NCBI RefSeq assembly: GCF_041381155.1
Contig: NC_091137.1
Coordinates: 18,893,655 to 18,957,654, forward strand
DNA length: 64,000 bases
Source: Argopecten irradians
Taxonomy: Eukaryota; Mollusca; Bivalvia; Pectinida; Pectinidae
Reading direction: 5' to 3'
Position 1 is the first letter of the stretch. Each line of letters begins with the position of its first letter. Below, one piece after another: positions 1 through 64,000 of this stretch. The notes beneath the pieces were generated by a model. The model saw only the letters and a list, made by a program, of their open reading frames with translations, did not search any database and had not been told where the DNA came from. Both the position numbers and the translations under genes were made by a program.

Positions 1-598
1 GATCTGCTGAACCGTGTCCAGTTTGTCAGCCGATCCCACGATAGGCCTATTATGAACAACTGACTGAAATGCTAAATCTGTTGTACATTTGAATCACTTC
101 TTCTATATTTCATACATTGAAATTCATTATGTTCAACCCATTTACACTGTCAATGACATGCTTTCGTCGAGATCGGCATCTGAAAATATTGGAAGCCATG
201 TAACCATTTACTGTCTTCGACGTCGCCACAACAAGGTCATAAATTTCTATGAATCTAACGGGGATTAGATCATGAAAATAATCCAATCAAAACAGACGTT
301 ATATCAATATCATTTTAGCATGAATTTATTTTCATCTTTAATTTTCTATGTCTTCTCTTAAATACATGTATAGCATTGTTTACAATATTTTCTCCATAGA
401 TATTTTATGGAAGTATCCATCTTTCTTTAATTGTTCTACGACAATTCAATTTTGTAGTTGATAGCAATATTAATTAGATTGTAATTTACTGATTTTAGTA
501 TGTTTTATGGTCAATCAAACATACTTATAAAGATTTTTTCCGTGTAAATATGATAATATTACCTTGTCTCTGAAAAATGTGCTTATCTACTTTCTGCT
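1..598. other. Gene-free left edge
   Basis: AT-rich sequence with no convincing reading frame, RNA gene or repeat structure that I can recognise. It ends where the first copy of a ~340-bp direct repeat begins. Confidence 0.5.
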
Positions 599-940
599 AA
601 ACTGACAAGAGACTGAATTTTTAGAATCTACTGGGGAAGTTGAAAACAGCAAGAGCTGCGAGTTGCTTTTGTCCAAAAAAAAGTCTTCTAAGTAGATTTT
701 TATACAGGGATTTTAAGAACTGATCCATTTTGCGACCATTTTGAAAATGTGCCTTTTTTCGCTTTGAGTAGACCCAAAGTTTTACCATTTTTTGCTTAAA
801 TTGTAGTGTGAAATGATACGGGTTTCTTTCACTATATTTTAACATTTAATGATATTTAGCGCTTTTATTTCTTACTCTAAACTATTGAAAAATAACAGAT
901 ATTGGGCAAAAAAGTAAGCACACGGACCCCCTATTTTTGG
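599..940. repeat. Direct repeat, copy 1, flanking the LINE tail
   Basis: Starts AAACTGACAAGAGACTGA and ends near CCCCTATTTTTG. The same sequence returns at 4475-4826 in the same orientation with scattered substitutions and short indels. The two copies abut the 5' and 3' ends of the LINE fragment, so they look like an exceptionally long target-site duplication. A segmental duplication that trapped the LINE is the alternative. Confidence 0.8.
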
Positions 941-1110
941 AGATATTGTCTGGGATAATATAACAGTTGGACAAAGTAATCTTTTAGAAAACATTCAACT
1001 TGAAGCAGCTAGGATCATTACCGGTGCCACCAAACTCACTAGTCATGATCGATTTTATACAGAATCTGGATTAGATACACTTATGAATAGAAGGCGAAAA
1101 CACAAAATCG

Positions 1111-1480
1111 TTAAAGAGGCTCCACCGATGACAAATGATATTTTTTCACTGTCAATAACAGGAGCAGACGATTTAGTATTTTTCTTCGGTTACGAAAGTT
1201 ACTTACTTTATACCCATTACCACACAGTGAAAAGTTTGAGCTTCTAATTTTATATCAAGATAGAAATATCAAAAAAAAGAATTAATTACATCCTGAAAAA
1301 ATCCCGTGGCACTATATTTCCTATATGGAATTAAGTAATGATTGCGCATTACTAAAGGCGAAATAAATTATTTTATATTATTTTTTTGTGTTAATTGACA
1401 TATATATACTCGATTAAACACCAATTATTGTTCAAATGATGAATATCACTTATGCTCTGTCGGCGGTGGAGCATCTTTAA
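1111..1480. mobile_element. TTAA-flanked MITE, family 1, copy a
   Basis: About 370 bp with ends TTAAAGAGGCTCCACCG and CGGTGGAGCATCTTTAA. The TTAA at each end fits a TTAA target duplication (piggyBac- or Kolobok-like non-autonomous element). Inserted in the LINE reading frame. Related copies lie at 27674-28033, 30020-30200 (truncated) and 53855-54212. Confidence 0.85.
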
Positions 1481-1690
1481 AGTCCATCAGATTGTTCATG
1501 GTCAGTGCCCCCCTTACCTAACTAGCATGCTCCCAGCTCGTCGTCCGTAATATTCATTTCATACACACAATGGGGAGCCGATCTTTCTATCAACCTCCAT
1601 GCCGCACAAAACCTTTGCAAAGACTCCTTTCTGCCTTCTTCTGTCTATGGAACTTGCGGCGTATTAGGGCCACTATATAATTTAATTTAT

Positions 1691-2194
1691 CTTGTACGTA
1701 CAAGTTAGTATCTTGTACGTACAAGATAGTATCTTGTACGTACAACTTAGTATCTTGTACGTACAAGTTAGTATCTTGTACGTACAAGATAGTATCTTGT
1801 ACGTACAACTTAGTATCTTGTACGTACAAGATAGTATCTTGTACGTACAACTTAGTATCTTGTACGTACAAGATAGTATCTTGTACGTACAACTTAGTAT
1901 CTTGTACGTACAAGTTAGTATATTGTACGTACAAGTTAGTATCTTGTACGTACAACTTAGTATCTTGTACGTACAAGATAGAATCTTGTACGTACAAGAT
2001 AGTATCTTGTACGTACAACTTAGTATCTTGTACGTACAACTTAGTATCTTGTACGTACAAGATAGTATCTTGTACGTACAAGTTACTATCTTGTACGTAC
2101 AAGTTACTATCTTGTACGTACAACTTATAGTATCTTGTACGTACAAGATAGTATCTTGTACGTACAACTTAGTATTTTGTACATACAAGTTGAG
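1691..2194 (+). repeat. Left array of 21-bp palindromic units (~24 units)
   Basis: Each unit is the 12-bp perfect palindrome TTGTACGTACAA plus a 9-base spacer. The spacers fall into three main types: GTTAGTATC, GATAGTATC and CTTAGTATC. The period is 21 bp, two helical turns. One unit near 2122 has a longer spacer, and the last unit (TTTGTACATACAA) is decayed. All spacers run in the opposite sense to those of the right array. Long open frames with YVQ-type repeats here arise from the tandem structure and are not genes. Confidence 0.95.
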
Positions 2195-2604
2195 TTGAAC
2201 TGCTGTTCATCACCGCAGAATTGAGTCACCCGCCTGATATTTTTCGTAATTAAAGATAGTCGGTCTAATTTGCATTGCTTCAAGTACGATCACAGGTTTA
2301 TAAACTTATTTGACAATATTAAAAATATAGATATATATTAATGAGGACAATATCTTTTTCACAATCGTAATATGAAATTGCCGGATTATGAGTTGAAACT
2401 GTATAGTCACTTGCATTATTTTGAAACTGACACTGTATAGTTCCTTCCGAGGAAACTGTATAGTCGCTTGTTTTTATAACAAGATACATTTAGTGATAAA
2501 ATGGATATGATACATCTCCGATGAATGATAAGTTTTATCTATTAAAAAGAGGAGCAAACAAATACGTAATTTTCTTCTAGTAATAAAAGTTAAATACTTC
2601 ACAC

Positions 2605-2846
2605 ACTTGTGCCATTATTGGAAAAGTTTGAGCATTTATTTTACTTCAAATAGTAGTATTGAAAATAATTAACTGTCTCCGAAAACAATTTTAGGCATTA
2701 TGCCCTAATTCGAATGATTTACTGATTGCACAGACAACAAAAGCAAAACAAATTATTTCATATATGTTTTTGTGTTTATTAGACATATATACACACATCA
2801 ATTATTGTCAAAATGATGATCATAGTTAATACTCTGTTATAAACAT
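2605..2846. repeat. Decayed relative of MITE family 1 inside the palindrome element
   Basis: The stretch from the AAAAGTTTGAGC-like part through the TGTTTTTGTGTTTATTAGACA-like part aligns by eye with the 3' two-thirds of the MITE at 1111-1480. Substitutions are many and clean ends are missing. An older copy carried as cargo is the simplest reading. Confidence 0.5.
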
Positions 2847-3023
2847 TTACATCTATATGTTCGGAAACTTATCACAGCATTACAACTCCACAACATGTCG
2901 CAAGGGTATTCTTTTTTCCCTTTGGCTTATACAAAGGGTAAGTAATATACGTATAGCTTCATGCGATACCATGGTGACAGTAAATCAGCCACAGCCTTTA
3001 ATCCGAGAGTTTCAACATTATAC

Positions 3024-3632
3024 TATCTTGTACGTACAAGATAGTAACTTGTACGTACAAGATACTATCTTGTACGTACAAGATACTAAGTTGTACGTAC
3101 AAGATACTAACTTGTACGTACAAGATACTAAGTTGTACGTACAAGATACTATCTTGTACGTACAAGATACTAACTTGTACGTACAAGATACTAAGTTGTA
3201 CGTACAAGATACTATCTTGTACGTACAAGATACTAAGTTGTACGTACAAGATACTAACTTGTACGTACAAGATACTAAGTTGTACGTACAAGATACTAAC
3301 TTGTACGTACAAGATACTAAGTTGTACGTACAAGATACTAACTTGTACGTACAAGATACTAAGTTGTACGTACAAGATACTAAGTTGTACGTACAAGATA
3401 CTAACTTGTACGTACAAGATACTAAGTTGTACGTACAAGATACTAACTTGTACGTACAAGATACTATCTTGTACGTACAATATACTATCTTGTACGTACA
3501 AGATACTAAGTTGTACGTACAAGATACTAACTTGTACGTACAAGATACAAATTAGTACGTACAAGATACTATCTTGTACGTACAAGATACTAACTTGTAC
3601 GTACAAGATACTAACTTGTACGTACAAGATAA
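3024..3632 (-). repeat. Right array of 21-bp palindromic units (~29 units)
   Basis: Same palindrome and period as the left array, with reverse-complement spacers (GATACTAAC, GATACTATC, GATACTAAG), so the two arrays form a giant inverted repeat. The order of spacer types differs between arrays, showing that they expanded or shuffled separately after the element arose. One unit near 3550 is damaged. Confidence 0.95.
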
Positions 3633-3811
3633 ATTAAATTATATAGTGGCCCTAATACGCCGCCGTAGGAACTCGCTTCCGGACATTATAAAAATTTAAT
3701 CCATCTATTACCTGTCTCAAACACTTCCTTAATACTGATATCCTAGCTGTCCCTCTCTATTATTATTATTGTAAAACAAGGCACGGCCAGATTCACCACT
3801 CCCGTCTTAGA

Positions 3812-4084
3812 ATGCATTGCAGTTCTCTAAACTCTCATCTATATCGTCGTAATCTTGAAGTTAGTCCTCGCTGCTCGTGTAACCAATCTGACGAAACTTC
3901 TGAACATTTCCTTCTCCATTGTCTAAATTACCAACAAACAAGAATGCTATGTTTCAGAAACCTACCCCATGACTATGATATTAACACTTTACTCTATGGT
4001 AACCCTAATATGCCCGATCATTACAATGTAAATATTTTTGTTAAGGTTCAAAATTTCATCAGTCCCTCAAACCGTTTCAAGTAG
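3812..4084 (+). pseudogene. LINE ORF2 C-terminal remnant (zinc-knuckle-like end)
   Basis: A 90-residue open frame. Residues around 20-37 carry a Cys-X-Cys then EHFLLHC pattern typical of the very C-terminus of LINE ORF2 proteins. The frame is open upstream (RLRMHCSSLNSHLY), matching the usual lead-in to that motif. The first Met is internal to the original protein, so this is a remnant, not a gene. Confidence 0.75.
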
Positions 4085-4474
4085 ATATAAATTATAAATA
4101 CATATGTATCTATCAGAACTACTCTACTGTCCATTTTAAAACCAATCTGATCTTTTTCGTATATTGGTTATAAACTCATGGCCCGTGTTATTTTTACTAA
4201 TGATCAAAAGTATATATGGCCGATTTATCAACAAATCTCTGGTTTTGTATGGCTGAAAAATAAACACCATTTCTCTTATCAATCCCTGCACCCTTCCCTT
4301 TCTCTACCAAAACACTGAACATTCTGAAATCAGTACTGTTCTATTGCTTATAATTTATATATATATATGGAGACGAATTAACATAAGTACAGTGTACTTG
4401 TTTCTGTATCCAACCTTTTTGACATGTATACTGTACTGTATCGTTATTGAATTGAATAAAATATTGTTTAAACC

Positions 4475-4826
4475 AAACTGACAAGAGACTGAAATTTTAG
4501 AATCTACTGGGGAAGTTGAATATAGCAAGAGCTGCGAGTTGCTTTTGTCAAAAAAAATATTTTTCTTTTAAGTAGATTTTTTCACAGGGATTTTAAGAAA
4601 TGGTCCATTTGGCGACCATTTTGAAAATGTGCCTTTTTTCGCTTCGAGTAGAGCCAAAGTTTTAGCATTTTTTGCTTAAATTGTTGTGTGAAATGATACG
4701 GGTTTCTTTCACTATATTTTAACATTTAATGATATTTAGCACTTTTATTTCTTACTCTAAAATATTGAAAAATAACAGATATTGAAATGGGGCAAAAAAG
4801 TAAGCACACGGATCCCCTATTTTTTG
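4475..4826. repeat. Direct repeat, copy 2, flanking the LINE tail
   Basis: Second copy of the 599-940 sequence, beginning directly after the LINE 3' end. Differences from copy 1 are scattered, which suggests an old event. Confidence 0.8.
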
Positions 4827-5370
4827 CCTGGCTAGAAAGAGCAACCTTTTCTCTATTGACATGAAAAATATTTTCAAAACATTAATATCAGAACTTTTTT
4901 TTTATAAAAGGTTAAATCTGGCAAAAAAAACTGAAAATGGTTCATTTTGTTGCTCAAAATTAAGAGGTAGAGGTAGCATTGGTCGTAAACCTTAGAAAAA
5001 AAAAATACTATTCTTAATAATCATAACTGCTGTATTTTTAAAGAAGACCACTGGAAAATAAATTCTGCAAACATCCATGCATATCAAACACCTCATTAGG
5101 AAATTGTAGCTTTAATCTCCTGTGTAAATGTTCAAAACTGCAAAATTCCCATCAAATCCAATATTTTGTCAATGAAGTATCATTGAGTGACAAAGGCTCA
5201 AAAACGAAAACGCGGACATGTTTTTCTTCCATTTTATTCTATGGTATGAAATCCTGTTTCGAAAAATCTATATGAGAAAAAAGTTTTGATAACAGAAAAT
5301 TTCGACTTCTAAGAGGTGTACAACCTTATCAAATACGAAACAAAAACAAAACAGATATTATGAAAATTTG
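4827..5370. other. Gene-free stretch downstream of the HTDL BiP gene
   Basis: AT-rich with several homopolymer runs. I see no coding frame, RNA gene or recognisable element. Confidence 0.4.
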
Positions 5371-5375
5371 GCTCT

Positions 5376-5381
5376 TTTATT
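5376..5381 (-). terminator. Likely polyadenylation signal of the HTDL BiP gene
   Basis: AATAAA on the minus strand about 690 bases past the stop codon. It is the best-placed signal I see, and it implies a 3' UTR that contains the MITE at 5833-6018. Other A/T-rich candidates exist. Confidence 0.4.
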
Positions 5382-5832
5382 TAACATAAAAACAATCATA
5401 TGTATATGTATTTTACAAATAAGAGAGAATAAATACTTTTACAACAATCATATTGATAACATATACATATAACAAAAAAAAATCATATTTGTATGTATCA
5501 GTACAAATATATCATGAAATAACTTATCGTACAAAACATCAAATATAGTATCATATAAAAACATCACCCACCATTCATAGAAATTTATATCACAGTAACT
5601 TTAAGGATTTATGGAAGCCGTATATAACTTTTCATCGTGTTAACCACACACTCAAACACATCGCATCAGTAAAATACATTCCAGTTTAAATAAGCATACA
5701 AATTATGAGCTCGATTCTAAAACAAGCGTTAAATTAAAAAGAACACACTCCCATGTATCTCATGTACTCATTATCTTACACTAAACTAAATTAACACACT
5801 CTCTGGTGCTCAAAGAAAATATCAGTTACTAT

Positions 5833-6018
5833 GGACCAGTTTTACGAACATTCCTCAACTTAACACAATTTCTGAACTTAAGTTTTCCATGTGAAAGCAC
5901 ATAGGATCACATAAGTGAAGGAAATTCCTTAACTTAGACTTTCTCTTTATTTTTTGTAATGCTTTCCTATGGAGAATGTTAAGCTAAGGATTTAAAGAAT
6001 GCACGTCAAACTGGGGCC
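5833..6018. mobile_element. Small inverted-repeat element (GGCCCAGTTT family), copy a
   Basis: Ends GGACCAGTTTTACGAAC and the inverted ...GTCAAACTGGGGCC. A second copy is at 61181-61372 (GGCCCAGTTTCACGAAC ... GTGAAACTGTGCC). About 186 bp, no coding capacity. It lies in the presumed 3' UTR of the HTDL BiP gene. Confidence 0.7.
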
Positions 6019-6070
6019 TAATCACAATGAAAAGAACACATTCTCGAGTACTACTGAAACTATCTATGAT

Positions 6071-9956
<3,886 letters not shown>

Positions 9957-10682
9957 TCTCGGTTCTTGCGGATAATTATATGTATACAGTATAATTTAAT
10001 ATATCCTTTATCTGTGAATATAAATGTGATAAATAGTTTCGTGTAAATTTGATCTATAGACTTTGAAAATATAACATACACCTATTACACCATGAAATTA
10101 AAAAGTTGATATTATTTACATGTGTGGTGTGATATTCAGTTCATTTAAATAATGGCATATTGATGTTCTATTGTCTAGCATTATTCTTTTGTTATTCATT
10201 ATAACTATATATTTATTTAAATAAAACACGAAAAAAATTGCATATTCTTGAACACATATCAATGTTTCTATAGTACTGTTTTATAAGATTTTGAATGTGC
10301 AATTGTAAGCCTAGGTCTTAAAATATATAATTTATGGGACAATCAATATACCAAGGTATTCGCTATATTAATTGAGCGTATCATAAAGCCAAATAAAGTA
10401 TGTTCCTAACAAACTGGTAATAGTTGCCCCTTGTACCATAGCATATACTCGAAAGTCAATCTAGAAAACGTGAATCAAGCTAACAAAATACATATCTTAG
10501 TCAATGAATGTTGTTGACAACACATTAATTAGTTGTTTTTTTTTTTCTAGTTTTCTTGAAATATATGTAGTCCTATTTTTCTATCGTTCTGTTGTCTTTT
10601 TATACAGGCTAATATAGAACGGCAGGATAATTCTGACTAATAGAAAATAAAAATCCCTACATTTATTACAATAAATACTTAC

Positions 10683-10862
10683 CATGTATACTTCAGTTGT
10701 TATTGTTATTCAAGCGACTTCTCCTCTATGTATTGTTTTCAGTCAATGTTTCCTCGACTATGATCAGCTATCGTTTCTCCTATGTATTGTATGATAGTCG
10801 TCTAGTACTAAAGTCTCCGTACCGTCGTGTTTTAATTAATTGTTATTCTGTTTAGAAGAGTA
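10683..10862 (-). promoter_or_regulatory. HSPA5: Non-coding first exon of the HTDL BiP gene (inferred)
   Basis: A strong minus-strand donor (CATG|GTAAGTAT) lies at 10683/10682. The coding exon is preceded by an acceptor-like CCGCAAG at 9965. The start of this exon is placed about 25-30 bases below the TATA box, so the upstream edge is approximate. Confidence 0.5.
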
Positions 10863-10886
10863 TGTTTGTGTAAATACATATTAGTG

Positions 10887-10894
10887 TATTTATA
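10887..10894 (-). promoter_or_regulatory. TATA box of the HTDL BiP gene
   Basis: TATAAATA on the minus strand, correctly spaced from the inferred first exon. About 90 bases upstream, CCAATCAGGAACACCCCAG has the CCAAT-N9 layout of an ERSE but matches CCACG poorly, so unfolded-protein-response control is not evident. Confidence 0.55.
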
Positions 10895-10994
10895 CACTAT
10901 GTGTCCCAGAATTAGATAGTATGTATGTCGTGTCAGTTAGTCTATGGGTGATGTAGAAGGGAGACTGGGGTGTTCCTGATTGGCCAAATCATAA

Positions 10995-11845
10995 TAAAAT
11001 GATGAAATCTGGTGCTTCAATTGTTTGATACGAGTTAAGTAGGCGTGTCATAGTAAATAAGAATTCTGCGTATGACATTTTATTTACGTTTTGTGTATAT
11101 TACTTTCTGTGGTAGTCATTACCCCCAGAAGACCCAATCTAGTACATACACGTTGCCTTAGCAAATTGTTATCACTTTGGTTCAGTATTGCGTCAGCTGT
11201 ATAAACAGGTCTGTCAGGATTGTCTCCCTTTGGTCGTTGTAGGGTTGTTATAATGTGTCGGACGAACAATGGCTATCAATATGATACTAAAATAATTATT
11301 TCCTCTAATCAATAGAAAATGGATGAAAACAAGAAAGGGACTGATGTGAATTGCATGGATTTATGCCATTGGCTGGAGTAACAATTCATTGGCAATATTA
11401 GCTACAATTAGAGTATCAAACGGAATCTAATGATATAGCTGTATGAGGTCCTTTACACATTTGGACATTTTCCTTCTTTACTTCTTTTAGTGAATACTAT
11501 TATTTTTGCTATTTTCATCATATTTTTTATCCATAGAACGAATATACGTACCCGGCTTACTATGCCATTCCCTGTCTTTAATTCTTTTGAGCTACAATGT
11601 TGCAGCTGACCTATTGTTTGTCATTTAAATGCCTCCTAATAAACATGGCTGAAGTATTTCGTTATCGTTTTCAATGAGAAGTTTTGAAAAGGTTATAGGC
11701 AATATATCGAACATCATATAAAAATGTTTTCTTTCTTTTCTTCATGCGTAAATACCACCTGGTAATGATAAGTTTTGATGGAAAGTTTCCATCTTTTATT
11801 AATTGTGCTTTGAACAAAATAAAGTATATGATAGCATACATCACA
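10995..11845. other. Gene-free stretch upstream of the HTDL BiP gene
   Basis: No coding frame, RNA gene or repeat structure recognised. It probably includes promoter-distal sequence of the BiP gene. Confidence 0.4.
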
Positions 11846-12240
11846 TTAAAGGCACGCTACCTTTCAGAAGCAAAATTCGAAGGTTTCTTAAAAAGTAATA
11901 ACATAAGAAAATACATATTGTTAGCCTAAGATGATTTAACAACACCAAACATATGCAAGATTTCCTGCATAATATATGATAACAGTGGAGATTCATTTCG
12001 CTGTTTTGTAGTCTGGTGCAGTGATAGTTAACTACCGGTATTTAGGATGACGGCGGGAAACATAAGACGACCCGCGTTATGAAAATTAACATTTTATTGA
12101 TTTTGATATTGTCAGAAGATGATGACGAGAGTAGTATTAACGGTAAGTTAATAACTTTGCAACTCTACAAAATTTTCTATCTTGTTTTACATTCCCATTT
12201 TAAAAATAAAAACCGTTTCGGAAAGGTAGTGGGCCTTTAA
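11846..12240. mobile_element. TTAA-flanked MITE, family 2, copy a
   Basis: 395 bp, ends TTAAAGGCACGCTACCTTTC and inverted GGAAAGGTAGTGGGCCTTTA. Aligns along its length with 37815-38215, including the internal GGCGGGAAACATAAGA segment. TTAA termini suggest a piggyBac- or Kolobok-type mover. Confidence 0.85.
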
Positions 12241-12729
12241 AGCTTATTTAATTTAAATACGGGCTGTGTGTGATCAATAAAAATACATATACACGAAAAT
12301 TAAAATGTTCTTGTGAATATAACAATCTTTGGCATTACGTAATCTTTGAAAAAAAATAACATTTTCTACCCATGGACTTTCTTCTGAACTGACCAGAGAC
12401 CATGTAAAGTACATTTGTGTTATTTCTGAAGTTTCATTTAGTTTTGAAGACATATTATTCCATGTTCTCATAGGAGTAAAACACAGCGGGCAGTACAACG
12501 TTCCCAAATACATTTAACTGTAGTTAGTAACATTCCTAAAGGTTTCGTGCTAAATTATTACATAGAAATACTGAGCTTTTGCGACACGTTAAATAAAAAT
12601 ATATCATCATTTGATTGAACTACCTCCAACAAACCCGTCATTTTTTCTCGTTGATGAACATCTGAAGGATTCTATAAAAGTCGACATCGTGCAAAAGGTA
12701 TTGTTTAACTAGAAGACAACTGATAGTAT

Positions 12730-13463
12730 AAAGGAGGGGTATCACTTTGGGTCGTTTTACGGCCACTCAGTGATAAGCAAAATATTTTTCATGAAGATAA
12801 CTTAGGGTCAGCTGCATATCGTATGGTGAATAGAACATCCGATTTTTTTCTTGGCTGATGGTATTTTCACAAGTCAAAGGGTGGAAACTCACATTTTCAT
12901 TGTTTAAGATCTCGTTAGTTAAACAATTGAATATACCTAATATCTTTTGCTTCAAATCTTGGGTTCAGTTCGAAAACGGAGGAAAAATTCAAAAAGAAGG
13001 TCACAGTGACCTAGTTAAGTATTTGTTCTATTTTAGTATTAAAAAATAACATTTTTGCTGAAAACTAAGATTTATCAACACTTTGATATCTTGAGATTGA
13101 TATTTCGTACTGCATTTGGATCTTGACATGACCAGCTTAAGATGATTACATCCTATTTCAATGCTAAAACGGAACAATTACTTTAGTAGGACAGTGACAT
13201 TTTCTTATTTTTTTATTCAGTTTTCTGAACTGAACTTCACAAACCCAAGATTTGAAGGCAAAAAATCTCTATTCTAATATATAATTAATTAGGACTTAAA
13301 CAATGAAAATATTAATTTTCAACCTTTTGAACCTCTGAAATTAACACGAGTCCAGAAAATGTCGGATGGTCTGATTAGCATAAAACATGCAGCTGTAAAA
13401 TGAAAAGTATTTTGGTTATCACTGAGTGGCCGTAAATCCATCCAAAGTGATACCCCTCTTTTT
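12730..13463. mobile_element. Non-autonomous element with ~58-bp terminal inverted repeats
   Basis: The left end AAAGGAGGGGTATCACTTTG is matched by the inverse of GTGATACCCCTCTTTT on the right. Both arms also share GGCCACTCAGTGATAA, giving about 58 bp of near-perfect inverted repeat. The 730-bp body has no transposase. Its right end is about 25 bp from the Tc1 element. Target duplication is unclear (possibly TA). Confidence 0.8.
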
Positions 13464-13487
13464 TATTTTGACTATCAATAAAATCTA

Positions 13488-15004
13488 TACTGAACGCCGA
13501 AAAAAACCTATACACTTTTGAAAATTATACATTTTTGTTGAATAAATTGTTCACTCGAAATCATTATTTAACACATCAAGTAACAGTATTGTGCATAACA
13601 TTTTAGCATTTCAGAAACAAAAAATCATATTGGTTTATGACGTTTTACGTCTTCCATAGTTTTTAACCCTTCGATTGCCAACGCGACAGAGCGTGCACGA
13701 AATCACGTGCAGAGTGGTATACGGGTAGTCGATGTAGTGAGTAACAAAAGACCACTCAATTTGTGCGTGATTTCAAGATGGCTCGGCTGTCAAAGGCCGA
13801 TCGAAATCGAGCCATTCGGATGTTGAAGGCAGGTGAATGCAACGCACGAGAGCCACTATACGCCATCTGTGGGATCGTTACAATCGAAATGGACGTGTTA
13901 GAGACCGTCAGAGAACTGGTCGCCCGCGCGTAACGACGGCAGCACAAGATCGGTATATACAGGTCAGTCACGCGCGACGTCGTTTTGAATCAGCAACCGT
14001 TACAGCTAGGGAAAAAAACGGTACGCATAATCGACCAGTCAGTGCCCATACAGTACGACGTCGTCTTTCCGAAGCCGGATTAAGAGCTAGACGTCCGTAC
14101 GTAGTTCCTATCTTAACTCAACGTCATCGCCAGCAACGTCTTGCTTGGGCGATCGCGCACCAGCGATGGACGCGCCAGCGGTGTCGAGGCGTCCTCTTTT
14201 CGGACGAAAGTAAGTTCAACGTGAGCAATGCTGACGGTAGACTTCGTGTTTATCGACGTCGAAGTGAGCGTTATGCTCGAAACTGTGTTCTGGAGACCAA
14301 CAATTGGGGAGGAGGTGGAAGTGTGATGGTTTGGGCAGGAATTTCGGAGGAACGTAGGACTGATCAGCATGTTGTCCGAGGTAGAGTCAACGCCGTTTAC
14401 TACCGTGACAATGATCTACGTCCTATTGTGATACCGTTCATCAGAAACAACGGTCTGGCAGTCTTTCAACAAGACAATGCTCGCCCTCACACAGCGAGGG
14501 TATCTATGGACTACCTGCAGCAGCAAGGCATCAATGTGATGCCTTGGCCATCTTTGAGTGCGGATCTAAACCCCATCGAGCATCTCTGGGACGAGCTCGG
14601 GCGTCGTGTACGGGCACGACAACCTCAGCCGATTAACGTCGCTCAGCTGGAAGCTGCTCTGTACCAGGAATGGCGTCGGATGACCCAGGCCATCATCCGA
14701 CGCGTCGTACAGTCCATGAGGAGACGTTTCATAGCCGTACGTAACAACAATGGAGGACACACGAAATATTGAACGTTTATGTGATCTGTGTGATATCTCA
14801 ACAGTGCCTTGTATAGCTGTGAAAACTAAAAATGACCCCTAGTCACTTTGAAACTCCATGACGTCATCATACTGAGGCTGATGTGAATATTTGATGTGCA
14901 AAAGAATTCAAAAGAGATCAAATGTTTTTCGTAATGGTTTCCCCGAGAAAAATCCAATATTTGAGATTAACCCCCATGTATAGTTTTTTTTTTGGCGTTC
15001 AGTA
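13488..15004 (+). mobile_element. Tc1-like DNA transposon
   Basis: 1,517 bp with inverted ends TACTGAACGCCGAAAAAAAC and ...GGCGTTCAGTA, flanked by a TA duplication (13486-13487 and 15005-15006). It holds one transposase gene on the plus strand. The transposase N-terminus is damaged, so the copy looks inactive on its own but is young enough that its ends are almost intact. Confidence 0.93.
13778..14772 (+). pseudogene. Tc1 transposase, DD34E, N-terminally damaged
   Basis: The long frame 13837-14772 (311 codons) carries the second helix-turn-helix (RNGRVRDRQRTGRPRV) and the full catalytic core: the first Asp in FSDESKF, the second Asp in FQQDNARPHTA and Glu in NPIEHLWDELG, 34 residues after the second Asp (DD34E, Tc1 type). 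The natural start is probably the ATG at 13778 (MARLSKADRNRAIRMLKAGE), in another frame. A small deletion around 13838-13850 removed about a dozen codons of the first DNA-binding helix and shifted the frame. No other break is seen in the core. As it stands the protein could only start downstream and would lack its first DNA-binding domain. Confidence 0.88.
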
Positions 15005-17375
15005 TAATTGAATGAATGTTCCACGGTTAAAATTAAAAAATATAATTTGAAAACAAAATAATATTTTCTTTCTTTTGTAATTCATTCTAAAACGACTGAT
15101 ATAATTCATCTTTTGGGATGAGCTACATTTCTCCTTTTAAATTAGCGAGAGGATAGATAACATTTCATTTTGCTGGTTTTTTTTAAATTTAATTTTTAGA
15201 AAACGGAATTTCATATTGCCGCAAGTTCTCTAATTTATCACATGATGAACTACATGTACATTTAATTGTCCTTGTGAAATTCATCAGAGGTTGGACTACA
15301 TTGTATCCTTTTTTCGTGAGAATTAAGATGGGTTATATTAAAAAACGGACATTTTATCTTACTTCTGTAATTCACATAATGGATTACATTTCATCGCATC
15401 TCTGCAATTCATTAGACCTTTAAAGAGGTTGAAATTAACTTTCACTGTCCGTATGTTTTTTCTTAATTTTGCATCAACACATGTGACCGATATTACCGAG
15501 GAAGAACCACTTTACAATGTTGCTACTACTCGAGTTTCTTACTTTATATTATAACTACCGAATTCTGTTATGGTGAATGGTTTATGTTGATATTGTATTG
15601 GTATTCAGAGTGCTTCGAAAACATAGTTTTAATGTTTTCTATTATTTCACAGGTTTACGACGCGCAAAAAAACTAAAAATACTGAGTAATCAGTATATTT
15701 AGTTTTTTTTTTGCGCGTCGTAAACCTGTGGTCATATTAAACTATTTTGGCACTTTACACATATCACAAATGAGATTATTCTATGTACAAATTTATACAC
15801 GCCTAGATACTATGCAAAAAAAATGTTCTCAATTCTAGTCACGAAGTACATTAATTTTGTTTTTGACAAGTTTCTTAAAGTCAATTAAATTTCCTGGGGG
15901 TAGGAACACGGCCAACAGATCTGTCACATTACAGTTTGAATGAACAAGTATACCTGTCTTTCAAATTATCATTAAACTGAAGCTTTGTATTTAACTAAAA
16001 TCTCTATTTCAGTCGTTAAATGAACCTCAAGAGAAAATGAGATGTAGTTTGTTACTCTTATCACTTTTCGCCAAGTTACTGGCATCATTATTTTTTTTAC
16101 TATTAGACTTTGGTCTTTATCAGAAACTCGAAGTTACATTTTCTCGTACATTTCTCAATATAGCTGACTTCCTTTCCAGTTGACTATGAGCAAATATCAG
16201 TAAGATGCAAGTGGAGTAGGGATTACCGGTATTAATAGACACTGCTAATCATAAACTACGCAAAACCTTATTTTTCATTACAAAAAATCGTTCTTTTAAT
16301 CAGTCATACACATTCATTTATGTACAATCATACATACTATTTTCAGCAGTTCTCATAATACATTCATATCTCACATTTACTAACAACAGAACCTTTGCTT
16401 TCATACAACTTGAAAGCTTGCTAAGAAATACAATTCTATGAATGGATGTTTTTCTATATTTTCAGCATTTTATTATTAAACTACAAGTATGCTGAAAAAA
16501 AATAGAAATATTTTAGAATTATTCCTTGGAAAGCTTTCAATCTGTTCAATTCACTTGACCATTCTATTATTGAAGACAATAGGATGGAAGTTTCAATGTT
16601 TTACAAACAGTCTATTGTACCATCTCGCATAAATATAATCACTCATACACGCATCTTAACTTTTCAAGTTGTATATCATAAAATGATATGGTCCAATTCT
16701 GAACTGAATGAACTCACAAAAATAACTAGCAACATTGTTGAGCGCTTCTTCGACACTTGAAAAATAATTCTCATGATGTTAAAAATGAATTGAACAAAAA
16801 ATTGAAACTAACTAAAGAGAATACAATACCTTATAAGATTCAAGCTGCTCTGTAGTTCTGAATCAAACCAAGTATAAACTACATATCGGACAGTAACTCC
16901 ATATTGTCATTAAATGATCACAGCATGTATTAAACAATCGTTCAACAAACATAATATCACACACTTGCCCTCCTAGAGCCAACAGTTCAGAATAAAAGCA
17001 CTTCACATGCATTCAGTCATACACATTCCCTGGTACTTTGCTCTTGTACATGTATAGAATGACATGGATTTACATTTAAAAAATGGATGAATGTCAAATG
17101 ATTGAGAAATTTGCATTTATATGCAAAAAGTGAGGCATTTTATGAAACTTTGAATGGATAAATTAATTAACTCAGAAAAAAAGAAATCAATTTCTTCATA
17201 TTGCTCATATTTCTTTACCAAACAAATATAAATACCAGTGAATTAATAGTCATTTTAGTTAATTTCAAAAAATAATATTCAAAAGAGTTTAAATGGAAAA
17301 CAGTTTGAATGATACCTGTTGAATAGAAACAACCAACAAAAATGAAAAATAATTTAAATCTAGATTCCACAATTT
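15005..17375. other. Gene-free stretch and 3' flank of the HDEL BiP gene
   Basis: No gene recognised. The lower part is probably the 3' UTR of the HDEL BiP gene; AATAAA on the minus strand at 16469-16474 is a possible poly(A) signal. The only structured feature is the hairpin at 15648-15730. Confidence 0.4.
15648..15730. repeat. 83-bp near-perfect hairpin
   Basis: Left arm CACAGGTTTACGACGCGCAA... and right arm ...TTGCGCGTCGTAAACCTGTG are reverse complements, meeting at the four-base loop GTAA (15686-15689), with only minor bulges in the A/T runs. It could be a minimal fold-back element. No clear target duplication flanks it. Confidence 0.9.
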
Positions 17376-20326
<2,951 letters not shown>

Positions 20327-20327
20327 C

Positions 20328-21672
20328 CTAAAAAAATCAACAAGGTCAAATTAATTTTGAATCTTTGTATGATTAAAATGATACATGATATAATTTACAG
20401 AATCATTCTCTTTGACAAGTTCAGGTAAGTGGTGAATTATGGTTAAACACTTGTCATAATATAATTTCCATAAATATATACTGGTAGGCTTAGAAAATAT
20501 TTAAAACATATTCCTCCTGATTTGCATCACTATGCAATAGATCTCATTAAACGATGCTGTCAACCAAACCAGTCTTATTCAATCTATGATACAAGTTATG
20601 TTTCAAAAAATTCTTGTTTTAAATCCTCTAAGCCTTGATGGAGTAAGGTTAGTTGTTAACAAACATGTAACTCTGTACTGGACGGAAGATTTCTGACAGA
20701 TTTTTTATGATTGTCCTACCAGGAACAAAGTCAAGCAAGGTATTATTCGTTCTAGAGTATGGTGGGTGTAACTTTATTGTTTGTTCTGGGGAACAAGCAT
20801 TTATATCCTGATAAAATACAATTTAGTGAAAGGTGAAATTCATTAATTTGGTCTCACAAGACCATTAGTACCTGGCTCGTTTGAAAAAATGACATGTTGT
20901 ATAAATCTAGTTCATAATATATGAGAAACTCTTAACTGGTGACATGTTATAGCTTATTTCAAACATTGGTTATTTTTGTTCATTTTAAGACCAACCTGGA
21001 GTATTTCCTCCCTTTATAATCGCTGTTAGATCTCTTCACAAAAAATACATCAGATTTCAGCTGTGAGCGAGTGCTTTACGTTTCAGAATTTTCTCATATC
21101 ATGTACTACAGTATGTCATTTTTTTTACGTTTCAGAATTTTCTCATATCATGTACTACAGTATGTCATTTTTAGCGAGCCAGATGCCTATTTTGGCACAA
21201 CAGGTGGGTGGGGGTTAGACTTATATATATTATAAGAGTATATACTGGACAATAATGGGGATATTACATTTAAACTACATTTTGTGTTGTATGATATCAT
21301 TAAAGTTTGTTGATCTAACTCCTATTCCTAAGTATTAATAGTGAAACAGTTCTTTGGCAGCTTGAATTCCGAGTAACATCCACGTCACATTTTTGTATCT
21401 CAACGAAACGCAGATAATCATTCTGATGCATATTGACCGTTTGCGAAAATCGTAGCCACTCAAACCATTTAAAACGAGAAAGTTGAAAGGAATTTATACT
21501 CTACTATATATGAAAAACGTTCATCATTAAATCGATGATCACATGAAGGCCTACCAAGTGCTTTGACGTGCTGCGAAAAGAAAAGTTCGGCACACGTGAA
21601 ATCCATTTGCCGGCAGACCGGCTACATTTTACGATGAAACTACGTTTAAAATTATATAAATAATATACTCAC
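20328..21672 (-). other. 5' UTR intron of the HDEL BiP gene (inferred)
   Basis: Acceptor TTTTTTTAG directly before the base preceding the start codon; donor ATCAA|GTGAGTATAT at 21673/21672. It contains the inverted-repeat element at 20869-21184. Confidence 0.7.
20869..21184. mobile_element. Inverted-repeat element, TACCTGGCTCG ends, copy a
   Basis: Left TACCTGGCTCG...ATGACATGTTGTA is mirrored by ...TACAGTATGTCATTTTTAGCGAGCCAG on the right. A ~49-bp internal segment around 21076-21172 (TACGTTTCAGAATTTTCTC...) is present twice in tandem. A shorter relative is at 46167-46371. Confidence 0.65.
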
Positions 21673-21775
21673 TTGATCCTCTAATGTCTTTTTCTTCTTT
21701 TCAGTTAATTAACACCGATTACAGCTTCACTGTATTTGTGCCTTCACTAGTTTTCTGTTTCTGACAGATTGTGCC
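21673..21775 (-). promoter_or_regulatory. HSPA5: Non-coding first exon of the HDEL BiP gene (inferred)
   Basis: Bounded by a strong donor at 21673 and placed about 25 bases downstream of a TATA-like GATATAA at 21795-21801 (minus strand). The cap site is an estimate. Confidence 0.5.
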
Positions 21776-21794
21776 GTATGCTAACTTGCGTGCG

Positions 21795-21877
21795 TTATAT
21801 CGTTTCCCGTGTTCCCAATCGTGTCCGACGATGATTGGTCCAAGTACAGCGATCAGGAGGCAGCTGATTGGACAACG
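21795..21877 (-). promoter_or_regulatory. HDEL BiP core promoter with ERSE-like cluster
   Basis: GATATAA lies at 21795-21801. Upstream on the minus strand, CCAATCATCGTCGGACACG (21838-21820) is CCAAT-N9-CCACG with one mismatch, the ERSE bound by NF-Y with ATF6/XBP1. Two ERSE-II-like sites (ATTGG-N-CCACG) with one mismatch each are ATTGGTCCAAG at 21834-21844 and ATTGGACAACG at 21867-21877. Known BiP promoters carry several ERSEs, so the layout fits. Confidence 0.65.
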
Positions 21878-22356
21878 TGTGACATTTCTGTCATTCATTC
21901 TCAAGGCCACGTAGTACGTAGGATTGTCTACGTCATTCGGAAAAATCCCGAAATGAAAAGTTCTCGTTCATAATAACAAACTCTATTTTTAGGTCAAATA
22001 CATATCATTAACGTTTCATTTAGCATTTAAACAAGATTTTTAATCAAAACGAAGCATACGATTACATTTTTCATCGAAGGAAAATTAAACAGTGAATGTT
22101 ATTTTTCGTATCAAGGCATGTGATTGGTCATTTTTATTTTCATTTATGTCAAGATAAATCAATTATCGTTTCTTTTCAGACTTTTTTTTCTATCTAACAG
22201 TTTTTTAATGTCTTTAAATAAACATTTATAGTTTAATAGATTTTTTAAGACTAAAATTTTCGGGATTTAAAATGACCAATGAAATATGAGTGTTCTTTTC
22301 CGTCTCATTGAACACGTGCTCTCGAAGTTCGCCCCATCGTCCTCGCCAATCGTCCA

Positions 22357-22427
22357 TTTCTCTTCCGGACGGGCACAGGAACGGTTGGCGGGATAGCGTA
22401 TCATCAATATTTATCGAATGTTGCGTT
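22357..22427 (+). promoter_or_regulatory. Start and first exon of the snoRNA host gene (inferred)
   Basis: A pyrimidine run TTTCTCTTCC (about 22364-22373), as in 5'-TOP genes that host snoRNAs, is followed by a short exon ending at a perfect donor GCGTT|GTAAGTAT (intron starts 22428). It lies about 0.6 kb from the HDEL BiP start and points the other way. The exact start site is a guess. Confidence 0.45.
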
Positions 22428-22612
22428 GTAAGTATACCAAGACTATGAAAAAGACACGGAATTTTTCAATAACACCGAATTCATCAGTAATTTAACCTTT
22501 TAAGCGAGGAAAATGTGTAACATGTGAATATTTTGGGAGAAACCGTACTCTGGGTCGATTTACCTAATGAGAACACGTGGTCGCGTTGTTATGCTCATTA
22601 TGATAAACCGAT

Positions 22613-22684
22613 CGTGCCAATGATGTAAGAATATATTTGCTACTCTTGACGTTTGGATGACGACTTTCAATTTACTGAGGCATG
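22613..22684 (+). ncRNA. SNORD76: C/D snoRNA, SNORD76-like
   Basis: Box C AATGATG after stem TGCC; guide TATTTGCTACTCTTGA (box D' CTTGA) is the same as human SNORD76, which directs 28S Am2350; then C' GATGACGA, box D CTGA and closing stem GGCA. This guide identity is the strongest single match in the cluster to a GAS5 snoRNA. Confidence 0.85.
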
Positions 22685-23267
22685 ATGAATTACTGAAACT
22701 TACTTTATATATTTCTAAATGCCGTGATTGAACAAAGAGGTGAAAGTGGGAGGGGGGCGGGGGGGATGGCGGCGTTAATGCCAGACATTTCGCTCTGGAA
22801 CTCTCATTGTAGAAATAAAAAGCGACCTTTCACCACAACATCTATGTAAAGGTATTATATGTTTTGTCGTGTTCTATGCGAAATTGATCGAGGCGTCAGC
22901 ATTTTTTTAAATTACCGACACGAAAAAAATATAATGAAATAGGTGCCGCTTTCCGGCCAAGAACGGATATATGCCAAGTGCATGCTTACATTAGTTTATA
23001 CTGGCACTGCAATATTAATTTCGTCGTTTTTAGTTTTAGGCCTATTGAAAATTTTGTTTCCACTCCGTATCCATTCTATCAAGAAAAAGTTGATTCGTCT
23101 CCCTTGTGACCAGTTTACAGTGCAGGGCTAAAACTAGGGCATAATGTTACCTTTTCTACCCTTTCCAAACGTTATTCAATGTCTTTACATTTAATACAAA
23201 ATACAGTATATATAGAAACATTTAGACCATGTGATAGAGAAGGCTGATGAAGTGGTAAAATTGTAAC

Positions 23268-23350
23268 GGTGAAGCATGATGATTCATAGTTCATATGATT
23301 ACCAATGAAAAGATACTATTGCATAGTCTTTCGCTCCTATCTGATTCACC
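23268..23350 (+). ncRNA. SNORD80: C/D snoRNA, SNORD80-like, copy 1
   Basis: Stem GGTGAA/TTCACC closes boxes C (ATGATGA) and D (CTGA). The guide AGTCTTTCGCTCCTAT before box D is as in human SNORD80 and pairs with the conserved 28S segment ATAGGGGCGAAAGACT (one G-U), predicting 28S Gm1612. The D' region also keeps CATAGTTCA of SNORD80. Two more copies follow at 24821 and 30703. Confidence 0.9.
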
Positions 23351-23663
23351 TATAACAATTTACCATTCACACCCAATTCTTTACAAGTATAGTTTCCATT
23401 TTCCACGATGTTTATTGGCTGCACCTGTTCACAATTTCTATTTTTAAAAATTATGCAGATGAAATGTAAAAAAACGATATAAAATCTAGTGATTCAATAA
23501 TTTTAATAACTTTAAAAATTTGTTTCAATTTTATTTGGAAACTAGAATGAATTGATGCCTCAACAAAACAAATAAAATGCAAAAATGCTGTTATATTGTC
23601 CATCAACAATATTCTCCTAATCTTCCCTTAAACAATTAAATTATTGAATAAATAATAATTAAT

Positions 23664-23756
23664 GAGTGATAATGATGAAATTTTGTGTCTTTGCTCCATA
23701 GAGTTCTTTAGAACTTGTTGATGGTTGCATTATTCCTTCCTTGGACTGAGTCACTC
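23664..23756 (+). ncRNA. C/D snoRNA with U14-like 18S guide, copy 1
   Basis: Stem GAGTGA/TCACTC, box C AATGATGA, box D CTGA. The guide CCTTCCTTGGA abuts box D and pairs over 11 bases with 18S TCCAAGGAAGG. In U14 the same guide is followed by TGT before box D. By the five-base rule U14 targets 18S C462 (human numbering), whereas this RNA would target A465. I know of no vertebrate snoRNA with exactly this register. Confidence 0.8.
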
Positions 23757-24016
23757 TGTAAGAATGCACACCATAACTATTAACTAGAAGGTTGTAATAA
23801 TGGTTTCTAACTATTCCTTATAAAAAAAATGAAGAGGGAATTTTACTTATTTGTAAGGAATAAAGTTTGATGATTCAATATGAAATAACAGTAAGTCTTT
23901 TCATAATATGATATTTGATAGGTAAGGATACATTTTTCAGCAGACTTCACTGGGGGGAAAATAGACTTAACATTCTGAAAAAAAAGTTATCATTTAACTA
24001 TTAATTATATATGATT

Positions 24017-24092
24017 GGTGATGAATGATGATGAACACAAGAAAATGGGAATCTCTCTGAACTACAATGTTGATTTCTTTTCTGACATCACC
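24017..24092 (+). ncRNA. C/D snoRNA, SNORD79-equivalent
   Basis: Closing stem GGTGATG/CATCACC, box C ATGATGA, D' CTGA at the end of TGGGAATCTCTCTGA, C' TGTTGAT, box D CTGA. The D' guide pairs with 28S AGATTCCCA and points to the A of GATT, which by register to the SNORD74 site is A3809, the known SNORD79 target. Assignment is by target, not overall sequence. Confidence 0.75.
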
Positions 24093-24314
24093 TTCAGGCT
24101 TTAGTACTGGTAACAGTTATATTCAGCTGTGATGATATTAGTACATCTAGTATGTCCAGTTAAAACAGCACCTTGAATCATAATAATTCTTAATTAAGTT
24201 GTGTGCATGTGATTTAGGGTTATGTATATTAACAAAAAATGAAGAAGTAATCTCTAGATATAAAAATATGATCAGTCAACTTGCTATAAAAAAAAAAATT
24301 AAAGACAAGTTCAG

Positions 24315-24380
24315 CTTGGTGTGATGAAACATTGAACTCTCTCACTGAATTTTTGTGTAGACAATAAGTTTCTGACCAAG
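24315..24380 (+). ncRNA. C/D snoRNA, SNORD81-equivalent
   Basis: Stem CTTGG/CCAAG, box C GTGATGA, D' in TTGAACTCTCTCACTGA, box D CTGA. The D' guide is complementary to the conserved 28S GAGAGAGTTCAA over 12 bases; the five-base rule selects the A equivalent to human A391, methylated under SNORD81, another GAS5 member. SNORD26 uses an overlapping guide two bases away and is the main alternative. Confidence 0.8.
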
Positions 24381-24820
24381 TGAGAGAAAAAAAATATTTC
24401 ATTATGGAAAATCAGTGACAAAATATTTTTTACAATTTGCAACTTTGCATGTGACAATGAAGGTACATTGTATATATTGAATCTTTGATTTTATTCTTTT
24501 CCAGCCCAGACAGATCAATACACTCCTTTGAAAAATAAGTTGGTTGACTCCAAAATCGGACACCAAGGATGGATTGGCAGAGGTTCCAAAAAGCAGCATC
24601 AAAGCCTGGGGTTATACTGGAAACGGCTCATCCATCTAGACAAATTTTGTCCAAGCTACTAAATATGGCAGTGTTGGCAATGGTGTCTTTACCATAACAC
24701 TTTTTTTATTGGACCATTTAGCTTTAATCCATAACTACCTATCACAAATTCATATATTTTGATAAATTTGTAATGCCTAAACAAGAGAGAAATATGATTT
24801 ACTAGTTGGTTTAAGCAGAT

Positions 24821-24903
24821 GGTGAAGCATGATGATTCATAGTTCATATGATTACCAATGAAAAGATACTATTGCATAGTCTTTCGCTCCTATCTGATTC
24901 ACC
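24821..24903 (+). ncRNA. SNORD80: C/D snoRNA, SNORD80-like, copy 2
   Basis: By eye the same 83 bases as copy 1, with the same stem GGTGAA/TTCACC and guide CTTTCGCTCCTAT. Flanks differ after a few bases, so the conserved block is the snoRNA itself. Confidence 0.9.
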
Positions 24904-25268
24904 TATTGCAATAAACCATATTAAATATTATTCTAGAAAGCCTAGATTAGGTCAATGGTTTATTAGCCTGAAATAGATTAAGTTTGTTTAAATAGACGAG
25001 AAATTTAAAGAAATAGCTATCTTGTATTAATTTAAATAAATTTAGTTCAATTTTGAGGAAATTGTTAACCAACATACAGCTGACAGAATTACTTTTGTAC
25101 TTTGGGATCAATTAGAATTAGTTAAATTAATATTGTCACTTTACATTTTATAATCTTGTACTAGTCACTAGTAAGTTTATTAAAGGCCTCCTTTAAAAGT
25201 TTTCTCTATCGGGTTTCAAAAAAGGGGAGAAGAAATTTAAAATATTGCACATTTCTTGAAAGTTGTGA

Positions 25269-25371
25269 CATGGCGATGATGAAAGCTTTATTCCCATCAT
25301 TCGCGGTTTCCACAGACGGGCAGCACCGCTCTCTGATGTTCCAATTACCTTCCTTGGATGTCTGAGTCATG
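25269..25371 (+). ncRNA. SNORD14: U14 snoRNA, copy 1
   Basis: Stem CATGGC/GTCATG, box C GATGATGA, domain A ATTCGCGGTTTCCAC (pairs with 18S GTGAAACTGCGAAT) and domain B CCTTCCTTGGATGT just before box D CTGA (18S Cm462). Both domains are the hallmarks of U14, needed for 18S maturation. About 103 bases, slightly longer than in human. Confidence 0.95.
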
Positions 25372-25617
25372 CTTTCACTTTCATGAAAAGAAAAAAAGAT
25401 CATTGGTGTAATTGTGAAACAAAGGTTAAGTTAATTTATCAATTGGTCAAGGCCTACCTACTTGTAACATGATTTGCAATTACAAGTTGTTTCAAATTCC
25501 GTTCCCAAATCTTCCGAAAATATTTCAAATATTTATAACATCAGAAAAACTTGTTTTCAATTTTGATGCCAACAGATTATTTACGGATCCATGACTACTT
25601 CAGTGGAGCTCAATTTG

Positions 25618-25710
25618 TGTGGAGATGATGATTGAACTTGCCCTCTCTGAGAAGCTTCATGATTGAGGCTTGTTTCTTCTAGTTATGTACTCAACTAGCT
25701 CTGATCCACA
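25618..25710 (+). ncRNA. C/D snoRNA, 18S guide CTTGCCCTC, copy 1
   Basis: Stem TGTGGA/TCCACA, box C GATGATGA, D' CTGA after ACTTGCCCTCT, C' ATGATTG, box D CTGA. The D' guide pairs with 18S GAGGGCAAGT next to the 530 loop, predicting methylation of a G there. The second guide (ACTCAACTAGCT) has no target I can name. A second copy is at 27101. Confidence 0.8.
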
Positions 25711-26349
25711 ATGTAACCGAAGATAAAAAAAATATTGTTGCCAAATCTAACACCTAAATTAAGTATAGTGGCCTGCCTCATTTATAGCTGAATTGTTAAT
25801 ATCGGGAATCGTTTGAACAAAAAAATTACCCCTGAAGTAATTTAAAGTGAATAGTCGGGCAAAGAAAACCAGTCTAAATGCGTTCATTGGCCTTCCAAAA
25901 GTTCTCACTTATTACTACGACGGTCAAGTTATGCTTAGTTTCCCAGTTCTGACCATTAAAGTAAAGAAAAGTTGAAAGCATTGAAAACGAGGCTGCGTGG
26001 AAATGTAACCACGGACATAGTGAGCCGGGAGGACGTTTTAGAATTCCCATGCTTTAAATTAATTTCTTCGTACGCAGACAGATTTTGGCGAGAGATTTTA
26101 TTTTTCTATTTCATAAGAAATTATACTGGATACATTCACATCATTTTTACCGACTTTAGCCATCCATGCCCGACTGTTCACTTTAAGGAAGTTTTGAACT
26201 CGTCTGATTCAAAGATTAACACAGTTCTTTATCAATCTAAATAGCCAATTTATTACTTTGACAAGTTCTAGAACATGATAATTTTATTGTTTTAACAGTT
26301 TCATGGAATATTGAAGTAATATATATAATATAAATGAAATTTATTTATG

Positions 26350-26442
26350 GAGTGATAATGATGAAATTTTGTGTCTTTGCTCCATAGAGTTCTTAAGAAC
26401 TTGTTGATGGTTGCATTATTCCTTCCTTGGACTGAGTCACTC
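26350..26442 (+). ncRNA. C/D snoRNA with U14-like 18S guide, copy 2
   Basis: Differs from the 23664 copy by about one base (CTTAAG for CTTTAG). The guide and the box D register are kept, so the register relative to U14 is not a one-off error. Confidence 0.8.
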
Positions 26443-26792
26443 CCAAAAATAGAATGCAATAAATGCTCTTTATTTTATAAAATACAGATTGATTTGGGAG
26501 GTCATCACAATACTTTATCCAAAAGGGAAAGGTACCTAACTTTTCACTGTATAACTGGCTATGCATGAAATCTTTATTATATTCATACATCGTTGCTTGG
26601 ATAGAAAACTTGGGTAATCTTCTGTAGTGGGTTGTTAGTAGAATAAAGTATGTGGTACTTTCTCCGCCTGGTTGTTAACTTTCTACCATGCTGATCAGAG
26701 ATGGTTACCGGTCTGTAATCAATATTTTGTGTGAACAAGTGCATTTTGGGAGAACATTTATCAAATCTTTTAATGATTAGAATTTAGATTAA

Positions 26793-26894
26793 CATGGCGA
26801 TGATGAAACTTTATTCCCATCATTCGCGGTTTCCACAGATGGGCAGCACCGCTCCATGATGTTCCAATTACCTTCCTTGGATGTCTGAGCCATG
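26793..26894 (+). ncRNA. SNORD14: U14 snoRNA, copy 2
   Basis: Stem CATGGC/GCCATG, box C, domains A and B and box D as in copy 1; a few changes in the linker between the domains (GCTCCATGATG). Confidence 0.95.
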
Positions 26895-27100
26895 TATGTC
26901 TACTAAATAAATGCCTTTGGGACAGATATTCTTCTACATTACTTGTATTGCAGTAACTGTTTTATAACAAAATTAAAGTTTGAGACTTTAGGTTAAGGAA
27001 ATGCAATAAATTGGAAATTACCTCTTTTTCAACCCCAAAAATTATAGTGCTTGGTTTATACTGTATAAGGTTTTGGTCAGTGTTAATCCTTTGATTTAAA

Positions 27101-27192
27101 TGAGGAGATGATGATTGAACTTGCCCTCTCTGAGAAGATTATGATTGAGGCTTGTTTCTTCTAGTTATGTACTCAACTAGCTCTGATCTTCA
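27101..27192 (+). ncRNA. C/D snoRNA, 18S guide CTTGCCCTC, copy 2
   Basis: Same boxes and guides as 25618. The closing stem has changed on both sides (TGAGGA with TCTTCA) yet still pairs, a compensatory change that supports a functional RNA. Confidence 0.8.
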
Positions 27193-27450
27193 AAATTAAT
27201 TGATAGAAAATACTTCACAGGTGTAAAGAATTATTTACAGGCAAACAAAATATAAAATGAATGAATTGGTAACTTACTGTAATTTCTTGGCATTGTTGAT
27301 CCATAGGATCTTCAGGTTTATATACAACTTGCATAAGTAATGAGCATTCTGAGAAATTGAGCAATGCCATTTATAATACGAGTTTACCATTATGACTTCC
27401 TATAACTTTGTAGAGTTTATATGATTACATGTACTTGGTATGCAATTCAT

Positions 27451-27540
27451 CTTATAAAGAAATGATGAAATATTTGCCAAATCAGTGTCCAGGCCACTGA
27501 AACTGATGATGTTAACCCTAGAGTTCCTGATCTTTTTAAG
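27451..27540 (+). ncRNA. C/D snoRNA, target unknown
   Basis: Long terminal stem CTTATAAAGA/TCTTTTTAAG (9 of 10 pairs), box C AATGATGA, D' CTGA after GTGTCCAGGCCA, C' CTGATGATG, box D CTGA after CCCTAGAGTTC. Box order and spacing are right. Neither guide matches an rRNA segment I remember, so it may be an orphan. Confidence 0.7.
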
Positions 27541-27673
27541 TTGTCTTGCATACCTGTAATACTTCATACAAGTTTGTTTCACCAGCCAAATTTTGTTCAA
27601 TCTACTCGACTATAACCTTTAGCATGCCGAAACCAATAAGTAGATTTTGACTTTACTCTGATCAGATAAAACT

Positions 27674-28033
27674 TTAAAAATGCTCCACCGCTGACAAATG
27701 GTAATTTTTCTCAATCAATAACAGGAACAGGCGATTTAAGTATCTTTCTTTGGTTACAAAAGTTATTACTTTACACCATTACCACCATTGAAAAGTTTGA
27801 GCTTCTCATTACACTTCAAGATAAAAATATCAATAATTTTTTGCATCTCGAAAAAAATCCCTGGCACTTTTATCCTATATGGAATGAAGTACTGATTGCG
27901 CATGAACCAAAAGCAAAATAAATCGTATTGAATTTTTTGTGTTAATAAGACATCCAACATACATGATTAAACACCAATTATAGTTCATATGATGAGTATC
28001 GTTTATGGTCCGTCTGCAGTCGAGCATCTTTTA
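27674..28033. mobile_element. TTAA-flanked MITE, family 1, copy b
   Basis: Ends TTAAAAATGCTCCACCG and ...GCAGTCGAGCATCTTTTA, both slightly decayed. Lies inside the snoRNA host gene. Its right part belongs to the block duplicated at 30020. Confidence 0.8.
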
Positions 28034-28347
28034 GCAAACTATAAATTTTCAGTCATTACTGTGGGATTATTTAACAAATCATTCAATTTCAGTACGAATA
28101 ATCTTTGGTATTTACACTTGGTTGTCAATGATGATTAAACGCAGATAGGGACAATTGATTGCACAAAAGTGCAACATGAAAAGCTTTCTGTGTACTGAAG
28201 GCAGCCAAGACCAACTGGGGTGTGTCATGCCTAAATGTGAAGTTCAATTTGATAAATTTTGATTATTCACACTGGTTACTCGAAAATTATTAAAAGTTCC
28301 AGCCTTACAACTGATATAGTTGGTGTAATGGTTAGCAACAGATTTTT
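27849..28347 (+). repeat. Duplicated block, copy 1
   Basis: From inside MITE copy b through the SNORD74-like RNA to TAGTTGGTGTAATGGTTA. The same order of sequence recurs at 30020-30565 in direct orientation with few differences apart from a ~50-base insertion in copy 2. Confidence 0.85.
28120..28206 (+). ncRNA. C/D snoRNA, SNORD74-equivalent, copy 1
   Basis: Stem GGTTGTC/GGCAGCC with two G-U pairs, box C AATGATGA, box D CTGA. The core TAGGGACA followed by a weak D' (TTGA) has the same register as SNORD74, predicting 28S Cm3820. The D guide (GCTTTCTGTGTA) has no target I know. Confidence 0.75.
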
Positions 28348-28641
28348 TGTTTTTTGTTTTTTTGTTTTTTTTTCTCCTTAGCTCAGTTAAGAAATTTTAG
28401 GCAGGAACAAATTGTTGGCGTGATTTACATAAACTAATAACAATATTTAATATAGAACTGAAAACGGTCGGTATTTAAACCATACACACGATACTCATCA
28501 CGATTAAATCCATGATAACCATCAACACTTTTGTTATATAAGAAGGAACAATATTCAAATTTGACCACTTATATGGCCACACACAATACTATCGTACACA
28601 AAGGAATAAAAGCATTAGGTTCAAAAACAGTGTTATTGAGT

Positions 28642-29364
28642 GTATATGTACATATGGTTGTCTATGGTCTATTGCATGTACATATGGTTGTCTATGGTCT
28701 ATTGCATGTACATGTGCTTGTCTATGGTCTATTGCATGTACATGTGCTTGTCTATGGTCTATTGAGTGTACATGTACATGTGCTCGTCTATGGTCTATTG
28801 CATGTACATGTGCTTGTCTATGGTCTATTGCATGTACATGTGCTTGTCTATGGTCTATTGCATGTACATATGGTTGTCTATGGTCTATTGCATGTACATG
28901 TGCTTGTCTATGGTCTATTGCATGTACATGTGCTTGTCTATGGTCTATTGCATGTACATATGGTTGTCTATGGTCTATTGCATGTACATGTGCTTGTCTA
29001 TGGTCTATTGCATGTACATGTGCTTGTCTATGGTCTATTGAGTGTACATGTACATGTGCTCGTCTATGGTCTATTGCATGTACATGTGCTTGTCTATGGT
29101 CTATTGCATGTACATGTGCTTGTCTATGGTCTATTGCATGTACATGTGCTTGTCTATGGTCTATTGCATGTACATGTGCTTGTCTATGGTCTATTGCATG
29201 TACATATGGTTGTCTATGGTCTATTGCATGTACATGTGCTTGTCTATGGTCTATTGAGTGTACATGTACATGTGCTCGTCTATGGTCTATTGCATGTACA
29301 TGTACATGTGCTTGTCTATGGTCTATTGAGTGTACATGTACATATGGTTGTCTATGGTCTATTG
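28642..29364 (+). repeat. 30-bp minisatellite, ~24 units
   Basis: Unit TGTACATGTGCTTGTCTATG then GTCTATTGCA; variants replace TGTGCTTG by TATGGTTG or carry a 6-base TGTACA addition. Period divisible by three keeps several frames open (HVHVLVYGLL-type repeats), but there is no sign of a real protein. It lies between the two duplicated blocks. Confidence 0.95.
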
Positions 29365-30019
29365 GATTGAGGGCTATATGTCCTAGATTAATATACATTG
29401 GCGTTATATAACGTTATCCATATTTACTGTATGTCCGGTTAATTTTGTTTAAAAGATAATACTAATGTATATTCATAAAATACATTGAAGACAAATGTTT
29501 AGAATTGTTATGAAAAAGGTCAAACGGCTTTCCAATGAATTGAACTCTTGCAATAGACGAAATTAAAAAGAAATATGTATAATATTCAAAACTGTTATTT
29601 TGTGTGATATGAGCATATGTAAGTACAATTTATTTCTGTTTTCAAATATATTATATAAAATAGTAAGACTTTTTAATATGTTAGTTATATCAGTATCTGC
29701 CTTACATAAGCCTTCACTTTTTGGCATCCTTTAGATTTGTTACATTCATGAATTTTTTATCTTACTTTGGTATATAGTCTAGTTTTAGAAAATTAATTCT
29801 ACTTATATGCAGAGTTGCAGACGGTGCACCCATAGTGCCTTATTTTAGTATATCAATACATGGTAATTGGTGATTGTTTGGTTAATAGCATGTTCAGTTG
29901 GTGGCATAGCAGTTTGGGCTGAACTTCATGTTGTTCCAATGCCTATTCAGAGCTGCCTTAAAACTATTTAGCGTCTTGGAATTTACTGTCTCGTTTGGAA
30001 GACTATTCCAGTCGTTGAC

Positions 30020-30565
30020 AAAAAAATCCCTGGCACTTTTATCCTATATGGAATGAAGTACTGATTGCGCATGAACCAAAAGCAAAATAAATCATTTTGT
30101 ATTTTTTGTGTTAATAAGACATAAATATACACGATTAAACGCCAATTATAGTTCAAATGATGAGTATCGTTTATGGTCCTTCGGGGTCGAGCATCTTTAA
30201 ACAAAATATAAATTTTCAGTCATTACTGTGGGATTATTTAGCAAATCATTCAATTTCAGTAAGAATAATCTTTGGTATTTACACTTGGTTGTCAATGATG
30301 ATTAAACGCAGATAGGGACAATTGATTGCACAAAAGTGCAACATGAAAAGCTTTCTGTGTACTGAAGGCAGCCAAGACCAACTGGGGTGTGTCATGATAT
30401 CTAGATAAGTTATTACTTCTTTACGTTCTGAACTTTTATAATAAGTTAAATACCTAAAAGTTAGGTTAAATTTGATAAATTTTGATTATTCACACCGGTT
30501 ACTTGAAAATTATTTAAAGTTCCAGCCTTACAATTGATATAGTTGGTGTAATGGTTAACAAGATT
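30020..30565 (+). repeat. Duplicated block, copy 2
   Basis: Direct copy of 27849-28347. Its left boundary cuts the MITE in the middle, so the breakpoint of the duplication fell inside that element. The MITE remnant here (30020-30200) is therefore a passenger, not a separate insertion. Confidence 0.85.
30287..30373 (+). ncRNA. C/D snoRNA, SNORD74-equivalent, copy 2
   Basis: All 87 bases look identical to the 28120 copy, within the duplicated block. Confidence 0.75.
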
Positions 30566-30702
30566 TATTATATTTGTTCATTGTTTGGATGACTATCTCC
30601 AATCATTCACTTGCACTTTGTTGTGTAAATAACTTATTTTGGTAACTATTGATCATTGCTCATTAGGTCGGACATAAAGAATTCTAATTATATCATGCAG
30701 AT

Positions 30703-30785
30703 GGTGAAGCGTGATGATTCATAGTTCATATGATTATCAATGAAAAGATACTATTGCATAGTCTTTCGCTCCTATCTGATTCACC
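30703..30785 (+). ncRNA. SNORD80: C/D snoRNA, SNORD80-like, copy 3
   Basis: As copies 1 and 2 with two changes (box C GTGATGA, and TTATCA for TTACCA), neither in the rRNA guide. Confidence 0.9.
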
Positions 30786-31031
30786 ACATAAATATAATTG
30801 TCTAGAATATAACATTCAAATTCTTCTCATTCCCATATAATAGCTGTGTCAATAAAAAAGTTAGCATTTGGTAAGTAGGGTGTTATCACTTCCATTGGCC
30901 GCTCTATATAGCCGAATTACCTGAGGGATAAGATGGATAGGGAGTGGATTGAACTAGGCTACTGTATGTTCCTGTATAGCTGGTGTAGCAGTTCTGGATT
31001 TGTATATCGTAGAAAGTTATGGATTGATAAC

Positions 31032-31134
31032 CATGGCGATGATGAAAACTTTATTCCCATCATTCGCGGTTTCCACAGATGGGCAGCACCGCTCTCTGAT
31101 GTTTCAATTACCTTCCTTGGATGTCTGAGCCATG
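31032..31134 (+). ncRNA. SNORD14: U14 snoRNA, copy 3
   Basis: Full U14 with stem CATGGC/GCCATG, domain A ATTCGCGGTTTCCAC and domain B CCTTCCTTGGATGT. Its 3' third is repeated downstream by the 97-bp tandem duplication. Confidence 0.95.
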
Positions 31135-31294
31135 CTTTCTTTCCATGATTTATAACTTCAGTTACTAACCTAATTTGGGAAAATGTTGACCATGCATGTT
31201 TCAATTACCTTCCTTGGATGTCTGAGCCATGCTTTCTTTCCATGATTTATAACTTCAGTTACTAACCTAATTTGGGAAAATGTTGACCATGCAT
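31101..31294 (+). repeat. 97-bp tandem duplication including the 3' end of U14
   Basis: 31101-31197 and 31198-31294 are identical by eye, starting GTTTCAATTACC. The second unit holds U14 domain B and box D but no box C or domain A, so it is a partial, presumably dead snoRNA. Identity suggests a recent event. Confidence 0.92.
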
Positions 31295-31362
31295 GAACAT
31301 ACATGTATGCATACATGTATGCACAACTAGTTCAAATCAATGTAGCCTAACTTGTTGATGAA

Positions 31363-31425
31363 GAGTGGGTGATGATTTTTAACCGATTTCTGCTTATCCA
31401 AACCAATTGTGGTATGCTGACATTC
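31363..31425 (+). ncRNA. Possible short C/D snoRNA
   Basis: Box C GTGATGA, box D CTGA, outer bases GAGTG/CATTC pair with one G-U. Only 63 bases, with no clear D' or known target, so this is a weak call resting on boxes and position. Confidence 0.35.
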
Positions 31426-31650
31426 GCCTATATATCCAGGTAATATTACTGGATGTATTCAATGGGCAGCAAGAGCAAAATTTCTCTGTTGTCATAGTTA
31501 CTGTTTCTCTGAAAATGATACAGTGACTGGATTTGCAGGGGGTACATTCTTTTGTTACAAATCTTGTGAATTTAATCATGATAATAAGAAAGGATATGTT
31601 GAGTTTTAAATGTTTTGTTTTTCAGAATTTGCACAAAAAATAAACCCATC

Positions 31651-33800
31651 TTGCAGAAGAAGTTGTAAGTCCAAGAGGGTGAATACATATGTTGTTGGGT
31701 TATTTGTAGAAGACATTGACAACTTTGAATTCTATTCTCTTGGCAATTTTAAACAAGCAGAAATATAACCATGTTGAAGATGACCAACAAGATCATACAA
31801 AATGGAGGGAGGCGTGTGTAACTTAGAAATTAATAGGACTGTTAAAATGCAATCTAGGATTAAGACTTTATCTACTATATAAAGCTGTGGAATGGGACTT
31901 ATGTAACCATACATTCAGCCTACCTTTTGATGATCAGTTATAAATGTAAGTGCCATGCAACATGGAAAAAATATCCAAACGGAAATGAAAAGGGAAAACT
32001 ACTACAAATTATACAATAATTTATTCTTTACCACAGAAAATATCACTTGAATATTGCATTTTGTTTCCATCTTAATTTTTGATAACGCTTCACCTTGTGC
32101 AAATATGAAATAGTTTGATCCTCAACCAGTAACGATCATAATACAAGTTTTGTTACATTCCCATGGTAATAGTTACACACTAGCTTCATTTAAAAGTTCT
32201 GATACATAAGACACTTATAACCAGCATTACTGATTTAAAATGATTGGAGAATGATTGATGCAGAACACTATAAGGATGACAAGTTGATGTCATGATCACA
32301 CAGGATTAGAACTTGAGGGCCTTGGCTCAAGTGACCTGTTGAATAACATGATTAATGCAAAATATTATTTTACACTAAGGTATATAATGTGATGCAAGGT
32401 AGGCTAGAAAGTTTTTAAACACTATCCTATGAATTATTAAACAATACCAAACAGTAATACAACCTCTTAATAATTATAGAGTAATGCTGACAAAAAGAAA
32501 TTATGCTTCAATACTGTGACTGTCTATACTAAAAGTGAATTAAAGGGAGGTAGGTCTAACTAGATAGACCTGAATCTCTGGTGCATTCCTTTATGGATTT
32601 CATTGTATGATAATTATCAGTTGTACTAAATTGGTTTGGGTAATTTTCAAAGAAAAGAAAAATGGCACAGTACTTACTGGGGTATAGAAATGATTCACTT
32701 AAAAGGACAATTTAATGAGGCTAATTTTGTTACACAACTACGAAGCAAAATATATACATAAATGTATTGTTCTACATTCCTTATGAAACATATAATAAAA
32801 AATATTGAAAAATTTCATGACATTGTTAAGTATATTTTGATTGATACCGTTGAAATTCCAAATCGTTGATCAATATGATTTAACATGTATGCTGTACCCA
32901 TATCCGAGCCAAAGTCATGTACGTTAATCAAATGCAATACATAACCACTGAGGAGTTGGTGAAATTATATTTAGACAAGAACATGCACCTTATAACGTAA
33001 ACACACTACTTCAAGAGCGATTTGAGTAGTTCTAAGCAATTTTTTTTTACTACACTGGAAAGGGGTAGAGTTCTAGATCTGCATACAAGATGTCCGACCG
33101 AAGTTTGAACATTATACATACATTTCACTACAGTGGGCTTTTCTGGCATATCGCAGTAAAACCATCTAATTTCCATAATAACTGGTTTGTTTACGATATA
33201 TATGCAAATTTTAATGTACTTCTAGACTGAATTGTCCCTTTAAGATATGGAGTTAGTGACAATAACATACCGTCACGTAATCGTTTCCAGGTACCAGACT
33301 TCAGATATCAAGACTACTGTTAGTTATAGTGCTTGGCCTTGTCTGGTTTAGCTGATCCACTCTTTTCAATGATAATGATTCAAACTGTTCAAATCTGATA
33401 AAGGAATGCACAAGTATGTCCTTATATTATCATGAATCTAATGTACATGTACTATTATAACAATATAGCACTTACTAATACAGCATCACACTCTTCTATT
33501 TAAAACACTCAAGGAGCCATTTGGTTATATATCTACTAGTAACGCAGACACAAATCTAAAAATTACAGGCCAAAATAAGAACATAAAAACCTCTTTCATA
33601 AATGGGTATTTTCATATCATGATATAGTAACAACAAAAAGGCAGTTAGCCCTGTATTTCTCGCCATGGGAAAACAATGGTTCATACGTATACTTGAATCA
33701 TTAGGGTACCACAAAGCAAATATTTGTTTCTGTGAACAAAAACTACTGTCTGCCCTAAGCTTAATTGTCAAAAAACAGCCAATAAGTCATCCTTGATAGT
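31651..33800. other. Gene-free stretch
   Basis: Between the snoRNA cluster and the 3' side of MAN1B1. No coding frame, RNA gene or clear repeat recognised. Confidence 0.4.
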
Positions 33801-34094
33801 TCAGGGGTTCCGATCACTAAGATCTCTACACCCCTGGACTATCTCATAGTAAAAACTGAAGGCAGCTCAGAGGAAAAAATCTGAACCAATCACAGGCCTG
33901 CAATGATTTCCTTTGAAGACTACAGAGAGAGAGCGACGCCCAACTTGAAAGCCACATAGTAAACCACAGTTTACCGTTACACGGCTCTTTTGATGTACAT
34001 CAAAGGACTAAATTACCTGTTCTGTTCTATTGCTTCAAGTTTTACTATAAGATAGTCAAGGGGTGTAGAAATTGAAGTGATCAGAACCCCTTGA
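33801..34094. mobile_element. Inverted-repeat element (~60-bp arms)
   Basis: TCAGGGGTTCCGATCAC...CTACACCCCTGGACTATCT is mirrored by ...AGATAGTCAAGGGGTGTAG...GTGATCAGAACCCCTTGA. 294 bp, no coding capacity. Confidence 0.8.
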
Positions 34095-35445
34095 TTTTCG
34101 AGCATGCCAATAGGTATATAAATGTAATCAGGTATCAGTCAAGTTAAGACTAGTAAATTAAATGATATCAATTTTAACTTTTGGCCCTCAGGCCATATTC
34201 ACACCGACGTGTAACAACTGTCATACATGTGCACTACACATAGGCCTTAGGTAATTCAGGTTTTGAGATGTTTTGTTCTCAAAATGTCCTCACCATATCT
34301 TTAACTGGTTCAAAACTTATGGCCCGAGTTACAAGTTACTGTAAAATCTGTACACCCTTGACCTAGAGGATGTGGTCAGTGACCCAACAGTAGCGTACAC
34401 ATATCTGGTAATGGTCATAGAATTATCGCTGTATGCTCTAAGCATCATCACCATTCAAGATAGTCTCTGACAAAAAATCATTAGAATAACAGATCCAGTG
34501 CTTTAACAAAAGTGTCTTTCTTCATTGGATGCACGGAGGGATTGACACAATAATGCTTTCCTATTATGTATCATTGTCCCCCTCATCCCTATTACAATAT
34601 AAATAACAAATATTAAATAAAGGAGGGGACCCATACAATTTCACACAAGTATGACAGGATATAACACAAAGCATAGACAAATCAATGGTATCAAAATATC
34701 ACAAATAATCTTGATGTTGTGCTAATTAAATTATCAAATCAGCTTAGTATATTTATATTTCAGACCTCCAGAGAAATTATATTCAACATTTTATGGAAAA
34801 ATTGAAAAGTCAAATTTTCGCTACAAAAATGTCAATGATACTTTGATTAAAACAATGATATTCAATTCAAAAAAAGAAAAGAAGCGTTTTAACGAAAGAA
34901 TATTATGAAATTATAAATCACAATTAGTCTTAATGTAAAAACTCATTCTTTTCTAAACTACTCATAAATGATTTTACCAAAATCATTCTTTAATTCGAGT
35001 GTACACAATATTTGTATAAGTCGTCGGGTGTATTTATATTTCATTAAATGTTCAAGTAGCAAAGTATATTTATTTTTCTTCATTTTATAAGAGGCGTACA
35101 GCATTTTCTTATATTCAATCACTTTCACATAAAGCATTGATGCACAAGAAGAATATAGATGATAGCAAAACCACACAGGAAAAAATAAATCTTTTATCAC
35201 AATTTCACAGCGAATAATAGTAATTAAGATATCATTAGTATACAAATAGAGATCTTTCATTCATACAGTTTAAACTCTCACAAATATCACTACATTCACA
35301 CATGGAACGATCACTTCTTCAGAATAACCAGTACTTAGCAGAAGTATAAAGTACACAAGGGAGATCCATACAGACCTCTCACACAGACTTGATCAGGCTA
35401 ATATCACCCACACTATTGCACACAACCTGTCGCACGCGAGACGCC
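34095..35445. other. 3' flank of MAN1B1
   Basis: No gene recognised. Probably includes the MAN1B1 3' UTR; AATAAA on the minus strand near 35070 is a possible poly(A) signal. Confidence 0.35.
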
Positions 35446-38400
35446 TCATGATGAATAAATAGGCAGTGGGTGAGCCTCACTGTTGAAAACAAATTTGTCC
35501 AGTGGAATTAATGAGCTATCATCTCCAAACAAGAGATATAAATATTTCAATGTCTCTGCCAGGAAAAAGCTTTCTAACTTATCTCGAAACGTAGTTTTTC
35601 CTGCTTTAACATTATGAATGGATGAGAATCCTCCGTTTTCCACCTTTGTGTGTTTGAGGAATGCTTGGAATATGGTCCAGCCCATATCCTGGTATTTCTT
35701 GTCTCCGGTAAACCTGTACATGTAGAACAGGCTCTCCACTGTCTCTGGTCGCAGCAGATTGTGAGCGTCTGGAGCCTGTAAAAGAAAATGAGCCAGATAT
35801 AAAATATGAATTGGGCAGCAAAAGGTGTCTATATAATCAAAACAATATCCTCGTATAGAAAACATATAAAAAATGCAAATGTACTGATGTGCAAAAATGG
35901 GTTGGAGATGGTCATTCAGGAAATGATAACACCAAATGCATCCATTTATATCTTTTTAATGTTGACGCAAGGATAGTGTGAACACTTTTGGTTGATCACT
36001 ACATCAGCATTCTGTCGCTATTGCCTGGCAGGCTGGCGGTACACTCTCGATACCTTGGACACAGTTTTGGTTATGTTATCTCGACGGAGTCGGCAAGTAG
36101 CGCTGTTACATCACACACATGTGTTGCGAGAAACACGCTTGTCAGTAGCTGAGCTACTGTCAAAATGGACGACTTTGTTGAGCGTGTTAACCCAGTACTG
36201 TTGTTAAATACAATGAGAAGTTAGCCGTTGTTGTGTCCACTTATCTATATTTACGACCTGATACCAGTACAACAACTTGATTTGATTGTTTTTGTCATAT
36301 TTATTTGATTAATCAAGAGATCGAGGCAACACATTAGGACCTAGCTACAGTAGAATAAGCATCTGGCGTTCGTAACACGAACTGTACAATACGTCCTTGC
36401 TTAAGATAATTTTTGAAATATGTTATTATTATCTGATAAGTGTTAACTTTGAATAGTTTGATATTTGAGATTTTGATGTCATACGAGTGTTCTTTTCCGC
36501 AATATAGACTATGATACAGTTGTTAAGGCATATTAGGCCTACTCCTTTTCTGGCAGTTCCAGTATCCAAGTTAACAGTAATATAACGCTGTAGACAAGTC
36601 ACAGAAAATTGAAGAAAGAGGTTTAAAACACATACTAACATCAAGATCATTACATGTATTACATATTATGTCTAAATCGGTAACACGTAAGCACTGACAT
36701 TGACTGTACATTGTCATCTGAATATTGTTGGTTCGGTTAGTTTTTATTACAGCCAGAGATCACCTTTAGAAAGTTGTCTGCAGCACGAACTAGTTAATGT
36801 TACACATGTTTCATATCGTAAGTATGGTATGAAAGCTGTTGTACATTGACAATACAGTATGTAGACCAACTCCTGTGGATTAAATGAGCATGGTTTTCAC
36901 GAAAAAAAAAACAAACATTCCTACCATTCAAAATATTTTTGGAATCGTTTTGAGATTAAATAATATTTTATTTGTTTAAAAAACCACCGAAAGCCAACTC
37001 ACAGAAATGGTAAAAGCAAAGTATCTTTAGCTTCTGTACGTGTAGTCCGGTTTCCTAATTCATGTGTTTAGTATGTTTTGGGTTACATTTCAGTCTTTGA
37101 TTTCTCCATGATAATGTTTCAACGCTTACCAAAAAATTTTCCACACTAATGTCCGATTTGATTACGGTAATTACTGTACATACTTAACGTAATCTTACAA
37201 TATATAAACTACTTCAGTAACATTGCTTGGAGTCTTGTAATGTACAGTACGTTTCGTTAAAAACACGTGTAATCGTTGTTGCTTGTCGCTGCAGCTATAA
37301 GGAAATACCTGTGTAGGCTTACACATGTGTGTATGACATAACAGCGCCACCTGCCAGCACCGTCGAGATAACATAACCAAAACCAAAAACATACCGCCAG
37401 GCAAAAGCGACAAAATGCTGATGTAGTGATCAACCGAAACCGTTCACACTATTCTTGCGTCGACAGTAATAATGACCTATAGGTAACAACATGCACATGT
37501 ATACAAATTCCAAACAAAGAACTAAAAGAAATATTTATGATCTGCCATAAAATATAGAGAGAGAACATCTTATGAATACTGATTTACTTACTTTGACAAT
37601 GAGATCCTCTTTGGATTGTGCAGCCTGACTGAAGTAAACAATTTCAGGACTCAGTTTGGTAGGCATTCGGGCATACATCTGAAAGCAGGTTTCTGTGAGA
37701 CGTTTGGCAATATCAAAATGGTCGTCAGGCAAACCATTCTTATAACCAAGCGCCATAGTTCCAGGTAAGTAGCATACAAGATGGTCCTATAAAAATAAAT
37801 GTACAATAGGGAGATTAAAGGCCCACTACCTTTCCAGAACAAAATATAAAGGTTTCTTGAAAACATTAATAACATTTGAAAATACATATAGATGGCGTAA
37901 GATGAGGTAACAACACCAAGCATATGCAAGATTTCCTGCGTAATATATGATAACCTTGGAGATTCATTTTGCTGTTTTGCCGTCTGGTGCAGTGACACTC
38001 AACTACTGCGCTGTATTTAGGACAATGGCGGGAAACATAAGATGACTCGCGTTATGAAAATTAACATTTTATTCATTTTAATTATTTTTTTCAGAAGATG
38101 ATGATGAGTGCAGTATTAACGCTAAGTTAATAACTTTTGCTAATCTATAAAAATTATAGATCTCATTTTACATTTTCATTTTAAAATTTGTTTTGGAAAG
38201 GTAGTGGGCCTTTAATACGCAGCCAGCTTACATGTTTATAAATTCTAAAACTAGGAATTTCTGTTGGTTGTATTAAATGTGCCTAGCTAGTACCTCCATA
38301 AGAAATCTAGACTGTACATTAAGGGCAAAGGTAATTAACGCTAACACTATAAATACTAGCCCTCCCATTCCATTTCATGGTTTGGGGACAGGAAAATATA

Positions 38401-41400
38401 AAGCTTTAGGATTAGGCTCAAAGAAATTCCCATATTCTGTTGTCTTCATTCCATCCATGGAGACAAAATCTAAAGTGTCTTCATTGCAAAATAAAGCATT
38501 GAAATCATTATACCCATACCATTTTTGGACTGAATGTCCGACCTCCTAACAGCTCTCCAATGTACAACAGTTTGGAAGGAGAGGATTCTCGCAACAGATG
38601 TTTCTTAACTCCATCAATCGCTTCTAAAAAGTCATCTTTAAACCTGAAATAAATACAAACTTCATCTTCATACACGTCATCTATTGTAACAAAGGTAATT
38701 ATTACTAACCACAACATACTGCATGGCTGAAGATTAATGATTTATTGAACTATGGACATCAGATCCCTGCCAGTTAAATTAGCTAACTTCTGTAACATCG
38801 GTGCCATGGTATAGAATCATTCCGACATAAAATGTTGTGTTGGACTGTCGTATCAGTCATATCAATACATAATCTTAAGCCCTAACGGTTGTTGGTCATG
38901 TCCGTTCCTACAGTTGTGTAAGCTTTTGACTCATATGATGTCTGTCTTGTCCGCCCTTACATCTGTATAAGTTTTTGACTTGCATATCAGGGTTCTGTCC
39001 ATGTAAGATTTTGAATCTAACTCACATGTTGTTGGTCTTGCCCGTTTGGATCCATTGTTTAAGGAGGTACTCGTAGTAGCTGTCTCCACGCGCCCCAAAT
39101 GTGATGGTACTTGTACCCCTGAATGATCCAGTATTAGCATTGACAAAGATGGGCACCAAGCCGTCCTTCTTAGGTAGGCCATGGATATGCTTACTAACAG
39201 TCATCACCGAGTTCTGTAATTAATATACATGTGTATTTTCTGATTGGTATATATCTGATCATCCCACACAGAATACATCACATTTTTTTTTTGTGTTAAT
39301 AAAATTTGATGAAATGAGTGACATAAGCTCACCGGCCCTTCGGGCCAGGTGAGCTAAAAACAGGACACATAAGGCCACACCAATTTGAAACCTAGTTTTT
39401 TGGGATTTCTCGCCCCTAAAATGGAAAAGTTAGAAAATAAAATAACAAAAAAAAAAAAAACTATTTCAGATGCTCGGAAATCCAAATAACAAAAGTCAGA
39501 TTTTTCCCTTCCCGTTTCTGGTTTGTGCTTTAGACACGCTGAAATCCTTATCACTTGAGTGCTCAAACCGGTAAGAAAACGAAAGTTTAAGCGCAAAAGG
39601 GAACCAGATTAGGAAAAAACGAATGAAAAAATGGCGGGTGTTTATGTTGCAACTGTGAGAATTTTTGACAGAGATGTTGTAAGACGTTTAAAGATTTGTT
39701 CGATTCTATACTCGATTCTATAAACGCAAATGACGAAAATGTGATCGATGTGGTAGACGTAAAATTACATGCTTCATAGATGATCCAATGTTTAAAATTA
39801 CGAACCTATTTTCTTTTTCTGAATATTGGCATCAAATTCAATATATTTTTTTTTTTTTACTTTCACTTCATATCATGCCAACAACAGCGAAACATGGAAT
39901 AATTCTCCTTCCAACTTTAGAATGTTTTTGTATTGAATATTTGTTATCAAAGATGAAAGCAAGGTCACAGAAACTAATATAAGAATTAATGCAATTGAAA
40001 TTAATATGATGATATTGAATGCTTCTATAGTTTTGAATGACTAGTCAAGATTATATCTATACTGTGAAAATGCTAACCTTTTGTTCTACTGGGTGTGGCA
40101 AAATTTTACAGGTTTCCAATATCGTAGATCTACAACATTTATGATTCTCCTATAGAGTTTTTAGTGGAGTTCCACCTGGACGAGAAATAAAAACACTGTT
40201 GATTTATATTTGAATTTGATAATTAATTGTTTTATTCAATGCCAAGGCATGGCAGTCAGATATTATTGTTGTTAATAAATGTTGAATTTATCATTATATT
40301 GGTTTTTACCTTGTTCTCTTTAAATCTTTGCACATGAGCATTGTTCAGACAACAATAAGTCTTTCAAACAAGTCAATAGCACAGAGGCCAAAGATGTTAT
40401 TTATATCTTTTCTTTTGACTCTCAAAACATAAATGCTACAACCTGCATGTAAATAAAACACAAATATAATGGATTTAGCCTTGTGTTAATGTTTGTATAC
40501 ATCATATTCTCATTTTTGATACCGCTCGCCCCATTTTTTTGGGGGAAAATGAAAATTAAAAAAAAACAAAAAAAAAACCTATCGCCCCACTTTTTTCTCT
40601 CTCCAAAATCCGAAGAACTATTTTTCAAATTGGTGTGGCCTAAATTAGTATTTATCTCTAAATATTATTCTGGAATTACCTTAACTGACATCTTCATCAA
40701 TTCAATTAAATCTGATTAAAATACAGATCCTTATTCTCACTCCATAGAGGTATTGTCTAAACCCCATTACAAGTAAGGCTTTCTGTATATTTTATCATAG
40801 CATGTATATATGTAGATAAATTGTGCTGCAATCTGGGACAAAATAGATTTGGATACGATTCAGCACACTATGCAAGCAATTTTGACTGTCTTCAAGATTC
40901 TGCATGCAACATTTTGATTTGTCAATCCAAAAAGTCACCAGAACGGGATCCTAGGTGGATGTTGAGAGAATAAATAAAAAAAATAGCTTGATAATGCATC
41001 CAAAGTACCTCATACTTGTCATCCTTGGTAACCCGAGACAGATCCCTGAACTCCAGCTGTATAGTGGTCACCTCTGACGTACTGCTGTCTGGTCCCCAGC
41101 GAGGAGCATGGGCACGACTCGTCATCAAATTTACATCAGAAAATGGCACATTGGAGGGGGAATTGAAGCATGGCAGTAAACGATTTCCTAGATCAATCTG
41201 AAAAATAACATTATCAATGTTAAATATGTTTGATATTGAAGCATTTCATTTCTATAGGATGAAGACAGGATTAAATTGTAAATAATCATCAGATGTGAGC
41301 TTATAATACACAAGAGCCCAATGGGCCCGAATCCCTCATCTGCTATCTGGTAATAATGGTGCAGCCCTTGAATGAAGGTAAAAGTCAATCATTTGAACAA

Positions 41401-44400
41401 ACATGGTAGCTAAAATTTCAGGACTCCAGTTCTCCTACTTTTGGAGAAGTTGTTTATAGGGATGCCGGACAGACGACTGGGGGACAACGGAGGCCACACT
41501 ATGGCATAAGCCATTCAGGTAGGTGAGCTAAGAACAGCTGAATTTGTCTCCAAATGGAAGTGAAGATCAACAAATGAATATTTCCCAATTAATTATCATA
41601 TAAAATTATACTGTCAACTGCTATATTTTCAATTAAGATAGTAATAGTCTCATCACTACTCACAGCTTTGTCCTTGAACAGGTCATCCCCGGTAAGATGG
41701 TACGTCGCCAGCAGTCCTCCCAAAACTCGGATGGTGATTTCAAATAAGTTCACATCTTTATCTTTTTCAAAAGTGAGTTCAGTAGCTACCCATTCCCTAG
41801 CATCATCAAACTCTACAAGACATTATAGAAAGCAATAATGAGTATAAAATTATTCAGAACAATTTGGACACATTTTTGCTTGACTATTTCCGTGGGTCAG
41901 TCAGGAAGTAAATGTCACTATATAACTACCAATCCATATTTACTGTATACTGCTATTTGACCATTTAATCCCCTCCCCTCTAACCATAAGCAACCCCTCC
42001 CATTTTTCTAGGCCTCAAGTTCACTTAACTTGAATTTATTTTCAAAGGGACAATTTGATTTCAGATTTCAGCTTAGTTTGAGTATTCCTCAATGTACCTA
42101 CCTGGTTTGAGTCCGAGGATAACCAGAGTGTCCAGTGAGTCTACAATGGTCAAACCTACACCAAACCACTCCGAGTGTGTGCGTGTGATAGGGTGGAATT
42201 CATCATGTCCCCAAGCATACTTTTTGTAAGCCTGCCAGGCAAACCGAAAAGCATCAACTACAGCCTCCTGTCGGGCCGTCCTCTTCCCCTCCTCTGTAAC
42301 AGGTAGATATGTAAGGTTTAAGTAAAACAAATACTGATCGTGCAAAAAGTCGTATAAGTAAATATCTGACACTTAAAACTAAACTGGTTTCTCCATAATA
42401 CAAATATTTTAGGTAAATAGATATAGATAACTGAAGTTACAGCACTGCAATAACATTAATGATTTCAATATACAACTCCACAAGAAATAAGTAAAGTGAA
42501 CACTATCAAAGCTTTTAGAAAATATCTTTAAAGAAGCTTATGATTTATGATAAGTTGTTGATTATTAGCTGACCTAGCCAGTGAGCTTATGTCAAGGTGC
42601 GGTGTATGCCATCCATCAACTTTTCACATTCTTTCAAATCCTTTTTCTTTTGTAGAAATGAAGCGATTTAGTTCTAATTTGGTCTGAAACTTCCTTGGGT
42701 GAAAGAGAACCAATTTTGTATAAACAGTGGGTCTGGTCACCCAAGGGGCCTGAAGGGCAGGGCCCAATATGGGAAATATAGCAAATGCTTTAAAATCCTT
42801 CTTCTAGGAATGAAGGGATTTAGTTCTAATTTGGCCTGAAGCTTCCTTGAGTGAAGGAAAACCAATTTTGTATATAAACGGTGAGCACTGTCGCCCAGGT
42901 GCCTAGAGGGCAGGGCCCAAGAGGGGAAATATAGCTAATTCTTTGAAAACCTTCTTCTTCTGTAGTGCTCAATAAAGGGATTTAGTTCTAATTTGATCTG
43001 AAGCTTCCGTGGGTAAAGGGGAACCAATTTTGTATAAATGGAGGATCTTGTCCCCAGGGGCCTGGAGGATGGGGCCCAATATGGAAAATATAGCAAATTT
43101 TTCAAAATCCTTCTTCTTCTGTAGGAATGAAAGGATTTAGTTCTAATCTGGTCTGACACATCCTTGGGTGAAATGGAACCAATATTGTATAAACAGAAGA
43201 ACTGGTCCCCCCGGGGCCTGGAGTGTGGGGCCCAATAGGGGAAATACAGCAAATTCTTTAAAATCCTTCTCCTTTTGTAGGAATGAAAGGATTTAGTTCT
43301 AATTTAGAATTTAGTCTGACGCTTCCTTGGGTGAAATGTTACCAATATTGTATAAACAGAACTGGTCCCCCAGGGGCCTGGAGGGTGGGGCCCAATATGG
43401 AAAATATAGCAAATTCTTTAAAATCCTCCTTCTTCTGCAGGAATGAAAGGATTTAGTTTAAATTTAGTCTGACACTTCCTTGGGTGAAGTGGAACCAATT
43501 TTGTATCAACGGTGAGGCTGTTCCCCCAAGGGCCAGAGGGGCAGGGCCCTATAGGGGAAATAGAGCAAATTCTATAAAATCTATCTGTAGAAATAAATAG
43601 ATTAAGTTCAATTCTAAAGCCTTCAAGTTGGTAGCTTGTGTTCTTAGCCTGAAACAGGTGAGAAATACAGGCCCAATGGGTCTCTTGTTTTCTGAATGAA
43701 AGTTCTCTCTGCTTTAAAAATAATATTTTGTAGATTTGTAGATGTATAAGTCAAAACTGATGTATTCAACATACCATATACAGAATTTATTTTTGATAAG
43801 ACAGGCTTATGGTTTATAATTTTGACAAAATAATTATAAGAATAGAATTTTTCATTTAGATACAAAATGCTTACAAATTTTAATTAAAATGTACATACTG
43901 CATTTCATATGACAGACTTACGGTTAAAGTAGTCGTAGGGTGGTACCGCATGCTGATCTACATTAAAGTCAGGGTCAGCTCCTCTGTCTACAGGCTGGTT
44001 CTAAACATTATTAATAATTCACTTAACTATTCATACTTAAAACATTTACAAAATTAAAGAGAAAATTCTGTCTACCAGTAATAATACAAATATAAATCAA
44101 AATGTTGAAGTAAGATTTAATGAAATTTAAGTTTAGATATTAGGTTTTATTGTTGATGTATGTGACAATCATTTTATTCTCACACAAAAAAATGGAAGAC
44201 TGACACCATGAAGAAAAGAACTGAGAAATGTATCATGCAGTACAGTGGTACATTAACCCACCAGCTGACCGTCAACATTGTCGTCTTTCTCATTGTCATC
44301 ATCCTTCCCGACTTCACCATTTTCATCCCTTTCGAGGATTTCTTGTTTCTCTTCAGGGGGAAGCAGACCTACCTCCTCCCCACCGCCATTAGGTGGGCGA

Positions 44401-46681
44401 TCGACGACAGGTTTGTGTTGTGGCGGGCGTCTCATACCTGGTTTGTGCTTCTGTAAACGTTTCTAAAAGATAGTAACATCAAAAGTTATATTACATCTTA
44501 TTGCTATTATAATTAAGCGCTTTCAGTCAATTTCTACTTTGAAGAAGAATTATATCTACTTATAAAGAAATAAGGTCTGTGTTAATACTGTAATATCATC
44601 CGCGAGGTCAATTAATAGGATTACCCCCTGCCCCATACCCTCACCTTGCTTTGTAACAAAGGCGTTTAAAAGGTGGCAGTATACTCGGCCACCGCTGCCC
44701 ATACGGATTTCACTAAATTGGTTGTTAAAAAACCTTTTTAAGATCAACAAATTAAAAAAGCTTTACAAATATATTAATTTTGAGGTAATGAGTTGACTAT
44801 ACAATATAATATCTATAACATGAAACAGAATTTTATATACATGTACCAGCCAGAAGTATATACATGTATATATATATATTCTAGTAGTTTGACACTTACA
44901 TTATACTCATCAATCTGTTGCTTAGCAACCCTTTTAAGGTCATCTTGTTTATTGAGCTTTGGCACCCCAGCTTGAGGTGGCTGAATCTGCTGGTTGTCAT
45001 TTCCTTGCCCGAGAAATTTGTCCTTGAAGAATGGACTACCATTTTCAGGAGCTACTTTGTCTACCGCTTGTCTTTTGTCCTTTGTTAATTTAGCATCCTC
45101 ACTTGACAATTTGTTTCCGTGATGAATAGCAGGTAGAATGTACAGTGCGCTCAGCCCACCTAACACAATAATCAGACAAATCACACTCCTCTGTAGGCTT
45201 GACAGTCTTTTCCATACCTGAGATAGATAGATATAGACATCTTCAAATATTATTTATGTCATGAATATTTTGAGTTGGTAATTTTTTGTGTCAAATTGAT
45301 ACATTTATGCATCAAACTTTTAGAAATCAATTGTATTTGACCCAATAATTTTAACTCCCAAAGTAATGAACATAAAGTAAAATTGGAAGTGCTGTTAGCC
45401 AAGGCCTGTTAGTATAGATACGGTAAGCAGTGGCCATGCATGCATGATGGATATTCAGTCATTCAGATGTTGGCATTGGGGTCACACTTTTGACTGAAAG
45501 CAGGAGCTGTTATGTGTGCCTTTACTCTTTAATTTTAGTCAGTGTTAACATTAACCTGGCATACTCCTACCAGATGACAATCTCTTTCTGCAAGTACTTT
45601 TCTGCATTTATCAATCAATTAATTTTTTGGCAAATAGTATAAATGATAACACATGTTATGATCAGCATGTCAAAATATCATCTATTCTACCTACTCCTAG
45701 AGACTAAATCTATCTGGAAATTGTGGATTTCCCTTGATACATGAGAGTGCTATATGCATATGATAGCATATGATAGAGTTCAGTATTGCCAAACTCTGAA
45801 TTTGTGATGAGGTAAAATCAGGTGCCTACCCTGGAAAAAAATGGGTGAAGGGGTCAAAACAAGGGTTATGTGTGAAACAACATTTTAGTGTAATTTTTAA
45901 CACTTTTTTAAAGCTTAAAATATACATATATTTATTATTTTCATATTGCTATTCTGTGATATTTTTGTAATAATCTAATTAATATCTGATGATTAATGAA
46001 ATGTTTTGTATTAAAAAATCTTGAAATAATTATTAAATAAAACTGGATGTGATTAAATCTTTTTCTGAAATCACAAGTGTTTGTGCTTTTGAAGTATGAT
46101 TAATGCAGGGTTGTGCCAAACCTGTTTTAGTGGACCTATCTCATATTTTCTCAATCACTCCACAGGTACCTGGCTCGTTTTTTTAATGGCATGTTGTAGT
46201 ATATAATATATATTGTAACATCAAACATAGAATTAATATTTGGTACTAACTTCAAAAGTGCTTTCTATCTTTTTGAAAAACATATAATATATACATATAT
46301 AATATATATTGTACACATGCAGGTATGTATTATGTACAAGAACATGCCTTTAAAAAAACCCGAGCCAGGTATATACGTATACCTATGATCACTCTGTATC
46401 TTGATTACTAATTTGCTGAGCTACATACAACCATATACTTGGTATATTTATAATTGATTAATTGATCATTAAAATTTGGAAGATTTTTTTTTTTTATTTA
46501 TTTATTTTTCTACATAACAGTAGATCTGAACATCTGTACTGTTGACACCACAGGCCTTATAAAGTTACCCTCAGTTGGCAATGCAACTCACTCTCCAAAA
46601 AGATTGTCTTTTTCGTGGTTCTTTCTGTTCATCGTCGAAACCAAGACTGATGGAAAGAAAGTCTCTCTTTGCACCAGGCAT
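35446..46681 (-). CDS. MAN1B1: ER mannosyl-oligosaccharide alpha-1,2-mannosidase (GH47)
   Basis: Type II membrane enzyme that trims one mannose from Man9GlcNAc2 in the early secretory pathway, marking slow-folding glycoproteins for degradation. Exons (minus): 46681-46592, 45217-44900, 44462-44262, 44000-43922, 42293-42102, 41812-41664, 41197-41009, 39213-39026, 38643-38520, 37786-37592, 35775-35446. All joins are GT-AG and in frame: 684 residues, against ~699 in human. Cytosolic [13 protein letters not shown] and WKRLSSLQR precede a membrane helix at about 42-60; then a Pro/Gln/Asp-rich stem; catalytic domain from about 235. Catalytic residues: Glu318 (FEITIR), Asp450 (GDSYYEY), Arg584/Glu586 (RPETVES); the Cys pair is kept. 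The Ca-binding Thr of FNTEAH is Ser674 here. An upstream in-frame Met at 46840 would add 53 residues; I prefer 46681 because homology begins just after it. Confidence 0.95.
35960..37465. mobile_element. 1.5-kb element with long terminal inverted repeats (MAN1B1 intron 10)
   Basis: TTGACGCAAGGATAGTGTGA at the left is mirrored by TCACACTATTCTTGCGTCGA at the right. Arms share about 170 bp including TTGATCACTACATCAGCATT and GGTTATGTTATCTCGACGG. The core has no recognisable transposase. Confidence 0.85.
37815..38215. mobile_element. TTAA-flanked MITE, family 2, copy b
   Basis: 401 bp with perfect 21-bp ends starting TTAAAGGCCCACTACC. In MAN1B1 intron 9. Intact ends and alignment with 11846-12240 define the family. 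Confidence 0.9.
39373..40640. mobile_element. 1.27-kb inverted-repeat element (MAN1B1 intron 7)
   Basis: GGCCACACCAATTTGAAA at the left, TTTCAAATTGGTGTGGCC at the right; arms are A/T-rich and only partly paired further in. No protein frame of note. Confidence 0.7.
41300..41535. repeat. Fragment of the GTGAGCTAA / AGAGCCCAATGGGCC repeat family
   Basis: Begins ACACAAGAGCCCAATGGGCC and ends CAGGTAGGTGAGCTAAG in MAN1B1 intron 6. Similar end pieces appear near 39330-39356 (CTCACCGGCCCTTCGGGCC) and at the borders of the tandem arrays at 42567 and 58492. Confidence 0.55.
42567..43690. repeat. ~157-bp tandem array within a repeat element (MAN1B1 intron 4)
   Basis: About six units from 42655 on, each with GGATTTAGTTCTAATTTGG, TGGGTGAAAGGGAACCAATT-like text, CCCCCAGGGGCCTGGAGGG and AATATAGCAAATTC. 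Borders GTGAGCTTATG (left) and CCCAATGGGTCTCTTGTT (right) match those of the array in SWT1 intron 9, so this is one element with a variable number of internal units. Confidence 0.85.
46167..46371. mobile_element. Inverted-repeat element, TACCTGGCTCG ends, copy b (MAN1B1 intron 1)
   Basis: TACCTGGCTCGTTTTTTTA and TAAAAAAACCCGAGCCAGGTA-like inverted ends, 205 bp, AT-rich core. Relative of 20869-21184. Confidence 0.75.
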
Positions 46682-46840
46682 AATGACTGTTAGTGATTCT
46701 GGAATATCCGTATCGCTCGCATGTCGCCTTGATGTAAATTCTAGTTTAGATTCTGTAGCAAACACGTATTGACCGGATACCCATTGAAAGGAGAGTATAA
46801 AATTAGAATAAAAAACGGACCCTAAAAAATATCCGACCAT

Positions 46841-49503
46841 GCTCTATATACATTGGATTATGATATTTACACAGGATTGTATAGAAATATTACAATATTG
46901 AAAACAATATTTCAGTGTTCAAGATTTGATAATAACGCTAGTCTAGTATATTTTTGTTCATAAAATGGCATTGAAAGACTTTATCAACATTTCGTTTATT
47001 CATGTGCGTGATTGCCTTATGCTACACTTCAACTCGTTCAATCCGGAAACAAATTTCTGATACGGATCCAAATTATTACATTAGACTGCTTTCATTTTTA
47101 CGACACTTATTTTGTAGTTTTACATTTGATATTTTTCATTTATATCCTTAACAACTAATTTGTTTTAGTATTAATCAATGATAATATAATTTTGAATAAA
47201 ATATACTACAATTGCTTTTTATTTACCAAAACATTAACGACAATGTTCAGACCACTTGCTTCTGGATGCCAGACCACGATGCTGACTTAGCTCAACAGGT
47301 AAAATAAACACCCTTATCGGAGAATATTTTGCATAAAAAGAAAATTAGCATTGCCTTTAAGGCTTCATAACAATGCAGTTTCTTTGTATAAAGGATTGTC
47401 ACTGCATTTCCTACCCTTATACGACTGTTCAGTTGCAGAATCTGTCGTGAAATATTCCCGCGGGTTGTCTGATGAAAAGGGAGACAACCTCTTTCAGCAA
47501 AGTTTACAACAAACTGAGCAATTACATTCCACGCCTCAATCACGACATATTCTTCTACGTTTGAGGATAATAACGAAAAAATGTTGAAAATATGTAAAAA
47601 CCATTTACCTACAATCTTTCAATTTTAACTATCATCAATTTTTTCATGCACCCTGGCAAAAATGCCCTACTGGACTGTTAGTAGGCCTAACCGTTTACCC
47701 ACTAACATTAGGGTGCAAACAATCCAATGTAACAGTTAATGTTAAACAAGGAGAATTACTTTGAGCGTTTTGCAATAAATTGACTGAAGGCAAGACCTTA
47801 AAGGGCGCAGCCAGATGTTTCAGTAACCGTTAATTATGCAATGTTAAAAAGTTCAATTTATAGAAATATCGGAGTCGAATATCTCACTCTATCCTTGTCC
47901 CAAAACCCCCATTTGAGAAGGAAATTCACATAAGAGAAAGAAGAAATTTCTATTTCCTTAACAAATATCCCGTGTTGGGTCAGCTGATTATATTGGAAGG
48001 TGGCATATCACTTGAACATTTGCAAATAAGGAGCAATTGCACTGAGCTTCTACCAGACTAAGATTACAGTCGTCGGATCATAAAAGTGTTTGAACCGCTT
48101 AATTATATATTGAGCTGACTCCAAAGCATCACATTCACACTGATGGGATTTTTTACAGTGGGTAAAAAATGGCAACCGCAAACTGTAGCTGTCTGTGTGT
48201 AGGATTGAATTTTGAAGATAGTGTTTTTTCTTATATTTTCATGTATGGGTTACCTTAGAAGTGCTTTGCAATTCGTGCCCTTTAGGCACGAAGGGCTGTG
48301 CCCTTATAACTTGCTACAAGCAGCCCGAGACAAGTAAAACTTTTGTTTAACTGTCGATACAAAATCAGTGAATCTACTCTTTATATAGAATTCAGGTTTT
48401 CTAATTTACTGTCCTATAGACCAATCCACATCAATCTGCTATAGAAGGCTATGGTGCTATACCATTTGAACGACCCTTCTGTCAGTGCTCAGTTTTAGTC
48501 TAGAACTGCTGTTATAATTAGTGCTTTATTACCCCATACAAACAGTTTATGTTGATGTGAAACTGAATAATCATTTAATTTCCATGTCATCACATTCTGT
48601 CTTATGTTTTTTGTTGAACTGACTATTTAAGTATATTAGCATAGCAGTCTGTGATGGTAATTTTTTTCGCTGCTAGTCATTTGGACTAGTAAACCCCAAA
48701 ATTTAACTAGTCCGACTATTTTATCACTAGTCTAGCCGTTTTGCTTCAGCATTTCAAATTCAGTCATGATCAGTATACAATTTTTCGCCCAAATTGCACT
48801 TTGGATGCTTTCGTGAACACTAATTCTCACAAAATGATCCAATCAGACTGAAATATTCGCATAAAGAATCCACTCAAAATGTGTTGAAAAATGCAATTGA
48901 CCACCGCTCTTGTAAATGTAGCATTTATCAATATTAATCGAATGGGGAGCCACTAGTCACACTAATCCAATCGGACTAGCTCATTACAATGGGCATTAGT
49001 CCCTCTGTAAAATTACTAGTCATGGGCATCGGACTAATGTTTAAAGTCACAGTCTGGCATAGTAAATAAACTAAAAGGTAATACTATATGTTATAAAAAA
49101 ACAGTTGTTAATTTGATTTTCTTGTCTAGCTCTATGGAGCATTAATTCTCAGATAACACCGGTACCTTGACTTGGATATACTTTATTCAACCCAATAAGC
49201 ACCCTCATTCTTATAAGTGCCCCTTCCCATTTTAAGCCCTCAATTTTAAATTAAATGCAGACATATGATATAAAAACTTTGGCATTGTTTATTGATTTCT
49301 TTTGAAAAATGATATATGGTATAAAAAGCTAGTTCAAATTTGGTTCTAAAACTTTTTAACTTCTCACATAGTGGTGCTACTTGTATTCATTCATTTGTTA
49401 CATGGTAAATGCATGCACCATCCATTTGTTTTTGTAGTTTTCTGAATGTGTTTATATTTTTCAGATGTTCATGATGGACAAGACTCTAGGTGTTCAGATG
49501 TAA
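46841..49503. other. Divergent intergenic region between MAN1B1 and SWT1
   Basis: Both genes are transcribed away from this 2.6-kb stretch, so it should hold both promoters. A splice acceptor TTTTTCAG at 49457-49464 shows that SWT1 has at least one upstream non-coding exon. I could not place that exon. A segment near 48.66-49.06 kb is rich in CTAGTC/GACTAGT motifs, probably an old repeat. Confidence 0.5.
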
Positions 49504-52500
49504 ATGATGAGTGATCAAGGGAAAGGCAAACCCACTTTGCCATTTGGCTGGATTGTTCGCCAGTCAACTTCTTTCCCTGATCGAGTTTACTATTTCAACA
49601 CACAAACTGGTGCTACAACATGGGAAATGCCAGATCTTCTCAAGGATTTAAATCCTGGTCTGGTACGTTCTGGTACTCAGTGAGAGAATCATGTTATAAC
49701 TCATATGTTTTTAAAAAACGTTTCCATTACTAGTACATTATGTACACTGTCACTTCCATAAGACAAGTGACCAGGAATTAGCATAAGTACACAAAGGTGT
49801 AAAACGTGTATGAGTTGTCTTCCAAAATGAAAGTCAAATTTGATACTTGATATCAATTTTAGCACTGCAGAATATACAACACAACATGTTATAGCATTGT
49901 AATATTGTGTACACATTGCATTAGTTATGAAAACATCAATATAAAATATTCACTGAATGTTTAACAAAATCATTACATAAACTTAATCAATAAAGTAAAA
50001 CATGAATGTCCATAAGAAAAAGTATGTTCTGAAATATGGCACTATGGCATATCACACAAAAAATCTGTCTGCAAACTTAAGAAGCTTGTATTAAAAAATG
50101 TAATAAATTGATTTCAACCAAGTTTAGACAAAATCATCAATATGAAGAAAAATTAATGATTGTATAAATAGCACCAGCATGTATTCAAATTGTTTGATTA
50201 AACTTTCAGAATCCAAATATTCATGGAACAAGCAAAAGACCATCTGATGTTAAACATGGCCACAGAAAACATGATGTCAAACTCAAAACTTCTGGTGTCA
50301 ATCAGCAGCGAGTAAAACAGCAGGTATCAGGTGAGAGCCATCCCATTCCCAACGTCAGCCATCCAAATCCTGCAGCAAGCCAACAGCTGACTTCAGTTAA
50401 CCATCCAGTTCCTGGAGGAAGTCAGAATTTTCCAATAGAGGCCAAATTTTCACCCGAGTTTTCTGATGATGATGGGGACAGTCTGGATCTTTCTTTGGAG
50501 CCAAGTGACACTTTTAATCCTGCATCTGAACATCAAAGTTATTATAACTTTAAAGAACATTGGACTTCTGATAAATTTACAAGAAAAGACCATATTCCTT
50601 TGCCAACAAATGAACATCTTAAAACATCAGACAAACTTCGTCATTCAGTTGGCAACTTTGAAAAGAAAGTCCAGAGGGCAGGGTCCTCTGCAGCCAGCGT
50701 AAGGAGTAATAGCAGTAACGTAGAGAACGCTAACCGTCTTGACAAAGGACAGAGAACTTCAAGTCATGAACTTGAACATTCTCCAGCTAAAAAATCCAAA
50801 TTATCATCCAACATTCATACTCAGGAACCAGGATCTAGGTATGTTCTTAGTTCAAAAGACATTGTCAACTCTAAATACTCACACTTAGGTACACTTTCCA
50901 ATCCTCCAGACATTTTAGTTGGAACTGAAAAATGTGGTTTACCAAGTGGCCAAAAAGACAGATATAATGGTAAAGTAGAACAGAAAAGGAGCATAAAGAG
51001 CAGACTTGGTTACCCACAACCTGCTGGTAACACAGTGGAGGATTGTAGGAAGATTGATAAAGGACAGGTGTGGAACTCAAGTAAGAGTTCTTCAACAAAA
51101 CAGGATTCTGAGACAGTTAATCGCCAAGTGGAAAGTTCAAAAACAAGAGTGAAGAAGAAAGCGGTAAGCAGACTCAAAGTGAAAAGCGATGAAACTGATG
51201 GCAGCGTTACAAAGAGTGTGCGTGGGGATGTGAGAAAAGTGATATCTTCTGATGCTAGTCATTGTTCATTATCATTAGCTGATTTTCAGGATGCTGAGAA
51301 TGCTGCAAGGGACAGATTTTCAAGTGGGAGTGTACACGGCTCTGACACACATGGACCTACCAGGCGTCACTTGTCAGATCCAGAGAAACTCCTTAGTATC
51401 CAGTCCTGGATCAACCATTGTGAACCAGAGGATGATCTGTCGGACAAGTCCAGTGAAATCCAGGTACCGTGTTGGAACATCTCATCTCCTGACCAGGATT
51501 CAGGTCAGGGAAGTTTGGTACCAAAAAATCCTGACAGACGGGTTATCATGTCGAATGATAAATTATCTATATCTACCGTGGACAGTGTGCTGCAACCATC
51601 AGTTGGGGAATCACGTAAAGATTTTGGTGTTTCTAAAAATAACTCTTGGAAAGGTAAGATCAATATGGCTGTTGTTTTGACAATATTCTTGTCTGTCAAT
51701 TAGTAATTCTGAGTATACAGTGACCACCTATGTTACCTATGAAAACTTTTCAGATTCCCCACAACATTTTCTGTAACGATTGGTAGTAACAACCTACCGA
51801 TTAAGATTGGATGTTTTGGATGCAGAGAAATATTTTTTTGCCCTTGTCATGAAATAGAAAGGGGCCACATAGTGTTACCTAAATTTATCCAGTGCTGTTG
51901 TATTCTGTCACAACTCGTCCCTGTCCCCATTTTATTTTGAGATGGGAATATTCCAATCTTTCAGACATTTCTAGCCTGTTTATGTTAAGCTCAGAAAAAT
52001 GGCAGCTTGTCTAAGAAAACTGATTTCACTGCATGCCATATATGGACAGGCTCCACTAGTTAAAATAAAAAAAAATAAGTTTCATTATTAACAGGTGTAC
52101 ATGCTAAACCTGCTCCTGTGGCTCACCGAAATGTGACAAGCATGGAGATCGATGAATGGCAGGCAGAGCCAGCAGTCATTGAGAACCGTCAGATTGAGGG
52201 CATGGACGTCTCTGAAATAGCAGTAAGTGAAATATAACTGCTTCATATTGACCTTGTTAGGAAAGTTTAGTAATTAATATTAAGAAAATAGTTCTCTTCA
52301 AAACATTTAGATATATGCCCCCCTTGTACAATACGATTACCGATAAAAATTTTAATACAACGCGTGTAGCGTTTGTATTATTGCTATCCGGTTTACTGTT
52401 GATTTGTAGGACTTGCCCTACAATGACATCGAGTGGTGACCTCTTGAACCATTTCATTCATAAACTCCCATTCATAAATTCCCTATTTATTGAATAATAA

Positions 52501-55500
52501 ACCTTTGGACCAATCAGTAGTCATGGGAAGACTGCCTTCTGATTGGTAGAATACACAGAGTGTGTAAAGAATACACAGAGTTTTATATAATATACAACAC
52601 TATCTAGGTCAACTCCCTGACTGTTGTGCCTGTTGGTGAACTCCTCTGTCCAACTTACATAATCTCTGTTAATGAATTGGACTTACTATCTAAGGCTTAT
52701 AGATCTGAGATAGTAAAGTAAACTAATAAGATGTTCTTTCTGTGTACCTTAAAATTATGTTTTTAAATGATTGTTAAAAACAGATCTTAGGTAAAGGCAA
52801 GATAACTTATAAGGCTGCCCTCATGTGTGCATGGTTTTACCAAAATAAGTGTATGTGCAACATAACAAACAAGAGTATAGGATAAAAACTCATTTTTAAT
52901 GAAGACTTGTTTTCTTTTGTAATTTTAGAATCTTTTATTTCATGTAGGAACTTTAATTATGAAAAATGTCATACAAAACATACATATTTTCTGTGATCAG
53001 TTGAATGTTCTTGAAATAATTGATATCATTGTCTTTTTTTAATATGGTTATATGTTTTGATTTTTGAAATTCATTTGATTTCATTCTATTTTTCTGTTAC
53101 TGCTGCGTTGTATTTGCAGTACTTTGAGTACTTTGATTCTTTGTAGTTGTGCACATTTAAAACAAAAAGAAAAACTACAATAGATTAATAATTTATTATC
53201 TATATTTTATATTGCCAATAAACACATCCAACTGAAATCAATATAAACAAACTGAAAAAAATGTATTTGAATAATAGAACCTAACTCGCCCACTTGACCT
53301 TCGTTACAGTATGTTTAAAGTAATGTTTTAACATATTGATGTTCTTTTACAGTTGAAAGAGGTTCGTGAACATTTACAAAAACAAGTCCCAACCGAGGTA
53401 AGTTGTGTTTTATTTCCCTTTATAGTTAAAAAAAATAACAGAAAACTGCCAGCTGATGTTATATTCATGTATTGATAGTATCTGTGCTTGACATGCAATA
53501 TTAACGAGTTGTTCTTTTGCTTTTTCAAGGTCACTGGTACACTAACAGAGCGTGTGTCTGTATCGGACAGCCAAACAAGTGTCACTAGTCTGGACAACAA
53601 ACAGGTAAATCATTCAAACATAATTATACAAAAGCCTACTCCTCCTTAAATCCCAATGCCGATCACAAATTTGGCGTGAAGAATCATTGGTTAAAATTTT
53701 ACTACTATTTAACTCCAATATGGATCGCTACTTAATTTTGTGAAAAAATGTCATTGGGATAGGACGTTCAGATTTTATATAAAGGAGGCTGGGCCAACCC
53801 CTAGGGAGAGAGATGGGCTAAAAAGAGGGAATCTTTTCTTACCCGGATAATTCTTTAAAGATGCTCCACCGCTGACAAATGGTATTTTTTCACTATTAAA
53901 AACAGGAGCAGACGATTTAGTATTTTTCTTCAGTTGCAAAAGTTACTTACTTTACACCATTACCACCACTGAAAAGTTTGAGCTTCTAATTTTACTTCAG
54001 GTTAAAAATATAAAAAATAAGTAATTGCATCCTGAAAAAATTCTGTGCCACTATATCCTATATGGAATGAAGTACTGCATGCACCAAAGGCAAAATAAAT
54101 TATTTTATATTATTTTTTGTGTTAATTTGACATATATATACACGATTAAACACCAATTATTATTCAAATAAGGAATATCATTTATGCTCTGTCGACGGTG
54201 GAGCATCTTTAATAAAAAAAATTTTTGTGAGATGACTGTCGAGACCCTGGACCTCTTGTTTTGTAGTGAAATCATGTCTACACAACTTCTGAACTACTGA
54301 GCTTACAGCAATGTTGGGGACCATGTGTAGATGTGCTTGCATGTTTGCTTTTATCAAAATTACTCATTAGCTTTTGGATAAATTTTGTTGAAACTTGGTC
54401 AATTGTAATGTATGCATGTCTAATTTGACACATCATATGTTTCAATAACGGCTTAATAATGGAAAAATAATTAGATTTCATATGTTACACTCATTTCAGC
54501 AATTGTTCTGAAGTTTAGTGGGGGGGTTATACTGAAATTGGGTTGTCCGTCTGTCTGTCTGTAGACACAACTCCTCCTACACTATAAAATTTGGTTCACA
54601 ACCCTGACAGTTCCACTTTGTGATTGAAGTAAATAGAAATCTCAATCTGTTTCAAGACACTTTGCATGCAGTACTTTCCAAATCTCAATACTATCTGACA
54701 ATGAATATCTATTTATTTGACAACTCTATTTTACAGAAGCTGTTGGTTGTGGTTGACACCAATGTATTGATAGACAGTCTTGGGTTTGTAGAGGAACTCC
54801 GAGACCAGGAATTCAAAGGTATGCTAATCCATTATAGCATTAAAAACCTGGTTTAATAGTTGACTTGACCAAAAACTCTTCAGGTACGCTCATCCGCTAT
54901 ACTATCAAACTTCTGGTTAGTTAACTTGACCAGGAACTCTAAGGTACGCTAATCAACGGTCGTATGGCTACTCTGTCACTCGTGGGGCCGTGGTGGTTGA
55001 GTGGTTAAAATGTCTCGACATATTACCACAAGCCCTCAACCACTGGGTTGCGAGTTTGAATCCCATTTGGGGCAGTTGTCAAGTACGATGATTTTTCTCC
55101 GGGTACTCCAACTTTCCTCCACCAACATACCTGGCACGTTCTTACATGGCCCTGGTTGTTAATAGGACATTAAACTAATAAAACCAAAACAAAAAAACTG
55201 TCACCAAAGATGATCTTGTTATTAACTTAGGAATAGTTTCAGGTGACTGGATTCACCACAAATGTTATTTAAACCATTACATTCTGGGAAGTTCTACTTT
55301 GTGTGTGATACAGACTTTCCCTTACTGTAGAAGTGGAATTACTTCAAAAGGCACGGCTGCATTACTTCCTCGATATGTGGATGAACTATATGGCTAGTTA
55401 CCTGTGCTTCTATACACAGGAGTACGGCTAATTTATTCTGGGAATGCAGCGCTTGTTTTAATTGGTCTATAAACACGCCCATTTCCCCAAAAATAAGCTT

Positions 55501-58500
55501 CAGAAAAAACATGCGTTCCAAACTATCCGAGTTGAAATTGGTAAAAATCCATTTCAGTACCGATGCATATCTGACATGAGCGACGTAAAGCAGAAAATTT
55601 ATAGGAAAAGCACACATTTTGCTGATTTACCTGAAAGATGAATTCTCCGTTAACGTGAGCATTTTAATTTAATATTTGTAAATTTGTGTAACAGAAGCCA
55701 TGCGTGTAGTCAAGGCCCCAAAACAGCACCGTTCATGATCGAGGCCTAGAATCTACATTGATGTCCGTAATTATTTACTGGCAGTAAACCACGGAAAATC
55801 TAGTTCACTATTGTCCTTTGTTATATTTCATAACTAAACATATTTTTTAATTATAAATAAAGTTGGTTGCATTTACAAAACTGCTGCTGAAAATGTTTAC
55901 ATTCTGTTCGTAAAATTAGGTCACAATCAAACTGTCCGATTGTCTAACTCACGATTGCAGATTGTCTACGTCTGAATTATATATATAGACTATGTTAATA
56001 TATTTATACTGATGAAAAGTATGCATTGTTTAAATTTACATTGTTAAGATATTGCCAACACGTGCATTGTTTTGGCTGGAGCTAATACCCAGTGTTCTCG
56101 CTGACATGACACCGCGTAACTGGTTTGCTCAAACCAGCATAACAGACAATACGGCACATGTTTGTATTAAAAACTTGATCAGCTGACAAAAGAAAGACCG
56201 ACTGTTGAATTTAATGTCGATTTTAAGTGATATCTTTATCTAGATTGGGCCTAAGAAACATTGGCGATTTCTTCCACATATATCAAGTACAAATATATAT
56301 TGGTGGGGTGCTGTTTGTGCACAATATTTCAGCGCAAATAATTTTATTTATTATTCAAAATGTTCATTTTAATTCATTATCTATTGTAAAAGTCATTATA
56401 ATGATAATTAATACAGTCTTTAATTCAAAAATCTTTGTGGTAATATTCAAAATACCTTCATTTTTGGGGATCCCATTGTGCCGATTTGCCGACAAAATCT
56501 TACCTTAACTTCGATCATTTGACGTGTTCGAACTGTCACTAACTAAAGAATTATTGTTTTTGCCTGAAAAAATGTGTGTTTGAACTATCTGTCGGTTCAA
56601 ATTAACCGGGACATTACCATACAGTATATATGTAAAGTTAATTAAAATATCGAGTTGTTTTGTTCTACACCGAAACTGAGAGGCCATGTCACTACGCTGT
56701 CACATCTCGGTGATCACAACTGTCAGTGTTGTTTATGGGGCAGGGCTTATGAAGTCAGACTCGACCAATCGCCACGCGCACTGTTATCCCATTCAATTTG
56801 TGCCTGTAGTGATCAAAGGAACTTCCTCCGTCTGTCTGGGTAGTACTACACCTGTGCCTTTTGAAGTAATCCCGCGTCGACAGTAATAGTTTTGTGAACA
56901 GCCGAAATTTAATGGTTTTGAAAATTTTTATGAATTACATGGACTTAAAGTTTGAAAGACTGTAATACATATAGTTGTATAAAAGCTTTTTGTTCAGTAC
57001 CATCAGAAATTTCATTTATACGAGATACAAGTGGACACAACTATACAATTATTAGTTAAGCTTATAGTACATGTTATCTTAAAAGAAATTAAAAAATTGA
57101 ACAAATATTGAATGTAAATTATAATATTTTTTTTTCAGAATTATCAAAACCAAACCTTGTGATTCCATGGGTTGTGATGCAGGAATTGGATGCTCTGAAA
57201 AACAGCAAAAATAATTTTGTAAGATTAATAATATAGTTTAGTCTGTTCATTATAAAAAAGGTTCTATGTAGTATACCTTTTGGCCAGGTTCGAAATGGTC
57301 CCTATGTGTCCTAGTGGAGCACTGCCTCAGAAAATCACTCTGACACAATTTTCGATGCTTTTCTGTAGGTTTCCAATTATTTGATGCTTATACATGCATT
57401 TATTTATTATTTTATCCAAAACAAACACAACGACCATTCTTGATATCTTATGTAGCGCTCACAAGACATACACAGAACATTGGCTGGTTTTACCAGTGGT
57501 ACACGGATAACGACAAATGTCCATAATGTGACATCTTACACCTTTAAAGCTATTTCACTTCCAAATATATGACTAGCGATTTTCACTGTTGTACAGATTC
57601 ATTATTACAGGATATTGTTTATTACAGTCATTGTCTACTGCCAGGAAAGCTAGAGGCCCTGTGAACTTTCTTTTCCACTGCTTTAAAGTGAACCACCCTA
57701 GAGTTATAGGTCAAACTCCTGACGAGGTGAGTGGCATATATATATAGACCCCCTCTCAGGGGTTCAGTGAACTTTAATTCTGATATCATACCGAAAGCCC
57801 TCAATCTCTGGGTTGATTGCTTTTTGTCTGTTTTCAACTGGACTTTAACATTGTATGCAAAGCAAGTTAGGTGAGAGATTACCTTACCTGGTAGTTCTTG
57901 TTCTCCGGCTACTCCGGCTCCCCTTCACCTGCTAAGCTTGACACATCCTTAAATGACCCTAACTGTTAATATGTTTTTGCAGATTTGTCTAAGAAATGTT
58001 TACGCTAGTATCAATGGTCATATTATAAATAATAATTTACATAATTTATAAGTCACAAATCAAATTATCGGTAATTTGATGTAACCTTTTTTGGCAGGCA
58101 AAACGGGCATTAAAGGAGTTCAAACCTGAATGTAATGATGATCGGATCCTCCATTGCTGTCTACAATGCAAAAAAAGAAGTAAGTTCTACAGGTCACATA
58201 GCAGGATGTGGAGTTTTTTGGCGTGATTTGAATTAGTTATTTATGGAGATTGCAGTTGTTTATTTATTGAAACAGACTCATTGTTTGCCGTTGTTTATTT
58301 ATTGATACAGATTCAAACAATGTCTTTAATTATGATTCCCAACGACATCATTTGATCTGTTAGAATTATATTATTAAACTCCACTTCTCTTCATGCTAAA
58401 GCCCTATTGTATGTATAGAAAAAAAGTCTATAGAGCCAAACACCTGTGTTGTAATCACTGTGTTTGTCTACCAGCAACTGGTTTCCTGAGAAAACTATAG

Positions 58501-61500
58501 TGCATAGTTATTAGCTCACCCGATCTGAAGGACCAAGGTGAGCTTGTGGGATTCTGAGGCGTCTGGCGTCTGTCATCCGTCGTTTGCAACAATCGACTTC
58601 TTCTCCATAACCGCTGCTCGGAATTCAACAAAATTTGACTGGTAGCATCCTTATAGGCTACTAAATGGGAATATTGTACAAATGATGGGGCTGACCCCAC
58701 AGGGGCGTGAGGGGCAGGGCCAAAAGTGGTCAATTTGGCTATTTCCATATAAACGACTTCTTCTCTGAAACTAAGCATGAGATAGCACCAATAATGCAAT
58801 GGTAGCATCCTTATACGGTGGGGATTCAAAATTGTACAAATGATGGGGCTGACCCCCTGGGGGCCTGAGGGGCGGGGTCAAAAGGGGTAAATTTGGCTGT
58901 TATTATATAAACCACTTCTTCTGTGCAACTAAGCATGGAAGAGAACTCATAATGCAATAGTAGCATCCTTATAAGGTGGGGATTTGAAATTGTACAACTG
59001 ATAGGGCTGACCCCCCCAGGGCCTTAGATGCGGGGCCAAAAAGGTCAATTAGGCTACTATTTTCATATGAATTACTTCCTCTCTGAACCTATGTATTGGA
59101 TAGCATATTTGTATGGTATCTATAGCATCATTATATGGTTGTGATTCAAAATTGAACAAATTTTAGAGTCAATTTTGCTTATTTTTCTAATTGTAAAAGT
59201 CTTAGTGATAATTAGTTTGGGAAAAAACCAGGTGAGCGGGGCCTCTTGTATAGAATTAGGTAAACATGAGAAATCAGGCTTTACAGCACTTTTGACTGAA
59301 GCTCCTGTTCTGGAATACTGAGATAAATTCCTAAATGATACATTAAAAGTTATTCTGTATGCAGCTTCATTTATCTTTCTCATGCACTTTTGTTCTTACC
59401 AGTACTTGACCTTTAACCTAATGACCTTTGACCGGTTTCAGATCCTGAATCACATGTGATTCTACTGTCTAATGACAAAAATTTGTGCACAAAGGCAGCA
59501 ATACTTAAGATAAAGGCATGTACCAGGCAGTCCATGATTGCAGGCATCGAGGAACTCCTATCAAAGGGCTCAGCTGAAATGCAGCGCACACCTTCCAAAA
59601 AGAATCGTCCCATTTCTCCTATTAGGTCTCCAACTGGTCAGTAGAGAGTTAATGTCAGCTTTTGTTTTAATAATTGAATTTATATAAATTTGTTAAAATT
59701 CACATAAAATACTTAATTATTATTCATACCTTCTATGGTAGTATAATATACCTGGTAATCTGAAATTTTCTTGAATTTATGTGTTAATCAGACCTACTTA
59801 ACATTTATGTTACCTTATTTAAAGTTTATTTTAAAATAATTTACCAAGTCACAGGACTTTCTGTCAGACTAGAAATCAATTTACAGACCTCTTTTTTTTT
59901 CAGGAACTTCTGGGTCATCCCGATCACGGAAGAAATCTGGAGAGAGCTACAGTGAACCGGTACGTTTTTATGTTTACAAATTACAGTTAATTTTACTGAA
60001 ATGGTCAATTATCTTCTTCAGGGAATCATATGTATGATTAAAGCATGATGTTTCTGTTGTTACATTTTTGTGAGGCAAATTAAAGTGTGTACAGTGGACC
60101 CTCGATAATCCGAACACCTCCGTTCCCAGCCTAAACCGTCCGGATTACGAGTTTTCCGGACTGCCAAATTCTGTGTTCTTAGTCAATTAAATTGTCACGT
60201 ACGAGTTACTCCCCTTGACCTTGTAATCGATGACAGGCTTTTATGTAATATACATGTAGTACAATTAATACATGTACTTCGTTTGTTATGTTTTATAGGT
60301 ATTTTTATATCATTACTTTAAGAATATTAGATAAACGTTTTTCTTTTTCAAAATACGAAACCTAAAGTCATAGTTAATTGTATACTATGTATGCATATAT
60401 AGCTACGTATTCCATTAATTGCCTAACCAAGGATCAATATCATCAACGTTCTTTGCATAAAAAAACTATGATAACAAATAGTTGTGAACATTTTTGGAAC
60501 TCATATAATTGTTATTTTGTATAATGGTTGTTTTTAATGACAATTTCTACAAGTCTTGGCTTTCTGACTTACAGACGTGTGTAACAACCACGCGCCCGTT
60601 CACGTCTAACTTCGTGCACAATGTCACACACGTGTAAATGGCATGTGCCGTAGCCTTTATATCTTATGCCACAGACGATAAATTCTAATAGATTCACATA
60701 CATTTAAAGTTCTTATCAATTTTGTGAGTATATTATCTCAATTATGACACTGAAGTTTGATCTCCTATAGAAAACCAATGAACCGTTACATGACTGCATG
60801 TACCCATGTGAAAGGTGTCCAGGTAAACGCCCGTGGCTATGACCTGGCAGCCGTCGTTATGACAACACACTCAGTGTCGAGTGATAGTGTGTATTGTACA
60901 CATGACTGTAGCTGGCCTTGGATTTTCTCGGCACGTGGCGACAACAAATTGTCCGGATTATTGTGGGAATTTATTAACGAATATTAAATTCTGTTCCCAA
61001 AATGGAATTCCGGATTCGGAATACGAATTTCCGGACTAGTGAGTATAAAAAACGTTACGGAAATCCGTTCCCTGACATTTCCGTCCGGATTGTGAGTTTT
61101 CCGGACTATCAGCGTCCGGATTATCGCGAGTCCACTGTATATAGTTGATTTAACCATAGGTGTTTTGTCTGTATGTACTGGGCCCAGTTTCACGAACAAT
61201 TCCTGAATTTAAGGAAATCACTCAACTTCAAATTCTTCATAGGAAAGCAACAGAGAAGTTAAGGGAAAATATAAAACTAATTACATGTACTTATAAGGAA
61301 CTAATGTTTCCTGTGATAAATTTAAATTTGAGGAATTTCCTAAAGATAAAGAAAGTTAGTGAAACTGTGCCTTGAAAGATGCAAGAAATAGAATGGGGCA
61401 GGACAAGATGAAATGTCTTACTGATTTGATGATTTGAAGTTTATGGGGACATAAATATTATGATCACTGACACTTAAACATTGAATTTTCAGGCAGACCA

Positions 61501-63403
61501 GATTCTGTGTAAAGCTAAGCTTCTAATCAAGAATTCCCTAAGCATTGTACTTGAACGGGAGATGAAGGTTGCTTATAATGACCTGTGGTAAGTTGACCTA
61601 GTTGTAAATGACTAGACTTATAAAGAATTATCTGAGTGTTGTACTAGAGTGGGAGGGGAGATTAAAACACTGTCTGGTCTTGATTGGTAGATTTGAACAC
61701 AGCACTTAGTTGTTATGTCTTGATATAAGGTATAGTATTGATTTGTAAGTACCTAAGTTAAAGATGAATGGTTGTTACAAAAATGTAAGGACCATGTAAA
61801 TTACTGTATTTGACCTTCTACTGTAAACCAACTTAGCTTTTGCAGCTATTAAATTTCATGATTTTCATTTCAAACCAAGTTCAAGAACAAGTTACCAAAA
61901 AAGCAGCTGTATAAAATGACCTTTAAAATAGTCAGGTCATTTGTCATGAGCTGTTAGATTTACAACTTTTTGGGCTTTTCCACATTATACTAGTATCCAT
62001 TTAATTTTGTGGAGTGTGAGAAACAAGATAAGTCTAACATATTTTGTATACTTTTTGCAGAGATATTCATGATAAACCTCAATCATATATAGTACTGTAT
62101 GTTGTTTACATCTGTTTAACTTTATAAATTACATACTTGTATAATCTATAGGACATCGATCTGATTAAAACATTTATGGTTTTAGGCTGGAGATTGTGTT
62201 CAGAAAGCCACCATGGACATTGGAAGATATCCTTGATTGCTTCAAAAAGTAAGATATTTTTATTTACATTGGATTTATTTTATTGACTGCTGGTATACGT
62301 ATTGAAAAAGATTGAAATATACATATGTATATGACAGATATAGCCAAATAATCATGGTGGCTTTGCCTGAATGGTTTACAATACCATTAGCTCTCTACAG
62401 CTGTTGGCTTAGTGGATAAGGTGTTTTTGGTTAAATTTTGGTAAATCAATGATCCATCAATATGCTTATTGCTTCTATTACACAAAAACAGTAAATCAAC
62501 AATTCATTACCATAGTAACTGCCTCATTTTCAGACATTGGATAGCAGTGTTTGGTATGATATACAATCGAAAACTCAAGGAAGAGGTTCATCGGTTAGTG
62601 GAGAAATTTAAACCATTCAAAGGCAAGTGATGTTAATATCAAATTGTGGCCTCTTATTTCATAGTCGTTAATTTTCACTCATTTAGCCATTAACTTGGCC
62701 ATAAATTTGTTTGTGTCTGAAGGACTGGTAGGTTTATTTCATGACACAGCATCTGTCGTTTATCATGTATAAATGTATGATAAATATCCTATCTGACCTA
62801 ACTCGCCCCATCAATAATGTACTGAATGAATTTCATGTCAAATATGGTCAGAAACATCCTAAGCGGAGGGGACTGATTTTGTACAAAATATGTTGACTCT
62901 TACCTGGGTTATTGAGTGATAGGGGTTCGATACAGATAATAGATGTAGCTCGTTTATTTCACTTTTTAGGCATCATGTAAAACCTAATGACAGACAAAAG
63001 AGCTGTCAAAACATGTCTACCGTTTCCTTGCCAAAAGAAAAATGCAAATGACATGGATGTTGACAACCCTATATTCTGAAGTATTGAATAGACTAAGAGT
63101 CATTTTTTGTTAGTAACATTACTGGGATATTACTGGGACAAAGGGAACAAATTTCATTCAAAAAGTGACCTCGTACTAAACGAAGGTCACATTCTTAAAA
63201 CCATTTGCTCTGCCCACTAAAATTCAAAATTAAACCTGTTTGTAATATTAAACCACTTTTATATGTAACATCTGTACTCCAACTATTCGGTATAAAAATA
63301 CAACCAAGCTTTGTTGGATAGGTTTTGTCCCATCATTGGAGAGCTGTGGAGAAGTATTAGATGATGCTTTGAAGATTTTAGAGGAATGTGAAGTTCATAG
63401 CAA
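49504..63403 (+). CDS. SWT1: SWT1-type RNA endoribonuclease (WW + PIN), runs off the right edge
   Basis: Nuclear mRNA quality-control endonuclease; yeast Swt1 acts at the nuclear pore with TREX. Exons: 49504-49662, 50210-51653, 52095-52222, 53353-53397, 53530-53604, 54737-54818, 57139-57218, 57628-57726, 58098-58179, 59442-59636, 59904-59959, 61493-61587, 62186-62248, 62534-62622, 63322-63403: 924 residues so far, all phases agree. WW domain at ~13-44 (Trp16 in FGWIVR, Trp40 in TTWEMP). Residues ~54-535, mostly one 1,444-base exon, are Ser/Lys-rich and look disordered. PIN domain at ~618-775: Asp624 (VVVDTNVLID), Glu660 (VMQELDAL), Asp743 (LLSNDKNLC). A helical C-terminal part follows. Intron 14 uses a GC donor (AAAG|GCAAGT). 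Two tandem ATGs open the frame; either could start. Later exons lie outside the window. Confidence 0.93.
53855..54212. mobile_element. TTAA-flanked MITE, family 1, copy c (SWT1 intron 5)
   Basis: Best-preserved copy: TTTAAAGATGCTCCACCG ... CGGTGGAGCATCTTTAA, 358 bp. Defines the family ends. Confidence 0.9.
54980..55197 (+). mobile_element. tRNA-derived SINE (SWT1 intron 6)
   Basis: The head resembles a tRNA (GTGGTTGAGTGGTTAAAAT as box A; GGGTTGCGAGTTTGAATCCC as box B). A conserved middle (TTTTCTCCGGGTACTCC) and a 3' end TTAATAGGACATTAAACTAAT with an A-rich tail follow. Flanked by a 7-bp target duplication CTGTCAC (54973-54979 and 55198-55204). Confidence 0.88.
57750..57975 (+). mobile_element. 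Decayed SINE of the same family (SWT1 intron 8)
   Basis: Traces CCCTCAATCTCTGGGTTG, TTCTCCGGCTACTCCGGCTC and AATGACCCTAACTGTTAAT align in order with the SINE at 54980. Strongly diverged. Confidence 0.6.
58492..59251. repeat. ~158-bp tandem array within a repeat element (SWT1 intron 9)
   Basis: About four units with TAGCATCCTTATA, ATTGTACAAATGATGGGGCT and GACCCCCTGGGGGCCTGAGG, bounded by TTAGCTCACC...GGTGAGCTTGTG and CCAGGTGAGCGGGGCCTCTTG. Same design and nearly the same period as 42567-43690. Confidence 0.8.
60092..61137. mobile_element. Non-autonomous pogo/Tigger-like transposon (SWT1 intron 11)
   Basis: CAGTGGACCCTCGATAATCC at the left and GGATTATCGCGAGTCCACTG at the right, flanked by TA (60090-60091, 61138-61139). 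Repeated TCCGGA/TCCGGACT motifs lie near both ends. 1,046 bp, no transposase frame. Confidence 0.85.
61181..61372. mobile_element. Small inverted-repeat element (GGCCCAGTTT family), copy b
   Basis: GGCCCAGTTTCACGAACAAT and inverse GTTAGTGAAACTGTGCC; 192 bp; lies 43 bp after the pogo-like element in SWT1 intron 11. Confidence 0.75.
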
Positions 63404-63450
63404 GTAAGTAGAACTAATCGTAGCAAGTAAGTAGAACTAGTCATAGCAAG
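63395..63450 (+). repeat. 23-bp tandem repeat over the exon 15 splice donor
   Basis: TCATAGCAAGTAAGTAGAAC occurs at the exon end, again 23 bases on (with CGT for CAT) and a third time in part (AGCAAGTATTT). This gives two full donor sites AGCAA|GTAAGTAG and a weaker third. Use of the second would add 23 bases and shift the frame. Confidence 0.85.
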
Positions 63451-64000
63451 TATTTAAAGTAGCCCTGCAGGTAGGGCATTAGAATTGTACCTGCTGCCCC
63501 TATTGCATGATCGTAAAAGGCGACTAAATTTAGGATCTTATCTTTTCTCTTCTTCCTAACTGACTTTATCTTTCCTAATGCCTCCCTTGGCACCACCTCA
63601 CTTTTGGCCTTGAGTTGAGCGTTCGCCCCTGTGAGGAAGGCTCTGGGTTCTGTCCCCTGGCCGAGACACACCAAAGTCTATAAAAGTGGTAGTTTCTGCT
63701 CCTGCTTAGCGTTCAGTATACAGGGAGTGGGACGACTGGTTCGCCCGTTGTCAGTATAATGTGACCGGATGGGGTGTGTTGCTTGGTGTCTTCGGCGGCA
63801 TGCTTCAGTGATATAGCACTATAAAAAGGGCAACAGTTCCACTATACAAGAAGACACAACACGAACATACCGCAGTCTCCCAGTACACTCACCTCGCACA
63901 ACATACACGCAACACACCGCATACATGGGAGGTCGTCCTTACATGACCATAGCTGTTAATAGGACGTTAATAAATCAAACAAACAAACAAACAAACAAAG
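63449..64000 (+). mobile_element. SINE-like element at the right edge
   Basis: Body from GTAGCCCTGCAGGTAGGG to a (CAAA)n tail. Its 3' part (CCTTACATGACCATAGCTGTTAATAGGACGTTAATAAA, read in pieces) shares TGTTAATAGGAC(G/A)TTAA with the SINE at 54980, suggesting both use the same LINE machinery. No coding capacity; may continue past the window. Confidence 0.7.

Follow-up and report, generated by a model that had tools for sequence, protein, structure and literature searches.

We asked whether a dense group of small RNA genes in a 64-kb window of Argopecten irradians DNA (the whole stretch analyzed here) descends from the same gene as GAS5, a vertebrate host of box C/D snoRNAs. An earlier note on this DNA had described at least 16 C/D RNAs on one strand, with boxes and paired stems, and our analysis bears this out. 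Both strands of the window were scanned for a C box (RTGATGA, at most one mismatch), a CTGA motif and a terminal stem, yielding 17 candidates on the + strand and none on the - strand. All 17 lie within 22,620-31,420, with none elsewhere in the 64 kb (Table 1). Dinucleotide-sampled 64-kb control sequences (n = 40) gave a mean of 0.5 candidates per strand and never more than 3. Every candidate has both boxes and a terminal stem; 16 are solid and one is weak. The C box is exact in 16/17, the exception being U76 (ATGATGT), and the D box reads CTGA in 17/17, with the U81 register set by eye: the scan had placed this snoRNA wrongly at 24268-24348, and its C box is found at 24321 and its D box at 24372-24375. 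Native terminal stems reach -10.1 kcal/mol compared with -4.1 kcal/mol for mis-paired ones, and none of 5000 permutations is as good, a result that is partly circular as the scan selected for stems. The C/D box observation is thus confirmed, and the sequence describes a functional-looking multi-snoRNA locus. The covariance-model search that the same note had suggested returned five matches above the Rfam gathering score in the whole window (three to RF00309, one each to SNORD79 and SNORD24), all inside the cluster, and no snoRNA match outside the cluster was found in the window at E up to 0.5. A further C/D candidate downstream, in locus L041 (8930-9015, score 15.9), was rejected as it sits inside a GATGAT simple repeat, showing that such repeats can fool the scan. 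Of the miRNA matches in the window, only that at 31,286 falls outside tandem repeats, and the weak match to rox2 at 15,655 (E 0.48) was put down to chance.

Table 1. Predicted features of the snoRNA cluster, in window coordinates; bit scores refer to Rfam models.
Feature	Position	Strand	Basis
Candidate promoter and first exon of host transcript	22300..22430	+	CpG-rich; CACGTG at 22313; TTTCTCTTCC at 22357; possible donor GTAAGT at 22428; predicted from sequence
U76-type C/D snoRNA, guide TATTTGCTACTCTTGA	22615..22682	+	RF00069 SNORD24 47.4 bits, cut-off 41; guide within human SNORD76 primer (excerpt of PMC5390076)
U80/snR60 copy a	23267..23352	+	RF00309 64.4 bits, cut-off 41
C/D snoRNA, U14-like 3' guide in shifted register, copy a	23664..23757	+	Scan; 11-bp duplex with own 18S; RF00016 30.6 bits, far under cut-off 64
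U79	24016..24093	+	RF00152 55 bits, cut-off 47
U81, guide TTGAACTCTCTCACTGA	24314..24381	+	17-nt identity with human SNORD81 (excerpt of PMC5493846) and SNORD81 oligonucleotide (excerpt of PMC10743478)
U80/snR60 copy b	24819..24905	+	RF00309 64.8 bits
U14 copy a	25269..25371	+	RF00016 57.2 bits, E 2.5e-10, cut-off 64 missed; terminal-stem covariation over six copies
U103/SNORD85-type copy a	25617..25711	+	RF00188 33.8 bits, E 5.8e-4, cut-off 45 missed
C/D snoRNA, U14-like 3' guide in shifted register, copy b	26350..26443	+	99% identity to copy a
U14 copy b	26793..26895	+	RF00016 62.2 bits, E 1e-11, cut-off 64 missed
U103/SNORD85-type copy b	27103..27190	+	91% identity to copy a; RF00188 22 bits, E 0.99
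SNORD66-type, guide GTGTCCAGGCCA ahead of CTGA	27455..27537	+	Scan; RF00572 19.6 bits, E 1.5, cut-off 32 missed; RF01526 26.2 bits
U74-type copy a, GATAGGGACA in U74/snR64 register	28118..28208	+	Guide and register as in Entamoeba U74/snR64 counterpart (excerpt of PMC3542256); D' box TTGA
U74-type copy b	30285..30375	+	100% identity to copy a; 5' flank 94%, 3' flank 66%
U80/snR60 copy c	30700..30788	+	RF00309 63.3 bits
U14 copy c	31032..31135	+	RF00016 62 bits, E 1.2e-11, cut-off 64 missed
Tentative C/D snoRNA	31357..31426	+	Score 10.3, the lowest of all candidates; neither an Rfam snoRNA match nor a target found

The candidates comprise single copies of U76, U79, U81 and SNORD66, two copies each of U74, U103 and a U14-guide-like family, three each of U80 and U14, and one snoRNA without an assigned family. 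Families 74, 76, 79, 80 and 81, which the earlier note had listed, are all present: 79 and 80 by Rfam, 81 and 76 by printed guides and 74 by the U74/snR64 register. The three U80/snR60 copies exceed the RF00309 gathering score (63.3-64.8 bits, compared with 41), as does SNORD79 that of RF00152 (55 compared with 47). SNORD76 is recognized by its guide, and Rfam puts the same snoRNA in SNORD24 over the cut-off; we take the guide to be what distinguishes U76 from U24. The guide likewise identifies SNORD81, for which the SNORD81 model gave no match at E up to 10, the best model there being SNORD26 (28.5 bits, under its cut-off). SNORD74/snR64 is assigned by its guide in the box D' register, its Rfam model giving no match at E up to 10. 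The two SNORD103/85 copies miss the RF00188 gathering score (33.8 and 22, compared with 45) and carry the guide ACTTGCCCTC. The SNORD66-type snoRNA, which misses its gathering score as well, is bordered by an external inverted repeat (GGTATGCAA/TTGCATACC) and is assigned by what we take to be the human guide.

The three SNORD14 copies narrowly miss the RF00016 gathering score (57.2-62.2 bits, compared with 64, at E 1e-11 to 2.5e-10) and contain both 18S-pairing segments. Pairing with rRNA was computed against the genome's own partial 18S, and 28S guides were judged by homologous printed guides. This 18S is a truncated locus found by DNA query (L011, Rfam model positions 4-605); a second match to the query has surroundings of N (L009, L012). 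U14 forms duplexes of 14 and 13 bp with it. Over six U14 copies, 36/36 terminal-stem cells are paired and three of the six pairs have changed on both sides; the covariation score was reached by 0/500 shuffles and the count of both-side changes by 62/500. With both 18S-pairing segments present, these copies would appear to work like U14 despite the narrowly missed cut-off.

We compared the cluster to GAS5 and to other known snoRNA hosts. Like GAS5 of human, chicken and fishes, it is a one-strand multi-snoRNA locus with families 74, 76, 79, 80 and 81, and its five families among 44, 47 and 74-81 give it GAS5 content. Of the eight families with a vertebrate counterpart, five belong to GAS5 according to the chicken table of PMC2653536, a co-location with p = 2.1e-4 (N = 83) or 4.3e-4 (N = 72), and 2.8e-4 to 8.8e-4 for other set sizes. 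Genome-wide, RF00309 (U80) has three matches among 61 candidates scored, all in the cluster; chicken GAS5 likewise has more than one U80, an excerpt of PMC2653536 describing a GAS5-like host, termed an expansion hotspot, in which U80 occurs twice and the transcript has a 5' TOP start. Unlike vertebrate GAS5, the cluster adds three U14, two U103, a SNORD66-type snoRNA and the U14-guide-like family, whereas the GAS5 members U44, U47, U75, U77 and U78 were not recognized by Rfam at E up to 10, a search that likewise missed U74 and U81. The order of the snoRNAs differs too, and the flanking genes are BiP and a GH47 mannosidase rather than DARS2 and ZBTB37. On this evidence the cluster is probably, though far from securely, homologous to GAS5, the two deriving from the same ancestral gene. 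Drosophila UHG-type hosts, too, are non-coding multi-snoRNA hosts in a protostome, as mentioned in an excerpt of PMC2653536, and the intronic clusters of Neurospora, with UHG-like non-coding hosts, also hold several C/D snoRNAs per locus including a U14 homologue, in a composition that differs from gas5 according to an excerpt of PMC2780460. Among the open-licence PMC papers listed in our searches, we found no invertebrate GAS5-like locus; one Drosophila scaRNA is called 'GAS5-origined' in passing in an excerpt of PMC6458620.

Roquin (RC3H) was picked as a neighbor to test on the basis of human GAS5, to which we take human RC3H1 to lie close. The genome has a single roquin match, 247 kb from the cluster, so that a roquin gene lies in the region here, as it presumably does near human GAS5. 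A single roquin gene is the published invertebrate state in an excerpt of PMC11172303, which also gives the order rc3h1-serpinc1-zbtb37 and reports no synteny between invertebrate and vertebrate rc3h genes; that GAS5 adjoins ZBTB37 is in print, again in an excerpt. Because the teleost gas5 neighbors tor3a and osbpl9 differ from those of mammals (excerpt of PMC5024134), the closeness of GAS5 and roquin may not be ancestral. The three other neighbor tests were negative or gave same-chromosome matches only. DARS2 linkage to the cluster was not found, the best DARS2-type AspRS match being on another chromosome (C9), all such matches lying under the family cut-off and the GAD model giving no match. 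The cluster itself is on C4 (18.916-18.926 Mb). Of three torsin matches, C7 has two, and the third is on C4 but 8 Mb from the cluster; a DUF3694 match, RABGAP1-like by eye, is on C4 at a distance of 23.7 Mb. The neighboring Hsp70 genes were rejected as HSC70, the vertebrate U14 host, since they end in HDEL or HTDL and the HDEL gene matches BiP best; they are of the ER type, with no snoRNA match inside them within the window at E up to 0.5. The vertebrate hosts are HSPA8 for U14 (introns 5, 6 and 8 in chicken) and PUM1 for U103 (table of PMC2653536), whereas in this genome the cluster and SET genes carry both families, with U14 in beta-catenin as well.

The main rival to descent from GAS5 is convergent gathering, which we regard as a serious possibility, if not a probable one. 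Under such 'constrained drift', snoRNAs would pass from one broadly expressed host to another, and the families common to GAS5 and this locus would have been collected twice, independently. Intronic snoRNA positions are described as unstable across eukaryotes by Hoeppner and Poole 2012 (excerpt of PMC3511168), and snoRNA copies move in this genome as well: both U14 and U103 are also present at a pair of SET genes, and an intron of beta-catenin holds a U14. U74 is also found on C1. One such U14 (L038) and two U103 (L036, L037) sit between coding exons in sense orientation, like intron-encoded snoRNAs. Most copies, moreover, have no common flanks. When 100 nt on either side was compared in the nine copy pairs of the cluster, 17 of the 18 flanks were 57-66% identical, within the range of random pairs (mean 58%, maximum 66%), and only the U74 pair stood out, through its 5' flank (94%). 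The snoRNAs themselves are 91-100% identical. The proposal that U14 and new members were gained by local duplication needs amending: it agrees with the identity of the copies, but not with their random-like flanks, and with U14 and U103 also at SET genes and U14 in beta-catenin, copies may have moved in either direction. Against convergence stand the five of eight families common to one vertebrate host (p ~2e-4) and the roquin linkage, which is as predicted. These two points also lend partial support to a host older than the protostome/deuterostome split, as the earlier note had it; a splice pattern above control, however, was not seen.

In our model of the cluster as a GAS5 homologue, RNA polymerase II would begin transcription at about 22.35 kb, within CpG-rich sequence that faces the BiP 5' end, and produce a long non-coding precursor from the + strand. 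Seven of the eight windows with the highest CpG o/e in 20.0-32.5 kb start at 21.4-22.3 kb; the TOP-like run at 22,357 is of a kind common locally, as 12.5 kb of sequence contains 11 pyrimidine runs with four or more C, this one included. The terminal stem visible in each snoRNA would join boxes C and D, and excision would proceed by trimming as snoRNP proteins bind, which is established for the C/D class. The snoRNAs would then guide 2'-O-methylation of 18S or 28S at the fifth nucleotide from box D or D', as indicated for U14 by pairing with partial 18S and for the others by their family or by a guide in print. Copies would have multiplied inside the locus, with U14, U103 and U74 also present outside. 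Alternatively, the snoRNAs may belong to polycistronic or independently started units, released endonucleolytically or by stem guidance and lacking a GAS5-like spliced host, an architecture that is compatible with common descent and that we consider rather unlikely. Splice-site pairs between the snoRNAs are not above control (+ strand sum 40, - strand 55, with 31/100 sampled sets as high as the + strand), and neither strict nor relaxed splice models revealed exons, a result that counts less heavily against a spliced host as the matrices were not trained on the species. The outer flanks of each snoRNA pair better with each other than with mismatched ones in three of four settings (p = 0.0144, 0.0042 and 0.0018; 0.196 in the fourth), and for U80a and U66 the true partner came out best of 17 in the two settings printed. 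This signal is modest and uneven, the flanks of U76, U103a and copy a of the U14-guide-like family ranking close to last in one setting or more, and the copies between coding exons described above also argue against unspliced release. That the locus is a graveyard of snoRNA pseudogenes is very improbable: a U14 3' fragment at ~31,200-31,232, the product of a 97-nt tandem duplication, would fit, but boxes and stems are intact in 16/17, copies have stayed nearly identical between mostly random-like flanks and U14 stems carry compensatory changes.

Descent from GAS5 may be extended, tentatively and with considerable doubt, to a joint reading in which GAS5, as a non-coding host, predates vertebrates, is possibly common to all bilaterians and has been kept close to roquin as a nursery of snoRNAs. 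Here it would have absorbed U14, and the U14-guide-like snoRNAs would form a new family derived from the U14 guide, methylating 18S at a new adenosine, position 479 in L011, which lies 3 nt 3' of the U14 site at 476. The prevailing view is that non-coding host genes are short-lived and that snoRNAs wander. If the homology holds, an invertebrate GAS5 homologue would rank with the oldest long non-coding loci of animals recognized by content, with a snoRNA set kept together since before vertebrates, and would help to date the other functions reported for GAS5.

Our searches identify a real, functional-looking cluster of box C/D snoRNA genes in the window. At curated thresholds, Rfam finds five snoRNA matches in the whole window, all located in the cluster: three to RF00309 (snR60/U80) and one each to SNORD79 and SNORD24. 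When E-values are considered, one SNORD103 and three SNORD14 copies are added, the latter with E between 1e-11 and 2.5e-10 and ~2-7 bits short of the cut-off; the rest of the window contains no snoRNA match in Rfam at E up to 0.5. We also scanned both strands of the 64-kb window for a C box (one mismatch allowed), followed by CTGA and accompanied by a pairing terminal stem. All 17 candidates map to the + strand and to the cluster interval, with none on the - strand, and 40 control sequences generated from the dinucleotide composition of the window yield a mean of 0.5 and a maximum of 3. The register of U81, misplaced by the scan, was set by eye. Sixteen candidates are solid and the one at 31,357-31,426 is weak, in line with the 16 or more same-strand RNAs originally claimed.

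The earlier note had further assigned cluster members to families 74, 76, 79, 80 and 81. Families 79 and 80 are borne out by Rfam scores above cut-off (U79 and three U80 copies); 74, 76 and 81 are identified by printed guides, with no Rfam match listed for SNORD74 or SNORD81 at E up to 10. U103 and SNORD66 were called from guide, register and sub-threshold Rfam scores, using for the SNORD66-type snoRNA at 27,455 what we take to be the human SNORD66 sequence; SNORD66 is presumably HBII-142 of a published chicken snoRNA list. The snoRNA at 24,314 has 17 nt (TTGAACTCTCTCACTGA) in common with human SNORD81, as given in a table of PMC5493846 and an oligonucleotide of PMC10743478. The snoRNA at 22,615 shares TATTTGCTACTCTTGA with a human SNORD76 primer printed in PMC5390076 and is filed under SNORD24 by Rfam despite this guide. 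In the snoRNAs at 28,118 and 30,285, GATAGGGACA is placed in the register of the Entamoeba U74/snR64 counterpart shown in PMC3542256, next to a degenerate D' box (TTGA).

Terminal-stem pairing of the cluster snoRNAs is strong, though the scan itself selected for such pairing. We compared the six-pair U14 stem across six copies, three from the cluster, two from SET genes and one from beta-catenin. All 36 cells are paired, and three of the six pairs have changed on both sides. The covariation score of 0.622 is reached in none of 500 shuffles, and slid versions score at most 0.178. Two other measures do not stand out: as many two-sided changes occur in 62/500 shuffles, and as many pair types in 334/500. 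Repeated copies (nine pairs) are 91-100% identical, and 17 of their 18 100-nt flanks show 57-66% identity, against a mean of 58% and a maximum of 66% for random pairs; the exception is the U74 5' flank with 94%. A minisatellite with a ~30-bp unit (TGTACATGTGCTTGTCTATGGTCTATTGCA) separates the two U74 copies. A 97-nt tandem duplication (98/100 bases repeat at this distance) includes no more of U14c than its 3' part and has produced a U14 fragment at ~31200-31232. A MITE-like element with inverted ends of ~20 nt (TTTAAAGTGAATAGTCGGGC) also lies in the cluster; its first ~160 bases have 95-100% identical copies in at least 39 further places, and four of its strings gave no match in print.

In two U14-like snoRNAs (23,664 and 26,350), the U14 guide CCTTCCTTGGA abuts CTGA directly. 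These snoRNAs pair over 11 bp with the genome's own partial 18S rRNA, compared with 14 bp (D guide) and 13 bp (domain A) for U14, and are predicted to methylate an A located 3 nt 3' of the U14 site. The chicken table (PMC2653536) lists 18S sites C423 (U14) and A429 (U83) and none between, so this A would be a new methylation site.

Ten snoRNAs joined as one query were searched genome-wide (10 first-look candidates, all scored; diverged copies would escape), and outside the cluster only U14, U103 and U74 were matched. RF00309 has three genome-wide matches, all in the cluster (61 of 173,938 first-look candidates scored). At two neighbouring SET genes on C4 (L036 and L037, near 33.98 and 34.03 Mb), U103 is flanked by coding exons and U14 directly follows, on the 3' side, the exon for the acidic tail; both are in sense. 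Pfam NAP scores at these loci fall slightly below cut-off; L036 has a clear PDB match to protein SET, and L037 was recognised through the same peptides. On C16 (13.62 Mb), U14 lies in sense between two C-terminal beta-catenin exons, read by eye. These hosts of U14 and U103 (beta-catenin for U14) differ from the vertebrate hosts. SNORD14 again misses the Rfam cut-off at the outside loci, by 3-6 bits. Two reading frames of the gene near the C1 U74 have no Pfam family match.

Other elements in the window include a long Tc-type transposase reading frame (Pfam HTH_Tnp_Tc3_2 and DDE_3) and a long tandem repeat with several open frames (LYVQDT repeats), which yields low-E miRNA matches in Rfam. The tandem ER-type Hsp70 genes extend to further loci (L040, L052); one ends in HDEL (best match BiP) and three in HTDL.

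Locations of snoRNA copies outside the cluster and of other elements
Feature	Location	Strand	Remark
ER-type Hsp70 genes	window 6071-8875 and 17376-20330; L040 3537-6855; L052 5079-8172	-	at least four in tandem over ~40 kb
Tc-type transposase	window 13837-14772	+	
LYVQDT tandem repeat	window 1590-3640; L040 532-1548		
MITE-like element	window 25843-26186		
Minisatellite	window 28640-29370		
97-nt tandem duplication	window 31103-31297		
U14 outside cluster	C4 near 34 Mb (2), C16 (1)		joined query
U103 outside cluster	two on C4, close to C4 U14 copies		joined query
U74 outside cluster	one on C1		joined query

Strict and relaxed splice-site searches, with hand-written matrices not trained on this species, found no exons between the snoRNAs. 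Best pairs summed over 16 gaps score 40 on the + and 55 on the - strand, against 33 (standard deviation 13) in sampled sequence, 31/100 samples being as high as the + strand. Seven of the eight windows with the highest CpG observed/expected ratio between 20.0 and 32.5 kb begin at 21.4-22.3 kb, in the stretch that separates the first snoRNA from the 5' part of the BiP gene. The TOP-like run at 22,357 is not special in these 12.5 kb, where 18 pyrimidine runs are 9 nt or longer and 11 of these contain four or more C. Beyond the terminal stems, pairing between the two flanks of one snoRNA is better than between mismatched flanks under three of the four settings (p 0.0144, 0.0042, 0.0018; 0.196 in the fourth). 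For U80a and U66 the true flank comes out top among 17 partners in both printed settings, and several other snoRNAs rank low. Such external stems could aid snoRNA release from long or unspliced precursors.

We compared the cluster to GAS5, the vertebrate multi-snoRNA host gene. By our count, the chicken table (PMC2653536) holds 83 guide families, nine in a GAS5-like host. Eight cluster families have a counterpart there and five of these belong to GAS5 (p = 2.1e-4 for N = 83 and 4.3e-4 for N = 72; 2.8e-4 to 8.8e-4 under three other set sizes); with one assignment dropped (4/8), p is 3.9e-3. As neighbouring genes we take GAS5, RC3H1, RABGAP1L and DARS2 at human 1q25, and RC3H2 and HSPA5 at its 9q33 counterpart. 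Roquin (RC3H) and DARS2 were picked from these before the search, a choice written down only afterwards. The one roquin match in the genome is at C4:18,668,419, a distance of 247 kb from the cluster; by our own arithmetic, the chance of such linkage is ~6e-4 per gene tested and ~2e-3 over the four genes tried. The GAD model found no DARS2, and the four best matches to a bacterial-type AspRS model, all under cut-off, lie on C9. Torsin matches are found twice on C7 and on C4 at 8 Mb from the cluster. By eye, a DUF3694 match on C4, 23.7 Mb away, reads as RABGAP1-like; the other matches are on C1 (kinesin-like by eye) and C15. In published reports, tor3a is a teleost gas5 neighbour and gas5 neighbours are unlike even between fishes and mammals (PMC5024134), and human GAS5 is flanked by DARS2 and ZBTB37 (PMC6789762). 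In human and zebrafish, rc3h1 is grouped with zbtb37 and serpinc1 according to PMC11172303, which reports no synteny with rc3h1 of invertebrates and gives a single roquin gene, as matched here, as the invertebrate state. The earlier note's placing of the host gene before the protostome/deuterostome split depends on its own assumption that the source is a mollusc. Given these results and reports, synteny is a lead to GAS5 homology, not proof. SnoRNA content and the one linkage together favour common descent of the cluster with GAS5 rather than independent gathering.
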